From NCBI RefSeq assembly GCF_026241205.1, contig NZ_JAPFQM010000001.1, forward strand, positions 682,001-746,000: a DNA stretch of 64,000 nucleotides. Reading direction: 5' to 3'. Each line of letters starts with the position of its first letter. Positions within the stretch are counted from its first letter, which is position 1. Origin of the DNA: Thermomicrobium sp. 4228-Ro (GTDB lineage Bacteria; Chloroflexota; Chloroflexia; Thermomicrobiales; Thermomicrobiaceae). A program made the translations under genes and the position numbers. The notes beneath the pieces are model-generated. The model worked only from the letters and a program-made list of their open reading frames with translations. It ran no database searches and was not told the DNA's origin. Shown here one piece after another: positions 1 through 64,000 of the stretch.

Positions 1-1
1 G

Positions 2-391
2 GCGACGCGTGCCGCGCTGGAGGAACTCGCCGCACTGCGCGGCGTGCCGACCGTCGATGATTTCAGTCGAGCGCTGGGGGTGACCGACCGGGAAGCACTC
101 GCCCAGCTCGTCCAGCTGCGCCAGGCTCAGGCAGCGACGGTGGACGAGCTCCGGCCGAGGATCGGCCAGCTGGCCGACCGACTGGTCCGGCGCTTTACCC
201 TCCCCGGCGGCAAAGTCCTGCCGGACTTCATGGTCCCGCCGGACGACCTGCCAGCTATCCTGACAGCCGTCGAGACACTCCAAGCGATCGCGCGCGAGGC
301 GCTGATCGATGTCACGCTGGCTCGCCTCGCGCTCGACGGTGTGGAGGCTGCCAAACGGTCCCCCTACCCCGTCAGCCAACCAGTGGGGTAA
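2..391 (+). CDS. Hypothetical protein, 5'-truncated by the window edge
   Basis: An open frame runs from base 2 with no start codon until a GTG at 44, and the codons before that GTG read as ordinary helical protein (ATRAALEELAALRG). The gene therefore most likely begins upstream of the window. About 129 residues are visible: an Ala/Leu/Arg-rich helical stretch, a short segment with several Pro (LPGGKVLPDFMVPPDDLP), another helix, and a TAA stop. I see no motif that assigns a function. Its last 20 bases overlap the convergent 3' end of the CcdA-like gene. Confidence 0.5.
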   Translation, partial: ATRAALEELAALRGVPTVDDFSRALGVTDREALAQLVQLRQAQAATVDELRPRIGQLADRLVRRFTLPGGKVLPDFMVPPDDLPAILTAVETLQAIAREALIDVTLARLALDGVEAAKRSPYPVSQPVG

Positions 392-1217
392 CCGGGAACA
401 GGCGCGCGAACGGCGCCGGCCAGAGCGCCGTCGCGAAGTAGTAGGCAGCGAGCGCGACGAGAAGGACGAACGAAGCTGACCGCACGAAGCCGAAGGCCGA
501 ACGGGCACGCGCCCGAAGTTCGGCACCCGTTCGCTCAGTCAGCGACGAGAACGCGAACAGCCCGCTGACGAAGCTCGCGGCTGCAAGGACGAAACCGATC
601 GGCGCAAAGATCGGACTGTATGTCATGCTGTGCATGGCCAGACCGGCCAAGATCGGCCCGGTTCAACCGAATCCAGCTAGGACAAAACCGGTACCGGCTG
701 CCACCGAACGGAGGAAGGACGGCTGTGCTCCGGTACGCAAGAGCCGCCGCCCCGTACGGCTGACGACCGTCCCCGGTAGACTCCACCAGCCGCGCTGCGC
801 CGCCAGCCCGGCAAGCACGAGAGCGACGGTAAGCCGCAGCATTCGCCCGACTGCACTCGGAAACGTCACACCACCGATCAGAGGCGCAAGCCCCGATGCG
901 ATCGCCACACCGAGCAGGAGGAAAACGCTACAGGCACCGAGCCCCAGACCGACAAGTCGGCGATGTTTCCCGTTCCTGTCACGGCCGGCACTGCGCGCCA
1001 GGATCGCCAGGAACAGTGGAAACGAGCAGGGGGAGAGCAGGCTGGCCAGCCCGGCGAGCAGCGCCAAGGCGACAAGCGAGAGTGCATCGATGGGCGGCAA
1101 CCGAAAGCGGGGATAGTGCACGTATGCCAGCCAGTAAGCGAGCAAGAGTACCGCGAATACGGATGTGAGAGCGAGTACGGTCGACACCCTGGGATGCCGT
1201 CGTAGCTGGTAACGCAT
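372..1217 (-). CDS. CcdA-like thiol-disulfide membrane protein, candidate selenoprotein (in-frame TGA)
   Basis: The ATG at 1217 follows GGAGGTG, and the frame runs 281 codons if the TGA at 665-663 (codon 185) is read through. The product has about six to seven membrane segments. The first CcdA cysteine is present as SPCSFP (Cys64). The second conserved intramembrane cysteine of CcdA proteins, just before GP(I/V)L, is exactly where the TGA falls: GFG-TGA-TGPILAG. The 96 codons after TGA continue in frame with transmembrane character and end at TGA 374-372. CcdA proteins pass electrons across the membrane between thiols. Sec at the missing Cys would give a C/U pair, which is my inference. A simple nonsense mutation is the alternative. 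The gene is divergent from an OsmC-family gene with a CsoR-type operator between them. Confidence 0.65.
635..665 (-). promoter_or_regulatory. Candidate bacterial SECIS after the ccdA-like TGA
   Basis: Immediately 3' of the TGA (665-663) the transcript can form a UGGCC/GGCCA stem (649-645 with 639-635) closed by the loop GGUCU at 644-640. The loop starts 18 nt after TGA. The E. coli fdhF SECIS apical loop is AGGUCU, so size, spacing and loop bases agree with the known element. A competing, TGA-proximal hairpin (662-655 with 648-642) is also possible. Confidence 0.5.
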
Positions 1218-1348
1218 GCGGCCACCTCCGATCCGGCCACCACGCCTGACGACACCATCGGACGCTGCCTCTTGCCGCACGACCTCGCATCAGGTACATG
1301 CGACGGCTATCCTTCACCCGCCGAGCGCTGTGCGGCACGCATGACCAG

Positions 1349-1367
1349 TATACCCCCACGGGGTATA
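1349..1367. promoter_or_regulatory. CsoR/CstR-family operator-like palindrome
   Basis: TATACCCCCACGGGGTATA is a perfect 8-3-8 inverted repeat. GC-rich sites of the form TACCCC...GGGGTA are the known operators of CsoR-family repressors (copper-sensing CsoR, persulfide-sensing CstR). It ends 18 bases before the OsmC-family ATG and lies in the 168-bp divergent gap to the CcdA-like gene, so it could control one or both. The link to sulfur chemistry (OsmC, CcdA) makes a CstR-like sensor more plausible than a copper sensor; this is inference, and no csoR gene is in the window. Confidence 0.65.
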
Positions 1368-1385
1368 GCAAAAGGAAGGGTAGCG

Positions 1386-1901
1386 ATGGATCTACGGACT
1401 CTCCAACGCCCGCTCAAGCAGCGGTACCGGGAAGAGCCGGAAGCCGCCCAGATCACGCTGCGCGCGGTGGCCAGCCAGTTCGAGAGCCCGCTGCGCTGCG
1501 TGATCGAAACCACCGGCGGCACGATCGTCAGCGAAGCGCATCCAGGAGTCGGTGGCCCCGGCACGGCCAGCTGCTCCGGCGATCTGCTCCTGGCCGCGCT
1601 GGCTGCCTGCGCCCAGATCACCTGCCAGATGGTGGCGACCGCCCTCGGGATTCCCTATCGCCGCATCAGCGTGGCGGCCGAGGGCGATCTCGATCTGCTC
1701 GGGACGCTCGGCGTCTCCCGCGAGGTACCGGTCGGTTTCCAGGCGATCCGGCTCCTGGTCGATATCGATGCACCGGAGGCGACGCCGGAGCAGCTGGCCA
1801 ACCTGCGGGAAAAGACCGAGCAGTTCTGCGTGATCTACCAGACGCTCCGCCAGCCGCCCGCCGTGACCGTCCAGTGGTCGAACGCCAGCTCTCAGCCGTA
1901 A
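1386..1901 (+). CDS. OsmC family thiol protein
   Basis: The 171-residue product matches the OsmC/Ohr fold. A central helix carries a cysteine (LLLAALAACAQITC), and a second conserved cysteine lies near the C terminus (EQFCVIYQ), the pair used in OsmC peroxidatic chemistry. The ATG at 1386 follows AGGAAGGG, and I prefer it to the in-frame starts further upstream. The operator at 1349-1367 sits where it would block transcription. OsmC relatives reduce organic hydroperoxides, and some occur in sulfur-trafficking operons. The exact substrate cannot be told from sequence. The 3' end overlaps the convergent RraA-like gene by 10 bases. Confidence 0.85.
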   Translation: MDLRTLQRPLKQRYREEPEAAQITLRAVASQFESPLRCVIETTGGTIVSEAHPGVGGPGTASCSGDLLLAALAACAQITCQMVATALGIPYRRISVAAEGDLDLLGTLGVSREVPVGFQAIRLLVDIDAPEATPEQLANLREKTEQFCVIYQTLRQPPAVTVQWSNASSQP

Positions 1902-2572
1902 AGTTCCGCCAAACGGTCGATCGTGAAACCGGGTGCCTGGCAGGCCTCGATAATCCGGCGCTCGCGCGCTTCGACTTCTTTGGCGGCCCGGTACAGCTCC
2001 GGCGCGATCTCCAGCGGGATCTGAATCACGCCGTGCTTGTCTCCGTGCAGGAGATCGCCCGGCTGTACCGTCAACCCGCCGACGGTGACCGGCGTCCCGA
2101 ACTCCACCACGTGCACGTAAGCGTGCGAGACCTGCACCTGGCTCGCGAAGAAGTGGAAGCCGAGACGCTCCACTTCGTCGAGGTCACGGACGCCGCCGTT
2201 GGTGACGGTTCCGATGCAGCCGAGCGCCCGGTGGATGTTCGCGTTCACCTCGCCCCAGAAGGAACCGACCGGCGGATCGTCGAGATCCTGAATCACGACG
2301 ATGCGTGGCTCGGGAATCGTCAGGATGTACTCCCACATCGCGCGGCGCGGCACGGCCTCGCCCGGTCGTGGGGGCTGAGCTGCCCGGATCTTCGCCGTGA
2401 CCGCGTAGCCGACCATCGTCCCGAGATGCGGGAACATGCACGTGATGCGAGCATCCATGAAACCGACGTTGCGCGGACGGATGTCGAAGGTCTCGATCGC
2501 ATTGGCAACCGTCGGTGTCGTGAGCGTCTGGAGTGCTTTGAGCACCTCCGGAGCCAACGGTGCGTCCGCCAT
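1892..2572 (-). CDS. RraA/MenG-like family protein (possible oxoacid aldolase)
   Basis: This 226-residue protein has the RraA fold signatures: NGGVRD at 125-130 and the C-terminal GDLLHGDKHGV at 172-182, preceded by a WGE motif near 106. Members include 4-hydroxy-4-methyl-2-oxoglutarate aldolases, oxaloacetate decarboxylases and the RNase E inhibitor RraA; old 'dimethylmenaquinone methyltransferase' labels are wrong for the family. The ATG follows GGAGGGTGAACG. Its relatives are often encoded near catabolic dehydrogenases, but here it stands alone between an OsmC gene and an amidase. The metal-binding Asp after NGGVR is present, so enzyme activity is possible. Confidence 0.85.
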   Translation of the reverse strand: MADAPLAPEVLKALQTLTTPTVANAIETFDIRPRNVGFMDARITCMFPHLGTMVGYAVTAKIRAAQPPRPGEAVPRRAMWEYILTIPEPRIVVIQDLDDPPVGSFWGEVNANIHRALGCIGTVTNGGVRDLDEVERLGFHFFASQVQVSHAYVHVVEFGTPVTVGGLTVQPGDLLHGDKHGVIQIPLEIAPELYRAAKEVEARERRIIEACQAPGFTIDRLAELYG

Positions 2573-2716
2573 CGTTCACCCTCCTCGCACGATCCCTTGT
2601 CCGCACGGCGCATCATAACCGAGATCGCCGGTCAGTGCAGCTCGCCTTCCATCGGGCACATCGGATACGATGCCTTCAGTAAGCGACGGTATCACCCGGA
2701 ACGACGGAGGGTAGTC

Positions 2717-4309
2717 GTGACGTCTTTCGATCCGCTCGCACTGGTGCGCCAGAATCTCGCCGCGCTCGGCGTGACTCCAGCCGGCGAGGAGCTCGAACAG
2801 GCACGCGCCGAGGGTTTCCTGGCAACCGCTCTCGCCTTTCACCAACTGGCGACTGGCGAGCTGGCTGTCGAGGATCTGCCTGACCTCTTACGCGACCGCA
2901 CGCCGCTCCCTGCCGAGATTCCGTCTCTCCCGGGCTCCGGCCCCGATGAGCTTCCGGACATTCTCGCCCTCGCCAGCCGCCTGCGTCGGGGCGAGACGAC
3001 GAGCCGGCAACTCGTCGAGCAGGCACTCCAACGGATCACCAGCGAGGACTCGACCCTGAACGCCTTCCAGCTCGTGCTCGCTGACCAGGCACTGGCCGCG
3101 GCCGAGACAGCCGACGCCGAGCTGGCTCGCGGTATCGACCGTGGCCCGCTGCATGGACTCCCGGTCGCGCTCAAAGATCTGGTGGATGTCGCCGGTGTGT
3201 CGACGACCGCTGGCTCGACCGTTCTCGCGCGACGCATCGCCCAGCGTGACGCGACAGTCGTCGAGCGACTCCGTGCAGCCGGAGCGATCATCGTCGGCAA
3301 GACGCGCCTCCCCGAGTTCGCCTACGCCGGTTCCTCCACCAATCCGCACTACGGCCCGGTACGCAATCCCCGGGCACCGGCGTACGACACTGGCGGCTCC
3401 TCCAGTGGATCGGCAGCTGCGGTCGGTGCCGGTATGGTGGTGATGGCGATCGGTTCCGATACTGGTGGATCGATCCGGATTCCCGCCACTTATTGTGGCT
3501 TGGTCGGGCTCAAGCCGACGTTCGGCCGAGTGAGCCTGGCCGGTGTCTTCCCACTCGCTTGGTCGCTCGACCATCTGGGACCGATCACGCGCACGGTGGC
3601 TGATGCGGCAGTCTCCCTCGCGGCGATCGCCGGCCCCGATGCACGGGATCCCCGGACTCGCCCGGCGCCGCTCCCGGACCTCCTCGCAGCGGCACGCGCT
3701 GAGCGACTGCCGGTTCGCGTCGCCGTTCTGTGTTCGTCCGGTGGTGAACCGCTGGCCGATCCGGAGGTTCGCGAAACGCTCGAACCAGCGCTCGACTGTC
3801 TGGCCCAGGCCGGCGCGACGCTCCTGCCGCTCGACCTGCCGGAGCTCGCGGAACTCCGTGTTCTGAGCGCAGCGATCGCCCAACTGGAGATCGCCGCGCT
3901 GCATGGCCCGTTGGCACGCGAGTGGTGGAGCCGGTACGGCGACTTCTTCCGTCTCCGCCTGCTCGGCTGCTTCGCCTACCCCAACTGGGCCTCTGTCGTC
4001 GCTCAGCGACTCGCCGCCCGCGCTCGCGATCGGTTCGCTGCCAACCTCGCCGAACACGGTTGCGAGCTCCTCGCTCTGCCCACAACTCCCAACACTGCTC
4101 CGCGGCTCGGCCAGTGGTCACCGCGCTCGAGCTGGTTGACCTCACCGTTCAATCTCCTGGGCTGGCCAGCGATCAGCGTTCCAGCCGGCATAGCAGCGAA
4201 CGGCTTACCGGTCGGGATCCAGCTCGTCGCCGGGCCCTGGCGCGAGGATCTCGTCGTCGCTGCTGCCAGCATCGTCGAACGCACCCAGCCAGGACGACGG
4301 TCGGCCTAG
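2717..4309 (+). CDS. Amidase (amidase-signature family)
   Basis: The GTG at 2717 follows GGAGGG at good spacing and gives 530 residues. The Ser-cisSer-Lys triad is clear. Lys153 lies in ALKDLVD, Ser228 in GGSSSGSA, and the nucleophile Ser252 in GSDTGGSIRIP. The spacings of 75 and 24 residues equal those of known amidases. The N-terminal 80 residues are a helical extension seen in some amidases of the GatA-like group. There is no GatB or GatC nearby, so a stand-alone hydrolase of unknown amide substrate is more likely than the tRNA amidotransferase subunit. The gene is unlinked to a clear operon. Confidence 0.9.
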   Translation: MTSFDPLALVRQNLAALGVTPAGEELEQARAEGFLATALAFHQLATGELAVEDLPDLLRDRTPLPAEIPSLPGSGPDELPDILALASRLRRGETTSRQLVEQALQRITSEDSTLNAFQLVLADQALAAAETADAELARGIDRGPLHGLPVALKDLVDVAGVSTTAGSTVLARRIAQRDATVVERLRAAGAIIVGKTRLPEFAYAGSSTNPHYGPVRNPRAPAYDTGGSSSGSAAAVGAGMVVMAIGSDTGGSIRIPATYCGLVGLKPTFGRVSLAGVFPLAWSLDHLGPITRTVADAAVSLAAIAGPDARDPRTRPAPLPDLLAAARAERLPVRVAVLCSSGGEPLADPEVRETLEPALDCLAQAGATLLPLDLPELAELRVLSAAIAQLEIAALHGPLAREWWSRYGDFFRLRLLGCFAYPNWASVVAQRLAARARDRFAANLAEHGCELLALPTTPNTAPRLGQWSPRSSWLTSPFNLLGWPAISVPAGIAANGLPVGIQLVAGPWREDLVVAAASIVERTQPGRRSA

Positions 4310-4439
4310 CTTGGCACGGAAGTGGAGCACGAGCCGGTTCGGCCGACCGTCGCTCCGCGGTCAGGGGACGCGAGGCGAGCACTCGACGACGTACCGCTGG
4401 TCTTCGAGGATCGTACCGGCGGTTTTTCGTCATGCACCT

Positions 4440-4468
4440 TTGCTTGGCGTGGATTCTGCGTCATACTT
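4440..4468 (+). promoter_or_regulatory. Possible sigma-70 promoter for superoxide dismutase
   Basis: TTGCTT (4440-4445) and CATACT (4462-4467) are separated by 16 bases, about 90 bp before the sod ATG. This is the best match to -35/-10 boxes in the 249-bp gap after the amidase gene. Confidence 0.35.
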
Positions 4469-4558
4469 CAACCGAGCGGTGCAGTATCCGAACCGACGAG
4501 CCATCAGGGCAACTGCACCGCCTGTCGGTTGGCCTGTCGAGGGAAAGGGAGGGTCCCG

Positions 4559-5176
4559 ATGCCGTACGAACTCCCACCGTTGCCGTATCCGTACGACGCG
4601 CTCGAGCCGTACATCGACGCACGGACGATGGAGATCCACCACACCGGGCACCACGGTGCCTACGTCCGCAACGTGAACGCCGCACTGGAGAAGCATCCGG
4701 AACTTCCGGCCATGCCGATCGAGGAGTTGCTGCGGCGGATCAACGAGATCCCGGAGGACATCCGGACGGCCGTCCGCAACAACGGCGGAGGCCATGCCAA
4801 CCACACGATCTTCTGGCAGATCATGGGGCCGAACGCCGGTGGCGAGCCGACGGGAGACCTCGCGCAAGCGATCGCTGAGACCTTCGGGAGCTTCCAGCAG
4901 TTCAAAGAGCGGTTCTCGGCCGCTGCGGCCGGCGTGTTCGGTTCCGGCTGGGCCTGGCTGGTCCTCGACCAGAACGGCAAGCTCCAGATCATCACCCGCC
5001 CCAACCAGGACAGCCCGTACATGGACAACCTGTACCCGGTGATGGGACTCGACGTCTGGGAGCACGCCTATTATCTGAAGTATCAGAACCGGCGCCCTGA
5101 GTACATCGCCAACTGGTGGAACGTGGTCAACTGGGATGCCGTCGCCCAGCGCTACCGCGAGGGACTGAAGCGCTGA
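4559..5176 (+). CDS. sodA: Superoxide dismutase, Mn/Fe family
   Basis: The 205-residue protein is a full-length Mn/Fe superoxide dismutase. Metal ligands are His27 (MEIHHTGHH), His82 (HANHTIFW), Asp165 and His169 (DVWEHAYY). The GSGWAWLV and NQDSP segments are of the type usual in manganese enzymes, so Mn is the likelier metal, though cambialistic use cannot be excluded. There is no signal peptide, so the enzyme is cytosolic. The ATG follows a GGGAGGG-like ribosome site. A strong hairpin after the stop separates it from the convergent dioxygenase gene. Confidence 0.95.
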
Positions 5177-5205
5177 GCCCGGTCGAAACGGCATCTCGAG
5201 AGACA

Positions 5206-5229
5206 GCGCCGGGGGCGACACCCCGGCGC
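5206..5229. terminator. Bidirectional hairpin between sodA and the dioxygenase gene
   Basis: A perfect 9-bp stem (5206-5214 with 5221-5229) and a 6-base loop lie between two convergent stops. A pyrimidine-rich stretch follows on the plus strand. It is likely a shared intrinsic terminator, without a strict T tract. Confidence 0.6.
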
Positions 5230-5239
5230 TTCCGTCTCG

Positions 5240-6214
5240 TCAGCGATTCTCGGCTTCCACCGGCTCGAGCGGCCGGAGGTGCGCTTCGATTTCCGCTCGG
5301 CGCGGCTCGAGGAACGGTGGGAGCGAGAGCTTCTCGCCGAGATGCTCGACGTCCTCGTCGACCGCGAAGCCTGGTCCGTCGGTCGCGAGCTCGTACAGCA
5401 CCCCTCCCGGCTCGCGAAAATAGAGCGAGCGGAAGTAGAAGCGATCGATCTGCGGCGTGACCGGAATGCCCGCCTGCGCGATCTGCTCGCGCCAGGCACG
5501 ATGCGTCGCATCGTCCGGTACGCGGAAGGCGACGTGGTGGACACCACCGGCACCGAGCTGGGCCCTCGGCAGGTCCGGACGCTCCTCGACGAGGACGAGC
5601 GCCCCGGGACCGCCCGATCCCGTCTCGAACAGTGCCGAGCGAGAGGTACCGCGCCCCTCGGCACGCAGCCGGAAACCGAGCACATCGACCAGCACACGCG
5701 CAGTCGGCTCCAGCGCACGCACGACGAGCGTCACCGCGAAGATCCCCTTCACCTGGTATTCCGGCGGAACGGGTGAACGTTCCCACGGCACGCCGCCGGG
5801 TACGCCACCGTCATCGACGAGCGCCAGCCGCTGTCCCTCGAAATCGGTGAAAAACAGCGCGTCGCGCCCAGCATAGCTCCCGCGCTCGAGGCCCGGTACA
5901 CCGTGACCATCGAGCCATGCCAACCACCAGTCGAGCGCCTGACGGCTACCGACACGCAAGGCCATCCGCGCGATCTCGCCGTGCCCAGGCTGATGCGGCG
6001 GAAGGTGCGGCCAGTCGAAGAAGGTCACCTCCGTCCCCGGTGTGCCGACACGATCGGCACAGAACAGGTGATACGCCGAGACATCGTCCTGGTTGACCGT
6101 CTTCTTGACGAGCCGAAGTCCGAGTACCCTCGTGCAGAAGCGCAGGTTCTCGGGCGCACGAGCCGTGACAGCCGTGATGTGATGGATTCCAGCGAGCACC
6201 AATGCATCCGCCAT
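5240..6214 (-). CDS. Ring-cleaving dioxygenase, MhqO-like glyoxalase superfamily
   Basis: The product has 324 residues with two vicinal-oxygen-chelate halves: HHITAVTA near residue 11 and GGVHHVAFRVP near 218, with a C-terminal YELATDGPGF segment. This is the layout of the Bacillus MhqA/MhqO family, which removes quinone and hydroquinone electrophiles. Metal ligand candidates are His12, His222 and the Glu in LYELA. A MarR regulator is divergently encoded 338 bp away, as mhq genes are MarR-controlled (MhqR) in Bacillus. That regulatory pairing is inferred from position only. Confidence 0.85.
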   Translation of the reverse strand: MADALVLAGIHHITAVTARAPENLRFCTRVLGLRLVKKTVNQDDVSAYHLFCADRVGTPGTEVTFFDWPHLPPHQPGHGEIARMALRVGSRQALDWWLAWLDGHGVPGLERGSYAGRDALFFTDFEGQRLALVDDGGVPGGVPWERSPVPPEYQVKGIFAVTLVVRALEPTARVLVDVLGFRLRAEGRGTSRSALFETGSGGPGALVLVEERPDLPRAQLGAGGVHHVAFRVPDDATHRAWREQIAQAGIPVTPQIDRFYFRSLYFREPGGVLYELATDGPGFAVDEDVEHLGEKLSLPPFLEPRRAEIEAHLRPLEPVEAENR

Positions 6215-6552
6215 CGTTTCGTCGCCCCCAGGTTACCGTACCCATCGAGTGTACTGTCTCACCTGTCGAATCGCGAACATCCGTAACTCGTGAAATACTG
6301 GCACGCGACGACCGAGTCAGCATGCCTGCACCGTGCACTCGGCATACGCGATCGCTGAACGGACTCGTGCTGCCTACACGAACCGTGCATCATACAATGC
6401 TCACTGGAGGGTCGGGCACTCGACTTTTGGCAGGGAGCAACCGGAACACATGGGGCAACACCGGAACGACTGGGAGACTTCCATGATTCCAGCGTACACG
6501 CTACAATGACTTCAGCTGTGACCTCACGGTTTTGACAAGTGGGATAGAGGAG
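6215..6552. promoter_or_regulatory. Divergent control region between dioxygenase and marR genes
   Basis: This 338-bp gap is less GC-rich than its surroundings. Two TACAAT boxes (about 6393 and 6502-6507, plus strand) could be -10 elements. The second overlaps a small inverted repeat, AGCGT-AC-ACGCT (6491-6502), a plausible operator half-site pair. No convincing -35 box accompanies either one. I see no small gene here. Confidence 0.35.
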
Positions 6553-7083
6553 ATGGAGAAGAAGCAGAATCCTTGCTCACCGATCCCGACGCGGACTCGT
6601 CATCCGGCGGTGCGGGCCTGGATCTATCTCATGCGGATCGCTTACCGCACGGAGCGCGAGTCGGCCGCCCACGCGTACGCGCATGGTCTCACGTTCGCCC
6701 AGCTGGACGTGATCTTCCATATCGCGAAGTGTCCAGGGATCACCCAGCAGGAACTCGCCGAACGCATGCTCGTGACACCAGGGAATGTCACGCAGCTCCT
6801 CCAGCGGATGGAGCGACAAGGGCTGATCAAGCGAGTGCCCGAGGGGCGAGCGAAACGACTGTATCTGACCGAGAAGGGGCAAGAATACTGCGAGCAGCTG
6901 CTTCCCAAACAAGAGCAGTTGCACATCCAGCAATTCGCCGGGCTCACGCTCGAGGAGCAGGAGCAGCTGCTGCATCTCCTGATGAAACTCGATCGTGCAC
7001 AACGGCGGAAGGTCCGCGCGCTCCGCGAGGCTGGCGAGCGACTGCCCTGGCAGGACGCCGCGTCACAGGCTGCGAACGCTTAA
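6553..7083 (+). CDS. MarR family transcriptional regulator
   Basis: The ATG at 6553 abuts GAGGAG, unusually tight; an in-frame TTG at 6532 is the other option but lacks a ribosome site. The 176-residue product carries a MarR winged helix: TQQELAERMLVTPGNVTQLLQRMERQGLI for the recognition region, then a wing with RLYLTEKG. N- and C-terminal helices would form the dimer. A single Cys in the FHIAKCPG segment precedes the winged helix and could sense oxidants, but this is speculation. By position it probably controls the divergent ring-cleaving dioxygenase and/or itself. Confidence 0.88.
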   Translation: MEKKQNPCSPIPTRTRHPAVRAWIYLMRIAYRTERESAAHAYAHGLTFAQLDVIFHIAKCPGITQQELAERMLVTPGNVTQLLQRMERQGLIKRVPEGRAKRLYLTEKGQEYCEQLLPKQEQLHIQQFAGLTLEEQEQLLHLLMKLDRAQRRKVRALREAGERLPWQDAASQAANA

Positions 7084-7568
7084 CACCCACGACGTTGCAC
7101 CATCACGGGATCCCCTGGCCGAATGATTCCCGGACGGCGGACGATCGCGCACACCCCGCGCCGTCCATACAGCGTCTTGACGAGCTGCGGATGGTAGACG
7201 GCCACCGTGCTGCAGGGCTTGTTCTGTGCGGTGACCTCGAGAATCACTGCCCCAGCGATCAGCAGATCACCCGGTTCGAGATCGCTCAGGTCGCCCAGCC
7301 CGACCACGGTCAGGTTCTCACCGAGAAAGCCAGGCTCCAGCTGAATACCGAGTTCCTCGTTGACATCGTCCAGTACTTCTTGCGCGACGATCGTCAACTG
7401 CCGGGTGTTCGGTTCCAGCTCGCCTCGCTTCTTGTGCCGGTTGTACGGCCCAGCGTGGTAGTCGCCGACCACGCCGTCCATCCCAACCTCGATCTCGAGC
7501 CGCCGGTACTTCGGTATCCCACCTTGCGGACTCGAGCAGACTGCCACTACCCGGCCCTGCAGCTCCAT
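7080..7568 (-). CDS. MOSC domain protein
   Basis: The 162-residue product is a single MOSC domain (C-terminal domain of Moco sulfurase). It shows GFLGENLTVVG near 80-90, GDLLIAGAVILEV at 100-112 and the conserved cysteine Cys119 in QNKPCS. Stand-alone MOSC proteins act as sulfur or oxo carriers around molybdenum cofactor enzymes such as YiiM and mARC. No Moco gene lies in the window, so the target is unknown. It is the last gene of the operon that begins with the bactofilin-like gene, 7 bases after the FGGY kinase stop. Confidence 0.88.
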   Translation of the reverse strand: MELQGRVVAVCSSPQGGIPKYRRLEIEVGMDGVVGDYHAGPYNRHKKRGELEPNTRQLTIVAQEVLDDVNEELGIQLEPGFLGENLTVVGLGDLSDLEPGDLLIAGAVILEVTAQNKPCSTVAVYHPQLVKTLYGRRGVCAIVRRPGIIRPGDPVMVQRRGC

Positions 7569-7575
7569 CGTCCAC

Positions 7576-9069
7576 TCACTCCTTCCTCAGTACCACGTTC
7601 AGCTGTGCCAGAGCAACGTGGAGCGTTCTGATCGCCTCCTGTTGACGTCGCAAGACCTGCGTTGCGGTCTCGTTCGGCATGATGCACGTCCACTGCGCGA
7701 CATCGGAGCGAGCCAGGTGCTCGAGCGGGCGGCCGGTGAGTCGTGCCGACGCCACCAGCGCAGCACCGCGCAGCGATGCCTCAGGATCGGGAGCGAGTAG
7801 GAGCGAGCGTCCGGTCGCATCGGCCACGATCTGCGCCCAGCCCGGTATGCCCAGGAGCGCATTGCCGCTGCCGATGAACACCTCGATCCCCGGTCTGATC
7901 TCGAGCAACAGGTCGACCACCTCAGCGATCCGGCAGGCAACTGCTTCCAGCGCGGCACGCAGCACCGCGACGCCATCGTGGCTGAGGCGGAGACCGACCA
8001 GCGCAGCACTCGCATCGACCGGCCAGCCCGGGCTGCGCTCGCCCGCGATCGTCGGGAGCCAGAGCAGACCGGTCGATCCCGGCTCGAGTGTCTGCACACG
8101 CTCCCAGAGCGCTGGCTCGGGAGAGAGCACGAAGCGCTGCCGGATCCAGTCGATCAAGTCCCCACCCTCGCTGAGTGCACCCCCAGCGAGGACGAGTTCC
8201 CGATCCAACCGATAGAGCCACAAGCCCCAGGGTACGACGAGCGGCTCACCGCGCCAGAGTGTCCGGATGGCCGACGAGGTGCCGATCATGATCGTCGCAC
8301 GGTCTTGACCGACCGCACCGCTTCCGACGTTGCTGCAGGCCCCGTCGCCCCAGGCTGGATACCAGACCGCATCGGCGAACCGTGGCCAGCGCGCAGCGTA
8401 CGCCGGCACCAGCCTCCCATCGGCATCGTCGATCACCGGCAACCGGTGCGGATCGAGCCCGACGGCTGCACAGGACTCCTCGTCCCAGTCGAGCCGCCAG
8501 GTATCGAACAGACCGCTCCCCGACGCCATCGAGACCGATGTCCGGTACGAACCGGTCCAGCGGACGAACAGATAGTCGGGAAACGCACACCAGCATGCGA
8601 CTGTCGTGCGGAGCTCGGGGAGACGCTCGACCAGCCACGCGAAGCGCGCGATCGGGTAACTGGGGTGCAGGTAGGCTCCGGTCCGCCGGTGATGGTCTGC
8701 TGCATCGACGCGGGCACGCAGTTCGAGTGCTGCTGCACGCGCTCGCGTGTCGGCCCACATCGAGACGCGGGTGACTGGGCATCCCTGGCGGTCGAGCCCG
8801 ACCAGACTGTGCCAGAAGCAGCTGATCCCCACGGCCTGGACCGGCGAGCCAGCTGCCTGGTGGACCGCATCGAGGAGGTTCTCGATCCGCTCGGCGAGCG
8901 TGCCAGCGTCGAGTTCCGCGCGCCCGTCCGGCCCCGTCTCGAGCCGGTAGGTCACGCGTCGCAGCGTACCCGCCACGATCTGCCCAGTCTCATCGAACAG
9001 CGCCGCTCGTGCCGACGAGCTGCCGATATCGATTGCGAGGACCCTGCTCCTGGTCTGGCTCGTGCTCAT
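7576..9069 (-). CDS. FGGY family carbohydrate kinase (gluconokinase-like)
   Basis: The 497-residue product has the FGGY kinase layout: an N-terminal phosphate loop LAIDIGSSSARAALFD, WADTRA near residue 100, and a C-terminal ATPase half with GTSSAIRT and GSGNALLG. Similarity of the ISCFWHSLVG and PWGLWLYRLD regions suggests the gluconokinase branch; xylulose is another possible substrate. The ATG at 9069 overlaps the folK stop as ATGA, so translation is coupled. A sugar kinase inside a folate operon is unexpected and I cannot explain it metabolically. Confidence 0.85.
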   Translation of the reverse strand: MSTSQTRSRVLAIDIGSSSARAALFDETGQIVAGTLRRVTYRLETGPDGRAELDAGTLAERIENLLDAVHQAAGSPVQAVGISCFWHSLVGLDRQGCPVTRVSMWADTRARAAALELRARVDAADHHRRTGAYLHPSYPIARFAWLVERLPELRTTVACWCAFPDYLFVRWTGSYRTSVSMASGSGLFDTWRLDWDEESCAAVGLDPHRLPVIDDADGRLVPAYAARWPRFADAVWYPAWGDGACSNVGSGAVGQDRATIMIGTSSAIRTLWRGEPLVVPWGLWLYRLDRELVLAGGALSEGGDLIDWIRQRFVLSPEPALWERVQTLEPGSTGLLWLPTIAGERSPGWPVDASAALVGLRLSHDGVAVLRAALEAVACRIAEVVDLLLEIRPGIEVFIGSGNALLGIPGWAQIVADATGRSLLLAPDPEASLRGAALVASARLTGRPLEHLARSDVAQWTCIMPNETATQVLRRQQEAIRTLHVALAQLNVVLRKE

Positions 9070-9578
9070 GCCACTGCATCCCCGTTCACCCACTCAGGAC
9101 CGTCGACGCGCCGCACCTCGGTCGCTCGATCACCCAACTGCTCGAGCAGGACGCGTACCGGAAGCCCGAGCAGCGGATGCACCTCGTCGGGCGCGATCTC
9201 GGCGAGGGGAACCAGCACGAAGGCCCGTTCGTGCAGCCGCGGGTGCGGAACGGTGAGGCCCACTGAGTTTTCGACGACCCCATCGTAGAGCAGGAGGTCG
9301 AGATCGAGCGTCCGGGGGGCATTCCGAAACGTCCGCTCCCGCCCAAACGAGCGCTCGATGGCGAGGAGCGTTCGCAAGAGCTCACGCGGGTCGAGATCTG
9401 TTTCCAACGCGATGACCGCGTTCAGGAACCATGGTTGGTCACGGAATCCGACCGGCTCGGTCTCGTAGAGCGACGAGACTGCGACGATCCGCCCGTGCTC
9501 GCTGAGACGTCGAACGGCTGCACGCAGCGTCGCTCGACGATCACCCAGGTTGCTGCCGAGCCCGATATAGGCGATCAC
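9066..9578 (-). CDS. folK: 2-amino-4-hydroxy-6-hydroxymethyldihydropteridine pyrophosphokinase
   Basis: The 170-residue HPPK transfers pyrophosphate from ATP to 6-hydroxymethyl-dihydropterin in folate synthesis. The IGLGSNLGDR opening, the FLNAV segment and the RTLDLDLLLYDG motif with the Mg-binding Asp pair are all present, followed by LTVPHPRLHERAFVLVPL. The GTG at 9578 overlaps the folP stop as GTGA; a second GTG lies one codon upstream. The folB-folP-folK order gives three consecutive pathway steps in reverse catalytic order for the last two. Confidence 0.93.
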   Translation of the reverse strand: MIAYIGLGSNLGDRRATLRAAVRRLSEHGRIVAVSSLYETEPVGFRDQPWFLNAVIALETDLDPRELLRTLLAIERSFGRERTFRNAPRTLDLDLLLYDGVVENSVGLTVPHPRLHERAFVLVPLAEIAPDEVHPLLGLPVRVLLEQLGDRATEVRRVDGPEWVNGDAVA

Positions 9579-10423
9579 CACGTTCCCCGCACGATGGCAT
9601 CGGTCATCCGGACGACCCGCACCATCTCCTTGACGTCATGCACCCGAACGATGTCCGCGCCGTTGGCGATAGCGATCGCGACTGTCGCTGCCGTCCCTTC
9701 GAGCCGTTCGTCAGGCGGGGTGCCGAGCACGTAGCCGATCGTCCGCTTGCGCGACGTCCCCACCAGGATCGGGCGACCGAATAGCGTGAGGTCACGCAGG
9801 CGGCGCAACATGAGGAGATTCAACTCTGGCTCCTTGCCGAAGCCGAATCCAGGATCGATGATGATCCGTTCCCACTCGACACCGGCTGCCAGAGCCCGCT
9901 CGATCCGCTGCGCGAGATCGCGGACGAGCCGCGGGATCAGCTCGTCAGCGCGCTCGATCGGCAAGTCGTGCATGATCACGACCGGTACCCCGGCACGGGC
10001 AGCGACAGCTGGCATGTCCGGGTCGCCAGCCAGTCCACGGACATCGTTGATCATCGTCGCCCCAGCAGCCAGCGCCGCCTCAGCCACCACCGCTTTGTTC
10101 GTGTCGATCGAGATCGGTACCTCGGGCAGCGCTTCCCGGATCGCGCGGATCGCGGGGATGACGCGCTGCAACTCCTCTTCAGCCGGCACCGGAATATGGC
10201 CAGGGCGGGTCGACTCACCCCCGACGTCGAGGATGTCAGCCCCGGCTTCCACCATCTCCTGAGCCCGGCGCACTACCTCGTCCAACCGCCCCAGTAAGCC
10301 GTCGCCACTGAACGAATCCGGCGTCACATTGATGATGCCCATCACGAATGTCCGCCGCCCCCAGGGCCACCGGTCGAACGGCGGATAGGCGACACGTGGC
10401 GCCTCGAGCACCGTTCCAGTCAT
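9575..10423 (-). CDS. folP: Dihydropteroate synthase
   Basis: The 282-residue TIM-barrel enzyme condenses hydroxymethyl-dihydropterin pyrophosphate with p-aminobenzoate. Signature motifs are MGIINVTPDSFSGDG, DVGGESTRPG, the SIDTNKA Asp and DPGFGFGKEPELN, with the C-terminal RVHDV. The ATG at 10423 follows GGAGCGGG and overlaps the folB stop by ATGA; I therefore reject the longer frame upstream. It lies in the folB-folP-folK block. Confidence 0.95.
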   Translation of the reverse strand: MTGTVLEAPRVAYPPFDRWPWGRRTFVMGIINVTPDSFSGDGLLGRLDEVVRRAQEMVEAGADILDVGGESTRPGHIPVPAEEELQRVIPAIRAIREALPEVPISIDTNKAVVAEAALAAGATMINDVRGLAGDPDMPAVAARAGVPVVIMHDLPIERADELIPRLVRDLAQRIERALAAGVEWERIIIDPGFGFGKEPELNLLMLRRLRDLTLFGRPILVGTSRKRTIGYVLGTPPDERLEGTAATVAIAIANGADIVRVHDVKEMVRVVRMTDAIVRGTW

Positions 10424-10821
10424 CCCGCTCCGCTCCTTTCCGCGCTCTCGATCTCCTGTCGGGTCCGCCGGAGCTCGACGCCGACCCGGCCGATCGCTGC
10501 CCCGGCGATCGGTGGCGACAGTTTCCACACCCGTACCCGCACGGCCGCGACCGGCGGATACTCCGCGAAGACGGCACGGACGATCTCCCCAGCGACCGCT
10601 TCCAGAAGCTGCCGCGGCTCGCCTTCGAGGACACGCCGCACGGTCTGGTACAGCGCTCCGTAGTTGACCGTCTCCGCGAGCGCATCGCGTACCGCAGCCG
10701 GTTCGAGATCGAGCTCGACCTCGAGATCCACCGCGAACCGCTGGCCGAGCTGGCGTTCCTCTGGGTGCACACCGTGGTAACCGTAGAACTGCAGTCCCTC
10801 GAGCAGAATGCGGTCAGCCAT
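10420..10821 (-). CDS. folB: Dihydroneopterin aldolase
   Basis: The 133-residue T-fold protein has LEGLQFYGYHGVHPEE at the N terminus, the catalytic Tyr of that segment, the VNYGALYQ motif, and LLEAVAGEI with the pterin-anchoring Glu, then VWKLSPPI. It converts dihydroneopterin to hydroxymethyl-dihydropterin. It starts directly after the stop of the bactofilin-like gene with no gap and is coupled to folP. No folE (GTP cyclohydrolase) is present in the window. Confidence 0.93.
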   Translation of the reverse strand: MADRILLEGLQFYGYHGVHPEERQLGQRFAVDLEVELDLEPAAVRDALAETVNYGALYQTVRRVLEGEPRQLLEAVAGEIVRAVFAEYPPVAAVRVRVWKLSPPIAGAAIGRVGVELRRTRQEIESAERSGAG

Positions 10822-12111
10822 TCACCGCTCCTCGCGCGTCTCGTCTGCTCCTCCGGACCGTTCCGTCTCCGATCGTACGATCGGCTCCGTCGAGGAAGCG
10901 TCCTCGATGACCGGTGCAGGAGCCGGTGCGGCTGCAGTGGGTACGACGCGGTGCACGCCCCAGCCGGACAGGGCCGTCCACACCATTCCGAGTCCGAGGA
11001 TACCGAACAGGAGACTCCACCAGACCGTCCAGCCGAACGGGATCGGGAGCAGCCGGAAGACGAGGACGAGCGTCGTCCCCACCACCATTGCGAGCCAGAG
11101 CACGAGACGACGGTCGCTCCGGAGCGCGCTCACCGGCAGGAGGCGAATCAGCGCGATCCCGACCAAAACCTGGCTGAGGTACAGCACGGCGACGTAGAGA
11201 CCGAGCAACAGCAGCGCGGCCGAGAGGCCGACGACGGTCACGGCGAGCACGAGCGCAGCGATCGGTAACACGACGAAAACCACGAGACCCCACACGAGTG
11301 ACCAGAGCGGTGCATGACGAAACGTATCAGCCACCAGCGCGGTCTGACGCGGTAGAGCCAGCACGAGCAAGGTACCAGCGACCAGTGCCCAGCCCAGCCG
11401 CAGCAAGACCGTCGAGAGCCAGCTGAGCACCCGATCCAGCGTCGTCTGCGGTCCACCAGTCGTACCCGGCGACAGCGTGTACGCTTGTGGTCCCACGATC
11501 CGTGCACCAGGCGCGATCGTCGCTGGCTGCGGAGCCCGGTACCGGAAGGCGCCGTCGATCTGCGCTCCGTCGCGGATCTCCACACGATTCGCGTTCACGT
11601 CCACATCACCGAAGATACGGCCGTTCACCACGAGCATGTCGACATTGCCGCGGACATTCCCACGCACTGTGCCGTCGACCGTCAATGTTCCAGCGCCGAT
11701 GACCGTCACGTCATGAGCGATCGTCGCCGTGCGCCCGACCGTTACGGACTCGGCGCCCAGCACGGCGAGATCCCAACCGATCGGCCCAGTGAGCTCGACA
11801 GTGCCAGCAGCGACCCGTACGCTCCCAGCGACCGGCCCGCTTACCCGGATCGAGCCGGCTGCCACCGTCACGTCACCACCGACCCGACCAGAAATCGCGA
11901 CCGTTCCCCCAGCAGCGAACACGTCCCGCGTGACGTCACCGTCGATCTCGATCGCATTCCCTGCCGCATACAGCTCGTCGTCGAGTCGTTCTTCCGTTCC
12001 GACCGTCACCGACGGCCCTGCAACGAACTGCGCAGCTCGGGCACCCGGTGCCCACACTGCGAGCGCGACCATCAGGCCGATCGAGATGACGACCGCCGCC
12101 ACCCTCCGCAT
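10822..12111 (-). CDS. Bactofilin-like (polymer-forming) integral membrane protein
   Basis: The 429-residue product starts with a signal peptide (ending near GARAAQ). About 190 residues of right-handed beta-helix repeats follow, with periodic GDV, GTV and GPI turns, as in bactofilin/DUF583 proteins. The second half holds about five hydrophobic segments, then a charged acidic tail. The ATG at 12111 follows GGAGGTG and gives the better signal peptide; a GTG at 12150 with its own GGAGG is the alternative. Position as first gene of the folate operon may be transcriptional convenience only. Similar beta-helix plus membrane proteins occur widely in Chloroflexota; a surface or envelope scaffold role is inferred. 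Confidence 0.8.
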   Translation of the reverse strand: MRRVAAVVISIGLMVALAVWAPGARAAQFVAGPSVTVGTEERLDDELYAAGNAIEIDGDVTRDVFAAGGTVAISGRVGGDVTVAAGSIRVSGPVAGSVRVAAGTVELTGPIGWDLAVLGAESVTVGRTATIAHDVTVIGAGTLTVDGTVRGNVRGNVDMLVVNGRIFGDVDVNANRVEIRDGAQIDGAFRYRAPQPATIAPGARIVGPQAYTLSPGTTGGPQTTLDRVLSWLSTVLLRLGWALVAGTLLVLALPRQTALVADTFRHAPLWSLVWGLVVFVVLPIAALVLAVTVVGLSAALLLLGLYVAVLYLSQVLVGIALIRLLPVSALRSDRRLVLWLAMVVGTTLVLVFRLLPIPFGWTVWWSLLFGILGLGMVWTALSGWGVHRVVPTAAAPAPAPVIEDASSTEPIVRSETERSGGADETREER

Positions 12112-12224
12112 CCACCACCTCCCGGTCGATCCGTCCTCATGATACGCCACACGTCCTCCGCACCGAGATCGAGGTTGCCGGATCGCTCCGGTTGCGCTAG
12201 CGTTGGCACCAGTGAGGGTGCAAC

Positions 12225-13841
12225 ATGACGGTGCAGGACGATCTCTCGCGAGCGCATCGCGCGCTGATCCTCAGCGAACTCAGCCGGCCGGAGGCCTATC
12301 CGTTCCCGGTCGACCGGATCGACGTCGAAGAGACTCATATCTCGCTAGTGTTCCTGGTCGGCGACTATGCCTACAAGGTCAAAAAGCCGGTGAACTTCGG
12401 CTTTCTCGATTTCAGCACGCTCGAGCGCCGACGGTTCTTTTGCGAGCAAGAAGTCCTGCTCAACCAACGGCTGACCGATGGTGTCTACCTTGGGGTCGTA
12501 CCGATCGCTCGCGTGGGCTCGCACCTTCGGGTCGAAGCTGAGGGCGAGATCGTCGAGTACGCTGTCAAGATGCGCCGGCTCGACTTCGAGCAGACCCTGT
12601 TGCGCCGCGTGCAGCGCGGCAGTCTGCCGATGGAGCTGGTCAGCGCACTGGCTGACCGGCTCGCCGCGTTCTACCGGACGGCTGCGCGGAGTCCGGAAAT
12701 CGACCAGTGGGGGACTCCGGAAGCGATCTGGTTCAACATTCGTGAGAACCTGGAGCAGACTGAGCCGTTCATCGGTGTCGTCCTCGCTCCCATTCAGCAC
12801 CGCTGGATCGCTTCGATCAGCGAGCGGTTTCTCCGCGAGCGGCTCGACCTGTTCCAGCGCCGCATTACCGAAGGGCGGATCGTCGAGGGGCATGGCGATC
12901 TCCACCTCGCACACATCTTCGTCGAGTCCGAGTCACCGCCACGCTTCCAGATCGTCGATTGCATCGAGTTCAACCCGCGGCTCCGCTGCGGCGACGTCGC
13001 GGTCGATCTCGCCTTCCTCAGCATGGATTTCGACCACCACGGTCGGAGCGATTTCGCACGCTGGCTCACGCTCCGCGCGAGCGATGCGCTCGACGATCCG
13101 GAACTCCCGCTGCTCGTGCACTTCTATAGCGTGTACCGCGCCCATGTGCGCAACAAGGTCAACTGCTTCCGGCTGGCGGAGCTCGCTCCGGAAAGCGATG
13201 AGTTCTCCGCAGTGCGGACACAGGCCGAGCGGTACATCGACCTGGCGACGTCGTACCTGGTCGAGCCGGCCGAACCGCTCTTGCTCCTGATCGGCGGCCT
13301 GTCGGGGACAGGGAAGAGTGCGCTCGCTCGCCGGTTGGCACGGTGCCTCGGCATCGCGCTCTACTCGTCCGACATCGTCCGCAAAGAACTGGCTGGCGTG
13401 CCGGTCGAGCGACGCGTCGAGGTACCGTACGGCACGGATATCTACGGACCCGAGTTCACGCGAGCGACGTACCGGGCGCTCCTCGAGCGCGCTGCGGCAG
13501 AACTGGCCACCGGCCGGTCGGTCGTGCTCGACGCGACCTTTCTCGACCGGGAATGGCGTGAGGCAGCGCGTGCGCTCGCCACGCGCTACAGTGCTCGACC
13601 GATGCTCGTCGAGTGCTGTTGCCCTGCGGAGATCGTGGAAGAACGTCTGCGCTATCGGGCCCACGAGCCGGGTCAAGCGAGCGAGGCGACCTGGCCGATC
13701 TACCTCGAGCAACGCGCCCGCTACGGCGAGACGATGGAGCCGATTGCCGGACTCGCCCATCTCACGGTCGACACCGCCCAACCGCTCCCGTTCGTACTGG
13801 ACGTGGTGCTCACCTGGCTCCCTTTGCGCGAACGCCTGTAG
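12225..13841 (+). CDS. APH-like phosphotransferase / AAA-type kinase fusion
   Basis: The 538-residue product has two parts. Residues 1-340 resemble aminoglycoside-phosphotransferase-like kinases, with KVKKPVNFGF and a catalytic HGDLHLAH loop near 222-229 and a DCIEFN metal site. Residues 350-538 form a P-loop kinase with GLSGTGKSALA near 357-367 and RYRAHEP. The two-domain family is widespread and uncharacterised; it is usually labelled bifunctional aminoglycoside phosphotransferase/ATP-binding protein. Resistance is not implied. The ATG follows GAGGGTG, and the gene is divergent from the folate operon with a 113-bp gap. Confidence 0.85.
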   Translation: MTVQDDLSRAHRALILSELSRPEAYPFPVDRIDVEETHISLVFLVGDYAYKVKKPVNFGFLDFSTLERRRFFCEQEVLLNQRLTDGVYLGVVPIARVGSHLRVEAEGEIVEYAVKMRRLDFEQTLLRRVQRGSLPMELVSALADRLAAFYRTAARSPEIDQWGTPEAIWFNIRENLEQTEPFIGVVLAPIQHRWIASISERFLRERLDLFQRRITEGRIVEGHGDLHLAHIFVESESPPRFQIVDCIEFNPRLRCGDVAVDLAFLSMDFDHHGRSDFARWLTLRASDALDDPELPLLVHFYSVYRAHVRNKVNCFRLAELAPESDEFSAVRTQAERYIDLATSYLVEPAEPLLLLIGGLSGTGKSALARRLARCLGIALYSSDIVRKELAGVPVERRVEVPYGTDIYGPEFTRATYRALLERAAAELATGRSVVLDATFLDREWREAARALATRYSARPMLVECCCPAEIVEERLRYRAHEPGQASEATWPIYLEQRARYGETMEPIAGLAHLTVDTAQPLPFVLDVVLTWLPLRERL

Positions 13842-13847
13842 GCATCG

Positions 13848-14828
13848 CTACGTCACTCTCGACTCCCGCGATCCCGCGAGCGGGTCGAGCGGTGGTGCCG
13901 CCAGGCGGATGTACCGCCGCACGCTGAGCCGGTTGCGGGCATCATCGGCCAGTCCCAGGAGTTCCAGCAGCTCGTCTTCGCTCGCGCCCCGCTTCGCTTG
14001 CTCGACCGCGAACGTGTGCCGCAACGTCTGCGGAGAGACCGGCTTCTGGATGCCTGCGGCAGCAGCGACTCGCTCGACCAGCTTGTTGAGCGACTGCGGG
14101 AGGATCGGCACGAGCCGATCCTGTGGTCCTTCCTCCTCGAGCAAGCGCTGGTAGATCTCCGTCAGTTCGCGGTTACCGGCGAGCTTCCGTTCGCGCAGCC
14201 GGCGCTTTTGTCCTTCGGCGAAGACATAGACCACCGGTCTGTCGGGATCGGCCCAGTCGATGTGCGAGGCGCGCAAGGTGAGCACCTCGTGTCGCGAGAG
14301 GCCCAGCCGCAACATCAGCCAGATCGCCAGGTGTGTCCGCGGGCCTTCGGCCGCTGCCGCAGCGAGTAAGCGCTCCTGCTCCTCCGGGAACAACGGCTGG
14401 GGCGTCTTGAGCGGAATCCGATCCGAGTAGAACGCTGCCGTCGGGTCGTGCTCGATCACCTTGGCACGCGTGATCAGGAACTTGAAGAACGTCGACAGCG
14501 TCGTCAACCGCCGCTTGCGTGTCGACCGGCCACGACTCTGCTCCAGAAACGTCGCCACATCGCGTTCGTCGATCTGGGCGATCGGTTTCGGACCGACCAG
14601 CGACTCGAAGACCGCCAGGTCGTAACTGTAGGACTTGACGGTGTTGACCGGATGACCGGACTGCTCGAGATAGCGACGGAACCAGAAACGGGCGACATCG
14701 AGCGACGACTCGGCAGTCAGCACCGGCAAGAGGCCGACCGTACCGCGGAGCTTGCCGTCCCTCCCCAGCTCGAAGAGCGGCGGTTGGATGACCTGTGCCT
14801 GCTCGTCCTCCCGCCGTTCGTCCCGCAT
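13848..14828 (-). CDS. Tyrosine recombinase/phage-integrase-like protein with eroded active site
   Basis: The 326-residue product has an N-terminal SAM-like core-binding domain (about 45-140) and a C-terminal catalytic fold like XerC/XerD. Aligned by eye to XerD, Arg of GLR is shifted (GLSRHEV), the His of HxxR is Gln (PQTLRHTFA), and the His of LLGH is Leu (LLGLADD). LRHTFA Arg and the Tyr in RRYIRL remain. The protein probably binds DNA; strand exchange is doubtful. The ATG at 14828 follows GGAGGACC. No attachment sites or phage genes flank it, so a domesticated role is an inference. Confidence 0.78.
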   Translation of the reverse strand: MRDERREDEQAQVIQPPLFELGRDGKLRGTVGLLPVLTAESSLDVARFWFRRYLEQSGHPVNTVKSYSYDLAVFESLVGPKPIAQIDERDVATFLEQSRGRSTRKRRLTTLSTFFKFLITRAKVIEHDPTAAFYSDRIPLKTPQPLFPEEQERLLAAAAAEGPRTHLAIWLMLRLGLSRHEVLTLRASHIDWADPDRPVVYVFAEGQKRRLRERKLAGNRELTEIYQRLLEEEGPQDRLVPILPQSLNKLVERVAAAAGIQKPVSPQTLRHTFAVEQAKRGASEDELLELLGLADDARNRLSVRRYIRLAAPPLDPLAGSRESRVT

Positions 14829-14868
14829 CGCTGGTCCTCCGTGACGCACAAATGTTCTGCCCAACCGG

Positions 14869-14897
14869 AGCGTACTTCTCCTTCCACGGCCTGTCAA
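14869..14897 (-). promoter_or_regulatory. Sigma-70-like promoter of the recombinase-like gene
   Basis: TTGACA (14897-14892) and TACGCT (14874-14869) are 17 bases apart on the minus strand, ending about 40 bp before the ATG. Confidence 0.55.
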
Positions 14898-15102
14898 GCT
14901 CGAGCGTGCGCAGGCTTCAGTACAGGCACTGGACGTGCGCTCACGCGGTACCGTATCCAGCGCCCACGCGCCCCCGCTGGCAGTCGTCACGGTTCGCGAT
15001 ACGTCTCGCGCTGTTCACGATCCCCGACCGCTGCTCTTGCAGACCACCTTTCTCGAGCATAGGCTGGACGCGGTTCGACGTGCGCATGCCTGGAGGAGTG
15101 CG

Positions 15103-16803
15103 ATGAGCCGGAGCAAGTGGATCATCGACCGCACCGAAGCGGTGGGCAGGCATGGGATGGTCGTCGCCCAACACGAGCTGGCAGCCGAGGTCGGAGTCGC
15201 CGTGCTCGCTGACGGCGGCAATGCGATCGATGCGGCGGTCGCCACAGCGTTCGCGATCGGAGTCGTCGAGCCGTTCATGAGCGGGATCGGCGGCGGCGGT
15301 ATTCTGCTGATCCACCTCGCCGAGAGCCAGGAGACCGTTGCGATCGATTTCGGTATGTGTGCTCCACTGGCCGCCCGCCCTGATCTCTACCGGTTGCTCC
15401 CCGCTACCGGTGCGACCCGGTTCGGCTGGCGAGCGGTCGAGAAGGATGCGAACGTGCACGGACCGCTCGCGATCGCGGTACCCGGCATGGTCGCGGGACT
15501 AGCGACGGCGCTCGAGCGCTACGGAACGCGACCGCTCGCTGAGCTCCTCCAACCCGCCATTCGCCTCGCACGAGACGGGTTTGCCGTCAGCTGGCATACC
15601 AGTCTCGAAATGGCACAAGACGCTGCCCTACTCGCGCAGTATCCATCGACCCGTGCGGTCTTCACCCGCGACGGCCTGCCACTGCCGGTGCGGACCGGAC
15701 TCGAGCCGACGATCCTCCGGCAGCCCGATCTCGCCCGTTCGCTCGAAGCGATCGCGCGCGATGGTGCCGATGCATTCTATCGCGGTGAGCTCGGACGGCA
15801 GCTCGTCGAAGGCCTGCGTGCACTGGGCGCCATCCTCACGATGGAGGACCTCGAGCGCTACACCGTTCGCCTGTCCGCACCGCTCTGGGGAGAGTACCGC
15901 GGCTACCGCATCGCTACCGCGCCCGCACCGAGTGGCGGGCCGACGGTGCTCGAATCCCTGCATCTCCTCGACTGTTTCCCGCTCACCGAATACGGGCACA
16001 ATTCGAGTCGCACCCTCCATGTCCTGATCGAAGCGTTCCGGCAGGCGTTCGTCGATCGGTTCGCCTATCTCGCCGATCCAGGTTTCGTTCCAGTGCCGGT
16101 AGCTGCGCTCACCGATCCAGCCTACGCGCGCGAGCGGGCGAGCGAGATCGGCGAGCAGGCACGGGCACGGATCGAGCCCGGCGATCCACGGCGTCTCGGC
16201 GTCCAACGTCTCTACGCTCGTTCGCTCCCCAACTACGGTGCTGGTTCGACGACACACATCGGCGTGGTGGATCGCTGGGGCAATGCTGTCGCCCTCACGC
16301 AAACGCTCCTCTCCGCGTGGGGTTCACGCGTGGTCGCCCCGGGTACCGGGATCCTCATGAACAACGGGATGCTCTGGTTCGACCCGGAACCCGGGCGCGC
16401 GAACTCGATCGAACCGGGTAAACGACCGCTCGCCAACATGTCGCCGACACTCGTCTTCCAGGACGATGGGCTGTTCCTCGTGCTCGGCGCGATGGGTGGG
16501 CGACGGATCATCGATGCCGTCGCGCAGGTCGTGAGCAACGTGATCGATCATGGGCTCGGTATCCAAGCAGCCATTTCCGCCCCCCGTATCGACTGCAGCG
16601 TCGAACCGACTGCTGTGAGCAGCCGCATCGACGGAAGAGTAATCAGTGAACTCGAGCGTCGCGGCCATCGGGTCCAGATCGTGCGCGAGGACTTCGCCGA
16701 TGTCCCCTTCGCCTGCCCGGGAGGCATCTTGCGTGACCGGACCGGCACCCTGCATGGCGGCAGCGAGCCCTACTACCCCGGTATGGCTATCGGTTTGGCG
16801 TGA
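15103..16803 (+). CDS. ggt: Gamma-glutamyltransferase family protein
   Basis: The 566-residue Ntn-hydrolase precursor matches gamma-glutamyltranspeptidase. The large subunit shows GGNAIDAAVATAFAIGVVEP and GIGGGG. The autoprocessing nucleophile is Thr383 in GAGSTTHIGVVD, followed by GNAVALTQTL and MNNGMLWF. There is no obvious signal peptide from the ATG at 15103 (GGAGGAG upstream), which suggests a cytosolic enzyme like many Chloroflexota and actinobacterial members. Family enzymes cleave gamma-glutamyl amides such as glutathione, or act as cephalosporin or oligopeptide hydrolases. The following TSUP genes could suggest sulfur turnover, but the link is only positional. Confidence 0.9.
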   Translation: MSRSKWIIDRTEAVGRHGMVVAQHELAAEVGVAVLADGGNAIDAAVATAFAIGVVEPFMSGIGGGGILLIHLAESQETVAIDFGMCAPLAARPDLYRLLPATGATRFGWRAVEKDANVHGPLAIAVPGMVAGLATALERYGTRPLAELLQPAIRLARDGFAVSWHTSLEMAQDAALLAQYPSTRAVFTRDGLPLPVRTGLEPTILRQPDLARSLEAIARDGADAFYRGELGRQLVEGLRALGAILTMEDLERYTVRLSAPLWGEYRGYRIATAPAPSGGPTVLESLHLLDCFPLTEYGHNSSRTLHVLIEAFRQAFVDRFAYLADPGFVPVPVAALTDPAYARERASEIGEQARARIEPGDPRRLGVQRLYARSLPNYGAGSTTHIGVVDRWGNAVALTQTLLSAWGSRVVAPGTGILMNNGMLWFDPEPGRANSIEPGKRPLANMSPTLVFQDDGLFLVLGAMGGRRIIDAVAQVVSNVIDHGLGIQAAISAPRIDCSVEPTAVSSRIDGRVISELERRGHRVQIVREDFADVPFACPGGILRDRTGTLHGGSEPYYPGMAIGLA

Positions 16804-16892
16804 ATCCTGGCAGACCTTCCGGTGCGACCGCTCACCGCCCCGTTTCGAGTGCTCAGGCTCCCCGGTACTGGTCGCAGGAAAGGAGTCGGTCA

Positions 16893-17738
16893 GTGCTCGG
16901 CATCGAACTGTTCGTCTTCGGCCTCTTCCTGTTCGCGTTCCTCGCTGGACTGCTCGGTTCGCTCATTGGCCTCGGCGGGGGTATCCTGATCGTCCCATTG
17001 CTGACACTGGTCTTCCGGCTCGATATCCATCTCGCGGTCGGTGCCAGCATCGTCTCGATCATCGCCACCTCGAGCGGTGCCGCGGCTGCGTATGTCCGTG
17101 ACCATCTCACGCACGTGCGGGCTGGGATTTTCTTGGAATTAGCGACGAGTTCGGGCGCCGTCCTCGGGGCGTTGCTCGTACCCTTCGTGCCCGGTCGCGC
17201 ACTCTATTTCCTCTTCGCAGGCTTTCTCCTCTTGTCCCTCGGACCGATGGCGCGTCGCCTCGGTGAGGAAATCCCGACCGGCGTGCAACCCGACTGGTTC
17301 GCTCGGCATCTCCGCCTGGGGAGCGCGTATCCCGATCGTGCCCTCGGACGGGTCGTGCGCTACGAGGTGACCCGTGTCCCGATCGGTTTCGCGATGATGT
17401 TCGTAGCTGGGCTCGCCTCGGCACTCCTCGGACTCGGCGCCGGTGCTCTCAAAGTGCTGGCGATGGACTGGGGCATGCGGATGCCGATGAAGGTTTCGAC
17501 GGCGACCAGTAACTTCATGATCGGCGTGACGGCAGCAGCCAGTGCTGGCATCTACTTCTGGCGAGGGGATGTGGTGCCGCTCATCGCGACACCGGTCATG
17601 CTCGGTGTCCTCGCTGGCTCGCTCGTGGGGGCGCAACTTCTGCTGCGGATGACGAACCGGCGCGTGCGCCAGCTGTTCATTCCGATCTTGCTGGTCATCG
17701 CCTTCCAGATGTTCCTACGTGGATTGGGGGTGTGGTGA
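16893..17738 (+). CDS. TSUP (TauE/SafE) family membrane permease
   Basis: The 281-residue product has about eight membrane segments in two halves, each with the family's glycine-rich turn: GSLIGLGGGILIVPLL near residue 24 and ALLGLGAGALKVLAM near 182. TSUP proteins export sulfite, sulfoacetate or related anions. The GTG at 16893 follows AGGAG. A DUF1634 gene begins 2 bases after its stop, the usual partner arrangement for this subfamily. It is the first of two TSUP genes in the cluster. Confidence 0.88.
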   Translation: MLGIELFVFGLFLFAFLAGLLGSLIGLGGGILIVPLLTLVFRLDIHLAVGASIVSIIATSSGAAAAYVRDHLTHVRAGIFLELATSSGAVLGALLVPFVPGRALYFLFAGFLLLSLGPMARRLGEEIPTGVQPDWFARHLRLGSAYPDRALGRVVRYEVTRVPIGFAMMFVAGLASALLGLGAGALKVLAMDWGMRMPMKVSTATSNFMIGVTAAASAGIYFWRGDVVPLIATPVMLGVLAGSLVGAQLLLRMTNRRVRQLFIPILLVIAFQMFLRGLGVW

Positions 17739-17739
17739 C

Positions 17740-18174
17740 ATGCGTGACCGATCGATACAGCACGGTTCACCCGAAACAAACGTGCTCAATCCTGTCCAGG
17801 AACGGATCGATCTTCTGGTCAGCCTCGTCTTGCGGTTCGGTGTGCTCGTCGCGGCGACCATCGGCGCCATCGGGCTCGTGCTCTTCTTCGTACGGGGACC
17901 CCAACCGGGCGATCCGCAGACCTTGCACGAATTGTTGACGCTTCAGAGTGGGGTACTGAAGACGAGCCCGCAGGCCATCCTGACTGGCCTCGTCCACGGT
18001 CAGCCGGACGACATCATGCGCCTCGGCCTGCTCGTCCTGATCCTCACCCCGACAGCCCGGGTCGCACTGACATTGGTCTTGTTCATCCTGGAGCGCGACG
18101 TTGTCTTCGTCAGCATCGCACTCGCTGTTCTGATCATTCTCGTGCTTGGCCTGGCCGGTATCGTCGGCGGCTGA
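17740..18174 (+). CDS. DUF1634 membrane protein
   Basis: The 144-residue product has three predicted membrane segments (about 25-48, 87-108 and 118-140). It shows the DUF1634 hallmarks after the first segment, GDPQTLHELL and the LRLGLLVLILTP motif. DUF1634 proteins are almost always encoded next to TSUP permeases and are thought to form a complex with them; no activity is established. The ATG lies 1 base after the TSUP stop. Confidence 0.8.
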   Translation: MRDRSIQHGSPETNVLNPVQERIDLLVSLVLRFGVLVAATIGAIGLVLFFVRGPQPGDPQTLHELLTLQSGVLKTSPQAILTGLVHGQPDDIMRLGLLVLILTPTARVALTLVLFILERDVVFVSIALAVLIILVLGLAGIVGG

Positions 18175-18282
18175 ACGAGTTGCACGAGAGCCGGAAGAGA
18201 GACCACCTGGTCGTGTGGTACGATGGAGCCCGCAGCCCTGGCGCTGCTGGGCGGCCCAAGATCGCGATGAGCAGCACCGAAG

Positions 18283-18687
18283 ATGCAACGAGCCCGAAGC
18301 GTTTCGGAAGCGAGACAACGAACCGAGTGTGGGGAGACACAGTTCAGCGAGCTCTCCGGGCTCCTCGCCCAGCTGTACCGGGTCTGGCTCGGGGTGGCGC
18401 TCGCGCTCCTCACGCTCGGCCTCATCCTCGATCTCCTCGGCGACGGGAGCATGGAGACTGCGACCGTTCCGCTCAGCGAACTCCCGCTGCAGCTCCTCGA
18501 GGGTAACCCGGCTGCAGTCGAAAGTATCGCCCTCCTATGCGCGACACTCGGCCCCGTCACCGGGCTCCTGATGATACTCGCATACTGCGCACGGCGCGGT
18601 GATCGCCGCACGACGCTTCTCGTCGTCATCCTGCTGGTGGTCGTCGCAGTACTACCGATCGCGCGCACGATCGGGAGCACTCGATGA
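18283..18687 (+). CDS. Second DUF1634-like small membrane protein
   Basis: The 134-residue product shows an N-terminal polar stretch, then three hydrophobic segments (about 32-52, 83-101 and 111-127). The order of elements matches the DUF1634 protein upstream: first segment, an LSELPLQLLEG amphipathic link, then LGPVTGLLMILA. Sequence identity to it is low. It overlaps the following TSUP gene by ATGA (18684-18687), so it is its partner. The exact start is uncertain because no good ribosome site precedes ATG 18283. Confidence 0.65.
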   Translation: MQRARSVSEARQRTECGETQFSELSGLLAQLYRVWLGVALALLTLGLILDLLGDGSMETATVPLSELPLQLLEGNPAAVESIALLCATLGPVTGLLMILAYCARRGDRRTTLLVVILLVVVAVLPIARTIGSTR

Positions 18688-19526
18688 GTCACGCTGCAGA
18701 ACTCGCGATCTTCCTCGTCGCAGCGGTATCGGGAACGCTGGGCGCGATGGTCGGTGTCGGCGGGGGAGTCTTCATGGTCCCCATCTTCTCTGCTTTTCTC
18801 GGCATCCCGATCAGGGCCGCGATCGCGGCCAGCGCGCTCGCGGTGATCGTGAACTCGCTCGGGAGTGCCTCCGTGTACCTCCACCATCGCATGGTCAATC
18901 TCCGGCTCGCCCTGCTCCTCCTGATCTCCACGACGGTTGGTGCGATCGGCGGTGCCCTCTTGGTGACGGCAGCCCCGATTACCCTTCTCCGCGTCATCTT
19001 CGCGATCACGCTCTATGCGATGATCGCGCTCATGAGCCTTCACCGTGCGAGCGCTCACCCCGTCACGGTCGGCTCCGACCGCTTCGGACTCGGCGGCAGC
19101 TTTTACGATCCGGCAATCGGCGGAACAGTCCACTATATTCCGCAACTCGTCGGTTTCGGTGCCCTGCTCAGCACGGTGGCTGGCTTCTTGTCCGGCCTCC
19201 TCGGTATCGGCGGCGGCATCGTTCAGGTCCCGCTCATGAACGTTCTCATGCGGGTCCCGGTCAAGGCAGCAGCCGCGACGAGCAGCTACATGGTCGGTGT
19301 CACCGTCGTCGGAAGCGCACTCCTCTACTACGCGAACGATCTGCTTGTCCCACAGGTCGCTATCCCGGCGATGCTCGGGGTGTTCTTCGGTGCACAACTC
19401 GGCTCCCGCCTCGGCCGAAGGATCCGAGGGGTCTGGCTCCGACGCCTCCTCATGCTCATCCTCCTCTATCTCGCGACGACGCTCCTGCTCCAGGCACTCG
19501 GTATTCCCGTGCCAGGTGCTCGCTGA
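18684..19526 (+). CDS. TSUP (TauE/SafE) family membrane permease, second copy
   Basis: This 280-residue permease has two homologous halves, with GAMVGVGGGVFMVPIF near residue 18 and GLLGIGGGIVQVPLM near 174. It is more canonical than the first copy. It is translationally coupled to the DUF1634-like gene upstream. The pair of TSUP/DUF1634 units arranged TSUP-DUF-DUF-TSUP suggests an old duplication with divergence and perhaps two substrates or two halves of one transporter. The substrate is unknown; sulfite or another sulfur anion is a reasonable guess. Confidence 0.88.
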   Translation: MSHAAELAIFLVAAVSGTLGAMVGVGGGVFMVPIFSAFLGIPIRAAIAASALAVIVNSLGSASVYLHHRMVNLRLALLLLISTTVGAIGGALLVTAAPITLLRVIFAITLYAMIALMSLHRASAHPVTVGSDRFGLGGSFYDPAIGGTVHYIPQLVGFGALLSTVAGFLSGLLGIGGGIVQVPLMNVLMRVPVKAAAATSSYMVGVTVVGSALLYYANDLLVPQVAIPAMLGVFFGAQLGSRLGRRIRGVWLRRLLMLILLYLATTLLLQALGIPVPGAR

Positions 19527-19616
19527 GTCATCTCAATCCGCACGGTCTTCCCACGCGTAATTCCTTCGGGTGCACCCACCATCGTACAAGCCACCGAAGG
19601 ACGGGGGAGGCCAGAA

Positions 19617-20328
19617 ATGGGAAAGCGAGTCAGGTCTGTCGTCCTCTTCACGCTCATCGCTCTGCTCTCTCCTGCCGAGCCATGCCCTCGCCGCCCGCTC
19701 CCGGATGAGTTTCCAGCTGGACGTGGACGCGGCAGCGCCAGATGTCACCGTCTCGATCACGCTCACCGAGTTTTCGATCACCCCTGCGACCATCACCGTA
19801 CCTCTCGGCGAGCCGGTGACGTTCGTCGTGACCAATGCGGGCGGTGCGCAGCACAACCTCGAAGTGGAGCTGGAAGACCGAGGTATCGAACAGCGACTCT
19901 TCGCCACGAACCTCATGCCCGGCGAGACACGACAGGCCACGTTCACGCTCACTGAACCCGGTGAGTGGGAGATGTACTGCCCGGTCGGGAATCACCGCAC
20001 ACTCGGCATGCAGGGTACGATCCTCGTCGCTACCGCCGCGACACCGACAACTGCTCCGACGCCGTCGCCGACGATCGCCCTCGTCACGCCGACGACCGCA
20101 CCTCCGACAGTCGCTCCGTACCCCACTGTAGCCTTGGCGACACCGACACCCCGCACCGTCCCGACATCCACACCACCAGCACAACTCCCACCAGCGACTG
20201 GACAGCCACACGACCAGCGGGGAGCATGGCCGTTCGTGCTCCTCGTCGCTCTCGTTCTCGCTGGTGGTCTCACCGGCAGCCTGGCTACGTGGTGGCGCCG
20301 CTCGAGGTCACAGGGACCCGCTCGCTGA
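19617..20328 (+). pseudogene. Cupredoxin-like membrane-anchored protein, frameshift in the signal peptide
   Basis: The ATG at 19617 has a strong GGGGGAGG site and opens a signal peptide (MGKRVRSVVLFTLIALL). That frame then becomes Arg/Pro nonsense and stops at 19955. The rest of the signal peptide (LPSHALAARS) and the whole mature protein continue in the next frame. A shift near the CT repeat at 19665-19671 joins them. The mature part has a plastocyanin-like domain with type-1 copper ligands His (QHNLE), Cys-x4-His-x4-Met (CPVGNHRTLGM). A Thr/Pro-rich linker, a C-terminal membrane helix and an Arg tail follow. It is either an inactivated gene, slippage-based on/off switching, or a sequencing error. 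Confidence 0.75.
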
Positions 20329-20807
20329 ACCGCGAGACATGGAGCGGAGGGTCGTCGGTCGCCTCCAGACGCGACGGCCCTCCGCGTCGGCACTCGAAGG
20401 CGTCCTGTGCAGCGGCGATACGCCGTCTCGAGCTGTACCGAGCCCTCAGGTACCCTTCCGACCACGCTGACGGGCTCCAGAGCGCAACAACGCTCCCGGA
20501 CGGGCTGCGCCCCCGGTTCTCGCTCGGTGTCGCACGCATGCTCGTTGGCGGCTTCCTGCCCGTGCCGTCCCCGCGAGCCCAGAAGCGTTTACGGCCTCCG
20601 GCATGTCCCGATCGTCTCCCACCGGTAGTCGGCCGCTGCAGAGCGCGCGACCTCGACAACGGCTGCCCTCGGAAGCGGATGACTTTCCGGTCCCGGAAGC
20701 TCAGGGAAAGAGCCGGTGACCGACAACCCGAGTGCACGGATCGGTGACGCTGCTTGCGGTAGTCTCATGGCAGCCCGGTACGCGCAGTTCGAGGAGAGGA
20801 GACGGTG
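20329..20807. other. 479-bp gap between cupredoxin and cytochrome c genes
   Basis: No frame here has protein-like character. Just after the cupredoxin stop, bases 20346-20383 can fold into a long interrupted hairpin (six G-C-rich pairs plus four more), perhaps a terminator, without a T tract. The last 20 bases carry the ribosome site AGGAGAC of the cytochrome gene. I see no RNA gene. Confidence 0.4.
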
Positions 20808-21629
20808 ATGGGTCGGACCTCCGAGGAACAGCGAAAGGAGTGGTCCAGCAGCCGATGGCCTGGTCGGCTGCTCTGGTTCGCCAGCGGGATGATCGCTACC
20901 GTGCTGTTCGCAGCGTGCATCCTATGGTTCGCGGGCCCGGCACTGCTCTCCCACCGAACTGCGTGGCCCTTCGAACGGACGCTCAGCCGGTGGGCGATCG
21001 ATCGAGCCGCTGCCGTCGGCAGCCGAAACGCGCCAACACCGCCCGCGGTGGGCTCGCGTGGGGTAGAGACCGGGCGGATCGTCTATCTCGGAACCTGCGC
21101 TCCCTGTCATGGCGCGGATGCCGATGGGAAAGGCTGGTTCGGCACACTGAGCTATCCCCCAGCCAGCCGGCTCGACGATGAGGAGACGCAGGCACGCAGC
21201 GACGCGGAGCTCTACTGGATCATCGCACACGGCCTCAGTTTCACCGGCATGCCGGGTTTCGCCGCCCGCCTGAGCGATGAGCAGATCTGGGCCGTCATCG
21301 CCTACCTGCGAACGCTGCGGTCCAGCGTTGCGCAGCCGCTCCCGGTCGTTCCCACGCCCTCCACCGACGATCTCCGGCCAGCCGATCCAGCAGCGAATGG
21401 AGCAGCACGCGGCGCTGCGCTCTACTTCTCCCTCGGCTGCGTGTCCTGCCACGGCCCTCGCGGCAACGCACCCGGCTTCCTCCAGCTCCGTGCAACCGAC
21501 CGGCGTGCTGTCCGCGCCATCCGCGAGGGCACCGACGAAGGGATGCCCGCTTACCCGCCTGCGTTGCTCTCCGATGCCGATCTCGAGGCGATACTGGCGT
21601 ACATCCGCACGTTCCGGGCTGGTTCGTAA
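20808..21629 (+). CDS. Membrane-anchored dihaem cytochrome c
   Basis: The 273-residue product has one N-terminal membrane anchor (about 21-47) and two class I cytochrome c domains outside the membrane. Haem is attached at CAPCH (97-101) and CVSCH (211-215). Likely distal ligands are Met148 (GMPG) and Met246 (GMPAYP). The domains are joined by a Pro-rich linker near 177-195. Such proteins shuttle electrons to terminal oxidases or from dehydrogenases. The ATG at 20808 is used here; a GTG lies one codon upstream. With the cupredoxin gene before it, the pair may form an electron-transfer unit, which is inference. Confidence 0.9.
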   Translation: MGRTSEEQRKEWSSSRWPGRLLWFASGMIATVLFAACILWFAGPALLSHRTAWPFERTLSRWAIDRAAAVGSRNAPTPPAVGSRGVETGRIVYLGTCAPCHGADADGKGWFGTLSYPPASRLDDEETQARSDAELYWIIAHGLSFTGMPGFAARLSDEQIWAVIAYLRTLRSSVAQPLPVVPTPSTDDLRPADPAANGAARGAALYFSLGCVSCHGPRGNAPGFLQLRATDRRAVRAIREGTDEGMPAYPPALLSDADLEAILAYIRTFRAGS

Positions 21630-22050
21630 CGAGAGCGCAAGGAGGAGCGGCTCGGGGCTGTCCACGCACGGGTGCGATATCAGGAGCGATACGCTCTTCA
21701 GACCACTTGACAACCGGCCTTCGGTGTGCTGTACTGGAGATGCGGTTCCGAGGAGTCGGCGACGACCCGCTCGGAGGCGTCCAGCGAAAGCCGGACGTTC
21801 GTCCCGGACAACCGGATCGACACGTACCGCACATGGCCCTGGAACGTGTGCGGGGGCGGTCGAGACCGGCGCCGAGTGGGGAGGTGAAACCTCGTCACGG
21901 CTTACGGGGAGCGGGTAGCGGATGGCTCGTCGGAACCGCTCTCTTCTGTCCTTCCTTCTGGCCGAATCGCTCGGCGCTGAACGAGACACATCTTCTGACC
22001 ACGCACGACCCTATGCCCTCTGCGATCGTGAACGAACGGGCTGCACGACC
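21630..22050. other. 421-bp gap with a possible orphan promoter
   Basis: TTGACA (21707-21712) and TGTACT (21730-21735) on the plus strand are 17 bases apart, but no convincing gene follows on that strand. On the minus strand a 66-codon frame (21898-21698, GTG start) has GC-rich third positions and a beta-like sequence (VRYVSIRLSGTNVRLSLD), so a small gene is possible. No ribosome site decides it. Otherwise I see nothing in this gap. Confidence 0.3.
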
Positions 22051-23172
22051 CTAGACCTGGTCGATCACGTGCCGCACCACCGTGCCCGCCTTGAGCCCAC
22101 TGCCAGTGAGAACGATCACGACCGGCCCATCCGGTACCCAGCCCCGGCGACGAGCCAGGCGATACGCCGCCGCACCCAGCGCTGCAGTCGGCTCCACGTA
22201 GAGCCCCTGACGCCAGAGAAGACGCACGGTCTCGACGAGCTGCGGTTCGGGAACCGCTTCCGGCCACCCACCACACTGGCGGAGAATCTCCAAGAGCAAC
22301 ACGCCCCGTGGTGGCGCGCCGATCCGCGCTCCCTCCGCCAGTGTCGGGCCCGGCGTTACGGGTTCCACCTCACGAGTCTGTCGTTCCCAGGCACGCACCA
22401 GCGGGGCACAGGACTCCGGCTGGGCAGCGACGAGAACTGGCCCTGGAGTCCCAACACCCTGCACCGCGAGCGCAGCACCGAGCACCAGGCTTCCGCCCCC
22501 GGCTGGGACGAAGCAGGCCGCCGGCCACATTCCACCCAACTGCTCCCACACCTCCAGCAACCAGGTCTTCGTCCCCTCCGCGAACAGCGGGTGCCAGTTG
22601 TGGCTGGCATACGCCGTTCCGGGTTCCTGTGCAGCGGCCTGAGCGGTAGCCGCGACCACCTCACGTGGGCCGGGCACCAGCTCGACCCGCGCGCCATAGG
22701 CACGGGACTGCAACAGCTTCTCCGACGCGGTGTCAGCGGGTGCGAAGACCAGCGCCTCCAGCCCATGCGAGGCAGCGTACGCAGCCAAAGCGGCAGCTGC
22801 ATTGCCGGACGAGTCGACCGCGATTCGCCGGACACCAGCTCGGGCCAGGAAGGCGACCAACACGCTGGCGCCTCGATCCTTGAAGGATCCTGTCGGGAGC
22901 AGGAAATCCAGTTTGAACCAGACCGGTTCGCCGTCGAGCTGGCCAGGGACGAGCGGCGTCATTCCCTCTCCGAGCGTCCGTGCCGGCGGCTCGACCGGGA
23001 GCGCCCGTGCATATCGCCACAGCGTCGAGGTCGACACTTCGATCGCTCCGCGATCGAGCAGCAGCGGTGGGTCGACCGCGAGCACGCCTCTACAGCGTAG
23101 GCAACGCCAGACGAGTGTTTCGGGCGGAAACTGTGCACCACAATATGTACAGCGGAATGACCAGCTGGACAT
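22051..23172 (-). CDS. Threonine synthase-like PLP enzyme with zinc ribbon
   Basis: This 373-residue fold-type II PLP protein begins with a four-cysteine zinc ribbon (Cys8, Cys11, Cys24, Cys27). The PLP lysine is Lys98 in TGSFKDRGA, followed by VDSSGNAAAALAAYAA and the phosphate-binding VPAGGGSLVLG loop. This layout is typical of archaeal and Chloroflexota threonine synthases that convert O-phosphohomoserine to threonine. Some zinc-ribbon members act on other substrates, and no other threonine gene is adjacent. I therefore call it thrC-like without a symbol. Confidence 0.85.
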   Translation of the reverse strand: MSSWSFRCTYCGAQFPPETLVWRCLRCRGVLAVDPPLLLDRGAIEVSTSTLWRYARALPVEPPARTLGEGMTPLVPGQLDGEPVWFKLDFLLPTGSFKDRGASVLVAFLARAGVRRIAVDSSGNAAAALAAYAASHGLEALVFAPADTASEKLLQSRAYGARVELVPGPREVVAATAQAAAQEPGTAYASHNWHPLFAEGTKTWLLEVWEQLGGMWPAACFVPAGGGSLVLGAALAVQGVGTPGPVLVAAQPESCAPLVRAWERQTREVEPVTPGPTLAEGARIGAPPRGVLLLEILRQCGGWPEAVPEPQLVETVRLLWRQGLYVEPTAALGAAAYRLARRRGWVPDGPVVIVLTGSGLKAGTVVRHVIDQV

Positions 23173-23292
23173 CGCGCACTCCTCGACCGATTCCCACCGC
23201 GCACCGTCACCACCAGCGAAAAGCGTTCTGAACCCGACAAGGTCGCTCGAGCCCCAGCGAAGGCAGCCATACGAGCCTGCACTGGAGGACGA

Positions 23293-24450
23293 TCAACCGA
23301 CGGTGCGGCGGTTTCCGCTGAGCCGAACGAGTTCCCGGACGATGATAGTGCGCTGGATTTCGCTCGTGCCCTCGTAGATCTGCAAGAGCTTCGCATCGCG
23401 GAACAGCTTCTCGACCGGATAGTCAGGGCTGTACCCATTCCCACCGAACACTTGAACTGCTTCGGTCGCCGCCCACATCGCGCTGTCGGCCGCGAATGCT
23501 TTGGCCACGGCTGCAGCGAGCGTATTGTCCTCACCGCGATCCGCCAGCCAGGCAGCCAAATAGGTCAGTTGGCGAGCGGCGTCGAGACGGATCCGCATCT
23601 CCGCGAGCTTGTGCCCGATCGCCTGATGCTTGATGATCGGTTGCCCCATCGTCCGCCGCTGTTGGGCATACGCCAACGACTCGTCCAGGCAGCGCTGGAT
23701 GATACCGGCGCCGAAGGCTGCAGCCATCGGGCGCGTACGGCGCAGCGTTCGCATCGCGATCGCAAAACCTTCGCCTTCCCGGCCGATCCGATTGGAGGCG
23801 GGCACGACCACGTCATGGAATTCGATTTCGCCGTTGGATATCGCTCGCTGTCCCAGCTTGCGCAAGGGCCGGGTGACGATCCCCGGCGACTCGCGCTCGA
23901 CGACGAACACGCTGATCCCGTTGCGACCGGCATCCGGGTCAGTCTTGGCGAAGACCACGAAGAAGCTGGCGATCGGCGCATTACCGATCCACCGCTTGTG
24001 TCCGTTGAGGACATAGACATCGCCGCGCCGCTCGGCACGCGTGGTCAGCGCCGTCACGTCCGATCCCGCTTCCGGCTCGGTGAGCGCAAAGCTCGCGTAC
24101 TCACCAGCCGCGAGCCGCGGCAGCCAGCGTCGCTTCTGCTCCTCGCTCCCAGCGATGACGATCGGCTCGCCAGCCAGGCAGCTCGAGCAGGCCGCTGCCG
24201 TGAAGCCAGCGCACGCCCAGGCGAGCTGCTCGGCGACGAGAACCAGCTCGAGGACACCGAGTCCTCGCCCGCCGTATTCCGCTGGAATCGTGATCTCCGT
24301 CAACCCCTCCTGCCGTGCCTGGACGATCAGTTCGTGCGGGTGACGCTCTTCCTGGTCGTACAGCGAAGCGACCGGCTTGACGACCGTCTCCGCGAACCAG
24401 CGTGCTCGAGCCTGGAGTTCCCGCTGCTGTTCCGACAACGTGAAATCCAT
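23293..24450 (-). CDS. Acyl-CoA dehydrogenase
   Basis: The 385-residue flavoprotein has the full acyl-CoA dehydrogenase layout. There is an N-terminal helical domain ([11 protein letters not shown]), a central beta-domain with [15 protein letters not shown] and [10 protein letters not shown], and the C-terminal helical domain with [33 protein letters not shown]. The Glu in IYEGTSEIQ is at the position of the catalytic base of short- and medium-chain enzymes. The ATG at 24450 has GGGAGGG upstream. No ETF or other beta-oxidation gene adjoins, so chain length cannot be told. Confidence 0.93.
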
Positions 24451-24647
24451 CCTCCGATTCCCTCCCGCTCCACACCGAGCCACACGTCCCACGCCCTTTT
24501 TAGGCTGCGCCCTCGATGCTTGTCCAGCTCCCTCACTGCGCCCGCTTCGGTCGGTGATCGTTGAGCCGAGGGCCGCTTACGGACACCTCGATCGGCATAC
24601 GATACGATCGAGAGCGAGTTCGACCCATAGCCGTCGGAGGTACCACC

Positions 24648-25184
24648 ATGACCGAACCTGCGATCGAGGTACGGATCGGTGACATCACCACCGTCGACAC
24701 GGAGGCGATCGTGAACGCGGCGAATAATCGTCTGTGGATGGGGTCTGGCGTGGCCGGCGCGATCAAGCGGGCTGGGGGTGACGAGATCGAGCGCGAGGCC
24801 ATTGCCCAGGGGCCGATCGCCGTCGGCGAGGCAGTGGTCACCGGGGCTGGTCGCCTCCCACACAAGGCCGTCATCCACGCTGCTGCCATGGGGTACGACG
24901 AGCACGGCCGTATGATCCCGGCCACTCGCGAGACCGTCTACGCCGCGACGCGCGCTGCGCTCGCTCGCTGCCAGGAACGCCAGCTCCGGTCAGTCGCCTT
25001 CCCAGCGCTCGGCACCGGTGTCGGTGGGCTCGATCTCGACACCTGCGCCCAGGCGATTGTGCAAGCCGTACGCGACCATGCCGCCAGCGGGGCCCGCTTT
25101 CCGGAACGGGTCGTCTTCGTCGTGCGCAACGAGGAAGCAGCCGCGGCTTTCCGAGCGGCACATGAACAGTTCCGCTCGTCGTGA
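24648..25184 (+). CDS. Macrodomain protein (O-acetyl-ADP-ribose deacetylase-like)
   Basis: This 178-residue protein is a single macrodomain. AIVNAANNRL near 21-30 and GSGVAGAIKRAGG near 33-45 carry the Asn and Gly used to bind distal ribose, and ALGTGVGGLD near 122-131 is the phosphate loop. The family removes ADP-ribose from proteins or RNA, or hydrolyses O-acetyl-ADP-ribose. The ATG at 24648 follows GGAGGTACCACC. It stands between unrelated metabolic genes and no ADP-ribosyltransferase or sirtuin is present in the window. Confidence 0.92.
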   Translation: MTEPAIEVRIGDITTVDTEAIVNAANNRLWMGSGVAGAIKRAGGDEIEREAIAQGPIAVGEAVVTGAGRLPHKAVIHAAAMGYDEHGRMIPATRETVYAATRAALARCQERQLRSVAFPALGTGVGGLDLDTCAQAIVQAVRDHAASGARFPERVVFVVRNEEAAAAFRAAHEQFRSS

Positions 25185-25259
25185 CGCTGCTTCTCGCGCG
25201 ACTCGATACCTGCTATGCTCCGGCCGGGTAGTGCCGACGAAGTCAGGAGGCAGAAACCG

Positions 25260-26321
25260 ATGCGACACTTCCGGATCGCCGTCATTCCCGGTGACGGGGT
25301 GGGGAAGGAGGTCATTCCAGCCGGTCAGCGGGTGCTCGAAGCAGCCGTCGCCGGCGAGGCCGAACTCGCGTGGCACCACTTTCCCTGGGGCTCCGACTTC
25401 TACCGGCAGACCGGCAGCCTCATGCCCCCGGACGGTGTCGAGCAGCTCCGGCAGTTCGACGCGATCTACTTCGGTGCCGTCGGTGACCCACCCCATGTTC
25501 CCGATCACGTGACGCTCTGGGGGCTCCTCCTGCCGATCCGCAAGCAACTGGACCTCTTCGTCAATGTGCGTCCCATCCGCCTCCTCCCGGGCATCGCCGG
25601 GCCGCTCCGCGACAAGAACCCAGCGGACATCGACATGGTCTTCATCCGCGAGAACACCGAGGGGGAATATGCCGGGGTCGGCGGCCGCGTGCACGTCGGC
25701 ACAGCGCACGAGGTGGCGCTGGAAACGGCCGTCTTCTCGCGCTTCAACGTCGAGCGCGTCGTGCGCTACGCCTTCGAGCTCGCTCGCTCGCGACGGAAGC
25801 ACCTGACGAGCATCACCAAGAGCAATGCGCAACGCTACGGTATGGTGCTCTGGGACGAGGTGGTGCAGCGGGTGGCCCAAGACTACCCGGACGTCACCGT
25901 GACCTCGCTCCTCGTCGATGCCGCCGCAGCCCTGATGGTCCGCGCTCCCGAACGGTTCGATGTCGTGGTCGGAAGCAACCTCTTCGCCGATATCCTGACC
26001 GATCTCGGCGCAGCGCTCATGGGCAGTCTCGGCCTCGCACCCAGCGCCAACCTGGCGTCCGCTCCGGGCATGCCGTCGCTGTTCGAACCGGTGCACGGGA
26101 GCGCGCCGGACATCGCTGGCCGCGGCATCGCCAACCCGATCGGCGCCATCTGGGCCGGCGCGATGATGCTCGACCACCTCGGGCTCTCCGAGGCTGCAGC
26201 GCGAATCCTCCGGGCGATCGAGCGCCTCACCCAGGAAGGGACCGTGCTGACTCCAGACCTCGGGGGTACGGCGACAACCGAACAAGTTGCTGACCGTGTG
26301 ATCGCGTTGCTCCAGGACTAG
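25260..26321 (+). CDS. Tartrate/isopropylmalate dehydrogenase-type decarboxylating dehydrogenase
   Basis: This 353-residue protein belongs to the beta-decarboxylating dehydrogenases: IPGDGVGKEV at the N terminus, the VRPIRLLPG loop, ENTEGEYAGVGGR, Lys-Asn of TKSNAQRYG, and FEPVHGSAPDIAGRGIANPIG. The substrate loop (ENTEGEYAG) and DPPHVPDHVTLWGLLLPIR resemble tartrate dehydrogenase/decarboxylase (TtuC) more than leuB. The ATG at 25260 follows AGGAGG. The next gene, 9 bases on, is a sugar-acid dehydratase-like enolase, so both may serve catabolism of a hydroxy acid. Confidence 0.88.
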   Translation: MRHFRIAVIPGDGVGKEVIPAGQRVLEAAVAGEAELAWHHFPWGSDFYRQTGSLMPPDGVEQLRQFDAIYFGAVGDPPHVPDHVTLWGLLLPIRKQLDLFVNVRPIRLLPGIAGPLRDKNPADIDMVFIRENTEGEYAGVGGRVHVGTAHEVALETAVFSRFNVERVVRYAFELARSRRKHLTSITKSNAQRYGMVLWDEVVQRVAQDYPDVTVTSLLVDAAAALMVRAPERFDVVVGSNLFADILTDLGAALMGSLGLAPSANLASAPGMPSLFEPVHGSAPDIAGRGIANPIGAIWAGAMMLDHLGLSEAAARILRAIERLTQEGTVLTPDLGGTATTEQVADRVIALLQD

Positions 26322-26330
26322 GAGAGGCCG

Positions 26331-27530
26331 ATGCGGATCGTCGCCGTCCGCCTGCGAGAACTCACCGGCACGTTCCCCTACGCTGGCCACTTCTGGGAAG
26401 AGCGGCTGGCACGACCGATCGATATCTATCCGGAACATCGCGCGGATCCCCGCGAGTGGTGGCTGCCGGAGCAGGACGGCCCTGGGCCGTACCGGTTGCG
26501 CGAGATCTTCGTCGAGATCGAGACGGACGAAGGAGTAACTGGCCTGGCTGGCCCTCTCACCCGCGACGTCGCTCGGGTCATCGGCACGGAACTGCGTCCT
26601 CGGCTCATCGGCGCGAACCCGCTCGCCACGGAACGGATCTGGGACGAGCTGTACCGCTCGTTCGTCCACGGCCGTAAAGGCGTCGTCATGATGGCACTGT
26701 CAGCCGTCGACTGTGCGCTATGGGACCTCCGCGGACGCTGGAACGGGGATCCGGTGCACCGGCTCCTCGGCGGGCCAGTACGGACGGAACTCCCCGCGTA
26801 TGCCAGCACGCTGGGTTACGCGCTCGAGCTCGACGCAGCGACGCGCCTGGCTCGCGAACTGGTCGCCCAGGGCTTCCGCGCCCAGAAGTGGTTCCCGCGC
26901 TGGGCGCCCTCGAAGGGGCGTGAAGCCCTCCGCCGCACCATCGCACTCTTCGCGGCGCTGCGTGCCGCCGTGGGCGACGACGTCGAACTCATGCTCGACG
27001 CCTGGATGAGCTGGGACTGGCCCTATGCGGTCACAGCCGTGCACGAACTGGCACCGTACCGCCTGCGCTGGATCGAGGAGCCGTTCCTGCCCGACCAGCT
27101 CGACGCCTACGCTGCGCTCCGCGCGCGCTCGCCGATCCCGATCGCGGGTGGGGAACACGAGTACACCCGCTGGGGCTTTGGGGCCTGGCTGCAGCGGAAG
27201 GCCCTGGACGTCCTCCAGCCGGATATCTACTGGGCCGGAGGTATCAGCGAAACGCTGAAAATCGCTGCTCTCGCTAGCACCTACAGCATTCCCATGATCC
27301 CGCACGGCCACTCGGTTCCAGCAACGGTCCAGCTGCTCGCCGCGCTCCCCGAGCCGGTCGCCCCCTGGGTCGAATATCTCCTGAAGTGGAACGAGTTGCT
27401 TCAGTTCTTCTTCAAAGAACCGGTTCAACCAGAGAACGGCGTCATCCGCGTACCCGAGAGACCAGGTATGGGAGTCGAGTTCGACGAGAGCAAGATCGAG
27501 GCGGAGCGGGAACTGGTCTGGACGGACTGA
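26331..27530 (+). CDS. Mandelate racemase/muconate lactonizing family protein, L-rhamnonate dehydratase-like
   Basis: The 399-residue product is an enolase-superfamily barrel with capping domain. Metal-ligand carboxylates lie in LMLDAWMSWDWPYA (about 219-232), RWIEEPF (about 246) and GGEHEYTRWGF (about 271). DVLQPDIYWAGGISETLKI and PHGHSVPA complete the active site, the latter with the His used in acid/base catalysis. The WMSWD and GEHEYTR segments are close to L-rhamnonate dehydratase (RhmD). It directly follows a tartrate-dehydrogenase-like gene in the same direction; co-transcription is likely. The actual acid sugar is not certain. Confidence 0.85.
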   Translation: MRIVAVRLRELTGTFPYAGHFWEERLARPIDIYPEHRADPREWWLPEQDGPGPYRLREIFVEIETDEGVTGLAGPLTRDVARVIGTELRPRLIGANPLATERIWDELYRSFVHGRKGVVMMALSAVDCALWDLRGRWNGDPVHRLLGGPVRTELPAYASTLGYALELDAATRLARELVAQGFRAQKWFPRWAPSKGREALRRTIALFAALRAAVGDDVELMLDAWMSWDWPYAVTAVHELAPYRLRWIEEPFLPDQLDAYAALRARSPIPIAGGEHEYTRWGFGAWLQRKALDVLQPDIYWAGGISETLKIAALASTYSIPMIPHGHSVPATVQLLAALPEPVAPWVEYLLKWNELLQFFFKEPVQPENGVIRVPERPGMGVEFDESKIEAERELVWTD

Positions 27531-27755
27531 AACTCCGTGCGCATCGGTATCCGCTCTCGATCACCGGGGGCCGATGAAGCTGGATCTCCCGGTCGATCAC
27601 TCGTTGCGAGCGCACTGGTACTCGAGCAACAGGTCTCAGGTGCCGGTCGCTCGACGAGCGTTCCACGTGGAGACGTCCCGGAGCGTGTCGTGACCGGTAT
27701 CCTCATCAGCTGGAGTCGCGCGAGCGGCTTCCTCCGGAGGCGGGAGGACGACAGC

Positions 27756-28406
27756 GTGGAGAGCTGGATTCGCGATATCCTGGTGACGCTCGGCTACATC
27801 GGACTCTTTATCCTCCTCATCGCCGAGACCGTGTTTCCCCCCATCCCATCGGAGGTTGTGCTGCCACTGGCTGGCTTTCTCGTCAGCCGGGGCCACCTGA
27901 ACCCGCTCGTCGCAGTCGGCGTCGCGACCCTCGGTTCGTACGTAGGGGCGCTCATGCTCTATCTCGCGGGGCGCTACGGTGGTCGCGCGTTCTTGCTTCG
28001 CTACGGCCGCATCCTCCGTCTCGGTCCGGAAACGCTCGAGAACGCTGACAGATGGTTCCGTCGCTGGGGTTCCCAGTTCGTCCTCTGGGGCCGCCTCGTG
28101 CCCGTGGCGCGGAGCGTCGTATCGGTGCCAGCGGGGACGTTCCGCATGCCGTTCTGGCGCTTCAGCCTGCTGACGTTGATCGGAAGCAGTGTCTGGAATA
28201 CGGTCCTCATCGGGAGCGGCTGGCTCCTCGGCGAACACTGGGAGCAGGTGACAGTCTGGGTCGAACGCTACACGTCTGCTCTCGTCACACTCGCTGTCCT
28301 TTCCGCTCTCGCATGGCTGTTCTTCGTCTTCGGGCGGCGACGCCGCCACCAGCGAGAACGCACCGGGTCACCCCGCCCCTCGAGTGAGAGCACCGAGCGC
28401 GTCTAG
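27756..28406 (+). CDS. DedA family membrane protein
   Basis: The 216-residue product has the DedA/SNARE-associated domain. An ETVFPPIPSEVVLPLAGFLV re-entrant segment lies near 27-46, GRYGGRAFLLRYGR follows, and the conserved arginine-bearing WGRLVPVARSVVSVPAG is near 110. A membrane hairpin, SSVWNTVLIGSGWLLG, and a basic tail complete it. DedA proteins support membrane integrity and lipid carrier recycling such as undecaprenyl-phosphate flipping. The GTG at 27756 follows GGGAGGA; longer in-frame starts give non-homologous extensions. Operon membership is unclear. Confidence 0.88.
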   Translation: MESWIRDILVTLGYIGLFILLIAETVFPPIPSEVVLPLAGFLVSRGHLNPLVAVGVATLGSYVGALMLYLAGRYGGRAFLLRYGRILRLGPETLENADRWFRRWGSQFVLWGRLVPVARSVVSVPAGTFRMPFWRFSLLTLIGSSVWNTVLIGSGWLLGEHWEQVTVWVERYTSALVTLAVLSALAWLFFVFGRRRRHQRERTGSPRPSSESTERV

Positions 28407-28437
28407 GACCGCGCGACGATACTCAGCCAGTGAGGAC

Positions 28438-29370
28438 TCAGCCACGGTCGAGCACCTCGAGCACCCGCCCCAGCTGCTCGAGACCGTCCAGCGTGTTCGG
28501 CTCGATCCGGAGTTGCAGGTGTCGCACACCTGCCCGCGCATAGGCGCGGAATTCCTCGGCGATTTCCTCCGGTGTTCCCCGGACAGGATCGGCAACCACG
28601 CCGTAGATCCGCCCGTGGCCAGGAAAGGCAACGAGAGCGGACGCCGAGAGTTCGACGTTCGCCGGATCTCGCCCGACGTCCTGGCACGCTGCATGAAAAG
28701 CGGCGATCTGCTGGATGACACCGCTGGCGCGATTACCCGTGAAGTCGTAGTACGTGTTCCAGATGTCAGCGTAGCGCGCGGCGAGACGGAGCAGCCGCTG
28801 GCCATTGCCGCCGACCAGGATCGGTGGCCCCTGCGGCCGGGGCCCACGCGGTCGCAGGAGGCAGTCGCGCACGGTATAGAACTCGCCCGCGAAATCGATC
28901 CAGCCGTTGCGCAGGAGCCCGTGAATGATGTGCAGCGCCTCGGCGAAGCGGCTGACCCGTCGCTCCCAGGGGAAACCGAAACGGCGGAACTCGTGTTCGG
29001 TGTTCCCCGCACCGAGTCCCAGGATGAGTCGCCCGCCGCAGATTTCATCGACTGTTTCGGCCATCTTCGCGATGAGCGCAGGATTGCGCCAGTTGGTACA
29101 GACGACGAGCGTCCCGAGCGTGACCCGTTCGGTAACCGCTGCCAGTGCCGAAAGGAGCGACCAGCACTCCCACATCCCCTCGGGTTCCCCGTCCGGTGTG
29201 CGATACAGGAGATGATCGACGACCCAGAGCGAGTCGAGTCCGATATCCTCAGCGAGGCGAGCCATCGCAGCCAGGTCGCTCCACCGCGGCAGCCGGCCGT
29301 TCCACCGGTACTCGCCTTGCGGCACGAGGATGCCGACTTCGAGCGGGCGTTTCCGTCCGTCCTTCTCCAT
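28438..29370 (-). CDS. LLM-class (F420/FMN) oxidoreductase
   Basis: The 310-residue product is a luciferase-like TIM barrel: VGILVPQGEYRW at the N terminus, LWVVDHLLY, VTLGTLVVCTNWRNPALIAKM, GGRLILGLGAGNTEHEFRRFGFPWE, and PPILVGGNG. The GAGNTEHEFRRFG segment is typical of actinobacterial and Chloroflexota members that use coenzyme F420. Substrates for such enzymes are rarely predictable. The ATG at 29370 begins the best-conserved frame. A 292-bp gap separates it from the divergent MFS gene. Confidence 0.87.
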   Translation of the reverse strand: MEKDGRKRPLEVGILVPQGEYRWNGRLPRWSDLAAMARLAEDIGLDSLWVVDHLLYRTPDGEPEGMWECWSLLSALAAVTERVTLGTLVVCTNWRNPALIAKMAETVDEICGGRLILGLGAGNTEHEFRRFGFPWERRVSRFAEALHIIHGLLRNGWIDFAGEFYTVRDCLLRPRGPRPQGPPILVGGNGQRLLRLAARYADIWNTYYDFTGNRASGVIQQIAAFHAACQDVGRDPANVELSASALVAFPGHGRIYGVVADPVRGTPEEIAEEFRAYARAGVRHLQLRIEPNTLDGLEQLGRVLEVLDRG

Positions 29371-29662
29371 GAACCGCCCTCCCGGCGATCGTCGTCACGC
29401 GGCTGTCATTCTTTTTTCTCGTATCGAGAGCGAGCGAGCAAGAGGGACGATCACCCGGTATGCAGTCCAGCCGGCAAGTGCCCTCGACCATGCGGATACT
29501 GGCCGGGCCTACCGGTGAGGACGGGTCTCCCCGCAGCCACGACCCGAACTGGGAGCACCCGCGAGTTCGCCCTCGCTGGTTGGTCACATCCAGGACAGCG
29601 CGAAACAAGGGGCCTCTTTACGAACCGCTCGATCGCGTTAGGATAGCCGCTGGGAGGGTCGG

Positions 29663-30853
29663 ATGCGCGCAGCTACCTCGCTCCGCCGTCACGCTCGGCT
29701 GGCCACCTTCATGCTCGGGCACTTCAGCGTCGACCTCATGAGCGGGCTCCTGCCCGCGCTCTATCCCCTCCTCGTGCTCGAGCTGGGGCTCGACTACAAC
29801 CAAGTCGGCACGCTCGCCTTCGCCTACACCGCTGCTGTCTCCCTCACCCAACCGGTCTTCGGGTACGTGGCGGACCGCTGGGGTGTGCGTCGACTCGCCC
29901 CGCTCAGCCTCGTCTGGTCAGGGCTCTTCCTCGGAGCCTACGGTTTCGTACGGGAACCGGTCCTCCTGTACCCGTTTGCCTTTCTCGCTGGCCTCGGCTC
30001 CGGAGCCTATCATCCGGTCGGCGCCTCGCGCGCTGCGCTGCTCGCCGACGACCGGCATCGGAACACGACGATGTCGGTCTACACGGTGAGCGGGACGATC
30101 GGCTACGCGCTCGGCCCGCTCGCTGGCGTCCTCTTGTTCCGGGCCTTCGGTCTCGCCGGGACCCTCGCCGCACTACCGCTCGGCCTGGTGGCAGCAGTGC
30201 TCGTCGGCTGGGCACTGCGCCGCTACCACGAGCGTCCCGCCGTCAGCGACCCAGGAGCGCCCGCGCGACTGGGACACGTCGACTGGCGAGCGCTGGTCCC
30301 GATCCTCCTGGTCGTGATGCTCCGTAGCTGGGCCTTCATGACCGTCGCGACCTTCGCCCCGGTCTGGTACCGCGAGCTGGGGTTCGAGGTGCTCTACGGC
30401 GTCGTGGCGACCGTGATCGTCGCCAGCGGCGCCATCGGTACGTTGCTCGGCGGCTACCTGGCCGACCGGATCGGCTCCTGGCGCGTCTTGATCGGTTCGC
30501 TGGCCGCAGCACTCCCCGCGCTGCTCCTCTTCACGGCACTGCCGAACCAGTTCGGTCTCCTGGCCGCTGCGCTGTTCGGGTTCCTCGCCGACGCCTCGAT
30601 CTCCGTTACGCTGGTCGCGGCCCAGCGGCTGCTACCGGGCCGGGCTGGCGTCGCCTCCGGCTTCATCCTCGGCATGGGGTTCGTTACCGGCGGCATCGGC
30701 GCACCGGTGACCGGCTGGATCGCGGACCGCTTCGGGCTCCAGCTCGCGCTCGCCAGCACCGCCGTACCGCTGCTGGCCGCCCTCGCCCTCTGCTGGTCCG
30801 TCCCGGTCAGCATCTTTCGCCGCCCGGTAGTGGCGAGGGCAGCCACCTCCTGA
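29663..30853 (+). CDS. MFS transporter, Fsr (fosmidomycin-resistance)-like
   Basis: This 396-residue major-facilitator protein has 12 predicted membrane helices. The opening GHFSVDLMSGLLPALYPLL and the VADRWGVRRL loop match the Fsr branch of drug exporters, and a second-half counterpart LADRIGSWRVL is present. Fsr proteins export fosmidomycin or related small molecules in the cases studied; the natural substrate here is unknown. The ATG follows GGGAGGG. It is not part of a resistance cluster. Confidence 0.85.
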   Translation: MRAATSLRRHARLATFMLGHFSVDLMSGLLPALYPLLVLELGLDYNQVGTLAFAYTAAVSLTQPVFGYVADRWGVRRLAPLSLVWSGLFLGAYGFVREPVLLYPFAFLAGLGSGAYHPVGASRAALLADDRHRNTTMSVYTVSGTIGYALGPLAGVLLFRAFGLAGTLAALPLGLVAAVLVGWALRRYHERPAVSDPGAPARLGHVDWRALVPILLVVMLRSWAFMTVATFAPVWYRELGFEVLYGVVATVIVASGAIGTLLGGYLADRIGSWRVLIGSLAAALPALLLFTALPNQFGLLAAALFGFLADASISVTLVAAQRLLPGRAGVASGFILGMGFVTGGIGAPVTGWIADRFGLQLALASTAVPLLAALALCWSVPVSIFRRPVVARAATS

Positions 30854-30906
30854 GCGCTCGGCCAGCGATCGGCAGCCTCGTCGCACGCTTCTCGTCCGCC
30901 GCCGCA

Positions 30907-31980
30907 CTACCGAATGCTATAGGGGTCGAACGGCAGATCGCCGTAGCCGAACACCGCCTGCCAGGCCAGCCACAACGGGGTGGCGGGTATCTCCCACCAA
31001 CGAGAGAGATGGACGGTCGCTTCCGGAGACCCAGGCTCCGGCACCCGCTCGATCCAGGGGCGCACCTCGATGAGCGACCACTCCATTTCCCGTATCAGGT
31101 CGTCCACCTCGTCGGCGAGGCCGGCCTTGGCCAGCGCGGCCGGGTCGAGCGCTTCGCGGAAACGGCCGGTCAGCAGGAGGCCGGCATCGTAGGTCGTCTG
31201 GACTGCACGGAGTTCCTCTGGGACGATCGCAGCGACCGCGATCACCGGCTTGAGTTCTTCGAACCACTGGTCGGCCCCGTCCAGCCCTGGCCCCCGTCCC
31301 TCGCGCACTGCAGCCACGACGCGATCGCAAGCCGGTAGCACGATCCGCGCACGCTCGAGCGGGCTCGCGTCGTCGAGGTCCGGCCAGTCTCCCAGCGAGT
31401 CCTCAGCCAGGTAGCCCAGATCCGCCACCCGATACCAGACCTCGCGGCACACTTCCATGATCGTGACCATCCAGAGGTAGCAGCCGCGCGCTTCCTCGAG
31501 CGTGATCTCCAGCCCGTCGACGTTGAAGTGGTCGTACTTGGCATCCAGGCCCGGTCGTTCCCAGACACCACCGATCGGGTCGGCCCAGCCGAGCGGGCCG
31601 CCGGAGCCGGACGGCGATGCCGGGTATTCGCGCGCATATCCCAGCCACTCGGTGATTCCGAGGGCCTCGGCAGCCTCCCAACCGATCGCCCCGAGCGTGC
31701 CGAGGTAGTGCGTCGTGCGCACGACAGGAAAATCACCGAGATACTTCTGGACCGCCTCCCATGTCTCCCGATCGTCCCATTCGGGCAACTCGCTGGATCG
31801 GTCATGCAGGATATCGCAGCCTGGACGGAACCACGCGATCGCCCTGTCGATGTTCGCTTCGATATAGCCCTCACTTTGCCGGTACATCTCGTTGACGAAC
31901 TCGAACACGGTGATGCAGGTATCGCGGTCGATGAGCGGCACGAGCCGGGCGACCAGTTCCTGCACGAGGGCCTTCGACAT
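30907..31980 (-). CDS. Conserved hypothetical protein
   Basis: I do not recognise this 357-residue protein. It is acidic and helical, with many Trp residues. There is no signal peptide, membrane segment or nucleotide loop. Tryptophan-containing segments recur (AIAWFRPGC, PEWDDRETW, ITEWLGYAREY), and there are single Cys in DTCITVF, RPGCDIL, RGCYLW and PACDRV. The ATG at 31980 follows GAGGAGGTGAAGCG. It is separated by a 241-bp gene-free, GC-rich stretch from metE upstream on the same strand, so it may be independently transcribed. Confidence 0.75.
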   Translation of the reverse strand: MSKALVQELVARLVPLIDRDTCITVFEFVNEMYRQSEGYIEANIDRAIAWFRPGCDILHDRSSELPEWDDRETWEAVQKYLGDFPVVRTTHYLGTLGAIGWEAAEALGITEWLGYAREYPASPSGSGGPLGWADPIGGVWERPGLDAKYDHFNVDGLEITLEEARGCYLWMVTIMEVCREVWYRVADLGYLAEDSLGDWPDLDDASPLERARIVLPACDRVVAAVREGRGPGLDGADQWFEELKPVIAVAAIVPEELRAVQTTYDAGLLLTGRFREALDPAALAKAGLADEVDDLIREMEWSLIEVRPWIERVPEPGSPEATVHLSRWWEIPATPLWLAWQAVFGYGDLPFDPYSIR

Positions 31981-32221
31981 CGCTTCACCTCCTCGGACAA
32001 CGGACGACCGATCAGCTGGATCGATCTTCCCGCCCAGGAGGGACTACTGGTGTTCCCGCCGCTCCGAACTCTCGCGCCACGCGGCCGCTGCGGGAGCGGA
32101 GAGGAGCACCCTGGTGCCTCGACCGCTGCCGCCGCGCGAAACGACGACCCCGCCCGCGGGAAACCCTGGGCGAGGTCGCCGAGGCTCTGCTCCTGCAGCG
32201 AGCCCTCCGCTACCCGAGTGC

Positions 32222-34507
32222 TCAGTGCTGATGGTACCGTGCGCGGAGGCGCCGGGCCGCCTCGACCATGTTCTGCAGCGACGGCCAGACTTCTTCCGGA
32301 CGGCGAGTCTTGAGCCCACAGTCCGGGTTCACCCACAGCTGCTCGGGACGCAGGAAGGCGAGCGCCCGCTCGAGCAGCTCGAGGACCTCCTCGACGCTCG
32401 GGATCCGCGTGGAGTGGACGTCGTAGACGCCAGGCCCGATCTGCCGCTCGTAGCGGTACGTCTGGAAGGCCTGGAGCAGCTCACCGTGACTCCGGCTGTT
32501 CTCGATCGAAATGACGTCCGCATCGAGCGCGTCGATCGCCTCGATGATGTCGTTGAACTCGCTGTAGCACATGTGCGTGTGGATCTGCGTCTCGTCGCGC
32601 ACGCCGGAACTGGCGAGCCGGAAGGCGCGCACGGCCCAGTCGAGATATGCGCCCCACTCTGCCCGTCGCAGTGGCAAACCCTCGCGGAGCGCCGGCTCGT
32701 CGATCTGGATCATGCCGATGCCAGCCGCCTCCAGGTCGCGCACCTCGTCGCGGAGCGCCAGCGCGATCTGGTAGGCGACCTCGTGCCGCGGGATATCCTG
32801 GCGCACGAACGACCAGTTGAGGATCGTGACCGGGCCGGTCAGCATCCCCTTCACTGGCTTGTCGGTGAGCGACTGCGCGAACCGAATCACCTCGACCGTC
32901 ATCGGCTTCGGGCGCGCCACGTCGCCGAAAATGATCGGCGGCCGGATCACCCGGCTCCCGTACGACTGCACCCAGCCGTGCTCGGTCAAGACGAACCCAT
33001 CCAGTTGCGCAGCGAAATACTCGACCATATCGGTTCGCTCGAACTCGCCGTGCACCAGCACGTCGAGGCCGATCTCTTCCTGACGCCGGATGACGTCGGC
33101 GATCCGCTCGCGGATGAAGGCCCAGTATTCCTCGTCGCTCATCGTGCCAGCACGCCACCGGGCCCTGGCTTGCCGCACATCGGGTGTCTGTGGGAAACTC
33201 CCGATCGTCGTCGTCGGGAAGAGCGGGAGTTGGAAACGCTCGCGCTGCACCGTTTCCCGCACCCGGTACGGGGAAGTTCGGCGGAAATCGTCCTCCGTGA
33301 GTGCCGCGACCCGCTCGCGGACCGCCGGTCGTATGACCGGCAAGTCATCGAGCGCCACCCGGAAGACTTCCGCGTTCCGTTCGAGCTCGTCGAGGATCGC
33401 ACTGCGTCCTTCGTTCAAGGCACGCGTCAAGACGACCAGCTCCTCGAGCCGTTGTTCGGCGAAGGCGAGGAGGGCCCGGAGCGATGCAGGCAGTCTCGTC
33501 TCTAGCCGCACGTCGTGCGGGAGGTGCAGCAGGGAACAGGTGGGCTGCACCCAGATCCGATCGACCGGCACGTGCTCAGCGATCTCCTCGAGCTTCTCCA
33601 GGGCCTCGACGAGATTCGTCCGCCAGACGTTGCGCCCGTCGACCACGCCTGCACCGAACACCTTGTCCTCGGGGAAACCGTGCCGGTTGAGGAGTGCCCG
33701 GTTCCCGTCGTCGCGGACAAAGTCGAGACCGACACCCTCGACCGGGAGCGTCATCACGAGATCCCAGCTAGCCTCGTCCAGGCTCCCGTAAAAGGTCTGC
33801 AGCATGATCTGGGGTCGCTTCGCAGTGGAGCCGAGCACGTCATAGGCTCGCCGGAGCAGTCGCAACTCGTCCTCGCTCCGGTCTTGCACGAGTACCGGCT
33901 CGTCCATCTGCACCCACTCGGCGCCAGCAGCTGCGAGCCGCTCCAGCACCTCGCGGTACACCGACAGGAGCGCGTCGAGATGCTCGTCCAACGGTCGCCG
34001 GTGTCGTTTGCCCAGGAGCAGCAAGGACAACGGCCCGAGCAGCACTGGCTTCGCTGGCTTTCCGAGGAACTCCGTCGCCTCGACGAATTCCTCGAACGGT
34101 TTCGCGCTGGCCAGGCGCGGAGCCGGCCCATCGAACTCCGGCACCAGGTAGTGATAGTTCGTATCGAACCACTTGGTCAGCTCGAGGGCAGGCGCACCGG
34201 GCCGGCCGCGCGCCATCGCGAAATAGGTCGAAAGGCTCACCTCCGGTTCCGGCGGGCCGAAGCGCTCCGGCACGAGACCGAGGAGACAGATCGTGTCCAG
34301 GACATGGTCGTAGAGACTGAAGTCATTGCATGGGATGAGATCGATACCAGCCTCGCGCTGCACCTCCCAGGCCGCTCGTCGTACCGAGCGTGCCGTCTGG
34401 AGCAGCGCTGCCTCGTCGCTCTCGCCCGCCCAGTAGCGCTCGAGCGCCCGCTTGAGGTCGCGCCGTTTCCCGATTCGCGGGTAGCCGAGAACCGAACTCC
34501 GTGCCAT
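32222..34507 (-). CDS. metE: Cobalamin-independent methionine synthase
   Basis: The 761-residue product is full-length MetE. The N-terminal barrel begins SSVLGYPRIGKRRDLK; the C-terminal barrel starts near TTTIGSFPQTPDVR. Zinc ligands are visible in HTHMCYSEF (His and Cys, about 641-643), the IENSRSHGE region (Glu) and NPDCGLKTR (Cys, about 727). It transfers the methyl group from polyglutamyl methyl-tetrahydrofolate to homocysteine. The window also has folate genes and a cobalamin uptake pair, but no MetH. ATG 34507 is preferred for homology, although the GGGAGGG site is 11 bases away. Confidence 0.95.
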   Translation of the reverse strand: MARSSVLGYPRIGKRRDLKRALERYWAGESDEAALLQTARSVRRAAWEVQREAGIDLIPCNDFSLYDHVLDTICLLGLVPERFGPPEPEVSLSTYFAMARGRPGAPALELTKWFDTNYHYLVPEFDGPAPRLASAKPFEEFVEATEFLGKPAKPVLLGPLSLLLLGKRHRRPLDEHLDALLSVYREVLERLAAAGAEWVQMDEPVLVQDRSEDELRLLRRAYDVLGSTAKRPQIMLQTFYGSLDEASWDLVMTLPVEGVGLDFVRDDGNRALLNRHGFPEDKVFGAGVVDGRNVWRTNLVEALEKLEEIAEHVPVDRIWVQPTCSLLHLPHDVRLETRLPASLRALLAFAEQRLEELVVLTRALNEGRSAILDELERNAEVFRVALDDLPVIRPAVRERVAALTEDDFRRTSPYRVRETVQRERFQLPLFPTTTIGSFPQTPDVRQARARWRAGTMSDEEYWAFIRERIADVIRRQEEIGLDVLVHGEFERTDMVEYFAAQLDGFVLTEHGWVQSYGSRVIRPPIIFGDVARPKPMTVEVIRFAQSLTDKPVKGMLTGPVTILNWSFVRQDIPRHEVAYQIALALRDEVRDLEAAGIGMIQIDEPALREGLPLRRAEWGAYLDWAVRAFRLASSGVRDETQIHTHMCYSEFNDIIEAIDALDADVISIENSRSHGELLQAFQTYRYERQIGPGVYDVHSTRIPSVEEVLELLERALAFLRPEQLWVNPDCGLKTRRPEEVWPSLQNMVEAARRLRARYHQH

Positions 34508-34579
34508 CGGTCGCCGCACCCTCCCCCAGACCGATACCATCGACCGGCCACCGCGAACCCGCATGCCGGTTGCAGGCGA

Positions 34580-34608
34580 CGATAGCATGGGGACTGGCGC
34601 AGCGTCAA
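34580..34608 (-). promoter_or_regulatory. Promoter candidate upstream of metE with overlapping dyad
   Basis: TTGACG (34608-34603) and CTATCG (34585-34580) are 17 bases apart on the minus strand. GCGTC and GACGC form a dyad with 7 bases between, partly covering the -35 box, which might be an operator. I found no SAM, T-box or cobalamin riboswitch core in this leader. Confidence 0.45.
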
Positions 34609-34704
34609 AGAAAGACGCCAGCCGAGCGGGGGGCGACCGGCCAAGGACTAGTCACACCACCACACTCGATAGCGATGAAAAGAACCGTCTGCCCCGACTC
34701 AGAA

Positions 34705-35172
34705 TCAGTCGTCCGCCGCCTCTTCCGCTGCACCAGCGCTGACGAGGCGCCGGATCATCCGCGCGATTTCCGGCTTCATGAAATAGATCCGGCGCCCGGG
34801 AGCCTCGTCACCGCCGGTACGGAACTCGACCGGTTCTTCCTTGTGGGGAAACCGGCGCATCGCATGCCCGACGGAACTCAGACGGCCACCGATGACCCGC
34901 GCGGGAACCCCGAGCGCGCGCTCGAGCTCGACCATCGGGTACCCTTCCGGCCGCTTCGCGATCTCGGCGAGGATCTGCCGTGCACCGTCCTGCAAGCGAC
35001 TCCAGAACTGTCGGAACTCCTCGAGCGTCCACGGCTCACGCTCCCCGGGGCCGCGCACCGTTTCACCAGGTTCGAACTCGGCAGCCGCCAGTCCAGCGAG
35101 CCGCTGCAAGACTTCTTGAATCGCCCCGATCTCCTGCGAGTCACCCTCGATCGTGATGACGATCCGCGCCAT
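34705..35172 (-). CDS. Hypothetical protein, possible winged-helix
   Basis: The 155-residue product opens with a beta strand (MARIVITIEGDSQE) and then helices. The C-terminal half, EIAKRPEGYPMVELERALGVPARVIGGRLSSVGHAMRRF, looks like a winged-helix DNA- or protein-binding fold with a basic recognition segment. The ending RIYFMKPEIARMIRRLVS fits a wing and a last helix. No family comes to mind. The ATG lies near a moderate ribosome site (GGAGGGCGACG). It ends 97 bp before the metE promoter region, in the same direction. Confidence 0.65.
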   Translation of the reverse strand: MARIVITIEGDSQEIGAIQEVLQRLAGLAAAEFEPGETVRGPGEREPWTLEEFRQFWSRLQDGARQILAEIAKRPEGYPMVELERALGVPARVIGGRLSSVGHAMRRFPHKEEPVEFRTGGDEAPGRRIYFMKPEIARMIRRLVSAGAAEEAADD

Positions 35173-35264
35173 CGTCGCCCTCCAACAAGAACCGATACAC
35201 TGTCACCACACGAATGGTACTCCTTCTCCACAATTCAGGCAACCACCTCTCTGTGGGCGAAGCA

Positions 35265-36479
35265 CTACAGCTCATCTTCACCAGTATTCTGTCCAGGATC
35301 GCTCGTGAACCACTGCTGTGGCACCGCTCCCGCGAGCGGAAGCACTGCTGCAGGCGCGAAGAACGAGAAGGCGAACCGCACTGTCTCGCCGGGCCGCAGG
35401 CCAGGGATCGGCATCAGTCGAGTGAGGAGTGGCTTCTTCAGGCGTGTCGCCAGTGTGGCCACATCCAGAACCAGACCGCTTAGCTGTGCTGCGGTGGTCT
35501 CACCGGGGAGCGGGATGACGTCCAGACCGACTCCGCAGACGGCCGAGGCGACCAGCAGCGTCGACAATTGGAGCTGACCAGCTTGTGCGAGGGCACCGAG
35601 TCTGGCGTCCTCGAGGACGGGGAGCATCAGGCCGCAGAAGCCGGTGCGCCGCACCGGTAGTCTCTGCAACACACTGGTGATCGACGCAGCGACAGCCAGT
35701 GTCCCCGGCGCACCGAATGGCTGGAGACCGAGGCGCTCGAAAGCAGCCGCAACGCTCCGCGTCTCGTCCGGGTACGGGGCGAGCGAACAGTCGATGCCGA
35801 GCGCCCGCGCGCCGAGCCGGACAGCCAACCCTTCGACAGCTGTCCAGAGTCGCTCGGCCACCTGACTCAGGCGCTCTTCCAGACGCCGTTCGGCCTCGCC
35901 GAGCGACCGTGCGCCGGTCACCGCCGCGAGCGCATCGTCCGCCACTTCCCACGCCACGGAAAGCGCGACCTCCCCGCCATCGTGATAGGCCGCTGGGAAG
36001 AACGGGATACCAGGCGGACACAGCGCCAGAGCGGCGAACCGGAGGTTCCCGAACCCTCCCGCGGTCCGCCTCGCCAGCTCGCTGATGACCCTCCCAGCAG
36101 CCTCGACCGCTGGTAGTGCGACCCGACCATCGTCCGTCGTGGTCGAGATGGCGGCGAACAGCGTCTCGTTCTCGACCAGTGCCGGCACGATATGGGACAT
36201 CCATGCGTGCTGTTCCGGGCCAGCTGGCCCCATCGAGACGTAGTCGAAGCCAGCCGTCTCGGCGACCGCACAGAGCGCTCGCGCGAAGACCGTGACCTCC
36301 TCCGGTGCGACGACGTTCGGGAAGGGCTGCGTGGCGAGACGGAGCGTTTGCAGCTCGATCCCTGCCTCGGCGAAGTACGCCCGTACTCGCTGCGGTAGCC
36401 TGGCGATCTCCGCTCCGTTCGCGATCCTGCCGCCCTGCCACTCGACCGTCCAACCGATCGTGACTGCTCGTACTCGCAT
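35265..36479 (-). CDS. DUF711 (PFL-like) family protein
   Basis: The 404-residue product matches the DUF711 family, with relatives that are structurally like glycyl-radical enzymes but lack their chemistry. Blocks visible are GFDYVSMGPAG, GGFGNLRFAALALCPPGIPFFPAAYHDGG, and GIDCSLAPYPDETRSVAAAFERLG. An MxxVxxxxxI start follows ATG 36479 with GGAGGAG upstream. Function in the family is unknown. The gene is divergent from a PIG-L deacetylase gene. TATAAG on the minus strand near 36521 could be its -10 box. Confidence 0.8.
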   Translation of the reverse strand: MRVRAVTIGWTVEWQGGRIANGAEIARLPQRVRAYFAEAGIELQTLRLATQPFPNVVAPEEVTVFARALCAVAETAGFDYVSMGPAGPEQHAWMSHIVPALVENETLFAAISTTTDDGRVALPAVEAAGRVISELARRTAGGFGNLRFAALALCPPGIPFFPAAYHDGGEVALSVAWEVADDALAAVTGARSLGEAERRLEERLSQVAERLWTAVEGLAVRLGARALGIDCSLAPYPDETRSVAAAFERLGLQPFGAPGTLAVAASITSVLQRLPVRRTGFCGLMLPVLEDARLGALAQAGQLQLSTLLVASAVCGVGLDVIPLPGETTAAQLSGLVLDVATLATRLKKPLLTRLMPIPGLRPGETVRFAFSFFAPAAVLPLAGAVPQQWFTSDPGQNTGEDEL

Positions 36480-36713
36480 GACGCACGTCTCCTCCGCCCA
36501 CCACCTGGCCGCCCGCCTTATACTGCCACGGGGTGCGGACTGACCGAAGCCGATGTCATGCTCCGGCCTCGGAGCAGCGCGTCCCCGGATCCGTTCCGGC
36601 TCGCGACGGGACAGACGGCGGTCCTGCGAGCGAAGAATCGTCGCGGTATTGCACACCGTCACTCACCATCGCGAGCCTGGCACAGCGAACCGGATCGATC
36701 GGGAGTCAACACG

Positions 36714-37439
36714 ATGGAGAAGCTGTCCGTCCGACACATCGGCGAGCCACCGCTGGCCGAGCGCGTCCTGATCGTCGGCGCGCATCCGGACGACCCGGAG
36801 TTCTTCTGCGCCGGGACGGTCGCCCGCTGGGTCGCCGCTGGGACGACCGTACACTACGTGGTCGTTACCTCCGGCGACAAGGGACAACCAGAACACTGGA
36901 ACCCGTCACGGTCGTTCGTCGAAGTCCGCGAGGCCGAGCAACTGGCCGCCGCGCAGCTCCTGGGCGTTCAAGGGATCACCTTCCTGCGGCTCCCTGACGG
37001 GGAAGTCTTCGACACGCTCGCCCTGCGTGCCCAGCTGACTGCTGAGATCCGACGCTTCCGCCCCGATATCGTGCTCACGCACGATCCCCTCACGAGGCTC
37101 TACCGCCAGCATCCCGATCACCGCGCCGTCGGCGCAGCCACTCTGGCGGCCGCCTTTCCAGCCAGCCGCTTGGCAACCTTTTTCCCCGAGCAACTGGCAG
37201 CTGGCTTACACCCGCACGTTGTCCGCGTCGCGCTGCTCTTCGGGAGCGACCGTCCCGACACCTTCGTCGACATCGCACCCGTGCTCGAGCGAAAGCTCGC
37301 AGCGCTCCGCTGTCATACCAGCCAAGCGAGCGCCTTCCCCGGCGGCACGGAGAACCGCGTCCGTAGTCGTGCTCGCGAGGCTGGTGCGCCAGTCGGGCTC
37401 GAGTACGCCGAGGCGTTCCTCTGGGTCGACCTGGAGTGA
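36714..37439 (+). CDS. PIG-L (LmbE-like) deacetylase
   Basis: This 241-residue zinc deacetylase shows the AHPDDPEFFCAGT metal motif (about 23-35), with His-x-Asp-Asp, and a later HPDHRAVG near 132-139. PIG-L/LmbE enzymes deacetylate N-acetylglucosamine derivatives, such as those in mycothiol, bacillithiol and GPI synthesis. The substrate is undetermined; a low-molecular-weight thiol role is attractive beside the redox genes but unsupported. ATG 36714 is chosen because the upstream frame is not conserved-looking. Confidence 0.9.
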   Translation: MEKLSVRHIGEPPLAERVLIVGAHPDDPEFFCAGTVARWVAAGTTVHYVVVTSGDKGQPEHWNPSRSFVEVREAEQLAAAQLLGVQGITFLRLPDGEVFDTLALRAQLTAEIRRFRPDIVLTHDPLTRLYRQHPDHRAVGAATLAAAFPASRLATFFPEQLAAGLHPHVVRVALLFGSDRPDTFVDIAPVLERKLAALRCHTSQASAFPGGTENRVRSRAREAGAPVGLEYAEAFLWVDLE

Positions 37440-37442
37440 CGC

Positions 37443-38351
37443 TCAGGCCGTGGCCAACCGGCGCTGGACCTCCGGCACCACCACTTCGACGAAATGCTGG
37501 GCTTGCGCGACGTAGTCTCCAGCGACCGGCCAGAAAACAAAAGTGTCCATCCCGAGTTCGACGAAGCGGACGATCGCCTCGACCCACGCCTCCGCGGGGC
37601 CACCGAGGAATCCCGGGCGGTGCACGCGCAGAGGGCGAGCCCCCGGGTAGTCCAGGACGCCGAGGAGATTGTAGAGGCGGCGGATACTCCCCGGATCGCG
37701 TCCGGCAGCATGAGCCCCCTCGTCGACCAGCCGATTGACCTCCGGCAAGCGCTCCGGAGGAACGTAGGGCGTCGAGATCGTCAGCCCATCGGCGAGCAGA
37801 CCGGTCAACCGGAGCGCGCGAGGCCGGATCGCACCGACCCAGAGCGGAATCGGTCGAACCGGCTTCGGGCCGAATTCGAGACCTTCGATACGAAAAACGC
37901 GACCCTCGTACGTCACCGGCTCACTTGTTTTTGCCTTCTCCCACAGGAGCCGGCAGAGCCGGAGCGCGTCTTCGAGTGCGGCCAGCGCTTCCGGCGGTGT
38001 CCAGCGTGGACCGCCCATCGCTGCAATCCCGTCCCAGAAAGCGCCTGCACCGAGACCGAGTTCTACGCGGCCACCGGTCAGGCGGTCGAGCGTCGCTGCA
38101 GCCTTGGCGAGCATCGCTGGTGCACGTAAGGCGAGCGTCGCCACGTTGGTGAGCACGTGCACCCGCTCGGTCCTGAGCGCGATCGCGGTCAGCAACGTCC
38201 AGGTGTCACCGAAGCGGGGATTGTAGGCGTGATCCTGCATGGCGACGAGCGCAAGCCCAGCACGGTCAGCGAGCGTCGCCAGGCCTATCACTTCTTCCGG
38301 GCGATCGACCACCGGATCGATGTTGAGCCCGAACCGTATCGTGCGCTGCAT
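37443..38351 (-). CDS. LLM-class (F420/FMN) oxidoreductase, intact paralogue
   Basis: The 302-residue luciferase-like protein reads RFGLNIDPVV at the N terminus, VAMQDHAYNPRFGDTWTLL, HVLTNVATLALRAPAMLAK, LDRLTGGRVELGLGAGAFW and PIPLWVGAIRPRALRLTG. The ATG at 38351 follows GGAGGCGAGGG. A decayed relative of the same family lies immediately upstream (38430-38826). The cofactor is probably F420 but FMN is possible. The substrate is unknown. Confidence 0.87.
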   Translation of the reverse strand: MQRTIRFGLNIDPVVDRPEEVIGLATLADRAGLALVAMQDHAYNPRFGDTWTLLTAIALRTERVHVLTNVATLALRAPAMLAKAAATLDRLTGGRVELGLGAGAFWDGIAAMGGPRWTPPEALAALEDALRLCRLLWEKAKTSEPVTYEGRVFRIEGLEFGPKPVRPIPLWVGAIRPRALRLTGLLADGLTISTPYVPPERLPEVNRLVDEGAHAAGRDPGSIRRLYNLLGVLDYPGARPLRVHRPGFLGGPAEAWVEAIVRFVELGMDTFVFWPVAGDYVAQAQHFVEVVVPEVQRRLATA

Positions 38352-38429
38352 GATTCCCTCGCCTCCGCCACGCCACCTGGTACGAACCAGTGGCTTGTCG
38401 GTCAACTGGAGCAGGTACGCAGTCGGAAG

Positions 38430-38826
38430 TCACGGCCAGGCCGCGGTGGAACAGGTCGTCGCGATCGACACCTCGCACGACGCCACCGAGACGCTCGATG
38501 ACCGTGCTGGGAGCCGCTTCCTGAATGCACCCAATTCGACACGACCACCGCCCAGCCGGTCGAGGCTAGTGACCGAGCGAGCGCATACAGCCAGGTGTCG
38601 CAGCGGGAGAACCGCCACGTCGGGAGCGAGCCACCTGGGCTTCGCCCGAGCAGCGACAGGGAAGCGACCGGGTTCGGAGGAAACTCGGCTGGTACGGGTG
38701 ATCCTGACCAGTGACGAGATCCAGGCCGAGCGTGTCGCACCACTCGACGAGCTTGACCACGCGCTCCGGATCAGCCGCGGAAGGGGTCAGAAAGACACCG
38801 AAAAGCAGCGAATGCTCGTAATCCAT
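38430..38826 (-). pseudogene. LLM-class oxidoreductase pseudogene
   Basis: From ATG 38826 the frame reads a normal LLM N terminus (LLFGVFLTPSAADPERV, then LVTGQDHPYQPSFL). It then shifts: the homologous continuation LAPDVAVLPLRHLAV and VTSLDRLGGGRVELGAF appears in another frame near 38645-38520. After that, similarity is lost, so the C-terminal half is missing. It resembles the intact neighbour at 37443-38351, in the same order and direction, so it is probably a decayed tandem paralogue. Confidence 0.8.
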
Positions 38827-38894
38827 CGCCCCCGTTACTCTCAACCTGTCGAATCGCTCCGAGGGACAGGGCGGGCGAACTGTGCGAGTCTCGC

Positions 38895-39557
38895 TCAACG
38901 CTCGTCTCGCCCTGCTCGCGCTCGTTGCTCGATGACGGCACGCAGCCAGGCACGGTACTGCTCTTCCGTCCGCGCCCCGCTCAAGGCAGACGTCCCATCG
39001 GCGACCAGGGTCGGTACTGCTGCAACACCGAGTCGGCGTGCCCGCTCGAGGTCAGCCTGAACGGCAGCCAGGACTTCCCCGCTACGGTAGGCCTTTTCCC
39101 AGAGCGAGACATCCAGCCCCACCGCAGCAGCACAGTCAGCCAGGACAGCATCATCGGCGATATTGCGGCACTCGACGAGATGCGCGTACTGGATGCGGTC
39201 GAAGAGATCCCAGTGCGCCTGTTGGCCGCCGATCGACTCTGCCGCTTTGCAGGCGCGGAGCCCTGGCATCGAATACGGATAGTCGAATGGCCGTGCCGCC
39301 ATGAGGTCGGGCCGGAACCGCGGCACGTCGTCGTACCGGTTGGCCAAACGCCAGTGCTCGAGAATCTCAGCTTTCCCGCGTTCCTTGGAACCGAAGATCA
39401 CCGCAATGGCCTCGGGTGTCGGCGCGAGCGCGAAACAGCGGTGCACTAGGTGAACTTCCGGGAACTCGGTGAGAACCCGGCGCAGCCGTGGCGACGCCAC
39501 GGCACACCAGGCTCACAACACATCGTGAAAGAATTCGAGGGTGACCATACTCGTCAT
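38895..39557 (-). CDS. DsbA/FrnE-like oxidoreductase, candidate selenoprotein (UxxC)
   Basis: The ATG at 39557 overlaps the doxX stop as ATGA. The frame codes 220 residues if the TGA at 39515-39513 (codon 15) is read through. The N terminus then reads TLEFFHDVL-TGA-AWC-AVASPRLRRVL, in which TGA replaces the first Cys of the DsbA/FrnE CxxC motif. The following 205 codons are intact, with the helical insertion (LAPTPEAIAVIFG ... AAESIGGQ), the cis-Pro segment GVAAVPTLVADG, and a stop just before the LLM pseudogene. UxxC replaces CxxC in several known bacterial selenoprotein families. Without Sec readthrough only a 14-residue peptide, or an N-terminally truncated protein from GTG 39500, would be made. 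Confidence 0.72.
39485..39515 (-). promoter_or_regulatory. Candidate bacterial SECIS after the dsbA-like TGA
   Basis: The mRNA 3' of TGA forms a perfect 8-bp stem (39503-39496 with 39492-39485) with the loop GUC, or a 7-bp stem with loop CGUCG. The loop begins 16-17 nt after TGA and contains GU. Known bacterial SECIS elements place a GU-bearing loop about 16-37 nt after UGA, so spacing and loop both fit. Confidence 0.6.
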
Positions 39558-39940
39558 CCAAGGCTGAGTGGCCACGGCGTCGGTACGCCCAGCAGCGCCA
39601 GTGCTGCTCCGGCCAGTGCGAGATTCTTCAGGAAGTGCGCCATCTGGTTCGCCCGAGCCATCGGATCGGTCTCAACCCAGAAGTTGTGTATCCAAAATGC
39701 GACTGGCACGAGGAACACGATCAACAGGATATTGCCGATCACCGGCTGATACCCTGTCGCGACACTGGCCCCGCCGAGCAGCAACATGATCCCGGTCACG
39801 ATGACTGCTGCCTGGGGCGCTGGAACCCTCTTTGACGCCGCGTACATGCTCATCCCGCGGACGTTCATCAAGTGGTTGATGCCGTTGAAGACGAAGAAGA
39901 GCCCGAACACGATCCGTCCCAGCAGGAATGCCCATTCCAT
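39554..39940 (-). CDS. DoxX family membrane protein
   Basis: The 128-residue product has four membrane segments, with RIVFGLFFVFNGINHL at the N terminus and the family motif KRVPAPQAAVIVTGIMLLLGG. DoxX proteins are quinone-linked membrane redox subunits or partners; some pair with thiol oxidoreductases. The ATG at 39940 follows a GGAGG-rich site, and its stop overlaps the DsbA-like ATG (ATGA). The coupling suggests that DoxX carries electrons between the quinone pool and the UxxC oxidoreductase, which is inference. Confidence 0.85.
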   Translation of the reverse strand: MEWAFLLGRIVFGLFFVFNGINHLMNVRGMSMYAASKRVPAPQAAVIVTGIMLLLGGASVATGYQPVIGNILLIVFLVPVAFWIHNFWVETDPMARANQMAHFLKNLALAGAALALLGVPTPWPLSLG

Positions 39941-39985
39941 CGCTACCCCCCTCCTCTCCGAACCCCCCCCTTTGGAGAACGAGAA

Positions 39986-40013
39986 GGCGGGGCAGGAGCG
40001 CTCCTGCCCCGCC
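39986..40013 (-). terminator. Terminator-like perfect palindrome downstream of yceI
   Basis: A 28-bp perfect inverted repeat (two 14-base arms, no spacer) follows the yceI stop on the minus strand. A weak pyrimidine tract (TTCTCGTTCT) follows it. It probably terminates yceI, or allows partial readthrough into doxX, whose start is about 45 bp further on. Confidence 0.7.
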
Positions 40014-40019
40014 GGGCTG

Positions 40020-40583
40020 TCAGGCCGCGTCCTTGCGCACCAGCTCCACCTCGATAAAGACATCGACTGTATCACCGACCAACCAGCCACCCGCTTCCAG
40101 CGCGACATTCCAGCTCGCGCCGAAGTCGTGCCGGTTGATCTTCGTGCGCGCCTCGAAGCCAGCTCGCACGCCACCCCACGGATCCTTGGCGACCCCGTGG
40201 AACTCCGCATCGAGTGCGACCTCCTTGGTGACACCGCGGATGGTGAGATCACCGATCACGCGGTACCGATTGCCACCTAGCGGCTCGATGCGCTTACTGA
40301 CGAACGTGATCGTCGGGTAGTGCTCGACATCGAGGAAGTCTGCCGAACGGAGATGCGCGTCCCGCCGCTCCTCGCGCGTATCGATGCTGGCAGCATCGAT
40401 CGTCACTTCTACCTTGCCGTTCTCCGGGTGCGCCGGATCGAACTCCACCCAGCCGGAAAAGTTCTTGAACTGGCCACGCACGGTGGTCACCATGAGGTGC
40501 CGAACGGCAAAGGTGATCTGGCTATGCGCCGGATCGATCTCCCACCGCGCCAGTCCCGTCAGCTCCGGTGCGATCGTGGTCAC
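40020..40583 (-). CDS. yceI: YceI family lipid-binding protein
   Basis: The 187-residue product is a YceI lipocalin-like barrel: WEIDPAHSQITFAVRHLMVTTVRG, VEVTIDAASIDTREERRDAHLRSADFLDVEHYPTITF, GDLTIRGVTKEV, and a C-terminal VGDTVDVFIEVELV. Family members bind isoprenoid-type lipids such as polyprenyl quinones. There is no signal peptide, so it is cytosolic. GTG 40583 follows AAGGAGG. The promoter at 40664-40636 and the HxlR gene divergent to it imply redox or quinone-responsive control. Confidence 0.92.
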   Translation of the reverse strand: MTTIAPELTGLARWEIDPAHSQITFAVRHLMVTTVRGQFKNFSGWVEFDPAHPENGKVEVTIDAASIDTREERRDAHLRSADFLDVEHYPTITFVSKRIEPLGGNRYRVIGDLTIRGVTKEVALDAEFHGVAKDPWGGVRAGFEARTKINRHDFGASWNVALEAGGWLVGDTVDVFIEVELVRKDAA

Positions 40584-40619
40584 AGCTGCCTCCTTCCTGA
40601 GCGTCTCTGCTACGTCATC

Positions 40620-40632
40620 CGTAGCAACTACG
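40620..40632. promoter_or_regulatory. Operator-like inverted repeat near the yceI transcription start
   Basis: CGTAGCAACTACG is a perfect 5-3-5 inverted repeat, lying a few bases downstream of the yceI -10 box. HxlR-type regulators such as YodB and HypR bind short palindromes of this size. It is the most likely binding site for the divergent HxlR protein. A further TACG-containing half-site follows at 40611. Confidence 0.5.
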
Positions 40633-40635
40633 AGT

Positions 40636-40664
40636 ATCATAGTTTTAGCGGCTACCGTTGTCAA
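40636..40664 (-). promoter_or_regulatory. Strong sigma-70 promoter of yceI
   Basis: TTGACA (40664-40659) and TATGAT (40641-40636) with exactly 17 bases between them, on the minus strand. This is the best promoter match in the window. It reads into yceI, whose GTG is about 50 bp downstream. Confidence 0.8.
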
Positions 40665-40736
40665 GGAGTCGTTCCGATCTCGGATCGAAGCACAGCTCTG
40701 CCGCCCGCGGTACAATGGCAGTGGCGAGGATGGACG

Positions 40737-41111
40737 ATGCGGCGCGATGCACACCACGAAGCGAGTTGTCCGATCGCACGTGCAGCGCGGCTCCTCGGCG
40801 ACCACTGGGTGCTGTTGATCCTGCGCGAACTCGGCCAGGGGAACCGGCGGTTCCACGAGTTGCTCGACGGCACCGGTATCAGTCCAGCCGTGCTGTCCCA
40901 GCGGTTACGGTATCTGGAAGCCGAGGGCTTGATTTCCCGGCATGCCTACGCGCAGGTTCCGCCGCGCGTGGAATACGAGCTCACCGACAAGGGGCGCGCC
41001 GCGCTGCCGCTCATCGAGCAGTTGCGCGAGTACGGCGAGCGTTGGCTGACCCCCGAGCCACCGGAGGGCCCGGAGGTACCATCCGACGAGCCGACCGTCG
41101 CCGAAGTGTGA
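40737..41111 (+). CDS. HxlR family transcriptional regulator
   Basis: The 124-residue product carries a winged helix of the HxlR type: SCPIARAARLLGDHWVLLILREL at the N terminus, FHELLDGTGISPAVLSQRLRYLEAEGLI and VEYELTDKGRAALPLI. The cysteine in SCPIA (Cys11) matches the redox-sensing N-terminal Cys of YodB, CatR and HypR, which respond to quinones and disulfide stress. It is divergent from yceI, so control of yceI is likely. TACAAT at 40711-40716 may be its own -10 box. Confidence 0.9.
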   Translation: MRRDAHHEASCPIARAARLLGDHWVLLILRELGQGNRRFHELLDGTGISPAVLSQRLRYLEAEGLISRHAYAQVPPRVEYELTDKGRAALPLIEQLREYGERWLTPEPPEGPEVPSDEPTVAEV

Positions 41112-41129
41112 GGACGATCGGAAACAGCC

Positions 41130-42059
41130 GTGCGCATCGTCTCCCTGCTGCCGAGTCTGACCGAAATCTGCTGGGCACTCGGACTCGCCGACGAGCTCGT
41201 CGCCGTCACGCACGAGTGCGATTATCCCCCGGCTGTGCGCGCCAAGCCACGGATCACCCGGAGTCTCCTCCCTCCTGGACTGAGTCACGCCGAAATCGAC
41301 GCAGCAGTGCGTCAGCGCGTCGCAGCCGGGCTCCCGCTCTACGAGCTGGATACCGAGCAGCTCGCTGCACTCGCCCCGGACTTGATCCTGACGCAGGCGC
41401 TGTGTCCAGTCTGCGCTGTTTCTGTCGATGATGTGTGCCGGCTCGCCGCCGCTCTACCCCGACCACCACAGGTTATCTCGGTCGAACCGACGACGCTCGA
41501 GGAGATCTTCGACTCGATCGAGACCGTCGGCGCTGCGACCGGACGCCAGGAGACAGCTCGAGCGGTCGTGACCGCCTTGCGCCGGCGACTCGTCTGGATC
41601 CAGCACCGCCTGGTTGGGACGCCTAGCCGGCCCCGAGTCGTCTGCCTCGAGTGGCTCGCCCCACCGATCGTCGCTGGCCACTGGGTACCCGAGATGGTCG
41701 AAATCGCCGGCGGTCACGACGTCTTAGCGATCGCGGGGAAACCCTCCTTCACCGTGACCTGGGAACAGGTCGCAGCTGTCGCTCCCGACGTGCTCGTGCT
41801 GATGCCCTGCGGATACGACCTCGCTAGCACGCAGGAACTGGGCCGACAGCTCCTCGCCGATCCCGCACTCCGTGATATCCCGGCCGTGTCGCACGGGGCA
41901 GTCTGGGCAGTCGACGCGTCGAGTTACTTCAGTCGTCCCGGACCGCGCGTGGTCGGCGGAGTCGAGATCCTCGCCGCACTGCTCCATCCGGAGCGCTGTT
42001 CGACCGACATGCAGGATCGAGCCGCACCGGTCCGACCGCTGTCTTCGCTCGTCTCCTGA
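41130..42059 (+). CDS. Cobalamin-binding protein (BtuF-like), cytosolic
   Basis: The 309-residue product has a periplasmic-binding-protein fold of the BtuF/FecB class III type: VSLLPSLTEICWALGLADELVAVTHECDYP, LAPDLILTQALCPVCAVS, and WEQVAAVAPDVLVLMPCGYD. It has no signal peptide or lipobox from GTG 41130, so it stays in the cytosol. Similar cytosolic BtuF-like proteins occur widely in Chloroflexota beside cobalamin genes. The stop overlaps the ECF S component start, so they are coupled. Cobalamin is the best ligand guess. Confidence 0.8.
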   Translation: MRIVSLLPSLTEICWALGLADELVAVTHECDYPPAVRAKPRITRSLLPPGLSHAEIDAAVRQRVAAGLPLYELDTEQLAALAPDLILTQALCPVCAVSVDDVCRLAAALPRPPQVISVEPTTLEEIFDSIETVGAATGRQETARAVVTALRRRLVWIQHRLVGTPSRPRVVCLEWLAPPIVAGHWVPEMVEIAGGHDVLAIAGKPSFTVTWEQVAAVAPDVLVLMPCGYDLASTQELGRQLLADPALRDIPAVSHGAVWAVDASSYFSRPGPRVVGGVEILAALLHPERCSTDMQDRAAPVRPLSSLVS

Positions 42060-42874
42060 TGGGTCAGCTCGCTCGTCTCACCGGTCCGTTCAGTCTGATC
42101 CTGGCCTCGCTCGGCGGGGTCGCCGCGTTCGTCTATCCCTTTCTCCTCGCTGCCATCGGTATCGAACCAGCGCGAGGCAGCAGCCTCGCTGTACCGCTCC
42201 TCTTCGCCTCGCTCGCTCTGCTCTCGGTCGCGGTCCTCTTGAGCGAGTTCGTCCAGCCTGAGCGTGCCAGCACGGATGTCGCGCGTTCTGTCGCGCTCCT
42301 CGCTGTCCTCGTGGCGATCGATGCGGCACTCCGCTTCCTCCCGAGCCTGATCGGTGCGAGCCCGATCTTTCTGCTGATCATCCTCAGCGGCTACGTGTTC
42401 GGTGCACGCTTCGGCTTCGCGATGGGTGCCTTGACCCTGCTCCTCTCCGCCATCCTGACCGGTGGCATCGGCCCGTGGCTTCCCTATCAGATGCTCTGCG
42501 CGGGCTGGATCGGGCAGTCGGCCGGATGGTTACCGAAGCTCCAGGGTTGGCAGCGTCGTCTCCTGCTCGCTGGGTTCGGCGCAGCCTGGGGCTTCCTCTT
42601 CGGTGCGCTCATGAATCTCTGGTTCTGGCCGTTCGCCGCTCCAGGCGTGACCGACAGCGGAGGACTGTACTGGGTCCCGGGCATGTCGCTCGCCGAAACC
42701 GTCCGCGCCTATGCCCGTTTCTATATCGCGACCTCGCTCCTGTTCGACGGCACGCGTGCCCTCGGGAACGCGCTGCTCGTCCTTCTGCTCAGCGATCCCC
42801 TGGTCACCATTCTCGAACGCTGGCGCGAGCGCCTCCGCTGGCACCCATGGAGAGAACTCGATGACCGCGCCTAG
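42059..42874 (+). CDS. ECF transporter S component (possible cobalamin type)
   Basis: The 271-residue product has about seven hydrophobic segments. It shows the S-component style GYVFGARFGFAMGALTLLLSAILTGGIGPWLPYQML and the conserved GWIGQSAGWLP with FGALMNLWFWP. The membrane part without its own ATPase is the substrate-binding subunit of an energy-coupling factor importer. Shared EcfA and EcfT would be encoded elsewhere. Coupling to a BtuF-like protein suggests a CbrT-like vitamin B12 importer; I infer this from context only. Confidence 0.8.
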   Translation: MGQLARLTGPFSLILASLGGVAAFVYPFLLAAIGIEPARGSSLAVPLLFASLALLSVAVLLSEFVQPERASTDVARSVALLAVLVAIDAALRFLPSLIGASPIFLLIILSGYVFGARFGFAMGALTLLLSAILTGGIGPWLPYQMLCAGWIGQSAGWLPKLQGWQRRLLLAGFGAAWGFLFGALMNLWFWPFAAPGVTDSGGLYWVPGMSLAETVRAYARFYIATSLLFDGTRALGNALLVLLLSDPLVTILERWRERLRWHPWRELDDRA

Positions 42875-44061
42875 ATCGCGCCGGCCTCGCGCATGGCTGC
42901 GATCTGGTCCGCCGTATAACCCAGCTCGCCCAGCACTTCTTCGGTATGCTCGCCGAGCAGCGGTGGGTGGCGGCGGATCATCGCCGGCGTTCTCGAGAAG
43001 CGCCACGGGAAGCCGGTCTGATCGACCGCACCGAGCGTCGGATGCGGTACGCGCTGATGCAGTTCCAAATGCTGCACCTGCGGGTCGGCGAAGACTTCCG
43101 GAACGGTGTAGATCGGGCCACAGGGCACCTGAGCTGCGTCGAGTCGCTGGACGATCTCGGCAGTCGTCAGCGTCCGCGTCACCGCCTCGATACGCTCGAC
43201 CAGTTCCGGCAGGTTCGTGATCCGCCCGGCATTGTCGGCGAAACGCGGATCCGCGAGAAGGTCTTCCAGCCCGAGCGCCCGGCACATCCGAGCGAAAATG
43301 GCGTTGTTCCCTGCAGCGATATTCACATGCCCGTCCGCGCTCCGGAACGTCTGATACGGGGCGACGATCGGGTGCGCATTACCAGTCCGCTTCGGCGTCT
43401 CACCGGTCGCGAAGTAGATCCCAGCCTGGTAGGTGAGCAATGCCACCTGGCCACCCAGCATCGAGGTATCGATGTACTGCCCCTCGCCCGTCTGCGCGCG
43501 ATGGTAGAGTGCCGCCACGATCGCCAGGGCTGCGAACATTCCCGCCCCGATGTCGGCGATCGGGACACCGAACCGGACCGGATCGCCGTCCGGGAAACCG
43601 GTCACGCTCATCAACCCCGACATGCCCTGGACGATCAAATCGTACGCGGTCCGGTCCCTACCGGGTCCAGTCTGACCGAAACCAGAAATCGAGCAATAGA
43701 TGATTTGTGGGCGACGACCGCGTACCGCGTCGTAACCGATACCCAATCGATCGACAGTACCCGGGCTGAAGTTCTCGACGACCACGTCAGCACGATCGAC
43801 CAGGCGCCAAAAGACCTCCTGTCCAGCTGGATGCTTGAGGTCGAGTGTGATACTCCGCTTGTTGCGGTTGACCGAAAGATAGTACGCGCTGACACCATGA
43901 ATGAAAGGCGGGCCCCACGACCGCGTGTCGTCCCCTGTCCCAGGACGCTCGATCTTGATCACGTCCGCGCCGAGATCACCCAGGAGCATGGTACAGTACG
44001 GTCCCGCCATCACGCGCGTCAGGTCGACAACGCGGACGCCGCTCAGCGGAAGTTGTGCCAT
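42871..44061 (-). CDS. CaiB/BaiF family CoA transferase (class III)
   Basis: The 396-residue product is a class III CoA transferase: GVRVVDLTRVMAGPYCTMLLGDLGADVIKIERPGTGDDTR, NRNKRSITLDLKHPAGQE, and GMSGLMSVTGFPDGDPVRFGVPIADIGAGM, whose Asp is the nucleophile (GVPIADIGAG). The C terminus has the usual VPCGPIYTVPEVFADPQVQ. Substrate acyl-CoA unknown. Its 3' end overlaps the ECF gene by 4 bases, convergently. A hairpin lies upstream, after the response regulator gene. Confidence 0.9.
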   Translation of the reverse strand: MAQLPLSGVRVVDLTRVMAGPYCTMLLGDLGADVIKIERPGTGDDTRSWGPPFIHGVSAYYLSVNRNKRSITLDLKHPAGQEVFWRLVDRADVVVENFSPGTVDRLGIGYDAVRGRRPQIIYCSISGFGQTGPGRDRTAYDLIVQGMSGLMSVTGFPDGDPVRFGVPIADIGAGMFAALAIVAALYHRAQTGEGQYIDTSMLGGQVALLTYQAGIYFATGETPKRTGNAHPIVAPYQTFRSADGHVNIAAGNNAIFARMCRALGLEDLLADPRFADNAGRITNLPELVERIEAVTRTLTTAEIVQRLDAAQVPCGPIYTVPEVFADPQVQHLELHQRVPHPTLGAVDQTGFPWRFSRTPAMIRRHPPLLGEHTEEVLGELGYTADQIAAMREAGAI

Positions 44062-44099
44062 CGTCCTTCGCCTCCCACCCGAACCGACAGAACGACGAA

Positions 44100-44119
44100 C
44101 GCCACCGGGTTCGGTGGCG
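44100..44119 (-). terminator. Hairpin between response regulator and CoA transferase genes
   Basis: An 8-bp perfect stem (44100-44107 with 44112-44119) closes the loop GGTT. On the minus strand it is about 40 bp after the response regulator stop and is followed by TTCGTCGTTCTG. It is probably a terminator, with a weak U tract. Confidence 0.5.
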
Positions 44120-44159
44120 CATTCATGGTGGCATACTTCACGACAACGCGCGAGATCGG

Positions 44160-44837
44160 CTACCGCCGTGGCACATCAGTCGGTCGCGGCACCAGGCCGT
44201 GCGAGATGGCGTAGATCACAGCCTGCGTGCGGTCACGGACTCCCAGCTTCTGGAAGAGCGCCGAGAGATTGTTCTTGACTGTACTCTCGGCGAGATGCAA
44301 GGCATCAGCGATCTGCTTGTTGCTGTAACCCTGGGCGAGCAACCGGAGCATGGTCAGCTCGCGATCGGAAAGCTCTTGCCCGCGCGTCGGCGCTTTGGCG
44401 AGAAGCCGCTGATACTCCCGCATCAGGATCGGTGCGAGGTCGGGATCGATCGTCGCACCACCCTCGGCGGCGACATGGATCGCCCGCAGCAGTTCGTCCG
44501 GCTTGCTGTTCTTGACTAGATAACTCCGTGCACCTGCCCGGATCGCGTGCAGCACGTATTCCTCATCGTCGTACATCGTCAGCATGATCACGTGCACGTC
44601 CCGATACTGCTGGGCGATCGCCTCCGTTGCCCGGATTCCGTCCATCCCTGGCATGTTGATGTCCATGAGCACGACATCCGGCCGGTGCCGTTCGACCAAC
44701 TGGAGTGCCTCCTGACCGCTGGCAGCTTCGCCGACGACTTCGATCGCTTCGTCCGTCTCGATGAGCTGGCGCAACCCCTCACGAAACAGATCGTGATCGT
44801 CCACGATCAGCACCCGAATACGGCGTTCGCCTGCCAT
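44160..44837 (-). CDS. NarL/FixJ-type response regulator
   Basis: The 225-residue product has a receiver domain (LIVDDHDLFREGL with acidic pair near 13-14, phospho-acceptor Asp59 in LMDINMPG, and Lys near KNSKP). A linker follows, then a LuxR-type helix-turn-helix (LSDRELTMLRLLAQGYSNKQIADALHLAESTVKNNLSALFQKLGV). It lies 86 bp downstream of a sensor-type gene in the same direction, the usual pairing. The receiver looks intact, so it could be phosphorylated by any kinase even if the neighbour is not functional. Confidence 0.94.
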   Translation of the reverse strand: MAGERRIRVLIVDDHDLFREGLRQLIETDEAIEVVGEAASGQEALQLVERHRPDVVLMDINMPGMDGIRATEAIAQQYRDVHVIMLTMYDDEEYVLHAIRAGARSYLVKNSKPDELLRAIHVAAEGGATIDPDLAPILMREYQRLLAKAPTRGQELSDRELTMLRLLAQGYSNKQIADALHLAESTVKNNLSALFQKLGVRDRTQAVIYAISHGLVPRPTDVPRR

Positions 44838-44923
44838 CTCGCGCTCCTACTATGCCCTGTGCAACCGATCGGAGACGATCTGTCCCCAGTTCTCATTCAA
44901 CTCCATTCCCACCCCTTTCGTCA

Positions 44924-47140
44924 TCACCGGTTCGTCCCAATCGGGACTCGAGTCTGGGAAGCCAGGACATCAGGCCGTATCGAGATCGCCACCGCTGTCC
45001 CGCCTTCCGGTAAGCCAGTAGCCCGGATCGTCCCCCCGAGCACGCGCACCCACTCTTCTACCAGCGCCACGCTGGGCAATCGCACCCAGCTCTCGTACCC
45101 GGCCCATTTGCCGTCATCGGCGATGACCAGCAAGATCGCCCCGTCCCGTTGCTGCCGCACCCGGACGACCAATCGCGTGATGCCGACCGGCAGTCGTGCC
45201 CGCTCGATCAGCGTCTGCGTGATCCGGTAGAGCTTTTCTTCCAAATCAGGCGTCGGTCGCTCTGGCACGTCGCCGAAAAATTCGATGGTTATCCCGGTCG
45301 TCCGCTCCAGCTGCGTGACGAAGTCCCGCAATGCGGCAACGAGTCCGAGATGGTCGAGCGAGGCCGGTCGCAAGCGGAAAATCGTATCACGGAGCGTTGC
45401 GATATGCTCGGCCAGTCGATCGCGCACCTGCTCCAGTTCGAGCACCGTTTGCTCGAGCGGTTGCTGATCTGCCCGGCGCAACGTCAACTCGATGCGGTAC
45501 AGCGTCGAGGCGAGTCCCTGCAACACGTTCGTGTGGATCGTCTCGACGAGTCGGCGACGCTCATCTTCCTCGACCGCCAGCGCATCCAGCAACGCCTGCC
45601 CACGGCGGTCCGGCTCCGCACTCGAGCGGGCACGACGGACCAGATCGGCCCGGGCTGGCTCGACCAACGCAGCCAGCCACCGCAGGAGCTGCTCGAGGTT
45701 CGCGGTCGGCTCCTCGCGCGCGCTCGCCAGGACGAGGGCTCCCGTTCCCGAACCGAGCGGAACCACGAGCAGCGAGCGCGCAGCGACACCTTCCGGTACC
45801 ACCGATTGCCACTGCTCGCGTTGCGCATCCCCCAAGCGAACTGGCTCGGCGTTCCGAAGGAGTGGGCCGAACAGATCCTGGGCGAGGGACACGCTCCGCA
45901 CTGGAAGCGTTGCACCATCACCGACCCAAAACCAGAGCAGTCGGTCACCGTCCCGCAGCACCAGTGCCGACGCGACGGCGTCCGGCTCGCGACTCACCAG
46001 ACTCCAGAGGAATGCACTGACGCTCGACGGCTCGCTGACTGCGATCAGCGTCGTCAGTGCTTCCTCGTACCGGCGGGTGAGGGATCGCGCGGTACTCGCT
46101 CGTTCTTCGGCATCGAGCCAGGCGAGCAGACCGACGAGTGCCGGTGCGATCCCTTCCAGGGCACGAAGCCCTTCTTCCGCAGCTTCCGGATCCGCTCTTC
46201 GCCAAACGACGAGAACGAGACCACGAGCCCGCTCCACGATGACCGGAAGCGGCACGGCGATCACGCTCGCCACTTCCTGCGGGAAGAGAAGGCCGATGCC
46301 GTCCGCTTCCGACAAGCGCTCACCCCGGCCACGCTCGAGCACCCCGCGCAGGATCCCAGTCACGCGCGTCGTCGCGAGCGCTGCAGGGTCGGGGAACAAC
46401 GATGCGTCGCCCTGGGTCACGAGCAACTCAGGGCGGTCGCCCGGTGCCCAGCGGACGAGCAGGGCTGCATCCGCACGCGTCCGCCAGCGTACTACCTCCA
46501 GCACACGAACGAGGGATTCCCGCGCAGTCGACACGGACGCGAGAGCCTCCGCGAGCAGCGTGCTCGTCCACGCTCGATCGGTGGTCTGCCTCTCGCTCGC
46601 CAGCAGCTCGAGAGCCAGGAGCGGCGCCAGGAGCGATGCGACCGTGCGCTGGTCCGGAGCGAACGGCTCGTCGCGATACCTTCCCACGTCCAGCCGGCCG
46701 ACGATCCGGTCACCAGCAGCGAGCGGCAAGACCAAGAGCTGTCGAACCCCGTCGCGCTGGAACTCTTCGATATCCAGAGTCGAGAGGAGCGGCCCGACTC
46801 CGATATCCGACACCCGTCCGGTCGCTGCTTCACGAGGGCCCAGACGCTCGAAACCCAACGGGAACGGGCGCGTCGCGATCGGCTCGACAGTGAGCCCCTG
46901 AGCCACGACGAGGCGCAATTGCCGCTCAGGGACGACACGCCAGATCCGGACGAGATCGGCATCGACCGCACGCTGGAGCGCTGCAGCGACAGCCTGCCAG
47001 TCGAGCGCGTCGGGAGCTGTCCGCCCGAGGAGTTCTATGAAGTGCTCGAGCCATGAGGGAACGGGTCGCTCACCCGCCTTCGTGACCGGTTCGGCCCTCG
47101 CCTTCCCCCTCGTTAGCCAGCGCAGGCGACCGTCAGTCAT
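44924..47140 (-). CDS. GAF-domain sensor protein with degenerate histidine-kinase core
   Basis: The 738-residue product has three GAF-like repeats in about 50-500 and a NarX-like dimerisation region around His536 (EDERRRLVETIHTNVLQGL). The usual acidic residue after His is Thr here. In the ATPase part, the N box (expected EALNN near LYRIxQ) reads RITQTLIERARLP and lacks the Mg-binding Asn. The G1 region is DDGKWAGYES. These changes suggest weak or no kinase activity. ATG 47140 follows GGGAAGG. It probably signals to the response regulator that follows; it may act as a phosphatase or sequestering sensor. Confidence 0.8.
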   Translation of the reverse strand: MTDGRLRWLTRGKARAEPVTKAGERPVPSWLEHFIELLGRTAPDALDWQAVAAALQRAVDADLVRIWRVVPERQLRLVVAQGLTVEPIATRPFPLGFERLGPREAATGRVSDIGVGPLLSTLDIEEFQRDGVRQLLVLPLAAGDRIVGRLDVGRYRDEPFAPDQRTVASLLAPLLALELLASERQTTDRAWTSTLLAEALASVSTARESLVRVLEVVRWRTRADAALLVRWAPGDRPELLVTQGDASLFPDPAALATTRVTGILRGVLERGRGERLSEADGIGLLFPQEVASVIAVPLPVIVERARGLVLVVWRRADPEAAEEGLRALEGIAPALVGLLAWLDAEERASTARSLTRRYEEALTTLIAVSEPSSVSAFLWSLVSREPDAVASALVLRDGDRLLWFWVGDGATLPVRSVSLAQDLFGPLLRNAEPVRLGDAQREQWQSVVPEGVAARSLLVVPLGSGTGALVLASAREEPTANLEQLLRWLAALVEPARADLVRRARSSAEPDRRGQALLDALAVEEDERRRLVETIHTNVLQGLASTLYRIELTLRRADQQPLEQTVLELEQVRDRLAEHIATLRDTIFRLRPASLDHLGLVAALRDFVTQLERTTGITIEFFGDVPERPTPDLEEKLYRITQTLIERARLPVGITRLVVRVRQQRDGAILLVIADDGKWAGYESWVRLPSVALVEEWVRVLGGTIRATGLPEGGTAVAISIRPDVLASQTRVPIGTNR

Positions 47141-47298
47141 CGTGCCTTCCCGAAAGGCGTTGACCGACACACCCATCGAATCCATCGACAGTCAGCGTTT
47201 CCGGGAGGAGTATCATCGGTACCGGTCCGTGCGGGAGGCTGGTCCCCGAGTAATCGTCCGGATGGTCGCGATCGAGACAGGGAGAACGAACGGGTACC

Positions 47299-48063
47299 GT
47301 GCTGGGGTTGACCTTTTTGGGGACAGGAACATCGAACGGCATACCGGTGATCGGTTGCCGGTGCCGCACCTGTACGTCGGTCGACCCACGTGACCGGCGC
47401 ACGCGCTGTTCGGCCGTGTTGCACCTGAGCGATCGCAATCTCCTGATCGACACCGCACCGGAACTGCGCCTCCAAGCCATCGCCGTCGGCTTGAGCCGCC
47501 TCGACGCGGTGCTCTTCACCCATGCGCACGCTGATCATGTCGGTGGATTCGACGACCTGCGTCAGTTCAACTACCTCCGTCAAGCGCCCGTTCCAGTCTT
47601 CGCTGATCCGCACACCGCGCGCGAACTCCGGACGCGGTTCGGGTACGCCTTTAGCGAGCCATTGCCCTTTTACGGTGGCAAGCCCGACATCGAGTTGCAT
47701 GAATTCACCGGACCTTTCGAGCTGTTCGGGTGCCAGATCGTCCCGATCCCGGTGCGGCACGGCAACTGGACAGTCTATGGATTCCGCTGCGGGCCGCTGG
47801 CGTACGTCACCGACGCGAAGACGATTCCGGCTTCGTCGCTCGAGCTCCTCAGCGGTGTCGAAGTGCTCGTCCTCAACGCCTTGCGCGATCGCCCGCACCC
47901 GACACACTTGAGTCTGGCGGAAGCTCTGGCCATTGTCGAGCGAGTCCGCCCGCGACGAACCTATTTGACCCACGTCAGTCATGAAGTGTTACACACCGAC
48001 TGGAGCGAGCGTCTGCCGAAACAGGTCTTCCTCGCGTACGATGGACTGCAGGTGTGGGTATGA
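47299..48063 (+). CDS. MBL-fold metallohydrolase (PhnP-like)
   Basis: The 254-residue metallo-beta-lactamase-fold protein opens with FLGTGTSNGIPVIGCRCRTC and has the metal motif HAHADH at 75-80. It also has VRHGNWTVYGFRCGPLAYVTDAK and the C-terminal TYLTHVSHEV. The cysteine-rich GCRCRTC start is like PhnP phosphodiesterases, which act on cyclic phosphates. The start is GTG at 47299; a longer ribosome spacing makes it less sure. The stop overlaps the next gene by ATGA, so a link to a secreted protein is implied but unexplained. Confidence 0.85.
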   Translation: MLGLTFLGTGTSNGIPVIGCRCRTCTSVDPRDRRTRCSAVLHLSDRNLLIDTAPELRLQAIAVGLSRLDAVLFTHAHADHVGGFDDLRQFNYLRQAPVPVFADPHTARELRTRFGYAFSEPLPFYGGKPDIELHEFTGPFELFGCQIVPIPVRHGNWTVYGFRCGPLAYVTDAKTIPASSLELLSGVEVLVLNALRDRPHPTHLSLAEALAIVERVRPRRTYLTHVSHEVLHTDWSERLPKQVFLAYDGLQVWV

Positions 48064-49574
48064 GTGCGGGGAGGAACAGCATCGTGCCAGTTCGACGAAT
48101 TGTCGGAGTCCTGGCACTCGTGTCGACACTGGCCTTCGGTTGGCTCCCGGCATCGTCCGCACAGGCCGAGACGAACACGTTCGCGGACGCAGCCTTCGCC
48201 GCGCGCTGGGAACGCGTCGATCGTCCCGTCGCGGCTGGCGTGGTCCAACGCTCGTGGATCTGGGGACCGACCCCACTCACCGGTGGTCTCACCGAGCGCT
48301 ACCAAGAGTCGCCCGATCGCACCCGGCTCGTCCAGTACTTCGACAAGGGTCGCATGGAACTCACGCATCCGGAGGGTGACCCGAGTGCGGAATGGTTCGT
48401 CACCGGTGGGCTCCTGACGCGAGAGCTCGTCAGCGGGCGCATCCAGATCGGGGACCAGCTTTTCCTGGACGCTGGTCGCGGGGCATCCGTTCCAGTCGCG
48501 GGTGACCCAGACAACCCCTTTCCCACCTATGCCGACCTGGCGTGGGTTGTCGACCGATCACAGCCGGATCGTACCGGTCAAGCAGCGACTGCCGTGCTAA
48601 GTCCCGAAGGATGGTCGGAGCGCCCGGACGCTACCGAAGATCCCGACGTGGAGTTCGTCCGCTACATCACCTACACCGGCCCGGTCGGCGAGCCGGTCGG
48701 CTACAACATTCCACGTGCCTTCTGGACCTTCATGACCCAACCCGGCCTCATCTGGCAGGGAGACCATGTGGTCGAGGCCGATCCCGTGTTCGACTGGCTC
48801 TTCGTGCTCGGTTACCCCATCGCTGATCCGTTTTGGGTTCAGGTTCGCGTGCGTGGGCAGCCGACGTGGGTGCTCGTGCAGCCATTCGAGCGGCGTATCC
48901 TGACCTATACGCCGAGCAATCCTCCCGGCTGGCGCGTCGAGATGGGCAATATCGGCCAGCACTACCTCCGGTGGCGGTACGCGCAGACACCGCCGCTCTC
49001 GGTCGATGGCGATTCCGCCGTCTATGGGCTGGCACCCGGTACGCGGAGCGTCTACTCTTCGTCGAGCCGCCTCGACGAGACCTGGCAGGTTTCCGGGCCC
49101 AGCACGAGCTTCATCGCTGGCTCGCAACTGATCGTGCGCGAAGAGCTCCGCGGCTCCAGCCGCTGGTACACCTACTGGGCAGTAACGGAACAGGGGCTCG
49201 CGCTGGCTGGCTGGGAACGCTTCACGCGGGCAGGCACCTTCATCGAGACAGTCGTGTTCTGGCCAGCGTTAGCCATCCTCGCGCCCGATCGACTGCACGA
49301 AGGACAGTCGTGGGAATCGACCGCGACCTATCTCTCGACCCGGGTCGGTGCGCACACCATCACGTTGCGGGTCAGCGTGGACGAACAAGCGCTCGTCGGC
49401 ACACCATATGGTGTTGTTCCTGCCTGGCGTCTCACGTTCGAGACGAGCGACCCACCCACCCTCGTCCTCTCGTATCTCGACAGTACGCTCTGGTTCAGTC
49501 CGAACCTCGGCATCGTCCAGTGGACGACCGATCGCTACGCTGCCCAACTCCGGGAGTTCACACTCCCTTCCTGA
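48060..49574 (+). CDS. Secreted protein with divergent LGFP-like modules
   Basis: The 504-residue product starts with a signal peptide (cleavage after SSAQA). The first 310 residues hold modules like those of the L,D-transpeptidase that follows: LVQYFDKGRMELTHPE and, better, LGYPIADPFW ... VLVQPFERRILTYTPSN ... GNIGQHYLRWRY. The last 170 residues form an unrelated beta-rich domain (SSSRLDETWQVSG ... VGAHTITLRVSVDE) that I do not recognise. ATG 48060 overlaps the MBL gene's stop. A cell-surface role is likely from the signal peptide and modules. Confidence 0.8.
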   Translation: MSAGRNSIVPVRRIVGVLALVSTLAFGWLPASSAQAETNTFADAAFAARWERVDRPVAAGVVQRSWIWGPTPLTGGLTERYQESPDRTRLVQYFDKGRMELTHPEGDPSAEWFVTGGLLTRELVSGRIQIGDQLFLDAGRGASVPVAGDPDNPFPTYADLAWVVDRSQPDRTGQAATAVLSPEGWSERPDATEDPDVEFVRYITYTGPVGEPVGYNIPRAFWTFMTQPGLIWQGDHVVEADPVFDWLFVLGYPIADPFWVQVRVRGQPTWVLVQPFERRILTYTPSNPPGWRVEMGNIGQHYLRWRYAQTPPLSVDGDSAVYGLAPGTRSVYSSSSRLDETWQVSGPSTSFIAGSQLIVREELRGSSRWYTYWAVTEQGLALAGWERFTRAGTFIETVVFWPALAILAPDRLHEGQSWESTATYLSTRVGAHTITLRVSVDEQALVGTPYGVVPAWRLTFETSDPPTLVLSYLDSTLWFSPNLGIVQWTTDRYAAQLREFTLPS

Positions 49575-49673
49575 CCAGTGTGGAACCGATCCCAACGGTC
49601 GTGCGTTAGACTCTTATGAGGAGGTCGCCACTGACTGGTGGCGACGGACTGCAGGGTAGGGAAGGGGTCGTGG

Positions 49674-51047
49674 ATGCCTCGTCGTTTCCAGCTGCCTCTC
49701 GGCATCGTCCTCACGCTCGTTCTGCTGACCGTTTCGCTCGCCCCGGTCACCAAGATCACCCATGCAGCGAACTGGCACGGGTTAGTGCTGTACTTTCCTC
49801 AAACTGGGCACCACCTGAGCGGCGATTTTCTCTGGGCTTGGATCAGTAACGGCGGGCTCATGACGTTCGGCTATCCGATCACCGAGCCGTTCACGCAGGA
49901 CGGCATGGTGGTGCAGTACTTCGAGCGGGCCCGCTTCGAATACCATCCGGAAAACCAGGGGACGCGGTACACCGTCCTGGCCACACTGCTCGGCAATTGG
50001 ATCACCGAGGGGCGCCGCAACGAAGCGGCCTTCCGTCCGCTTCGGATCGATCCGAACGTGGCGAACAACGATCCCAACCGGCGCTTCTTCCCCGAGACCG
50101 GCCACACGCTGGCGTACGGCTTCAAGGCCTACTGGGAGGCGAACGGCGGACTCTCTACCTTCGGCTACCCGATCTCGGAGGAATTCACCGAGTGGAATCC
50201 GGATACTGGTGAGTACTACACGGTGCAGTATTTCGAGCGGGCGCGCTTCGAGTACCACCCGGAGAATAAGGGGACGCCGTTCGAAGTCTTGCTGGGTCGC
50301 TTGGGCGTGCAGTACGCCCAGGCGCGTGGCGTCGATACGAGTCCCGTCCCGAAGCGCCCCGAGGCGATCGAGGTTCCACCGCAGCTCCTGGACTACCGCT
50401 GGTCCCGTGCGGTCTCGACCGACGACGGTGCCGTCTTCGGCAGGGTCACTGCCTCGACGCTGGCGATCCGGAGTGCACCCAGCAACGCCGCTTCGGTCAT
50501 CGCCTGGACCTATGCCCGGCACCCGGTGCCGATCCGCGGCCTCACGGTCGGTGACCCAGTGGACGGCAACCCGATTTGGTACGAGCTGGGCGAGAGCCGG
50601 TACGTCGCTGCCGCCATGGTCGAGCCGCTGGTTCCTGACCTCCCGCCGCAGCGCTTCGGTGGCCACTGGGTCGACGTGAGCTTGCGCTCCTTCTACGCGG
50701 TCGCCTACGACGGTGACCGCCCGGTCTATGTCGCCATCATCACGGCCGGGCGCGACGGCAAGACGCCAACCGGCGTGTACCAGATCTTCTACCGCGTCCG
50801 CAACGAGACGATGGATGCTGCAACGGTGGGCATACCACCCGGCTCGCCCGGGTATTATTACTTAACGAACGTTCAGTTCACGCAGTACTTCAAGTCCGGT
50901 GGGTACGCCATCCACGGGAACTACTGGACACCGCCGTCGCAGTTCGGCGGCTTCACCTCGAACGGCTGCGTCGGGCTGCTCAACAGCGACGCCGAGTGGT
51001 TCTGGAACTTCCTGGATATCGGGTCGGTCGTGAGTATCCATTACTGA
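49674..51047 (+). CDS. Secreted L,D-transpeptidase with two LGFP-like modules
   Basis: The 457-residue product has a signal peptide (ends THA-A), then two near-copies of an 80-residue module. Each has TFGYPI, VQYFERARFEYHPEN, and a short linker (about 30-125 and 135-225). An SH3-like part follows (about 255-325). A C-terminal YkuD domain carries catalytic His414 (HGNYW) and Cys432 (SNGCVG). L,D-transpeptidases crosslink peptidoglycan or anchor proteins to it. The modules probably fix the enzyme in the wall. Another module-bearing protein lies just upstream. Confidence 0.9.
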   Translation: MPRRFQLPLGIVLTLVLLTVSLAPVTKITHAANWHGLVLYFPQTGHHLSGDFLWAWISNGGLMTFGYPITEPFTQDGMVVQYFERARFEYHPENQGTRYTVLATLLGNWITEGRRNEAAFRPLRIDPNVANNDPNRRFFPETGHTLAYGFKAYWEANGGLSTFGYPISEEFTEWNPDTGEYYTVQYFERARFEYHPENKGTPFEVLLGRLGVQYAQARGVDTSPVPKRPEAIEVPPQLLDYRWSRAVSTDDGAVFGRVTASTLAIRSAPSNAASVIAWTYARHPVPIRGLTVGDPVDGNPIWYELGESRYVAAAMVEPLVPDLPPQRFGGHWVDVSLRSFYAVAYDGDRPVYVAIITAGRDGKTPTGVYQIFYRVRNETMDAATVGIPPGSPGYYYLTNVQFTQYFKSGGYAIHGNYWTPPSQFGGFTSNGCVGLLNSDAEWFWNFLDIGSVVSIHY

Positions 51048-51164
51048 ACGAGAGGATCGCTGGGCGAAAGGGGATCGGCGAACCCGGCATCACCTCGCTC
51101 AGCTGTCCCTCCGTATCGACTCGAGGAGCGTGTCCCCGGCGAACGAGCGAGCGGAAAACTGCCG

Positions 51165-52577
51165 ATGGTGACAGCGATCTGGTGGATACGGCGCGACCTC
51201 CGTCTGTACGACAACCAGGCGCTGCACGCAGCCCTCGCTCGAGCGGAACGACTGTTACCCCTGTTCGTCCTCGACCCGCACCTGCTCGAAGGGCCTGCGA
51301 GGAGTCCGCGCCGGAACGCCTTCCTGCTCGCTGCGCTTCGGTCGCTCGATGCGGAGTTACAGCGGCGCGGCAGCGCGCTCACGGTTGTCCGCGGTGACCC
51401 GGTCACGGTGGTGCCGGAGCTCGCGCGTGCACTCCGGGCCACAGTCGTCGCCGAAGAGGACGCGACACCCTATGCGCAGCGCCGCGACCGCTCGGTCGGT
51501 CTGCGTTGCCCGCTCCTGCTCGTTCCCGGTTCGACGATCCGGCCCCTCGGTTCAGTGCGGACACCACACGGCACCGCATACCGCATCTATACCCAGTTCG
51601 TCCGTGCCTGGCGTGCACTGCCCCAGCCCAGCTGTGAAGACCTCCTTCCAGCTCCGCCGGTCCTCCCGCCTCCTCCGGCGGAGATCGCCGGGAAGTTGTC
51701 GCTCACGGAAACGGCGGAAGCAACCCGGTTCGAAGCGAGCGAAGCGGCGGCACGCCAGCGACTCGCTCGCTTCCTCTCTGAGGGTATCGCTCGCTATCAC
51801 GAAAGCCGCAATCTGCTCGATGGGAGCGGGAGTTCCCAGCTGTCGCCCTATTTTCGCTTCGGCCTACTCAGCGTCCGCGAAGCCTACTGCCGCGCAGCGC
51901 ACGCGCGCAGCGTTCCTGAGGCAGCTCAGGGTGCCCAGGCGTGGGTCGGGGAGTTACTGTGGCGCGAGTTTTATTACCATTTGCTCGCCCTCCATCCCGA
52001 GTTCGCTCGCACCAGTATGCATCCCGCATTCCAAAACAGACCCTGGCCAGGTGATTTGCGGCACCTCGCTGCTTGGCAGCAGGGAGAGACCGGCTATCCG
52101 GTCGTCGATGCCGCGATGCGCCAGCTGGTGACCGAGGGCTGGATCAGTAACCGGGCACGGATGATCGTCGCCAACTTCCTCACGAAGCTCCTGCTCATCG
52201 ACTGGCGACGAGGGGAACGCTTCTTTCGCCAGCAACTTCTCGACGGAGACCTGGCTGCGAACGCCGGCGGCTGGCAATGGTCAGCCGGTACCGGAACCGA
52301 TGCTGCGCCGTACTTCCGCATCTTCAATCCTGTCGTGCAAGGACAACGCTACGACCCAGAGGGGACGTGGGTCCGTCGCTGGGTTCCGGAGCTGGCCGAT
52401 ATCCCGACCGACTACCTCTACGCTCCGTGGCGCATGCCACCCCTCGTCCAGCAAGCAGCCCGCTGCGTGATCGGTCAGGATTACCCGGCTCCGATCGTCG
52501 ACTATGCGACTGCTCGTCACCGCGCTCTCGCGTGGTTCCGGCTCGTGCTCGGGCGATCGGATGACGGGGATACGTGA
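51165..52577 (+). CDS. phrB: Deoxyribodipyrimidine photolyase
   Basis: The 470-residue photolyase has the N-terminal alpha/beta antenna domain (IWWIRRDLRLYDNQALHAAL). The FAD-binding helical domain shows GELLWREFYYHLLALHP, NRPWPGDLRHLAAWQQGETGYPVVDAAMRQL and WISNRARMIVANFL. The Trp-rich GGWQWSAGTGTDAAPYFRIFNP is near the C terminus. It repairs cyclobutane pyrimidine dimers using blue light. Its stop overlaps the next gene's start (TGATG), which encodes a carotenoid-type FAD oxidoreductase: both suit photoprotection. Confidence 0.95.
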   Translation: MVTAIWWIRRDLRLYDNQALHAALARAERLLPLFVLDPHLLEGPARSPRRNAFLLAALRSLDAELQRRGSALTVVRGDPVTVVPELARALRATVVAEEDATPYAQRRDRSVGLRCPLLLVPGSTIRPLGSVRTPHGTAYRIYTQFVRAWRALPQPSCEDLLPAPPVLPPPPAEIAGKLSLTETAEATRFEASEAAARQRLARFLSEGIARYHESRNLLDGSGSSQLSPYFRFGLLSVREAYCRAAHARSVPEAAQGAQAWVGELLWREFYYHLLALHPEFARTSMHPAFQNRPWPGDLRHLAAWQQGETGYPVVDAAMRQLVTEGWISNRARMIVANFLTKLLLIDWRRGERFFRQQLLDGDLAANAGGWQWSAGTGTDAAPYFRIFNPVVQGQRYDPEGTWVRRWVPELADIPTDYLYAPWRMPPLVQQAARCVIGQDYPAPIVDYATARHRALAWFRLVLGRSDDGDT

Positions 52578-54118
52578 TGCCCAGGAGTTCGCGCCCGAGC
52601 GTCGTCGTGATCGGTGCCGGGATCGGCGGGCTGACCGCTGCTGCCGTGCTCGCCCGTGCCGGGCTCCCGGTGACCGTCCTTGACGCCCATGTCTATCCCG
52701 GAGGTTGCGCAGCGACCTTTCGCCACCGCGGACACTGGTTCGACGCTGGCGCGACTCTGGTCGCTGGACTCGCCCCCGGAGGCGCCCTCCAGCTCGTCGC
52801 ACGCGCTGCCGGTATCGAGCGCTGGCCGGGCAGACCGATCGAACCAGCGATGGTCGTCCATCTCCTCGACGAAGGCTTGCAGGTTCCTCGCTTCGGTAGC
52901 GAACAACGCCATGCCATCTACGAGGCAGTCTTTCCAGGTAGTCAGCGATTTTGGTGCTGGCAAGAGCGGACTGCTGACCTCCTGTGGGACTTCGCCTTCC
53001 GCCTCCCGGAACTGCACCCACGCCGTCTTGCCACGTTGCGCAGTCTCGCAGCCGCAACTGTCGGCTGGTTGGCGTCGGCCCGTCCCTCACCCTCGCTCGC
53101 CTTGGATCTCGCGCGTCCACTCTCCGCCCATCTCCCAGCCGATCCGGTCTTCCGGCGTTTCATCGATGCGCAGCTCCTCATCGCCGCACAAGCGACTGCC
53201 GACGCCGTCTACGCGTTGTACGGCGCGGCGGCGCTCGACCTTCCCAGGCAGGGGGTGGTGGAACTGGCCGGCGGTACCGGCACCGTCGCCCGGCTGCTCG
53301 CGGAAGCCGTGCAGCGATACGGTGGGACTGTCCTGCTCCGGCAGGAAGTCGTGGCGATCGCCCAACAGGGCAGTCGCTGGTCCGTGCGCACCAATCGGGA
53401 TCTTCAGGTTGAAGCCGACATCGTGATCGCGAACCTCACTCCCTGGACACTCGGTCGACTCTGGCCGGAGGCGCCGAACTGGTTTCACCGTCGTATCGCT
53501 CGACCGCCGCGCGGCTGGAGCGCCTTCCTGCTCTACGCGAGCCTCGATGCGAGCGCGATACCAGCGGGCATCCCGACTCATCACCAGGTCATCGGGTCAG
53601 GATCGCTCGGTGAAGGGCGTTCCGTCTTTCTCTCGCTCAGCCCAGAGTGGGACAGCTCTCGAGCACCGACCGGGCGCCGGTCGGCGACGCTGAGCACCCA
53701 CACGCGCCCCGAGTACTGGTGGCAGCTCGCGACCACGGATCCGTCTGCCTACGAGGCTGCGATCGCCGCGTACACAGATCGCATCATCGCAACTGTCGCC
53801 GCTGGACTCGAGTGGTTTCCGAGAGCCGTCCGTTGGGTGTTGCCGGGTAGCCCACTCGCCATCCAGCGCTTCGTCCGCCGCCCCTGGGGCTGGGTCGGTG
53901 GCTTCCCACAGCGTCACCCACTCGTCTCCTGGCCGACCGAGATCGCGACCGGACTGTATCTGGTCGGTGACAGCGTCTTTCCAGGCCAATCGATCCCGGC
54001 AACAGCGCTCGCTGGAATGCGTGTCGCCGCGCTGGTTCTCCACCCCCTCGGCAAAGCGCCACTGATCGATCGGGATGAGCCCGAGGTGGTTCCTCCAGGA
54101 ACGAGCCTGGTTGGGTAG
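52577..54118 (+). CDS. FAD-dependent oxidoreductase, carotene desaturase/isomerase-like
   Basis: The 513-residue product carries an N-terminal dinucleotide fold (VVVIGAGIGGLTAAAVLARAG) and the CrtI-type HVYPGGCAATF, with GGTGTVARLL and the C-terminal GLYLVGDSVFPGQSIPATALAGM. It belongs to the phytoene desaturase/CrtISO-like superfamily, but specific activity (desaturase, isomerase or ketolase) cannot be decided. It is translationally coupled to photolyase, a common light-protection pairing in bacteria. No other crt gene is in the window. Confidence 0.85.
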   Translation: MPRSSRPSVVVIGAGIGGLTAAAVLARAGLPVTVLDAHVYPGGCAATFRHRGHWFDAGATLVAGLAPGGALQLVARAAGIERWPGRPIEPAMVVHLLDEGLQVPRFGSEQRHAIYEAVFPGSQRFWCWQERTADLLWDFAFRLPELHPRRLATLRSLAAATVGWLASARPSPSLALDLARPLSAHLPADPVFRRFIDAQLLIAAQATADAVYALYGAAALDLPRQGVVELAGGTGTVARLLAEAVQRYGGTVLLRQEVVAIAQQGSRWSVRTNRDLQVEADIVIANLTPWTLGRLWPEAPNWFHRRIARPPRGWSAFLLYASLDASAIPAGIPTHHQVIGSGSLGEGRSVFLSLSPEWDSSRAPTGRRSATLSTHTRPEYWWQLATTDPSAYEAAIAAYTDRIIATVAAGLEWFPRAVRWVLPGSPLAIQRFVRRPWGWVGGFPQRHPLVSWPTEIATGLYLVGDSVFPGQSIPATALAGMRVAALVLHPLGKAPLIDRDEPEVVPPGTSLVG

Positions 54119-54126
54119 CTCCGGTA

Positions 54127-56295
54127 TCAGCCGAAGAAGCCAACACGCACCGCTGCCTCGAGAATCTGTCGCGCGATCGGTGCCGCGACGCGCGACCCCT
54201 CACCACCGTGCTCGACCATCACGACCAGGACGAGCTGTGGGTCGTCAGCTGGTGCGATCGCCACGAACCAGGCGTGTGGCGTCTCCTGCCCTGATTCGGC
54301 CGTACCGGTCTTCCCAGCCACCGGGAGCGCGAAGCCCTGGAAGGCAGGGTAGGCTGTTCCGTTCGGCCGTGCTACCACGTCACGCAATGCAGCCCGGATC
54401 GCCGCGATGTGCTCGGCGGAGACGGGAAGCGTACCTCGCTGGCGCGGCTCAGACCGCACACGCTCGGTGCCATCGATCGCCACCACACGATCGACCAGGT
54501 ACGGCCGCCAGAGTGTCCCACCGTTCGCCACAGCTGCGTAGGCGTCAGCGAGCTGGAGCGGTGTCGCGAGAAAGAACCCTTGCCCGATCGAGAGGTTGAC
54601 CGCGTCACCCCGGGCCCAATAGTCGCCACGCTCCCGGAGCTTCCAGTTCGGATCGGGAACCAGACCCGGTGACTCCGGTACTTCCGGAAGCCCAGTTTCC
54701 GAACCGAACCCGAACCCCCGCGCCATTTGCGGGAGGAGATTCGGATCGCGTTCGTCGAGCTGCGCACCGATTTGGAAGAACACGGTATTGCACGACTGCA
54801 CCAGTGCGTTGTGCAGACTCAGCCGTCCTTGCCCCTGCGGGTTCCAGTCCCGCCAGACCACCGGACTTCCCGGTAAGGTGAACGTCGGCGGACAATCGAA
54901 GGCGCTCTGCGCATCCAGCCCCAGATATTCCATCCCAGCCGCCATCGTCACGACCTTGAACGTCGACCCCGTGGGATAGCTGACCTGGGTGGCACGGTCG
55001 AGGAGCGGCCGGCGCTCTTCGTCGTTCAGCGCCTGCCACTCTTCCGACCGAAGACCGAGAATGAACCGGTTCGGATCGAAGCTCGGGCTGCTGACAAGCG
55101 CGCGAACGGCCCCGCTCCGCGGGTCGATCGCGACCACGCTGCCGACCCGATCGCCGAGCGCCTCGAATGCCGCACGCTGGAGATCAGCGTCGATCGTCGT
55201 CACGACATCGGCAGCCGGCTCCGCCGGAACCTCGGCGAGAACCCGACGCTCACGTCCATCCGGGCCGACGATGACCAGCCGCCCTCCACGCCGCCCGCGC
55301 AGGAACTGCTCCGCCCAGGCCTCGATACCGGTGCGGCCGATCCGATCGCCCGTCTCGTATCCCTCGCGAGCAAGTTCCGGTAACTCGTCCGCGGACACCT
55401 CCGAGAGATACCCGGTCACGTGCGCCGCCGCCGGTCCTAACGGATACACTCGCTCTGGCCACTGCCGGACGACGACACCCGGAACCCCCGCCAGCTGCTC
55501 GAGCAACGCCGGATCGATCGGGTCAGGCAACGTGGCGATGGGCATGAACCAGTCCGATTGCCCGTGCGCGTACCGCTGCCGGATCGTCTCTTGCGGAAGG
55601 TTCAGCAGCTGGCTCAAGCGCTCGAGCAGCTGCTGTTCGTCCTGGATCTGGCCCGGAACCACCCCGACCTTGTTAACCAGCCCCAGTTCGGCGAGCGGCC
55701 GCCCCTTCCAGTCGAGGATACGACCACGCTGCGGTACGGTCGGGATCCACTGCAGCCGACCGTCGCCGAGATCGGCGACGATGAGCGACGGCGTCCAGTC
55801 GACCCAATAGCCATCGCCCTCACGGACGATCGGAATCGCGTTCTCCTCCTCGAGCGTACCGACCCGCGAGCTTTCGCGCACGACGTGGATGGGGAAACGG
55901 AGGGTACCGGGAAGCGGTTCGCCGAGCGTGATCCGGATCGACAACTGCCCCATCTCCCCGGCGATCCCTTCGTACCGAGCGACGAACGAACGTTCGTCGA
56001 TCCGTTCGCGCGCTGCGCTCGAGAGCAATGCGTACATCGCCCGGTAGTCACCGCGCTCCCACGCCTGCACGAAGCGCTCCGCTGCTTCGCGGGCCGTTCG
56101 CGCTCCTGGGCGAACCGACTCGCTACTGGGCGAAGCCGTCGCAGTCACACCACCGTGGTCATTGCTCGTGGACGGGAGACCGTACCGGACAGCGAGCGCG
56201 ACGAGACCGCCAGCGACGACGAGGAAGACGACGAAGCCCGCGACGAGCGAGCTGAGCGGCTGGCGACGACGGGAGCGGAACGACGGATAGGACAT
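54127..56295 (-). CDS. Class B penicillin-binding protein with MecA-like NTF2 domain
   Basis: The 722-residue product has a cytoplasmic basic start and one membrane anchor (about 18-40). An NTF2-like domain (TAREAAERFVQAWERGDYRAMYALL) and a dimerisation segment follow. The transpeptidase domain has the nucleophile motif STFK at 444-447, SCN in the VQSCNTVFF segment, and AGKTGTAE. It crosslinks peptidoglycan and belongs to the PbpA/PBP2 group. ATG 56295 is preferred because upstream residues are not homologous. It is convergent with the carotenoid-type gene and follows prs on the same strand. Confidence 0.93.
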   Translation of the reverse strand: MSYPSFRSRRRQPLSSLVAGFVVFLVVAGGLVALAVRYGLPSTSNDHGGVTATASPSSESVRPGARTAREAAERFVQAWERGDYRAMYALLSSAARERIDERSFVARYEGIAGEMGQLSIRITLGEPLPGTLRFPIHVVRESSRVGTLEEENAIPIVREGDGYWVDWTPSLIVADLGDGRLQWIPTVPQRGRILDWKGRPLAELGLVNKVGVVPGQIQDEQQLLERLSQLLNLPQETIRQRYAHGQSDWFMPIATLPDPIDPALLEQLAGVPGVVVRQWPERVYPLGPAAAHVTGYLSEVSADELPELAREGYETGDRIGRTGIEAWAEQFLRGRRGGRLVIVGPDGRERRVLAEVPAEPAADVVTTIDADLQRAAFEALGDRVGSVVAIDPRSGAVRALVSSPSFDPNRFILGLRSEEWQALNDEERRPLLDRATQVSYPTGSTFKVVTMAAGMEYLGLDAQSAFDCPPTFTLPGSPVVWRDWNPQGQGRLSLHNALVQSCNTVFFQIGAQLDERDPNLLPQMARGFGFGSETGLPEVPESPGLVPDPNWKLRERGDYWARGDAVNLSIGQGFFLATPLQLADAYAAVANGGTLWRPYLVDRVVAIDGTERVRSEPRQRGTLPVSAEHIAAIRAALRDVVARPNGTAYPAFQGFALPVAGKTGTAESGQETPHAWFVAIAPADDPQLVLVVMVEHGGEGSRVAAPIARQILEAAVRVGFFG

Positions 56296-56509
56296 CGGTC
56301 GACATCCCTGCCACGGGACTCCCGATCGAGCGCGTGAAGCGTTCCACGGGGTAGCACGGATCGTCAAGCTGGGCGACTCGTTCGACGTGCCCACGCCCAA
56401 AATGCGGGCGTCGCCTTCAGCGGAGCAGCCCACCCTACGGCACCCCACAGGAAGTCGCCGGTAGCACAGCCTGTCACGTCGCGTTCCTCGGTGCCATCCA
56501 GGGCCCCAT

Positions 56510-57484
56510 TCAGCGCAACGGGAGCCGCCCGGCACTCCGATAGGCCAGGCTCACGCTGGCACCGGTGTGGATCCGCTGGATCGACTCGCCCAGCAAGGGT
56601 GCGACAGAGAGGACCGTAATCTTGTCCAGCCGCTTGTGCGGTGGGAGCGGAATGGTATCGGTGACCACGACCTCTTTGAGAGGACTCAGCGCCAGTCGCT
56701 CGACCGCTGGACCGCTCAACACCGGATGAGTACACGCCGCATAGACCTCCCGTGCTCCCCGCGCGATGCAGAGCTCGGCAGCCTGGGTAATCGATCCAGC
56801 GGTGTCGATTTCGTCATCGATCAGGATGACCTGTGCATCGTCGACCGAACCGATCAGGTTGAGCACTTCCGTCCGATCGTCGTTCCCCAGCCGCCGCTTC
56901 TCGATGATCGCGAGCGGCGCATTGAGCTCCTCGGCAAAATTGCGAGCGCGCTTCGTGCTACCGAGATCCGGCGAGACGACGACTGGATTCTCCAGGCGCT
57001 TCTCCTGAAAGTAGCGCGCCAGGATCGGCAAGGCCGTCATCTCGTCGACCGGGATATTGAAAAACCCCTGGATCTGGCCAGCGTGCAAATCGACGGTCAG
57101 GATCCGGTCGGCACCCGCCACGGTGATCATGTCGGCGATGAGCCGCGCTGTGATCGGTACCCGTGGCTGATCCTTCTTGTCGGTCCGCCCGTACGCATAG
57201 TAGGGAATGACCGCCGTGATGCGCCCGGCAGAGGCGCGTTTCAGCGCATCGATGATGATGAGGAGTTCCATGATGCTCTCGTTCACTGGGCTCGAGAACG
57301 ACTGGATGACGAAGACGTCGTTCTCCCGCACACTCTCGCCGATGCGAACGAAAATATTCTCGTTACTGAACTTGAAGACCTCGATGCGACCTGGTGGGAT
57401 ATCGATGTAGGCGCAGATCGCGCGCGTCAGTTCCGGGTTCGAATTCCCCCCGAAGATCGTCAACTGGTCGTAGAGCCCACCCAT
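56510..57484 (-). CDS. prs: Ribose-phosphate pyrophosphokinase
   Basis: The 324-residue product makes PRPP from ribose 5-phosphate and ATP. Key pieces are LTIFGGNSNPELTRAI, the flexible YGRTDKKDQPRVPITARL loop with the catalytic Lys/Arg, the DLHAGQIQGFF motif and the PRPP-binding VILIDDEIDTAGSI. The IDDEIDTAG segment is a small variant of the usual VDDIIDTGGT. It starts 5 bases before the rnc stop region ends, so the genes are linked. ATG 57484 has GGAGGGGG upstream at a long spacing. Confidence 0.94.
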   Translation of the reverse strand: MGGLYDQLTIFGGNSNPELTRAICAYIDIPPGRIEVFKFSNENIFVRIGESVRENDVFVIQSFSSPVNESIMELLIIIDALKRASAGRITAVIPYYAYGRTDKKDQPRVPITARLIADMITVAGADRILTVDLHAGQIQGFFNIPVDEMTALPILARYFQEKRLENPVVVSPDLGSTKRARNFAEELNAPLAIIEKRRLGNDDRTEVLNLIGSVDDAQVILIDDEIDTAGSITQAAELCIARGAREVYAACTHPVLSGPAVERLALSPLKEVVVTDTIPLPPHKRLDKITVLSVAPLLGESIQRIHTGASVSLAYRSAGRLPLR

Positions 57485-57488
57485 ACGC

Positions 57489-58250
57489 TCAGCCGACCCC
57501 CTCCGCCCGCAGCCTTTCCAGGGCCCGACGAGCTGCTTCCTGCTCGGCGGCACGCTTGCTCGGGCCATGCCCGACCCCCAGCACACGCTCGCCGACCAAC
57601 ACCTCGGCCGTGAACGTACGCTGGTGCGCCGGCCCCGTCACTGCAATGGTGCGGTATACCGGCGTCACATGCAAACGCTCCTGCGTCAGCTCTTGCAAGC
57701 GGCCTTTGTAGTTCTCGTTCTGCCCGAGCGCGATCAGGTTTTCCGCCTCTTCCTCGAGGAGACGCTGCAAGAACGACCGTGCCGCTCGCAGGCCGCGGTC
57801 GAGATAGATGGCTGCCAGGATCGCCTCGAAAGCACCAGCCAGGATCCGTTCGCGCACCGGCCGATCCGGTCGCGGCTGCTCACCGCGCCCCAAGTAGAGG
57901 AACTCAGCGAGCCCGAGGCGCTGCCCCCAACGTGCCAGCGTCGGCGTCCGAACGAGCGCTGCCCGATAGGCTGTCAACTCTCCTTCGCTCGCGCTGGGGA
58001 AGCGTCGATAGAGAAACTCGCTCACCAACAACTCGAGGACGGCATCGCCGAGGAACTCCAGTCGTTCGTTCGACTCAGCGATCGCGGTCTGGACACTGCG
58101 ACTGCGTTCGTAGATATAGGAAAGATGCGTCAATGCCTGCTGCAGAAGGCGCGGGCGACGAAAGCGGACACCCACGGCATGCATGGCTCGCTCGAGACGT
58201 TCCGCGTCGGTCAACGCCCCAGGTCGCTGCATCTCCGGTTCCGCCATCAT
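57489..58250 (-). CDS. rnc: Ribonuclease III
   Basis: The 253-residue product has an N-terminal RNase III domain with NERLEFLGDAVLEL at 61-74 and a second metal-ligand region EAILAAIYLDRG. A C-terminal double-stranded RNA-binding domain (NYKGRLQELTQERLHV ... GHGPSKRAAEQEAARRAL) follows. It processes rRNA precursors and other double-stranded RNA. ATG 58250 overlaps the upstream stop (TGATG); ATG 58247 is the other option. It is followed closely by prs. Confidence 0.95.
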   Translation of the reverse strand: MMAEPEMQRPGALTDAERLERAMHAVGVRFRRPRLLQQALTHLSYIYERSRSVQTAIAESNERLEFLGDAVLELLVSEFLYRRFPSASEGELTAYRAALVRTPTLARWGQRLGLAEFLYLGRGEQPRPDRPVRERILAGAFEAILAAIYLDRGLRAARSFLQRLLEEEAENLIALGQNENYKGRLQELTQERLHVTPVYRTIAVTGPAHQRTFTAEVLVGERVLGVGHGPSKRAAEQEAARRALERLRAEGVG

Positions 58251-58684
58251 CAGCGATCCTCGAGGAGCGCAGCGAGATCGACCTGCGCGTCGCGCGCAAC
58301 CCGTGCCAGGGCATCCCAATCGATCGAAATGATGTACTGGTAATGCATCGGTTCCGTTTCGCGGGAGATCGACTTCGCCAAGCCTGGCCCAACGAGAAAA
58401 TGGATCAACGCTTCGGCCATCTCGTTCTCGTCGCGCTTGCGATCGTCCAGTGTGATCGCGTTCCCGCCAGCCCGAGATGCCTCGTACGCCCGCCGCAGGC
58501 CACGCTCGAACGCGCGTGCGAGCTTGTCAGCGAGCTGATGCTCGCGACGCATCACACGCCGTTGCTCGACGGCGATCTCATGCTCTTCCAGACCCGCCGA
58601 GCTCCGCTCGAGATCCTTGGCTTCCTCGCGGCCCGTATAATGCTCAGCCAGATAGTGCAAAAGCCGCTGGACTTCGTCCGCCAC
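58250..58684 (-). CDS. Hypothetical protein upstream of rnc
   Basis: The 144-residue product is helical and highly charged (HYLAEHYTGREEAKDLERSS ... RRVMRREHQLADKLARAFERGLRRAYEAS) with a final RDAQVDLAALLEDR. I do not recognise it. GTG 58684 follows AGGAGG at good spacing, and I prefer it to longer ATG starts at 58711 and 58777. It is coupled to rnc by TGATG, which suggests a role in RNA processing or simply co-expression. Confidence 0.6.
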   Translation of the reverse strand: MADEVQRLLHYLAEHYTGREEAKDLERSSAGLEEHEIAVEQRRVMRREHQLADKLARAFERGLRRAYEASRAGGNAITLDDRKRDENEMAEALIHFLVGPGLAKSISRETEPMHYQYIISIDWDALARVARDAQVDLAALLEDR

Positions 58685-58773
58685 GCGCCTCTGCCTCCTG
58701 TCGCTCGCCATCTCTTGCCGGAGGCCCGACGCAGTCCAATTGTCGCATACGCTCAGGAAACGAGAAACCGCGG

Positions 58774-59139
58774 TCACTCGTCTGCCATACCACGCTGCTC
58801 ACCGGATCGACGCGTCCGATAGGCGACAACGTCGCAGTCAGCCAGAATGATCAGTCCCTCGCTGACCATTCCGTCGATCTTCGGCAACACCGCGGCGATG
58901 CGCTCGGCACTGTCGATGACCTCGATCACCACGGGCAGGTCGATCGACAGCTGAACGATGCGTGTGGTATGGAGCGAGCCGCTCGCACCATAGCCAGCGA
59001 TACCTCGCAAGACCGTCGCCCCAGCGATACCTTCGTGACGAAGGAGGTCCAAAATCGCTACGTAGAGCGGCTTTCCGTGCCAGTGATCACGTTCGCCCAC
59101 GTAGATACGCAGCCATTTCGCTGCTCCGGCCAAGCGCAT
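58774..59139 (-). CDS. DUF190 family protein
   Basis: The 121-residue product fits DUF190, a ferredoxin-like fold related to PII proteins: AKWLRIYVGERDHWHGKPLYVAILDLLRHEGIAGATVLRGIAGYG and the closing DCDVVAYR. DUF190 proteins are often encoded with CrcB/FluC fluoride channels, as here (10 bp downstream of crcB). They may regulate the channel; no function is proven. Confidence 0.88.
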   Translation of the reverse strand: MRLAGAAKWLRIYVGERDHWHGKPLYVAILDLLRHEGIAGATVLRGIAGYGASGSLHTTRIVQLSIDLPVVIEVIDSAERIAAVLPKIDGMVSEGLIILADCDVVAYRTRRSGEQRGMADE

Positions 59140-59149
59140 GCTCGTCTCC

Positions 59150-59527
59150 TCACAACGACCAAAGCCACCGAGCTACCACGCTGCCGAACCACGCGAGGAC
59201 GATCCCCGCGACGAGCGATCCGCCGGCATAAGCGAGCGCTGGCAGGACATCACCGTCCTCGACCAACGCGAGCGTTTCCCAGCTGAGCGAAGAGAAGGTC
59301 GTAAAGCCACCGAGCAAACCGACCGCGAGAAAAAGACGCGCTTGACTAGAAAGGAAACCACGCACGGTCAGCTCGAGCACCATACCGATCAGAAAGCTAC
59401 CGAGCAGATTGACGACAAGTGTACCCCAGGGGAAGAAGTCGACACGCTGCTGCACCCAGGCTGTCACGAGATACCGGAGCGTCGCCCCGAGCGCGCCACC
59501 GAGCGCGACCCAAAGCAGCTGCATCAT
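59150..59527 (-). CDS. crcB: Fluoride channel CrcB/FluC
   Basis: The 125-residue product has four membrane helices with the CrcB signatures: GGALGATLRYLV near 10, WGTLVVNLLGSFLIG near 34-48, with the conserved Asn, and GLLGGFTTFSSLSWET near 70-85, with the pore phenylalanines. Dual-topology dimers export fluoride. Two consecutive ATG codons are possible starts (59527, 59524). The fluoride riboswitch often found upstream was not recognised here. DUF190 follows directly. Confidence 0.92.
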   Translation of the reverse strand: MMQLLWVALGGALGATLRYLVTAWVQQRVDFFPWGTLVVNLLGSFLIGMVLELTVRGFLSSQARLFLAVGLLGGFTTFSSLSWETLALVEDGDVLPALAYAGGSLVAGIVLAWFGSVVARWLWSL

Positions 59528-59566
59528 CCCCGCCCTATTCGCTCATCGACCAAGAAAACACCAATG

Positions 59567-59590
59567 AGGCTCCTCTCAGGAGAGGAGCCT
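59567..59590 (-). terminator. Intrinsic terminator after tatA
   Basis: An 11-bp stem (arms 59567-59577 and 59580-59590, about 2-4 base loop) on the minus strand is followed by CATTGGTGTTTTCTT. It lies between tatA and crcB and would end tatA transcription. Confidence 0.75.
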
Positions 59591-59671
59591 GTCTGCGTTC
59601 ACCCCTTTTTGGCCGAGGAGTCCTGCCACGCGAGAACGCTGCCTGCGAGGGAGCGATAGCCACAGTGAAAC

Positions 59672-59866
59672 TCAGGCTGTCTTGTCCGGCAGATTGGTCT
59701 GCGCCTGCTCCGCCTGCTGCGTCTCCTGTGCTTCACGAGCGGCCTGCCGGAATTCACGGATACTCTGCCCGAGCCCACGGCCGATTTCCGGCAGCTTGCT
59801 CGCGCCGAAGATGATGACGACGATGAAGAGAATGATCAGGAGTTCTTGCCAACCCAGGTTCGGCAT
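59672..59866 (-). CDS. tatA: Twin-arginine translocase subunit TatA
   Basis: The 64-residue product opens with MPNLGWQELLIILFIVVIIFG, a single membrane helix, then the hinge FGASKLPEIGRGLGQSIREFR and a short acidic amphipathic tail. This is the TatA/E form that makes the protein-conducting ring of the Tat system for folded proteins. No tatC is in the window, so the receptor must be encoded elsewhere. The Tat system would suit cofactor-bearing exported enzymes. Confidence 0.95.
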   Translation of the reverse strand: MPNLGWQELLIILFIVVIIFGASKLPEIGRGLGQSIREFRQAAREAQETQQAEQAQTNLPDKTA

Positions 59867-60308
59867 CGCGCGCCTTTGCCTCCTCCGACGAGTCGGAACG
59901 ACCGCTCACAACTAATTCAACACCCTCGGCAGCGTGCTGACAAGCGAACTCTGCACCCTGTGATCGGCTCAGAAGTCGCGCACCGTACCGCGTTGTGGGG
60001 CGAAGTGGCCCCACCAGCGCTCCCGCGAGAGGTCACGATGACTGGTCCAAGGCCACATCGGCCGTCGACCACCCTCCTTCGACAGCCCCGCGACACCACA
60101 GGCCTTCTGAACCCGGCGCCCAGATTGGTTCGCAGTCGCCTCGCCCCCCCGGACGGAGCGCTCCGCCGCAAGCGTGTCCCCGAGCGAGGCCACGCCCCGG
60201 TGCGTTCTCACTCATGCGCTGTTCTCCGTCGAAAACCCTCGCCGTCATCTCTTCACCATAAACTGACCGGCTGGCCGAAGTAGAATGGGGAGGAAAGGAG
60301 GAGAAACG
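59867..60308. other. 442-bp gap between tatA and a divergent phosphatase gene
   Basis: No open frame here looks protein-like. Near the left edge a minus-strand GGAGGAGGCAAAGG is the ribosome site for tatA. Near the right edge AGGAGG serves the phosphatase GTG. The stretch 59990-60270 is rich in GC and has short repeats of GCCCC and CCTTC, but I see no clear RNA or mobile feature. Confidence 0.4.
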
Positions 60309-61115
60309 GTGGAACTCCAAGAACGGACGATCCGCGTCGACCTTCACACTCATGTCCTACCAGGTGTCGACGACGGTGCGCGGGACCTGGCTGAATCGCT
60401 GGCGATGCTGCGTGTCGCCGCTGAGGACGGGACAGGCGTGCTCGTCGCGACGCCCCATGCCCGGCGATGCACGGCAGCGATGGCACGCCAGGCGGCCGAG
60501 CTTGTGCGGGAGGCGTCGCACCGCGAGGCGATTCCCGTGACGCTGGAACTCGGCATGGAGGAGCAACTTCTCCCGGATCTCCCCGAACGGCTGCTCGCGG
60601 GCGAGGCACTCCCGATCGGCGACACTGGCTGGATCCTCGTCGAACTACCCGACTGGACAGTCTGGCCAGAAGACCTCGCCGAGCAGCTCCGTACGATCCG
60701 CGCGCTCGGGTATCGTCCGATCCTGGCTCACGTCGAGCGGTATACGCCGATCCAACAGGAACCGGAGCGTATCCTCGAGGCCATCGCAGCTGGAGCGCTC
60801 ATTCAGGTCAACGCCGACTCGCTTTTCGGGCAAAACGGCCCGGCAGCGCAGCGCACTGCTGCGCACTTGCTCCGTGCTGCAGCCGTGAGCGTTCTCGCGA
60901 GCGACGCGCACCGAGCCGACTGGCGAGCACCGCGGTTGCGTGCTGCCTTCGAACGCGTTCGCGATCTCGTCAGCAGTGAGCTGGCCGAGCGTCTCCACTG
61001 GGCCGCCCACGCGATCGTGCGTGGCGAGGATGTACCCCCACCGGAGCCTGACCTCCCTGTCTTGCACGCCTCACCGTCGCTCCTGGAGCGGTTACGCAGC
61101 TGGGTCGGCGTCTAG
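60309..61115 (+). CDS. CpsB/CapC-like PHP tyrosine phosphatase
   Basis: The 268-residue PHP-fold protein shows the metal motif DLHTHVLPGVDDGARD at 11-26, TPHARRC, GMEEQL, and LAHVERYTPI and ASDAHRADWR. It matches the YwqE/CpsB manganese-dependent tyrosine phosphatases that control capsule or exopolysaccharide synthesis. GTG 60309 follows AGGAGG; the upstream ATG 60285 overlaps that site, so is less likely. No polysaccharide genes are adjacent, so target kinases must lie elsewhere. Confidence 0.87.
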   Translation: MELQERTIRVDLHTHVLPGVDDGARDLAESLAMLRVAAEDGTGVLVATPHARRCTAAMARQAAELVREASHREAIPVTLELGMEEQLLPDLPERLLAGEALPIGDTGWILVELPDWTVWPEDLAEQLRTIRALGYRPILAHVERYTPIQQEPERILEAIAAGALIQVNADSLFGQNGPAAQRTAAHLLRAAAVSVLASDAHRADWRAPRLRAAFERVRDLVSSELAERLHWAAHAIVRGEDVPPPEPDLPVLHASPSLLERLRSWVGV

Positions 61116-62531
61116 CCCGCTCGACTCGCCTGGGCTAAGACCGAGGGTCTCCAGCACGGTATCCGCAGCACGCCAACCACTGGCGATACAGTCGGGAACA
61201 CCCACGCCGTCGAAGGCAGCACCCGCCACCGCGAGCCCTCGCCACCGGCGCAGTGCCAGTCGCAGTCGCTCCGTCCGATCGCGATGTCCCACCGGATACT
61301 GCGGCATGGCTCGGTCGTGGCGGGAGACGACGGCATGGAGCGGATCGGCCCGGAGCCCGACCAGACTCCGCAATTCCTGCAGCGCCAGCGCGACCAGTCG
61401 CTCCGAGGGGCCTTCGCCGCACTGCCTCGTCCCCGCTCCCCGGAAGAAGACCCGTGCCACAGACAGCCCTTCGGGGGCACGTGCCGGGAACTTGTTGGTC
61501 ACCCAGGTCACGGCCGAGATCGCACGAGATTCGCGCGCTGGTACGAGAAAGCCTCGTCCACGGGCGATCGGCTCGAGATCTGCGTCGCGATACACGAACG
61601 TGACCGCCGCGCTGGATGCGTACGGGAGCGTGTGCAACCACGCTGCCTCGTCAGCGAGCACTGGTTGGAGCAACCTCACCGCGCTGGCCGCCGGTGTGGC
61701 GATCACGACGCCGTCTGCTTCCAGCACCGCTCCATCGCTCAGTACCACGCGATAGCCATGCGGCCGTGTCGGTTCCAGCGATATGGCCGGAACACCGACC
61801 AGTACGGCCGTCCGCTGGAGAGACAGAGCGAGCCGGTCGACGAGCCGCTGCATCCCGTCCCACAGCGTCAAGAACGGCGAGGTGACTCCGCTCCGCAACG
61901 AGCGGGCGGGATGGTGCCGGCGCCAGAGCGCCCGTAGCAGGCTCCCGAACTGGCACTCGAGCTGCCGGAACTGCGGATAGGTCGCGAGAAGGCTGAGCTG
62001 CTCGGCATCGCCAGCATAGATACCAGCGAGCAGCGGCTCGGCCAGACGCTCGTAGAATTCGCGCCCGAATCGCCGCCGGACGAATGCCGCTAGCGACTCG
62101 TCGTCGCAGTGACAACGAGCGGGCACGAACAGCTCACCGAGGAGCCGGATCTTCCCCGGAACGGACAGCAACGGGCTCGTCAGGATCGGCCACAGACGGG
62201 TCGGGACGAGCAGCGAGAGCCCCTCCGGCAACGGCAGGATACGCCCACCAAGGACGATACCCGTCCCCGCTCGGTCAGCACGCAACCCGACCAGTTCTGG
62301 CTCGAGTCCCAGTGCGCGAGCTAACTCGGTCGCAGCTGCTTTCGACGCGACCCAGGAATCGGGGCCATGCTCGATCAGCACGCCGTTCCAGCGTTCACTC
62401 CGGATCCAACCACCGAGTCGTTCGCTCGCCTCCACGAGCGTGATCGACACACCCGGGTACTGGCGTTCCAGCCTCCAGCAGGCTGCCAAGCCGGTGATCC
62501 CACCGCCAACGACGACGATCTGCGCAGCCAT
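61092..62531 (-). CDS. hemG: Protoporphyrinogen oxidase
   Basis: The 479-residue FAD oxidoreductase has VVVGGGITGLAACWRLE at the N terminus, a SERLGGWIRSE, GPDSWVASK and the C-terminal AGAAFDGVGVPDCIASG FAD site. It is the HemY-type, oxygen-dependent protoporphyrinogen oxidase (hemG naming varies). It is the last gene in hemE-hemH-hemG and starts 4 bases after the hemH stop. The gene ends 23 bases inside the convergent phosphatase gene. Confidence 0.92.
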   Translation of the reverse strand: MAAQIVVVGGGITGLAACWRLERQYPGVSITLVEASERLGGWIRSERWNGVLIEHGPDSWVASKAAATELARALGLEPELVGLRADRAGTGIVLGGRILPLPEGLSLLVPTRLWPILTSPLLSVPGKIRLLGELFVPARCHCDDESLAAFVRRRFGREFYERLAEPLLAGIYAGDAEQLSLLATYPQFRQLECQFGSLLRALWRRHHPARSLRSGVTSPFLTLWDGMQRLVDRLALSLQRTAVLVGVPAISLEPTRPHGYRVVLSDGAVLEADGVVIATPAASAVRLLQPVLADEAAWLHTLPYASSAAVTFVYRDADLEPIARGRGFLVPARESRAISAVTWVTNKFPARAPEGLSVARVFFRGAGTRQCGEGPSERLVALALQELRSLVGLRADPLHAVVSRHDRAMPQYPVGHRDRTERLRLALRRWRGLAVAGAAFDGVGVPDCIASGWRAADTVLETLGLSPGESSGLDADPAA

Positions 62532-62535
62532 CGCC

Positions 62536-63498
62536 TCAACCGGTGACACTCCGCGCCTGCTGGAGTGTCCGTCGTACAGCAGTCGCGATCGCCCGGCACA
62601 GGAGCGGATGGTCGTTCAACATGGCTGGACGTTCCAAAACGATACCCCGCTCGGCCGCATACTGCTGGTGTGCGATATCGACGTCGTACAGCACTTCGAC
62701 GTGGTCACAGACGAAACCGATCGGCACGAGCAGGACGCGCCGCACTCCTTCGGCCGCCAGGGCATCGAGCGTCTCCTCGACCGTCGGCCCGAGCCACGGC
62801 TCCTCGCTCGCTCCCTGACTCTGGAACGCGAACCGCCAGTGATGGTTCGGAAACTGTTGCGCGACCAACCGGACCGAGGTGAGAATTTCCTCCTCGTACG
62901 GATCGCCCCACTCGAGGATACGCGTCGGTAGGCTGTGCGCGGTGAAGAGCAGGACCACCGAGTCACGCTCGCCTGCCGGTACCGCGGCGAGCGCTGCCTC
63001 GATCCGCTCGACCCAGGCCGCGATGAAATCGGGCTCGTCCTTCCAGCTCTCGACGGCATGGACCGGCAGCGTGGCTCCGTGCTCGCGGAGGGCTTCGTCC
63101 AGGCGAGCCAGGTAGGCACCGACGCTCATCCGCGAGTAGTGCGGCGCCATCACCACCGCGACCAGGCGATCCGCACCATCCCGAAGGATCTCCGGCACGA
63201 CCTCGCGGATGTAGGGATGCCAGTGCCGCATGCCCACGTAGACACGGTACCGGACGCCGTCCTCGGACTGGACCGACTCGAGTACCTGCTGGACACCCTC
63301 CGCCTGAGCACGAGTCAGTTCCAGGATCGGCGAGCGACCGCCGATCATCCGATACCGTTCGGTCAAGTCGGCCAGAAGTTCTGCCGAGTAGGGGCGACCA
63401 TGGCGAACATCCGCGAGATAGGCGGGCAAATCGTCGAGACTGTTGGGCCCGCCGTAGGCCATCAGCAGCACCGCGACACGCTCCGGAACCATCGACAT
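62536..63498 (-). CDS. hemH: Ferrochelatase (coproporphyrin/protoporphyrin)
   Basis: The 320-residue product shows the type I ferrochelatase pattern: LLMAYGGPNSLDDLPAYLADVRHG, MRHWHPYI, APHYSRMSVG, FTAHSLPTRI with the metal-binding His, and IGFVCDHVEVLYDVDI. It inserts iron into the porphyrin. ATG 63498 has GGAGG seven bases before; an earlier in-frame start at 63522 is weaker. Operon position between hemE and the oxidase matches the Bacillus hemEHY order. The last genes could run either the protoporphyrin or the coproporphyrin route. Confidence 0.94.
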   Translation of the reverse strand: MSMVPERVAVLLMAYGGPNSLDDLPAYLADVRHGRPYSAELLADLTERYRMIGGRSPILELTRAQAEGVQQVLESVQSEDGVRYRVYVGMRHWHPYIREVVPEILRDGADRLVAVVMAPHYSRMSVGAYLARLDEALREHGATLPVHAVESWKDEPDFIAAWVERIEAALAAVPAGERDSVVLLFTAHSLPTRILEWGDPYEEEILTSVRLVAQQFPNHHWRFAFQSQGASEEPWLGPTVEETLDALAAEGVRRVLLVPIGFVCDHVEVLYDVDIAHQQYAAERGIVLERPAMLNDHPLLCRAIATAVRRTLQQARSVTG

Positions 63499-63518
63499 CT
63501 CCCTTCCTCCTGCGCTCT

Positions 63519-64000
63519 TCACTCCACCGTGCGCAGGGTCGACCAGGCATGCACTTCCGCGACGAGCGTGGCAACCGCGTCCGGCGGCGTGTCCGGGAGG
63601 ACGCCATGACCCAGATTGAAGATATGCCCAGGACGCCTGCCAGCACGCTCTAGAACCCGCCGTACTGCAACGCGCAAGTCCTCGCGCGGCGCCAGTAGCC
63701 AGGCAGGATCGAGATTCCCCTGGATCGCTCGTGTTCCGATCAGCTGCCAGGCACGATCGAGGTCGATCCGCCAGTCGACCCCGATGACGTCAGCATCCGT
63801 CTCGGCCACGACATCCAGGAAGCCGGCTGTCCCCGTACTGAACACGATGACCGGCACACCGAGTGCCTGCACGGCGTGGACGATCCGACGCGTCCAGGGG
63901 AGGACCGCCTCGCGGTAGAGGTCGGGCGGCAGCGCACCGGCCCAACTGTCGAAGAGCTGGACGGCATCCGCACCGGCGGCCACCTGTATCGCTAGGTACC
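63519..64000 (-). CDS. hemE: Uroporphyrinogen decarboxylase, truncated by the window edge
   Basis: The C-terminal 160 codons of HemE are present. They include YLAIQVAAGADAVQLFDSWAGALP, VIVFSTGTAGFLDVVAET, VDWRIDLDRAWQLIG and GHIFNLGHGVLPDTPPDAV. The frame continues past base 64000; the short ORF that starts at GTG 63983 is internal. It decarboxylates uroporphyrinogen III and is followed by hemH after 20 bases. Confidence 0.95.
   Translation of the reverse strand, partial: YLAIQVAAGADAVQLFDSWAGALPPDLYREAVLPWTRRIVHAVQALGVPVIVFSTGTAGFLDVVAETDADVIGVDWRIDLDRAWQLIGTRAIQGNLDPAWLLAPREDLRVAVRRVLERAGRRPGHIFNLGHGVLPDTPPDAVATLVAEVHAWSTLRTVE

Follow-up and report, generated by a model that had tools for sequence, protein, structure and literature searches.

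A CcdA-like membrane protein of Thermomicrobium with a predicted selenocysteine in place of the second redox cysteine

Genes and features at the locus

The window, the 64,000-nt stretch of Thermomicrobium sp. 4228-Ro DNA that was analysed, carries a gene for a CcdA-like membrane protein at positions 372..1217 on the minus strand (1217 -> 372), comprising 281 codons and a stop if one in-frame TGA is read through. An earlier interpretation, made without database searches and referred to here as the sequence-only reading, had given the same coordinates, which stood, while the strand had to be corrected to minus because plus-strand translation of this interval contains several stops. Read from 1217 on the minus strand, codon 185 is TGA (663..665, or 665-663 in the direction of reading), located in GFG-TGA-TGPILAG as had been described, and the 96 codons past it are open before a TGA stop. 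The first redox cysteine, that of the SPC motif, which had been assigned to Cys64, was found at 1026..1028 on the minus strand (1028-1026). It is the proposed redox partner of the residue at codon 185, where the TGA, a proposed selenocysteine codon, aligns with the second redox cysteine of CcdA. A SECIS-like hairpin with a 5-bp stem (UGGCC/GGCCA) and the loop GGUCU follows at 635..649 on the minus strand, in the register of the E. coli fdhF element. Below, G-numbers denote genomes and L-numbers loci compared with the window; G000 is the window's own genome, G014 is HRbin28 (HR28) and G015 is HRbin27 (HR27).

The neighbouring gene, arranged divergently, is an OsmC-like gene at 1386..1901 on the plus strand (Pfam OsmC, E 1e-18; ATG at 1386 in a listed ORF that opens at 1272), and the same arrangement is seen in HR28. 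Between the two genes lies a perfect palindrome, ATACCCC-CAC-GGGGTAT (1350..1366, no strand), which by its resemblance to such sites we take to be a putative CsoR/CstR-type operator. The palindrome, in the form ATACCCC-N3-GGGGTAT, is found between the genes in the window, HR27 and HR28, and a similar one stands just upstream of csoR in G002 and G006. A search for CsoR relatives in 15 sequences (the window and fourteen loci) found them only in L045 and L046. The predicted CsoR-type operator, common to the CcdA-like and OsmC genes, suggests a role in copper or persulfide/peroxide stress.

A second Sec-type gene, encoding a DsbA-like protein (Pfam DSBA, E 2e-10), is located at 38895-39548 on the minus strand (39548 -> 38895), with U12 in FFHDVL-U-AWC and its TGA at 39515. 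The sequence-only reading had cited such a gene as sharing the features of the first; the gene does exist and has a very strong hairpin directly after its TGA (z -6.2), but the loop differs. Scans for the loop motif and for base composition missed this gene, which was found from the reading frames. In-frame UGAs were also met in other genomes. A related genus (G010-G013; L095-L098), where the searches gave no Sec-CcdA, has HMA proteins with the UGA in GMGFTUS[SV]CAA, and one locus of G074 (L100) encodes two HMA proteins with an in-frame UGA each (GMVUQLC and GMHUTGC).

Homology to CcdA and the residue at codon 185

Pfam searches with the window protein returned no family up to E 1, and we call the protein CcdA-like rather than CcdA because a CcdA/DsbD match is missing from that search. 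The Cys-containing orthologue of G369 matched PF02683 over the cut-off (E 5e-7). When the Sec family was compared with a CcdA profile using hhalign, the probability was 98.6 with E 6.3e-16 over 233 columns, and U185 fell on the cysteine of PCVGPIL in CcdA. In a joint alignment of 33 proteins the columns G175, C/U185, G187, P188 and I189 were invariant and Cys64 was conserved in at least 90% of the aligned sequences, such that both redox motifs of CcdA/DsbD, SPCxxPL with Cys64 and GPIL with C/U185, are present. The profile comparison, along with the invariant site and GPI in the alignment, indicates that the residue replaced is the second redox cysteine of CcdA.

In a sequence-based comparison with the PDB, the Sec family taken by itself (an alignment of 17 rows, three of which have Cys) reached CcdA 5vkv only at E 0.32. 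A first structure model (pLDDT 56.4) was too weak and was set aside. The AlphaFold model obtained with the 33-row alignment, canonical CcdA rows included, had a pLDDT of 81.7 and a pTM of 0.73. Its top match among solved structures in Foldseek was CcdA 5vkv (probability 1.00, E 0.019, TM 0.48), and with VIA 5vkv was again on top (Z 8.7, 194 residues, rmsd 4.1), followed by other rows at Z 8.1 and 8.0.

Searches for homologues gave matches in 10 of 21 genomes of the family, in 39 of 158 of the class at E 1e-3 (many of these being ordinary CcdA), in 7 of 400 of a phylum sample at E 1e-20 and in 7 of 396 of the class to which the Cys carrier G369 belongs, also at E 1e-20. Twenty-one genomes, the window's own included, had a readable homologue. 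The alignment at site 185, proposed in the sequence-only reading as a test for Cys or Sec, showed TGA in 17 (G000, G014, G015, G016, G019, G002, G003, G005, G006, G121, G124, G151, G153, G771, G688, G645 and G803), Cys in three (G369, G715 and G793) and Arg (CGA) in a degenerate copy in G018. The readable homologues span two classes, and the UGA state is found across both. Trp homologues, which the same reading had considered as a sign of decay from TGG, numbered zero among the 21. All 16 of the canonical CcdA proteins aligned, taken from order relatives, carry Cys in WSPCxGPIL, in agreement with the earlier statement that CcdA needs a cysteine at this second position; Sec and Cys thus exchange at site 185, with Cys in the three genomes named and in all of the canonical proteins. 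Plasmid searches gave no matches for the Sec forms, and for the Cys form the matches were limited to short CcdA stretches in 14 records.

These counts bear on the possibility that the UGA is read as Trp or another residue, or that two proteins are split at this codon. The open frame itself would allow it and nothing further speaks for it, while the lack of Trp homologues, the Cys in all three of the intact sense homologues and in the 16 canonical CcdA proteins, and the presence of tRNA-Sec and SelB (see below) leave it a vanishingly small chance. Readthrough as Trp was rejected on the absence of a Trp homologue among the 21 readable ones.

The genus has six copies of the gene, those of the window and HR28 being intact and the other four (L012, L014, L017 and L019) decayed or degenerate. 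The G015 copy contains an additional TAG and shifts frame late in the gene, the G016 and G019 copies are frameshifted pseudogenes, and the frame of the G018 copy, although open, is heavily altered and has the CGA at the site; some of the decayed copies are from draft or metagenome assemblies, in which sequence errors are possible. Judged by these four copies, the gene seems to be dispensable in part of the genus. The decay in G015, G016, G018 and G019 could also be taken to mean that the TGA arose by nonsense mutation in a gene being lost. However, 17 genomes from two classes have the TGA at this very codon, with Cys elsewhere, the protein is conserved past the TGA to the gene end, and codons are conserved at the hairpin. 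Since the TGA is common to two classes and alternates with Cys, nonsense decay was rejected as a general explanation, and we regard it as extremely improbable.

The hairpin downstream of the UGA and the selenocysteine machinery

In the RNA the hairpin reads UGGCC-GGUCU-GGCCA (649-635), with the stem starting 13 nt and the loop 18 nt past the UGA. The earlier placement of a 5-bp hairpin 18 nt after the TGA is therefore right for the loop GGUCU, while the stem itself starts at 13 nt. The likeness to fdhF that had been pointed out was borne out by the E. coli RefSeq record, which has GGU CUG at codons +7/+8 exactly as in the window. The window contains a single TGGCCGGTCTGGCC string, for which shuffling gives an expectation of 0.00. 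For nearly all UGA forms, the codons past the UGA follow ACN GGN CCN ATY NTG GCC GGT YTG GYC. The 5-bp core stem is paired in 16 of the 17 UGA forms and the loop is GGUCU in 14; G688 has GGUUU, G803 has AGUCU together with a compensating change of the closing pair from C-G to U-A, and in the G019 pseudogene both stem and loop are broken.

A codon test and a pair count were carried out on 15 of the 17 UGA sequences, with the pseudogenes G016 and G019 left out. At codons +5..+9, the same codon was used in 377 of 440 same-residue pairs, ranking first of 194 five-codon windows. Outside these codons the count was 2212/6899, or 2574/7985 with thin columns kept (about 0.32), and the best five-codon window reached 0.54. 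For the control, Cys-type CcdA at the same place, the same codon was used in 264 of 536 pairs (0.49) versus 5754 of 13889 elsewhere. Base-pair covariation was thin, with one compensatory change that was matched by 47 of 500 shuffles, and was rejected as proof because variation is too low. Cys homologues can form 2-5 of the 5 hairpin pairs if G-U is allowed; because they also pair in part, the signal lies in the codons and the loop and not in pairing alone.

Single-sequence folding of the window RNA favoured another hairpin (ACCGGGCC...GGCCGGU). Folding energy does not discriminate, the E. coli fdhF element itself having a z of only -1.14, and was rejected as proof of a SECIS for this reason. 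Rfam gave no match on the window at gathering scores. The SECIS folding that had been suggested as a check gave, for the single sequence, a lowest-energy fold that differs from the hairpin; in the comparison among genomes, codons are conserved at the hairpin. A SECIS-type hairpin is supported, as a prediction, by the comparison among genomes and not by single-sequence energy.

The Sec machinery, which was to be looked for according to the sequence-only reading, is present in G000, with selA (548 bits), selB (359 bits) and selD (357 bits) each over the cut-off and a tRNA-Sec (73 bits, anticodon tca). All 13 UGA carriers examined for it (the 17 less G771, G688, G645 and G803) had a selA match over the cut-off, as did 45 of 59 genomes overall; as this includes most relatives, selA is needed but not specific. 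The selD gene of G000 (L037, C1:1677655-1678590) has an in-frame TGA in ASCAG-U-AGKL, and SelD of this genome itself looks like a selenoprotein from its sequence.

From the sequence comparisons, the gene very probably encodes a CcdA-like selenoprotein in which the second redox cysteine is a selenocysteine at UGA 185. Sec would be inserted at this codon by SelA, SelB, SelD and tRNA-Sec via the in-frame fdhF-type hairpin. Genes of this type are likely annotated as truncated proteins or pseudogenes.

In CcdA and DsbD, electrons cross the membrane via a buried cysteine pair, which in CcdA takes them from thioredoxin and passes them outward, by a chemistry that is hard to follow. By homology to CcdA, Cys64 and Sec185 would face each other inside the membrane and form a selenenyl-sulfide, and reducing equivalents would move from cytoplasmic thioredoxin to Cys64/Sec185 and on to the outer face. 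Evolution would then have placed Sec inside a membrane redox relay, and such a natural Sec version would offer selenium, with its lower pKa, 77Se NMR and mass signature, as a handle on exactly this buried redox position.

Neighbouring genes and comparison with known systems

A MerR-type regulator precedes the gene in G002, G005 and G006 (recognised by eye, in G006 by HMM). For all four genomes of genus g3 (G002, G003, G005 and G006), a Sec-HMA gene is located directly downstream of Sec-CcdA (L044 13919-14293, L045 1761-2123, L046 11027-11392 and L050 494-865), encoding a short protein that has an HMA domain, a hydrophobic stretch at the N terminus and an in-frame UGA in GMxU(R/Q)SCAGAVA. In G369, G715 and G793, a gene for a Cys-type HMA protein lies just ahead of the Cys form, and the Sec protein of G803 carries a fused HMA domain. 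In the remaining loci read, no gene next to the CcdA-like gene was recognised as HMA, a search of the window, L042 and L043 found no HMA motif, and G000 had no Sec-HMA match at E 1e-9.

In G121 and G369, the CcdA-like gene has a MerR-type gene before it and a DUF7482 protein after it (L086 6867-7421 and L089 7944-8537). By eye, a MerR-like frame precedes the gene in G124 and a DUF7482-like frame follows it in G151 and G153 (L087 1854-2501 and L088 590-1267). The DUF7482 protein is a possible exported partner. In G151, the Sec-CcdA/DUF7482 pair is followed by genes for an ArsR-type regulator and for an aquaporin-like channel (L087 444-1841).

Because HMA and MerR-type neighbours recur in the relatives, we hypothesized that the outside client binds soft metals, being an HMA protein or a metal-thiolate, and we rate this as close to an even call. 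The relay might keep such ligands reduced or help to move soft metals, e.g. Cu(I) and Hg(II). The OsmC neighbour or the DsbA-like second Sec protein is a possible partner in the window's genome. The frequent proximity of toxic-metal genes in the relatives points to selenium-based metal handling, and the association with HMA selenoproteins suggests that this group uses selenium to handle soft metals beyond the cytoplasm. Somewhat more tentatively, we propose a soft-metal/persulfide module new to the literature, with a Cys/Sec relay and a membrane-anchored Sec-HMA (UxxC) under MerR-/CsoR-type control, in which two selenocysteines on two proteins might hand electrons or metal across the membrane.

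The HMA and MerR-type neighbours, as well as the HMA fusion in G803, would also fit a Sec-containing soft-metal transporter (like MerT or the actinomycete CcdA-domain "mercury transporters"), in which Cys64 and Sec185 would not relay electrons but would, as metal ligands, receive Hg(II) or Cu(I) from the HMA protein and move it across the membrane. MerA-like ORFs are found a few genes upstream of the Cys form in G793, and CcdA-domain proteins appear as mercury transporters in the excerpted Table 4 of PMC12195606, both in keeping with transport. However, MerA is not consistently present: of the 31 genomes tested, 12 have a match over the cut-off, and among the 15 UGA carriers that are not called pseudogenes the number is 4 (G000, G014, G015 and G803). 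In addition, the Cys/Sec pair falls exactly on the CcdA redox pair, and the window's genus has the OsmC neighbour with no HMA motif nearby. We consider such a transporter rather unlikely. Mercury resistance as the definite function was rejected on the same inconsistent presence of merA.

The homology to CcdA and the existence of Cys forms could be accounted for by an ordinary CcdA that serves cytochrome c maturation or the reduction of thioredoxin-like proteins, with Sec as a rate-enhancing substitute for Cys. This is improbable given that ResA/TlpA or cytochrome c maturation genes were not recognised beside the gene in the loci read, mostly by eye, that the Sec and Cys forms have HMA/MerR neighbours in common, and that canonical CcdA forms a group apart in the 33-protein alignment (WSPC versus GFGU/GMGC).

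By keyword, no description of a Sec-CcdA was found in the open-access literature, including the available portions of PMC13188914, PMC9312934, PMC12013277, PMC12195606, PMC2628731, PMC2398784 and PMC1088965. The sequence-only reading had stated that a Sec-containing CcdA would be unusual and may be new. As far as the excerpts of these papers extend, a 2026 review leaves CcdA unmentioned and names DsbD once, for the fusion-like TsoB (PMC13188914), and CcdA/DsbD are absent from a 2022 review (PMC9312934), the deep-Sep paper (PMC12013277) and two older metagenome surveys (PMC2398784, PMC1088965). From the same excerpts, selenoproteins in mercury transport and in HMA modules are already known (PMC13188914, PMC2398784), and CcdA-domain mercury transporters of actinomycetes are listed (PMC12195606 Table 4). 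Since a Sec-CcdA is missing from the literature searched while these other proteins are known, the Sec-CcdA-like proteins would form a new family of selenoproteins in the CcdA superfamily.

The predicted SECIS and the E. coli fdhF element both have a loop with GGUCU and GGU CUG at +7/+8, whereas the conserved stem here is shorter (5 bp) and the outer pairs vary. TsoB (NF045694, rhodanese/DsbD fusion-like) is also a selenoprotein with a DsbD-like membrane part, but has two Sec in a UxxxxU motif according to the excerpt of PMC13188914, compared with one U in the window protein. With the TsoB model, the HR28 protein scored 10.9 bits (E 0.089; cut-off 805) and the window protein had no match; nor did Pfam find a rhodanese match in the latter. 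NF045683 (MerT/CopZ fusion-like) and NF041115 (UxxU) are HMA-type soft-metal modules with Sec, and of the four Sec-HMA neighbours all match NF041115 and two match NF045683, the displayed member being below the cut-offs. The membrane partner here is CcdA-like and not MerT as in NF045683, and compared with both models the neighbouring HMA protein is UxxC with an N-terminal hydrophobic stretch. The actinomycete "mercury transporters" likewise include a CcdA-type membrane protein listed with mercury resistance, though without Sec, in the excerpted text and Table 4 of PMC12195606, whereas the linkage to merA is inconsistent here. CcdA itself (PF02683 DsbD_TM / PF13386 DsbD_2; 5vkv) has in common with the Sec-CcdA-like protein the two intramembrane redox positions (SPCxxPL and xxGPIL), a similar length and perhaps, going by the model, the fold; it differs in that the Sec-CcdA-like protein has a predicted Sec as the second Cys, GFGU/GMGC where CcdA has WSPC, an extra N-terminal helix and, in the loci of relatives, HMA/MerR neighbours.

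Follow-up and report, generated by a model that had tools for sequence, protein, structure and literature searches.

The window analysed here is a 64,000-nucleotide stretch of the genome of Thermomicrobium sp. 4228-Ro (G000, the reference in our codon comparisons). On its minus strand lies a DsbA/FrnE-like gene (38895..39557; Pfam DSBA, E 4e-18), hereafter dsbA, whose frame runs from ATG 39557-39555 to a stop at 38895 and is interrupted by a single TGA at 39513..39515. The TGA is codon 15 and reads in translation as EFFHDVL-U-AWC-AVASPRL, aligning with the first Cys of the DsbA-type CxxC. The predicted product is thus a 220-residue protein with selenocysteine (Sec) as residue 15, at the first position of UAWC. 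An alternative ATG at 39548 would give 217 residues (stop TGA at 38897-38895, minus strand); since orthologues begin at or near this position in the alignment, the first three residues are uncertain and the true start may be 39548 instead of 39557. The upstream ATG overlaps the stop (39556-39554) of doxX (39554..39940, minus strand; Pfam DoxX), which encodes a small membrane protein. Next come a yceI-like gene (40020..40640, minus strand; Pfam YceI, E 5e-56), whose ORF extends to 40856 with its first ATG at 40640, and a divergent hxlR-type regulator gene (40737..41111, plus strand; Pfam HxlR, E 2e-26), whose product has an N-terminal Cys. A first-pass annotation had read dsbA as a candidate UxxC selenoprotein; the frame with its one TGA, the overlap with doxX and the HDVL-U-AWC-AVASPRL context that it gave are all exact. 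Just downstream of dsbA, at 38566-38826, there is a broken LLM luciferase-like gene of which about 67 N-terminal residues match; the related genome G121 has an intact LLM frame at the corresponding place (L055 from 1790).

A mechanical ORF finder does not report this frame but a 201-residue one that starts at the GTG of codon 20 (39498..39500, minus strand) and lacks the active site. The first-pass annotation had anticipated this wrong start, and standard automatic annotation would probably cut the active site off the protein in the same way. The finder's output is what one would expect if translation truly began at the GTG, giving a DsbA-like protein without CxxC and leaving the upstream frame as a mere leader. 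However, the EFFHD-L segment 5′ of the TGA is common to all three TGA-containing genes that we found (below), with synonymous changes, and forms the first strand of the DsbA fold in our structure model (E5-11). W17 and C18 are likewise conserved, although they would be untranslated from the GTG. Between G000 and G121, the 11 codons 5′ of the TGA comprise 6 identical, 3 synonymous and 2 changed codons, and the 205 codons 3′ of it comprise 123 identical, 49 synonymous and 33 amino-acid-changing codons. Because coding conservation is seen on both sides of the TGA, a main product that starts 3′ of it is strongly disfavoured, and we consider a GTG start extremely improbable.

An intact orthologue is present in two other genomes of the family. 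The first, G121, is from the same genus (84% protein identity) and matches contig BEID01000053 of the metagenome bin HRbin27; the second, G031, is from another genus (67% protein identity) and matches the isolate Thermalbibacter longus CFH 74404. In both, this codon is likewise TGA and the gene immediately upstream is doxX. A sequencing or assembly error would need only one base to turn TGC or TGT into TGA, but the recurrence of this codon in independent assemblies, HRbin27 and T. longus, makes that explanation negligible.

Relatives of the gene can decay. Downstream of doxX, the genomes G035 (L105) and G049 (L101/L027) keep only degraded copies of dsbA, so the gene is dispensable, and the TGA could in principle be a recent nonsense mutation in a Cys-type dsbA. 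The decayed copies themselves argue otherwise, as these true pseudogenes show frameshifts or deletions and have TGC, not TGA, at the Sec codon. The shared TGA lies in intact genes of three genomes from two genera, and 3′ of it we found no other disruption and a visible signature of purifying selection in the codon counts above, which bears out the earlier statement that this part of the gene is intact. Together with the Sec machinery and the exceptional hairpin described below, these observations leave a recent pseudogene very unlikely.

Immediately 3′ of the TGA, 38 nt fold into a predicted bacterial SECIS hairpin (39475..39512, minus strand) with a 17-bp stem that starts at +1, a bulged U at 39484 and an apical GUC loop at +18 to +20 (39495-39493). 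The first-pass annotation had described a perfect hairpin with a GU-bearing loop starting 16–17 nt after the TGA. The perfect core and the loop are real, but the start is not there: the perfect 8-bp core begins at +10 and the stem as a whole at +1. Folding of the 42 nt 3′ of the TGA gave −30.9 kcal/mol. When 16,946 in-frame 42-mers were taken from the window's long frames, not one was as stable, and 2,000 synonymous recodings of the peptide all fell short of this energy; the SECIS-like hairpin is both real and highly unusual. Among the 166 stop-interrupted frames of similar size in the window, dsbA ranks first for stability of the 42 nt after the stop and is the only one with TGA-x-x-Cys; because of this coincidence, we regard the TGA and hairpin as beyond chance. 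By itself, the core motif GGCGTCGCC occurs in the window about as often as chance would have it (5 observed, 4 expected); it is the 17-bp stem as a whole, and not its core, that carries the evidence. An Rfam scan of 36000-43000 returned nothing relevant.

The hairpin of G121 carries four stem substitutions and keeps all 17 pairs (recoding p 0.009–0.02). None of 24 Cys orthologues showed a significant hairpin excess in the recoding test (lowest p 0.07). In G031, the 42-nt minimum free energy is an ordinary −13.7 (p about 0.2–0.3), and a weaker candidate stem-loop with GU in its loop lies further downstream. A stem-loop with G in a small apical loop is therefore clear in G000 and G121 and weak in G031, and conservation of the predicted SECIS is shown for the genus and does not demonstrably extend to G031.

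The host has the means to read such a codon. Targeted searches of the 3.07-Mb genome recovered all four components that the first-pass annotation had named for a check: selA (548 bits), selB (359 bits), selD (357 bits) and a tRNA-Sec (73 bits; anticodon TCA, ARAGORN). selD has one in-frame TGA of its own (motif GUAGK), and in two long formate dehydrogenase genes the TGA falls within the motif ARI-U-HSST; in each of the three (G000 C1:1677655-1678590, C6:255453-256202 and C1:1203136-1203945) a hairpin follows the in-frame TGA. The formate dehydrogenase hairpins have GGUCU loops with GU at +19, close to the GU at +18 in the dsbA loop. The selD hairpin has a GUG loop with GU at +34 and an unexceptional energy in the same 42 nt. 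By its gene content, the organism is a selenocysteine user. Among the 21 family genomes selA is present in 19, and the other two assemblies are incomplete.

A scan of genome contigs yielded 37 related loci, two of which are the TGA genes of G121 and G031. All 34 other readable loci, from other phyla, have a Cys codon at the site; they span Bacillota, Bacteroidota, Thermotogota, Coprothermobacterota, archaea and others. The UGA of dsbA thus aligns with Cys in homologues, neither Trp nor Arg, and sequence is conserved on both sides of it. A reading of the TGA as Trp (code 4 type) was rejected on the same ground. The three TGA genes group as a single clade (support 95/94) in a maximum-likelihood tree, and one change is enough to explain them; most simply, a Cys enzyme switched to Sec once within Thermomicrobiaceae.

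More distant DsbA homologues of the same class also have Cys wherever the alignment covers the site, except L048 in genome G021, which has a TGA of its own at the first Cys of CPWC (YY-U-PWCYIQAVRL). After this TGA comes an 8-bp hairpin whose GUG loop lies at +22. G021 has selA, and L048 is probably an independent DsbA-like selenoprotein, with L050 as its Cys version. Another TGA-containing homologue, G063 (L031), was set aside; its TGA is far from the active site and unrelated to a CxxC Sec. In L084, an archaeal Cys orthologue from a Ca. Pelearchaeum MAG, TAG replaces the Trp codon of CAWC at about position 2537, which may be a nonsense mutation, an assembly error or recoding. The motif reads CAWA in L075 and CAWS in L079, so that some members of the subgroup lack the second Cys of CAWC.

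We modelled the protein with Sec as Cys from a 30-row alignment (mean pLDDT 95.5). U-A-W-C lies where the first helix (H16-29) begins, as in the FrnE subfamily, and Pro182, which is invariant in the alignment, lies just before strand 183-186. The nearest solved structures are 2in3 (Z 26), YjbH (24), FrnE (22.8–22.9) and DsbM (22), with periplasmic DsbA proteins more distant (Z about 16). A profile of the protein, built with three distant homologues included, matches FrnE over its full length (E 1.6e-51). No hydrophobic leader or signal peptide is evident in the predicted protein. The C-terminal CxxxxC of many, though not all, FrnE members is missing, and as there is no Cys beyond residue 142 we call the protein FrnE-like and not drFrnE-type. 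The same fold is seen in GST-kappa and HCCA isomerases (Z 18–20), and the enzyme might contain Sec yet act mainly on small molecules, as a glutathione transferase kappa or in an isomerase-like manner, rather than on protein disulfides. This we consider unlikely: the closest structures are disulfide oxidoreductases and their relatives (Z 22–26), and the family keeps both Pro182 and the CxxC/UxxC pair, save for the missing second Cys of L075 and L079.

FrnE guards Deinococcus against cadmium and diamide, and a role as a disulfide reductase of the cytoplasm has been proposed for it (PMC8945050). In Pseudomonas, resistance to allicin is due in part to a FrnE-like dsbA (PMC7119367). HypR, YodB and CatR, regulators of the DUF24/HxlR type, sense such stress through N-terminal Cys residues (PMC6943732). 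On the basis of this literature, dsbA probably encodes a cytosolic enzyme of thiol-disulfide exchange that serves under redox stress.

Within the family, doxX occurs in 5 of 21 genomes, always accompanied by dsbA or its remnant: in three it is followed by the Sec gene, and in G035 and G049 by the decayed copy. The G035 remnant preserves 15 of the 17 hairpin stem pairs and in this resembles the SECIS remnants that have been described after Cys codons (PMC1794560), which suggests that G035 may formerly have had the Sec form. DoxX also adjoins the Cys orthologues L074, L078 and L093, and to judge from its linkage to DsbA in Bacteroidota and Ignavibacteriota, the DoxX-DsbA coupling may be older than the use of selenium. 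Only tentatively do we propose that the selenoprotein works as a unit with DoxX and YceI, with a membrane partner and under control of the HxlR redox regulator, and that this unit arose once in Thermomicrobiaceae.

The gene fits a known type convincingly, and the kind itself is not new. As the first-pass annotation had held, UxxC thiol oxidoreductases are an established group: prokaryotic selenoprotein catalogues have included DsbA-like UxxC proteins (PF01323, COG2761) ever since the Sargasso Sea set (PMC1088965, PMC1794560, PMC13188914). Like DsbA-like selenoprotein form 1, dsbA combines a DSBA Pfam domain with a predicted Sec as the first residue of UxxC at the catalytic site, a predicted SECIS directly downstream and widespread Cys homologues. 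The examples named in the catalogues come from marine metagenomes, Deltaproteobacteria and Clostridia and may fall inside or outside the EFFHD-L-[CU]-AWC subgroup. Deinococcus radiodurans FrnE (PDB 5cnw, 5coh; PMC8945050) shares the full-length fold, the lack of an evident signal peptide and the position of a CxWC-type motif; it differs in having Cys where dsbA is predicted to have Sec and in possessing the C-terminal CxxxxC (about 23% identity). Pseudomonas aeruginosa DsbM (PDB 5hfg/5hfi), a cytosolic disulfide reductase, is similar in fold (194 residues align, with Z 22 and rmsd 2.4), whereas its active site has Cys and identity is about 25%. The Rcas_1661 thioredoxin-like (seleno)lipoprotein family NF041057 (DsbG-like) also consists of thioredoxin-fold UxxC selenoproteins, but these are lipoproteins, and our protein scores 28.2 bits against a curated cut-off of 190; it likewise stays below the cut-off of every other curated NCBIfam selenoprotein model.

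Sec machinery, Cys homologues, a conserved TGA and the hairpin all support the original UxxC reading, and the internal TGA almost certainly directs insertion of selenocysteine. The explanation that we favour, with a probability of about 95%, is that dsbA encodes a UAWC selenoprotein, a cytosolic FrnE-like member of the DsbA superfamily that would carry out thiol-disulfide exchange within an hxlR / yceI-doxX-dsbA cluster. With the components present, a ribosome that reaches the UGA at 39515-39513 would insert Sec by means of SelB, tRNA-Sec and the downstream hairpin. From the family and the model, Sec15, at the N-terminal end of the first thioredoxin helix, would make the nucleophilic attack, and Cys18, opposite the Pro182 loop, would be the resolving residue. 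Relatives and gene context indicate that the protein most likely reduces or isomerizes damaged or mixed disulfides and that the cluster may respond to oxidative or electrophile stress.

In the open-licence literature, we found no report of this gene, of a FrnE-like Sec subgroup or of Thermomicrobiaceae examples. The gene adds a well-supported selenoprotein to a lineage for which we found none reported there. One gene that exists in Sec, Cys and decayed forms among relatives constitutes a clean natural experiment on why an enzyme acquires or gives up selenium, and the linkage to DoxX offers a testable partner for this poorly understood membrane protein. A heat-loving bacterium would thus have a selenium version of a common disulfide-handling enzyme.
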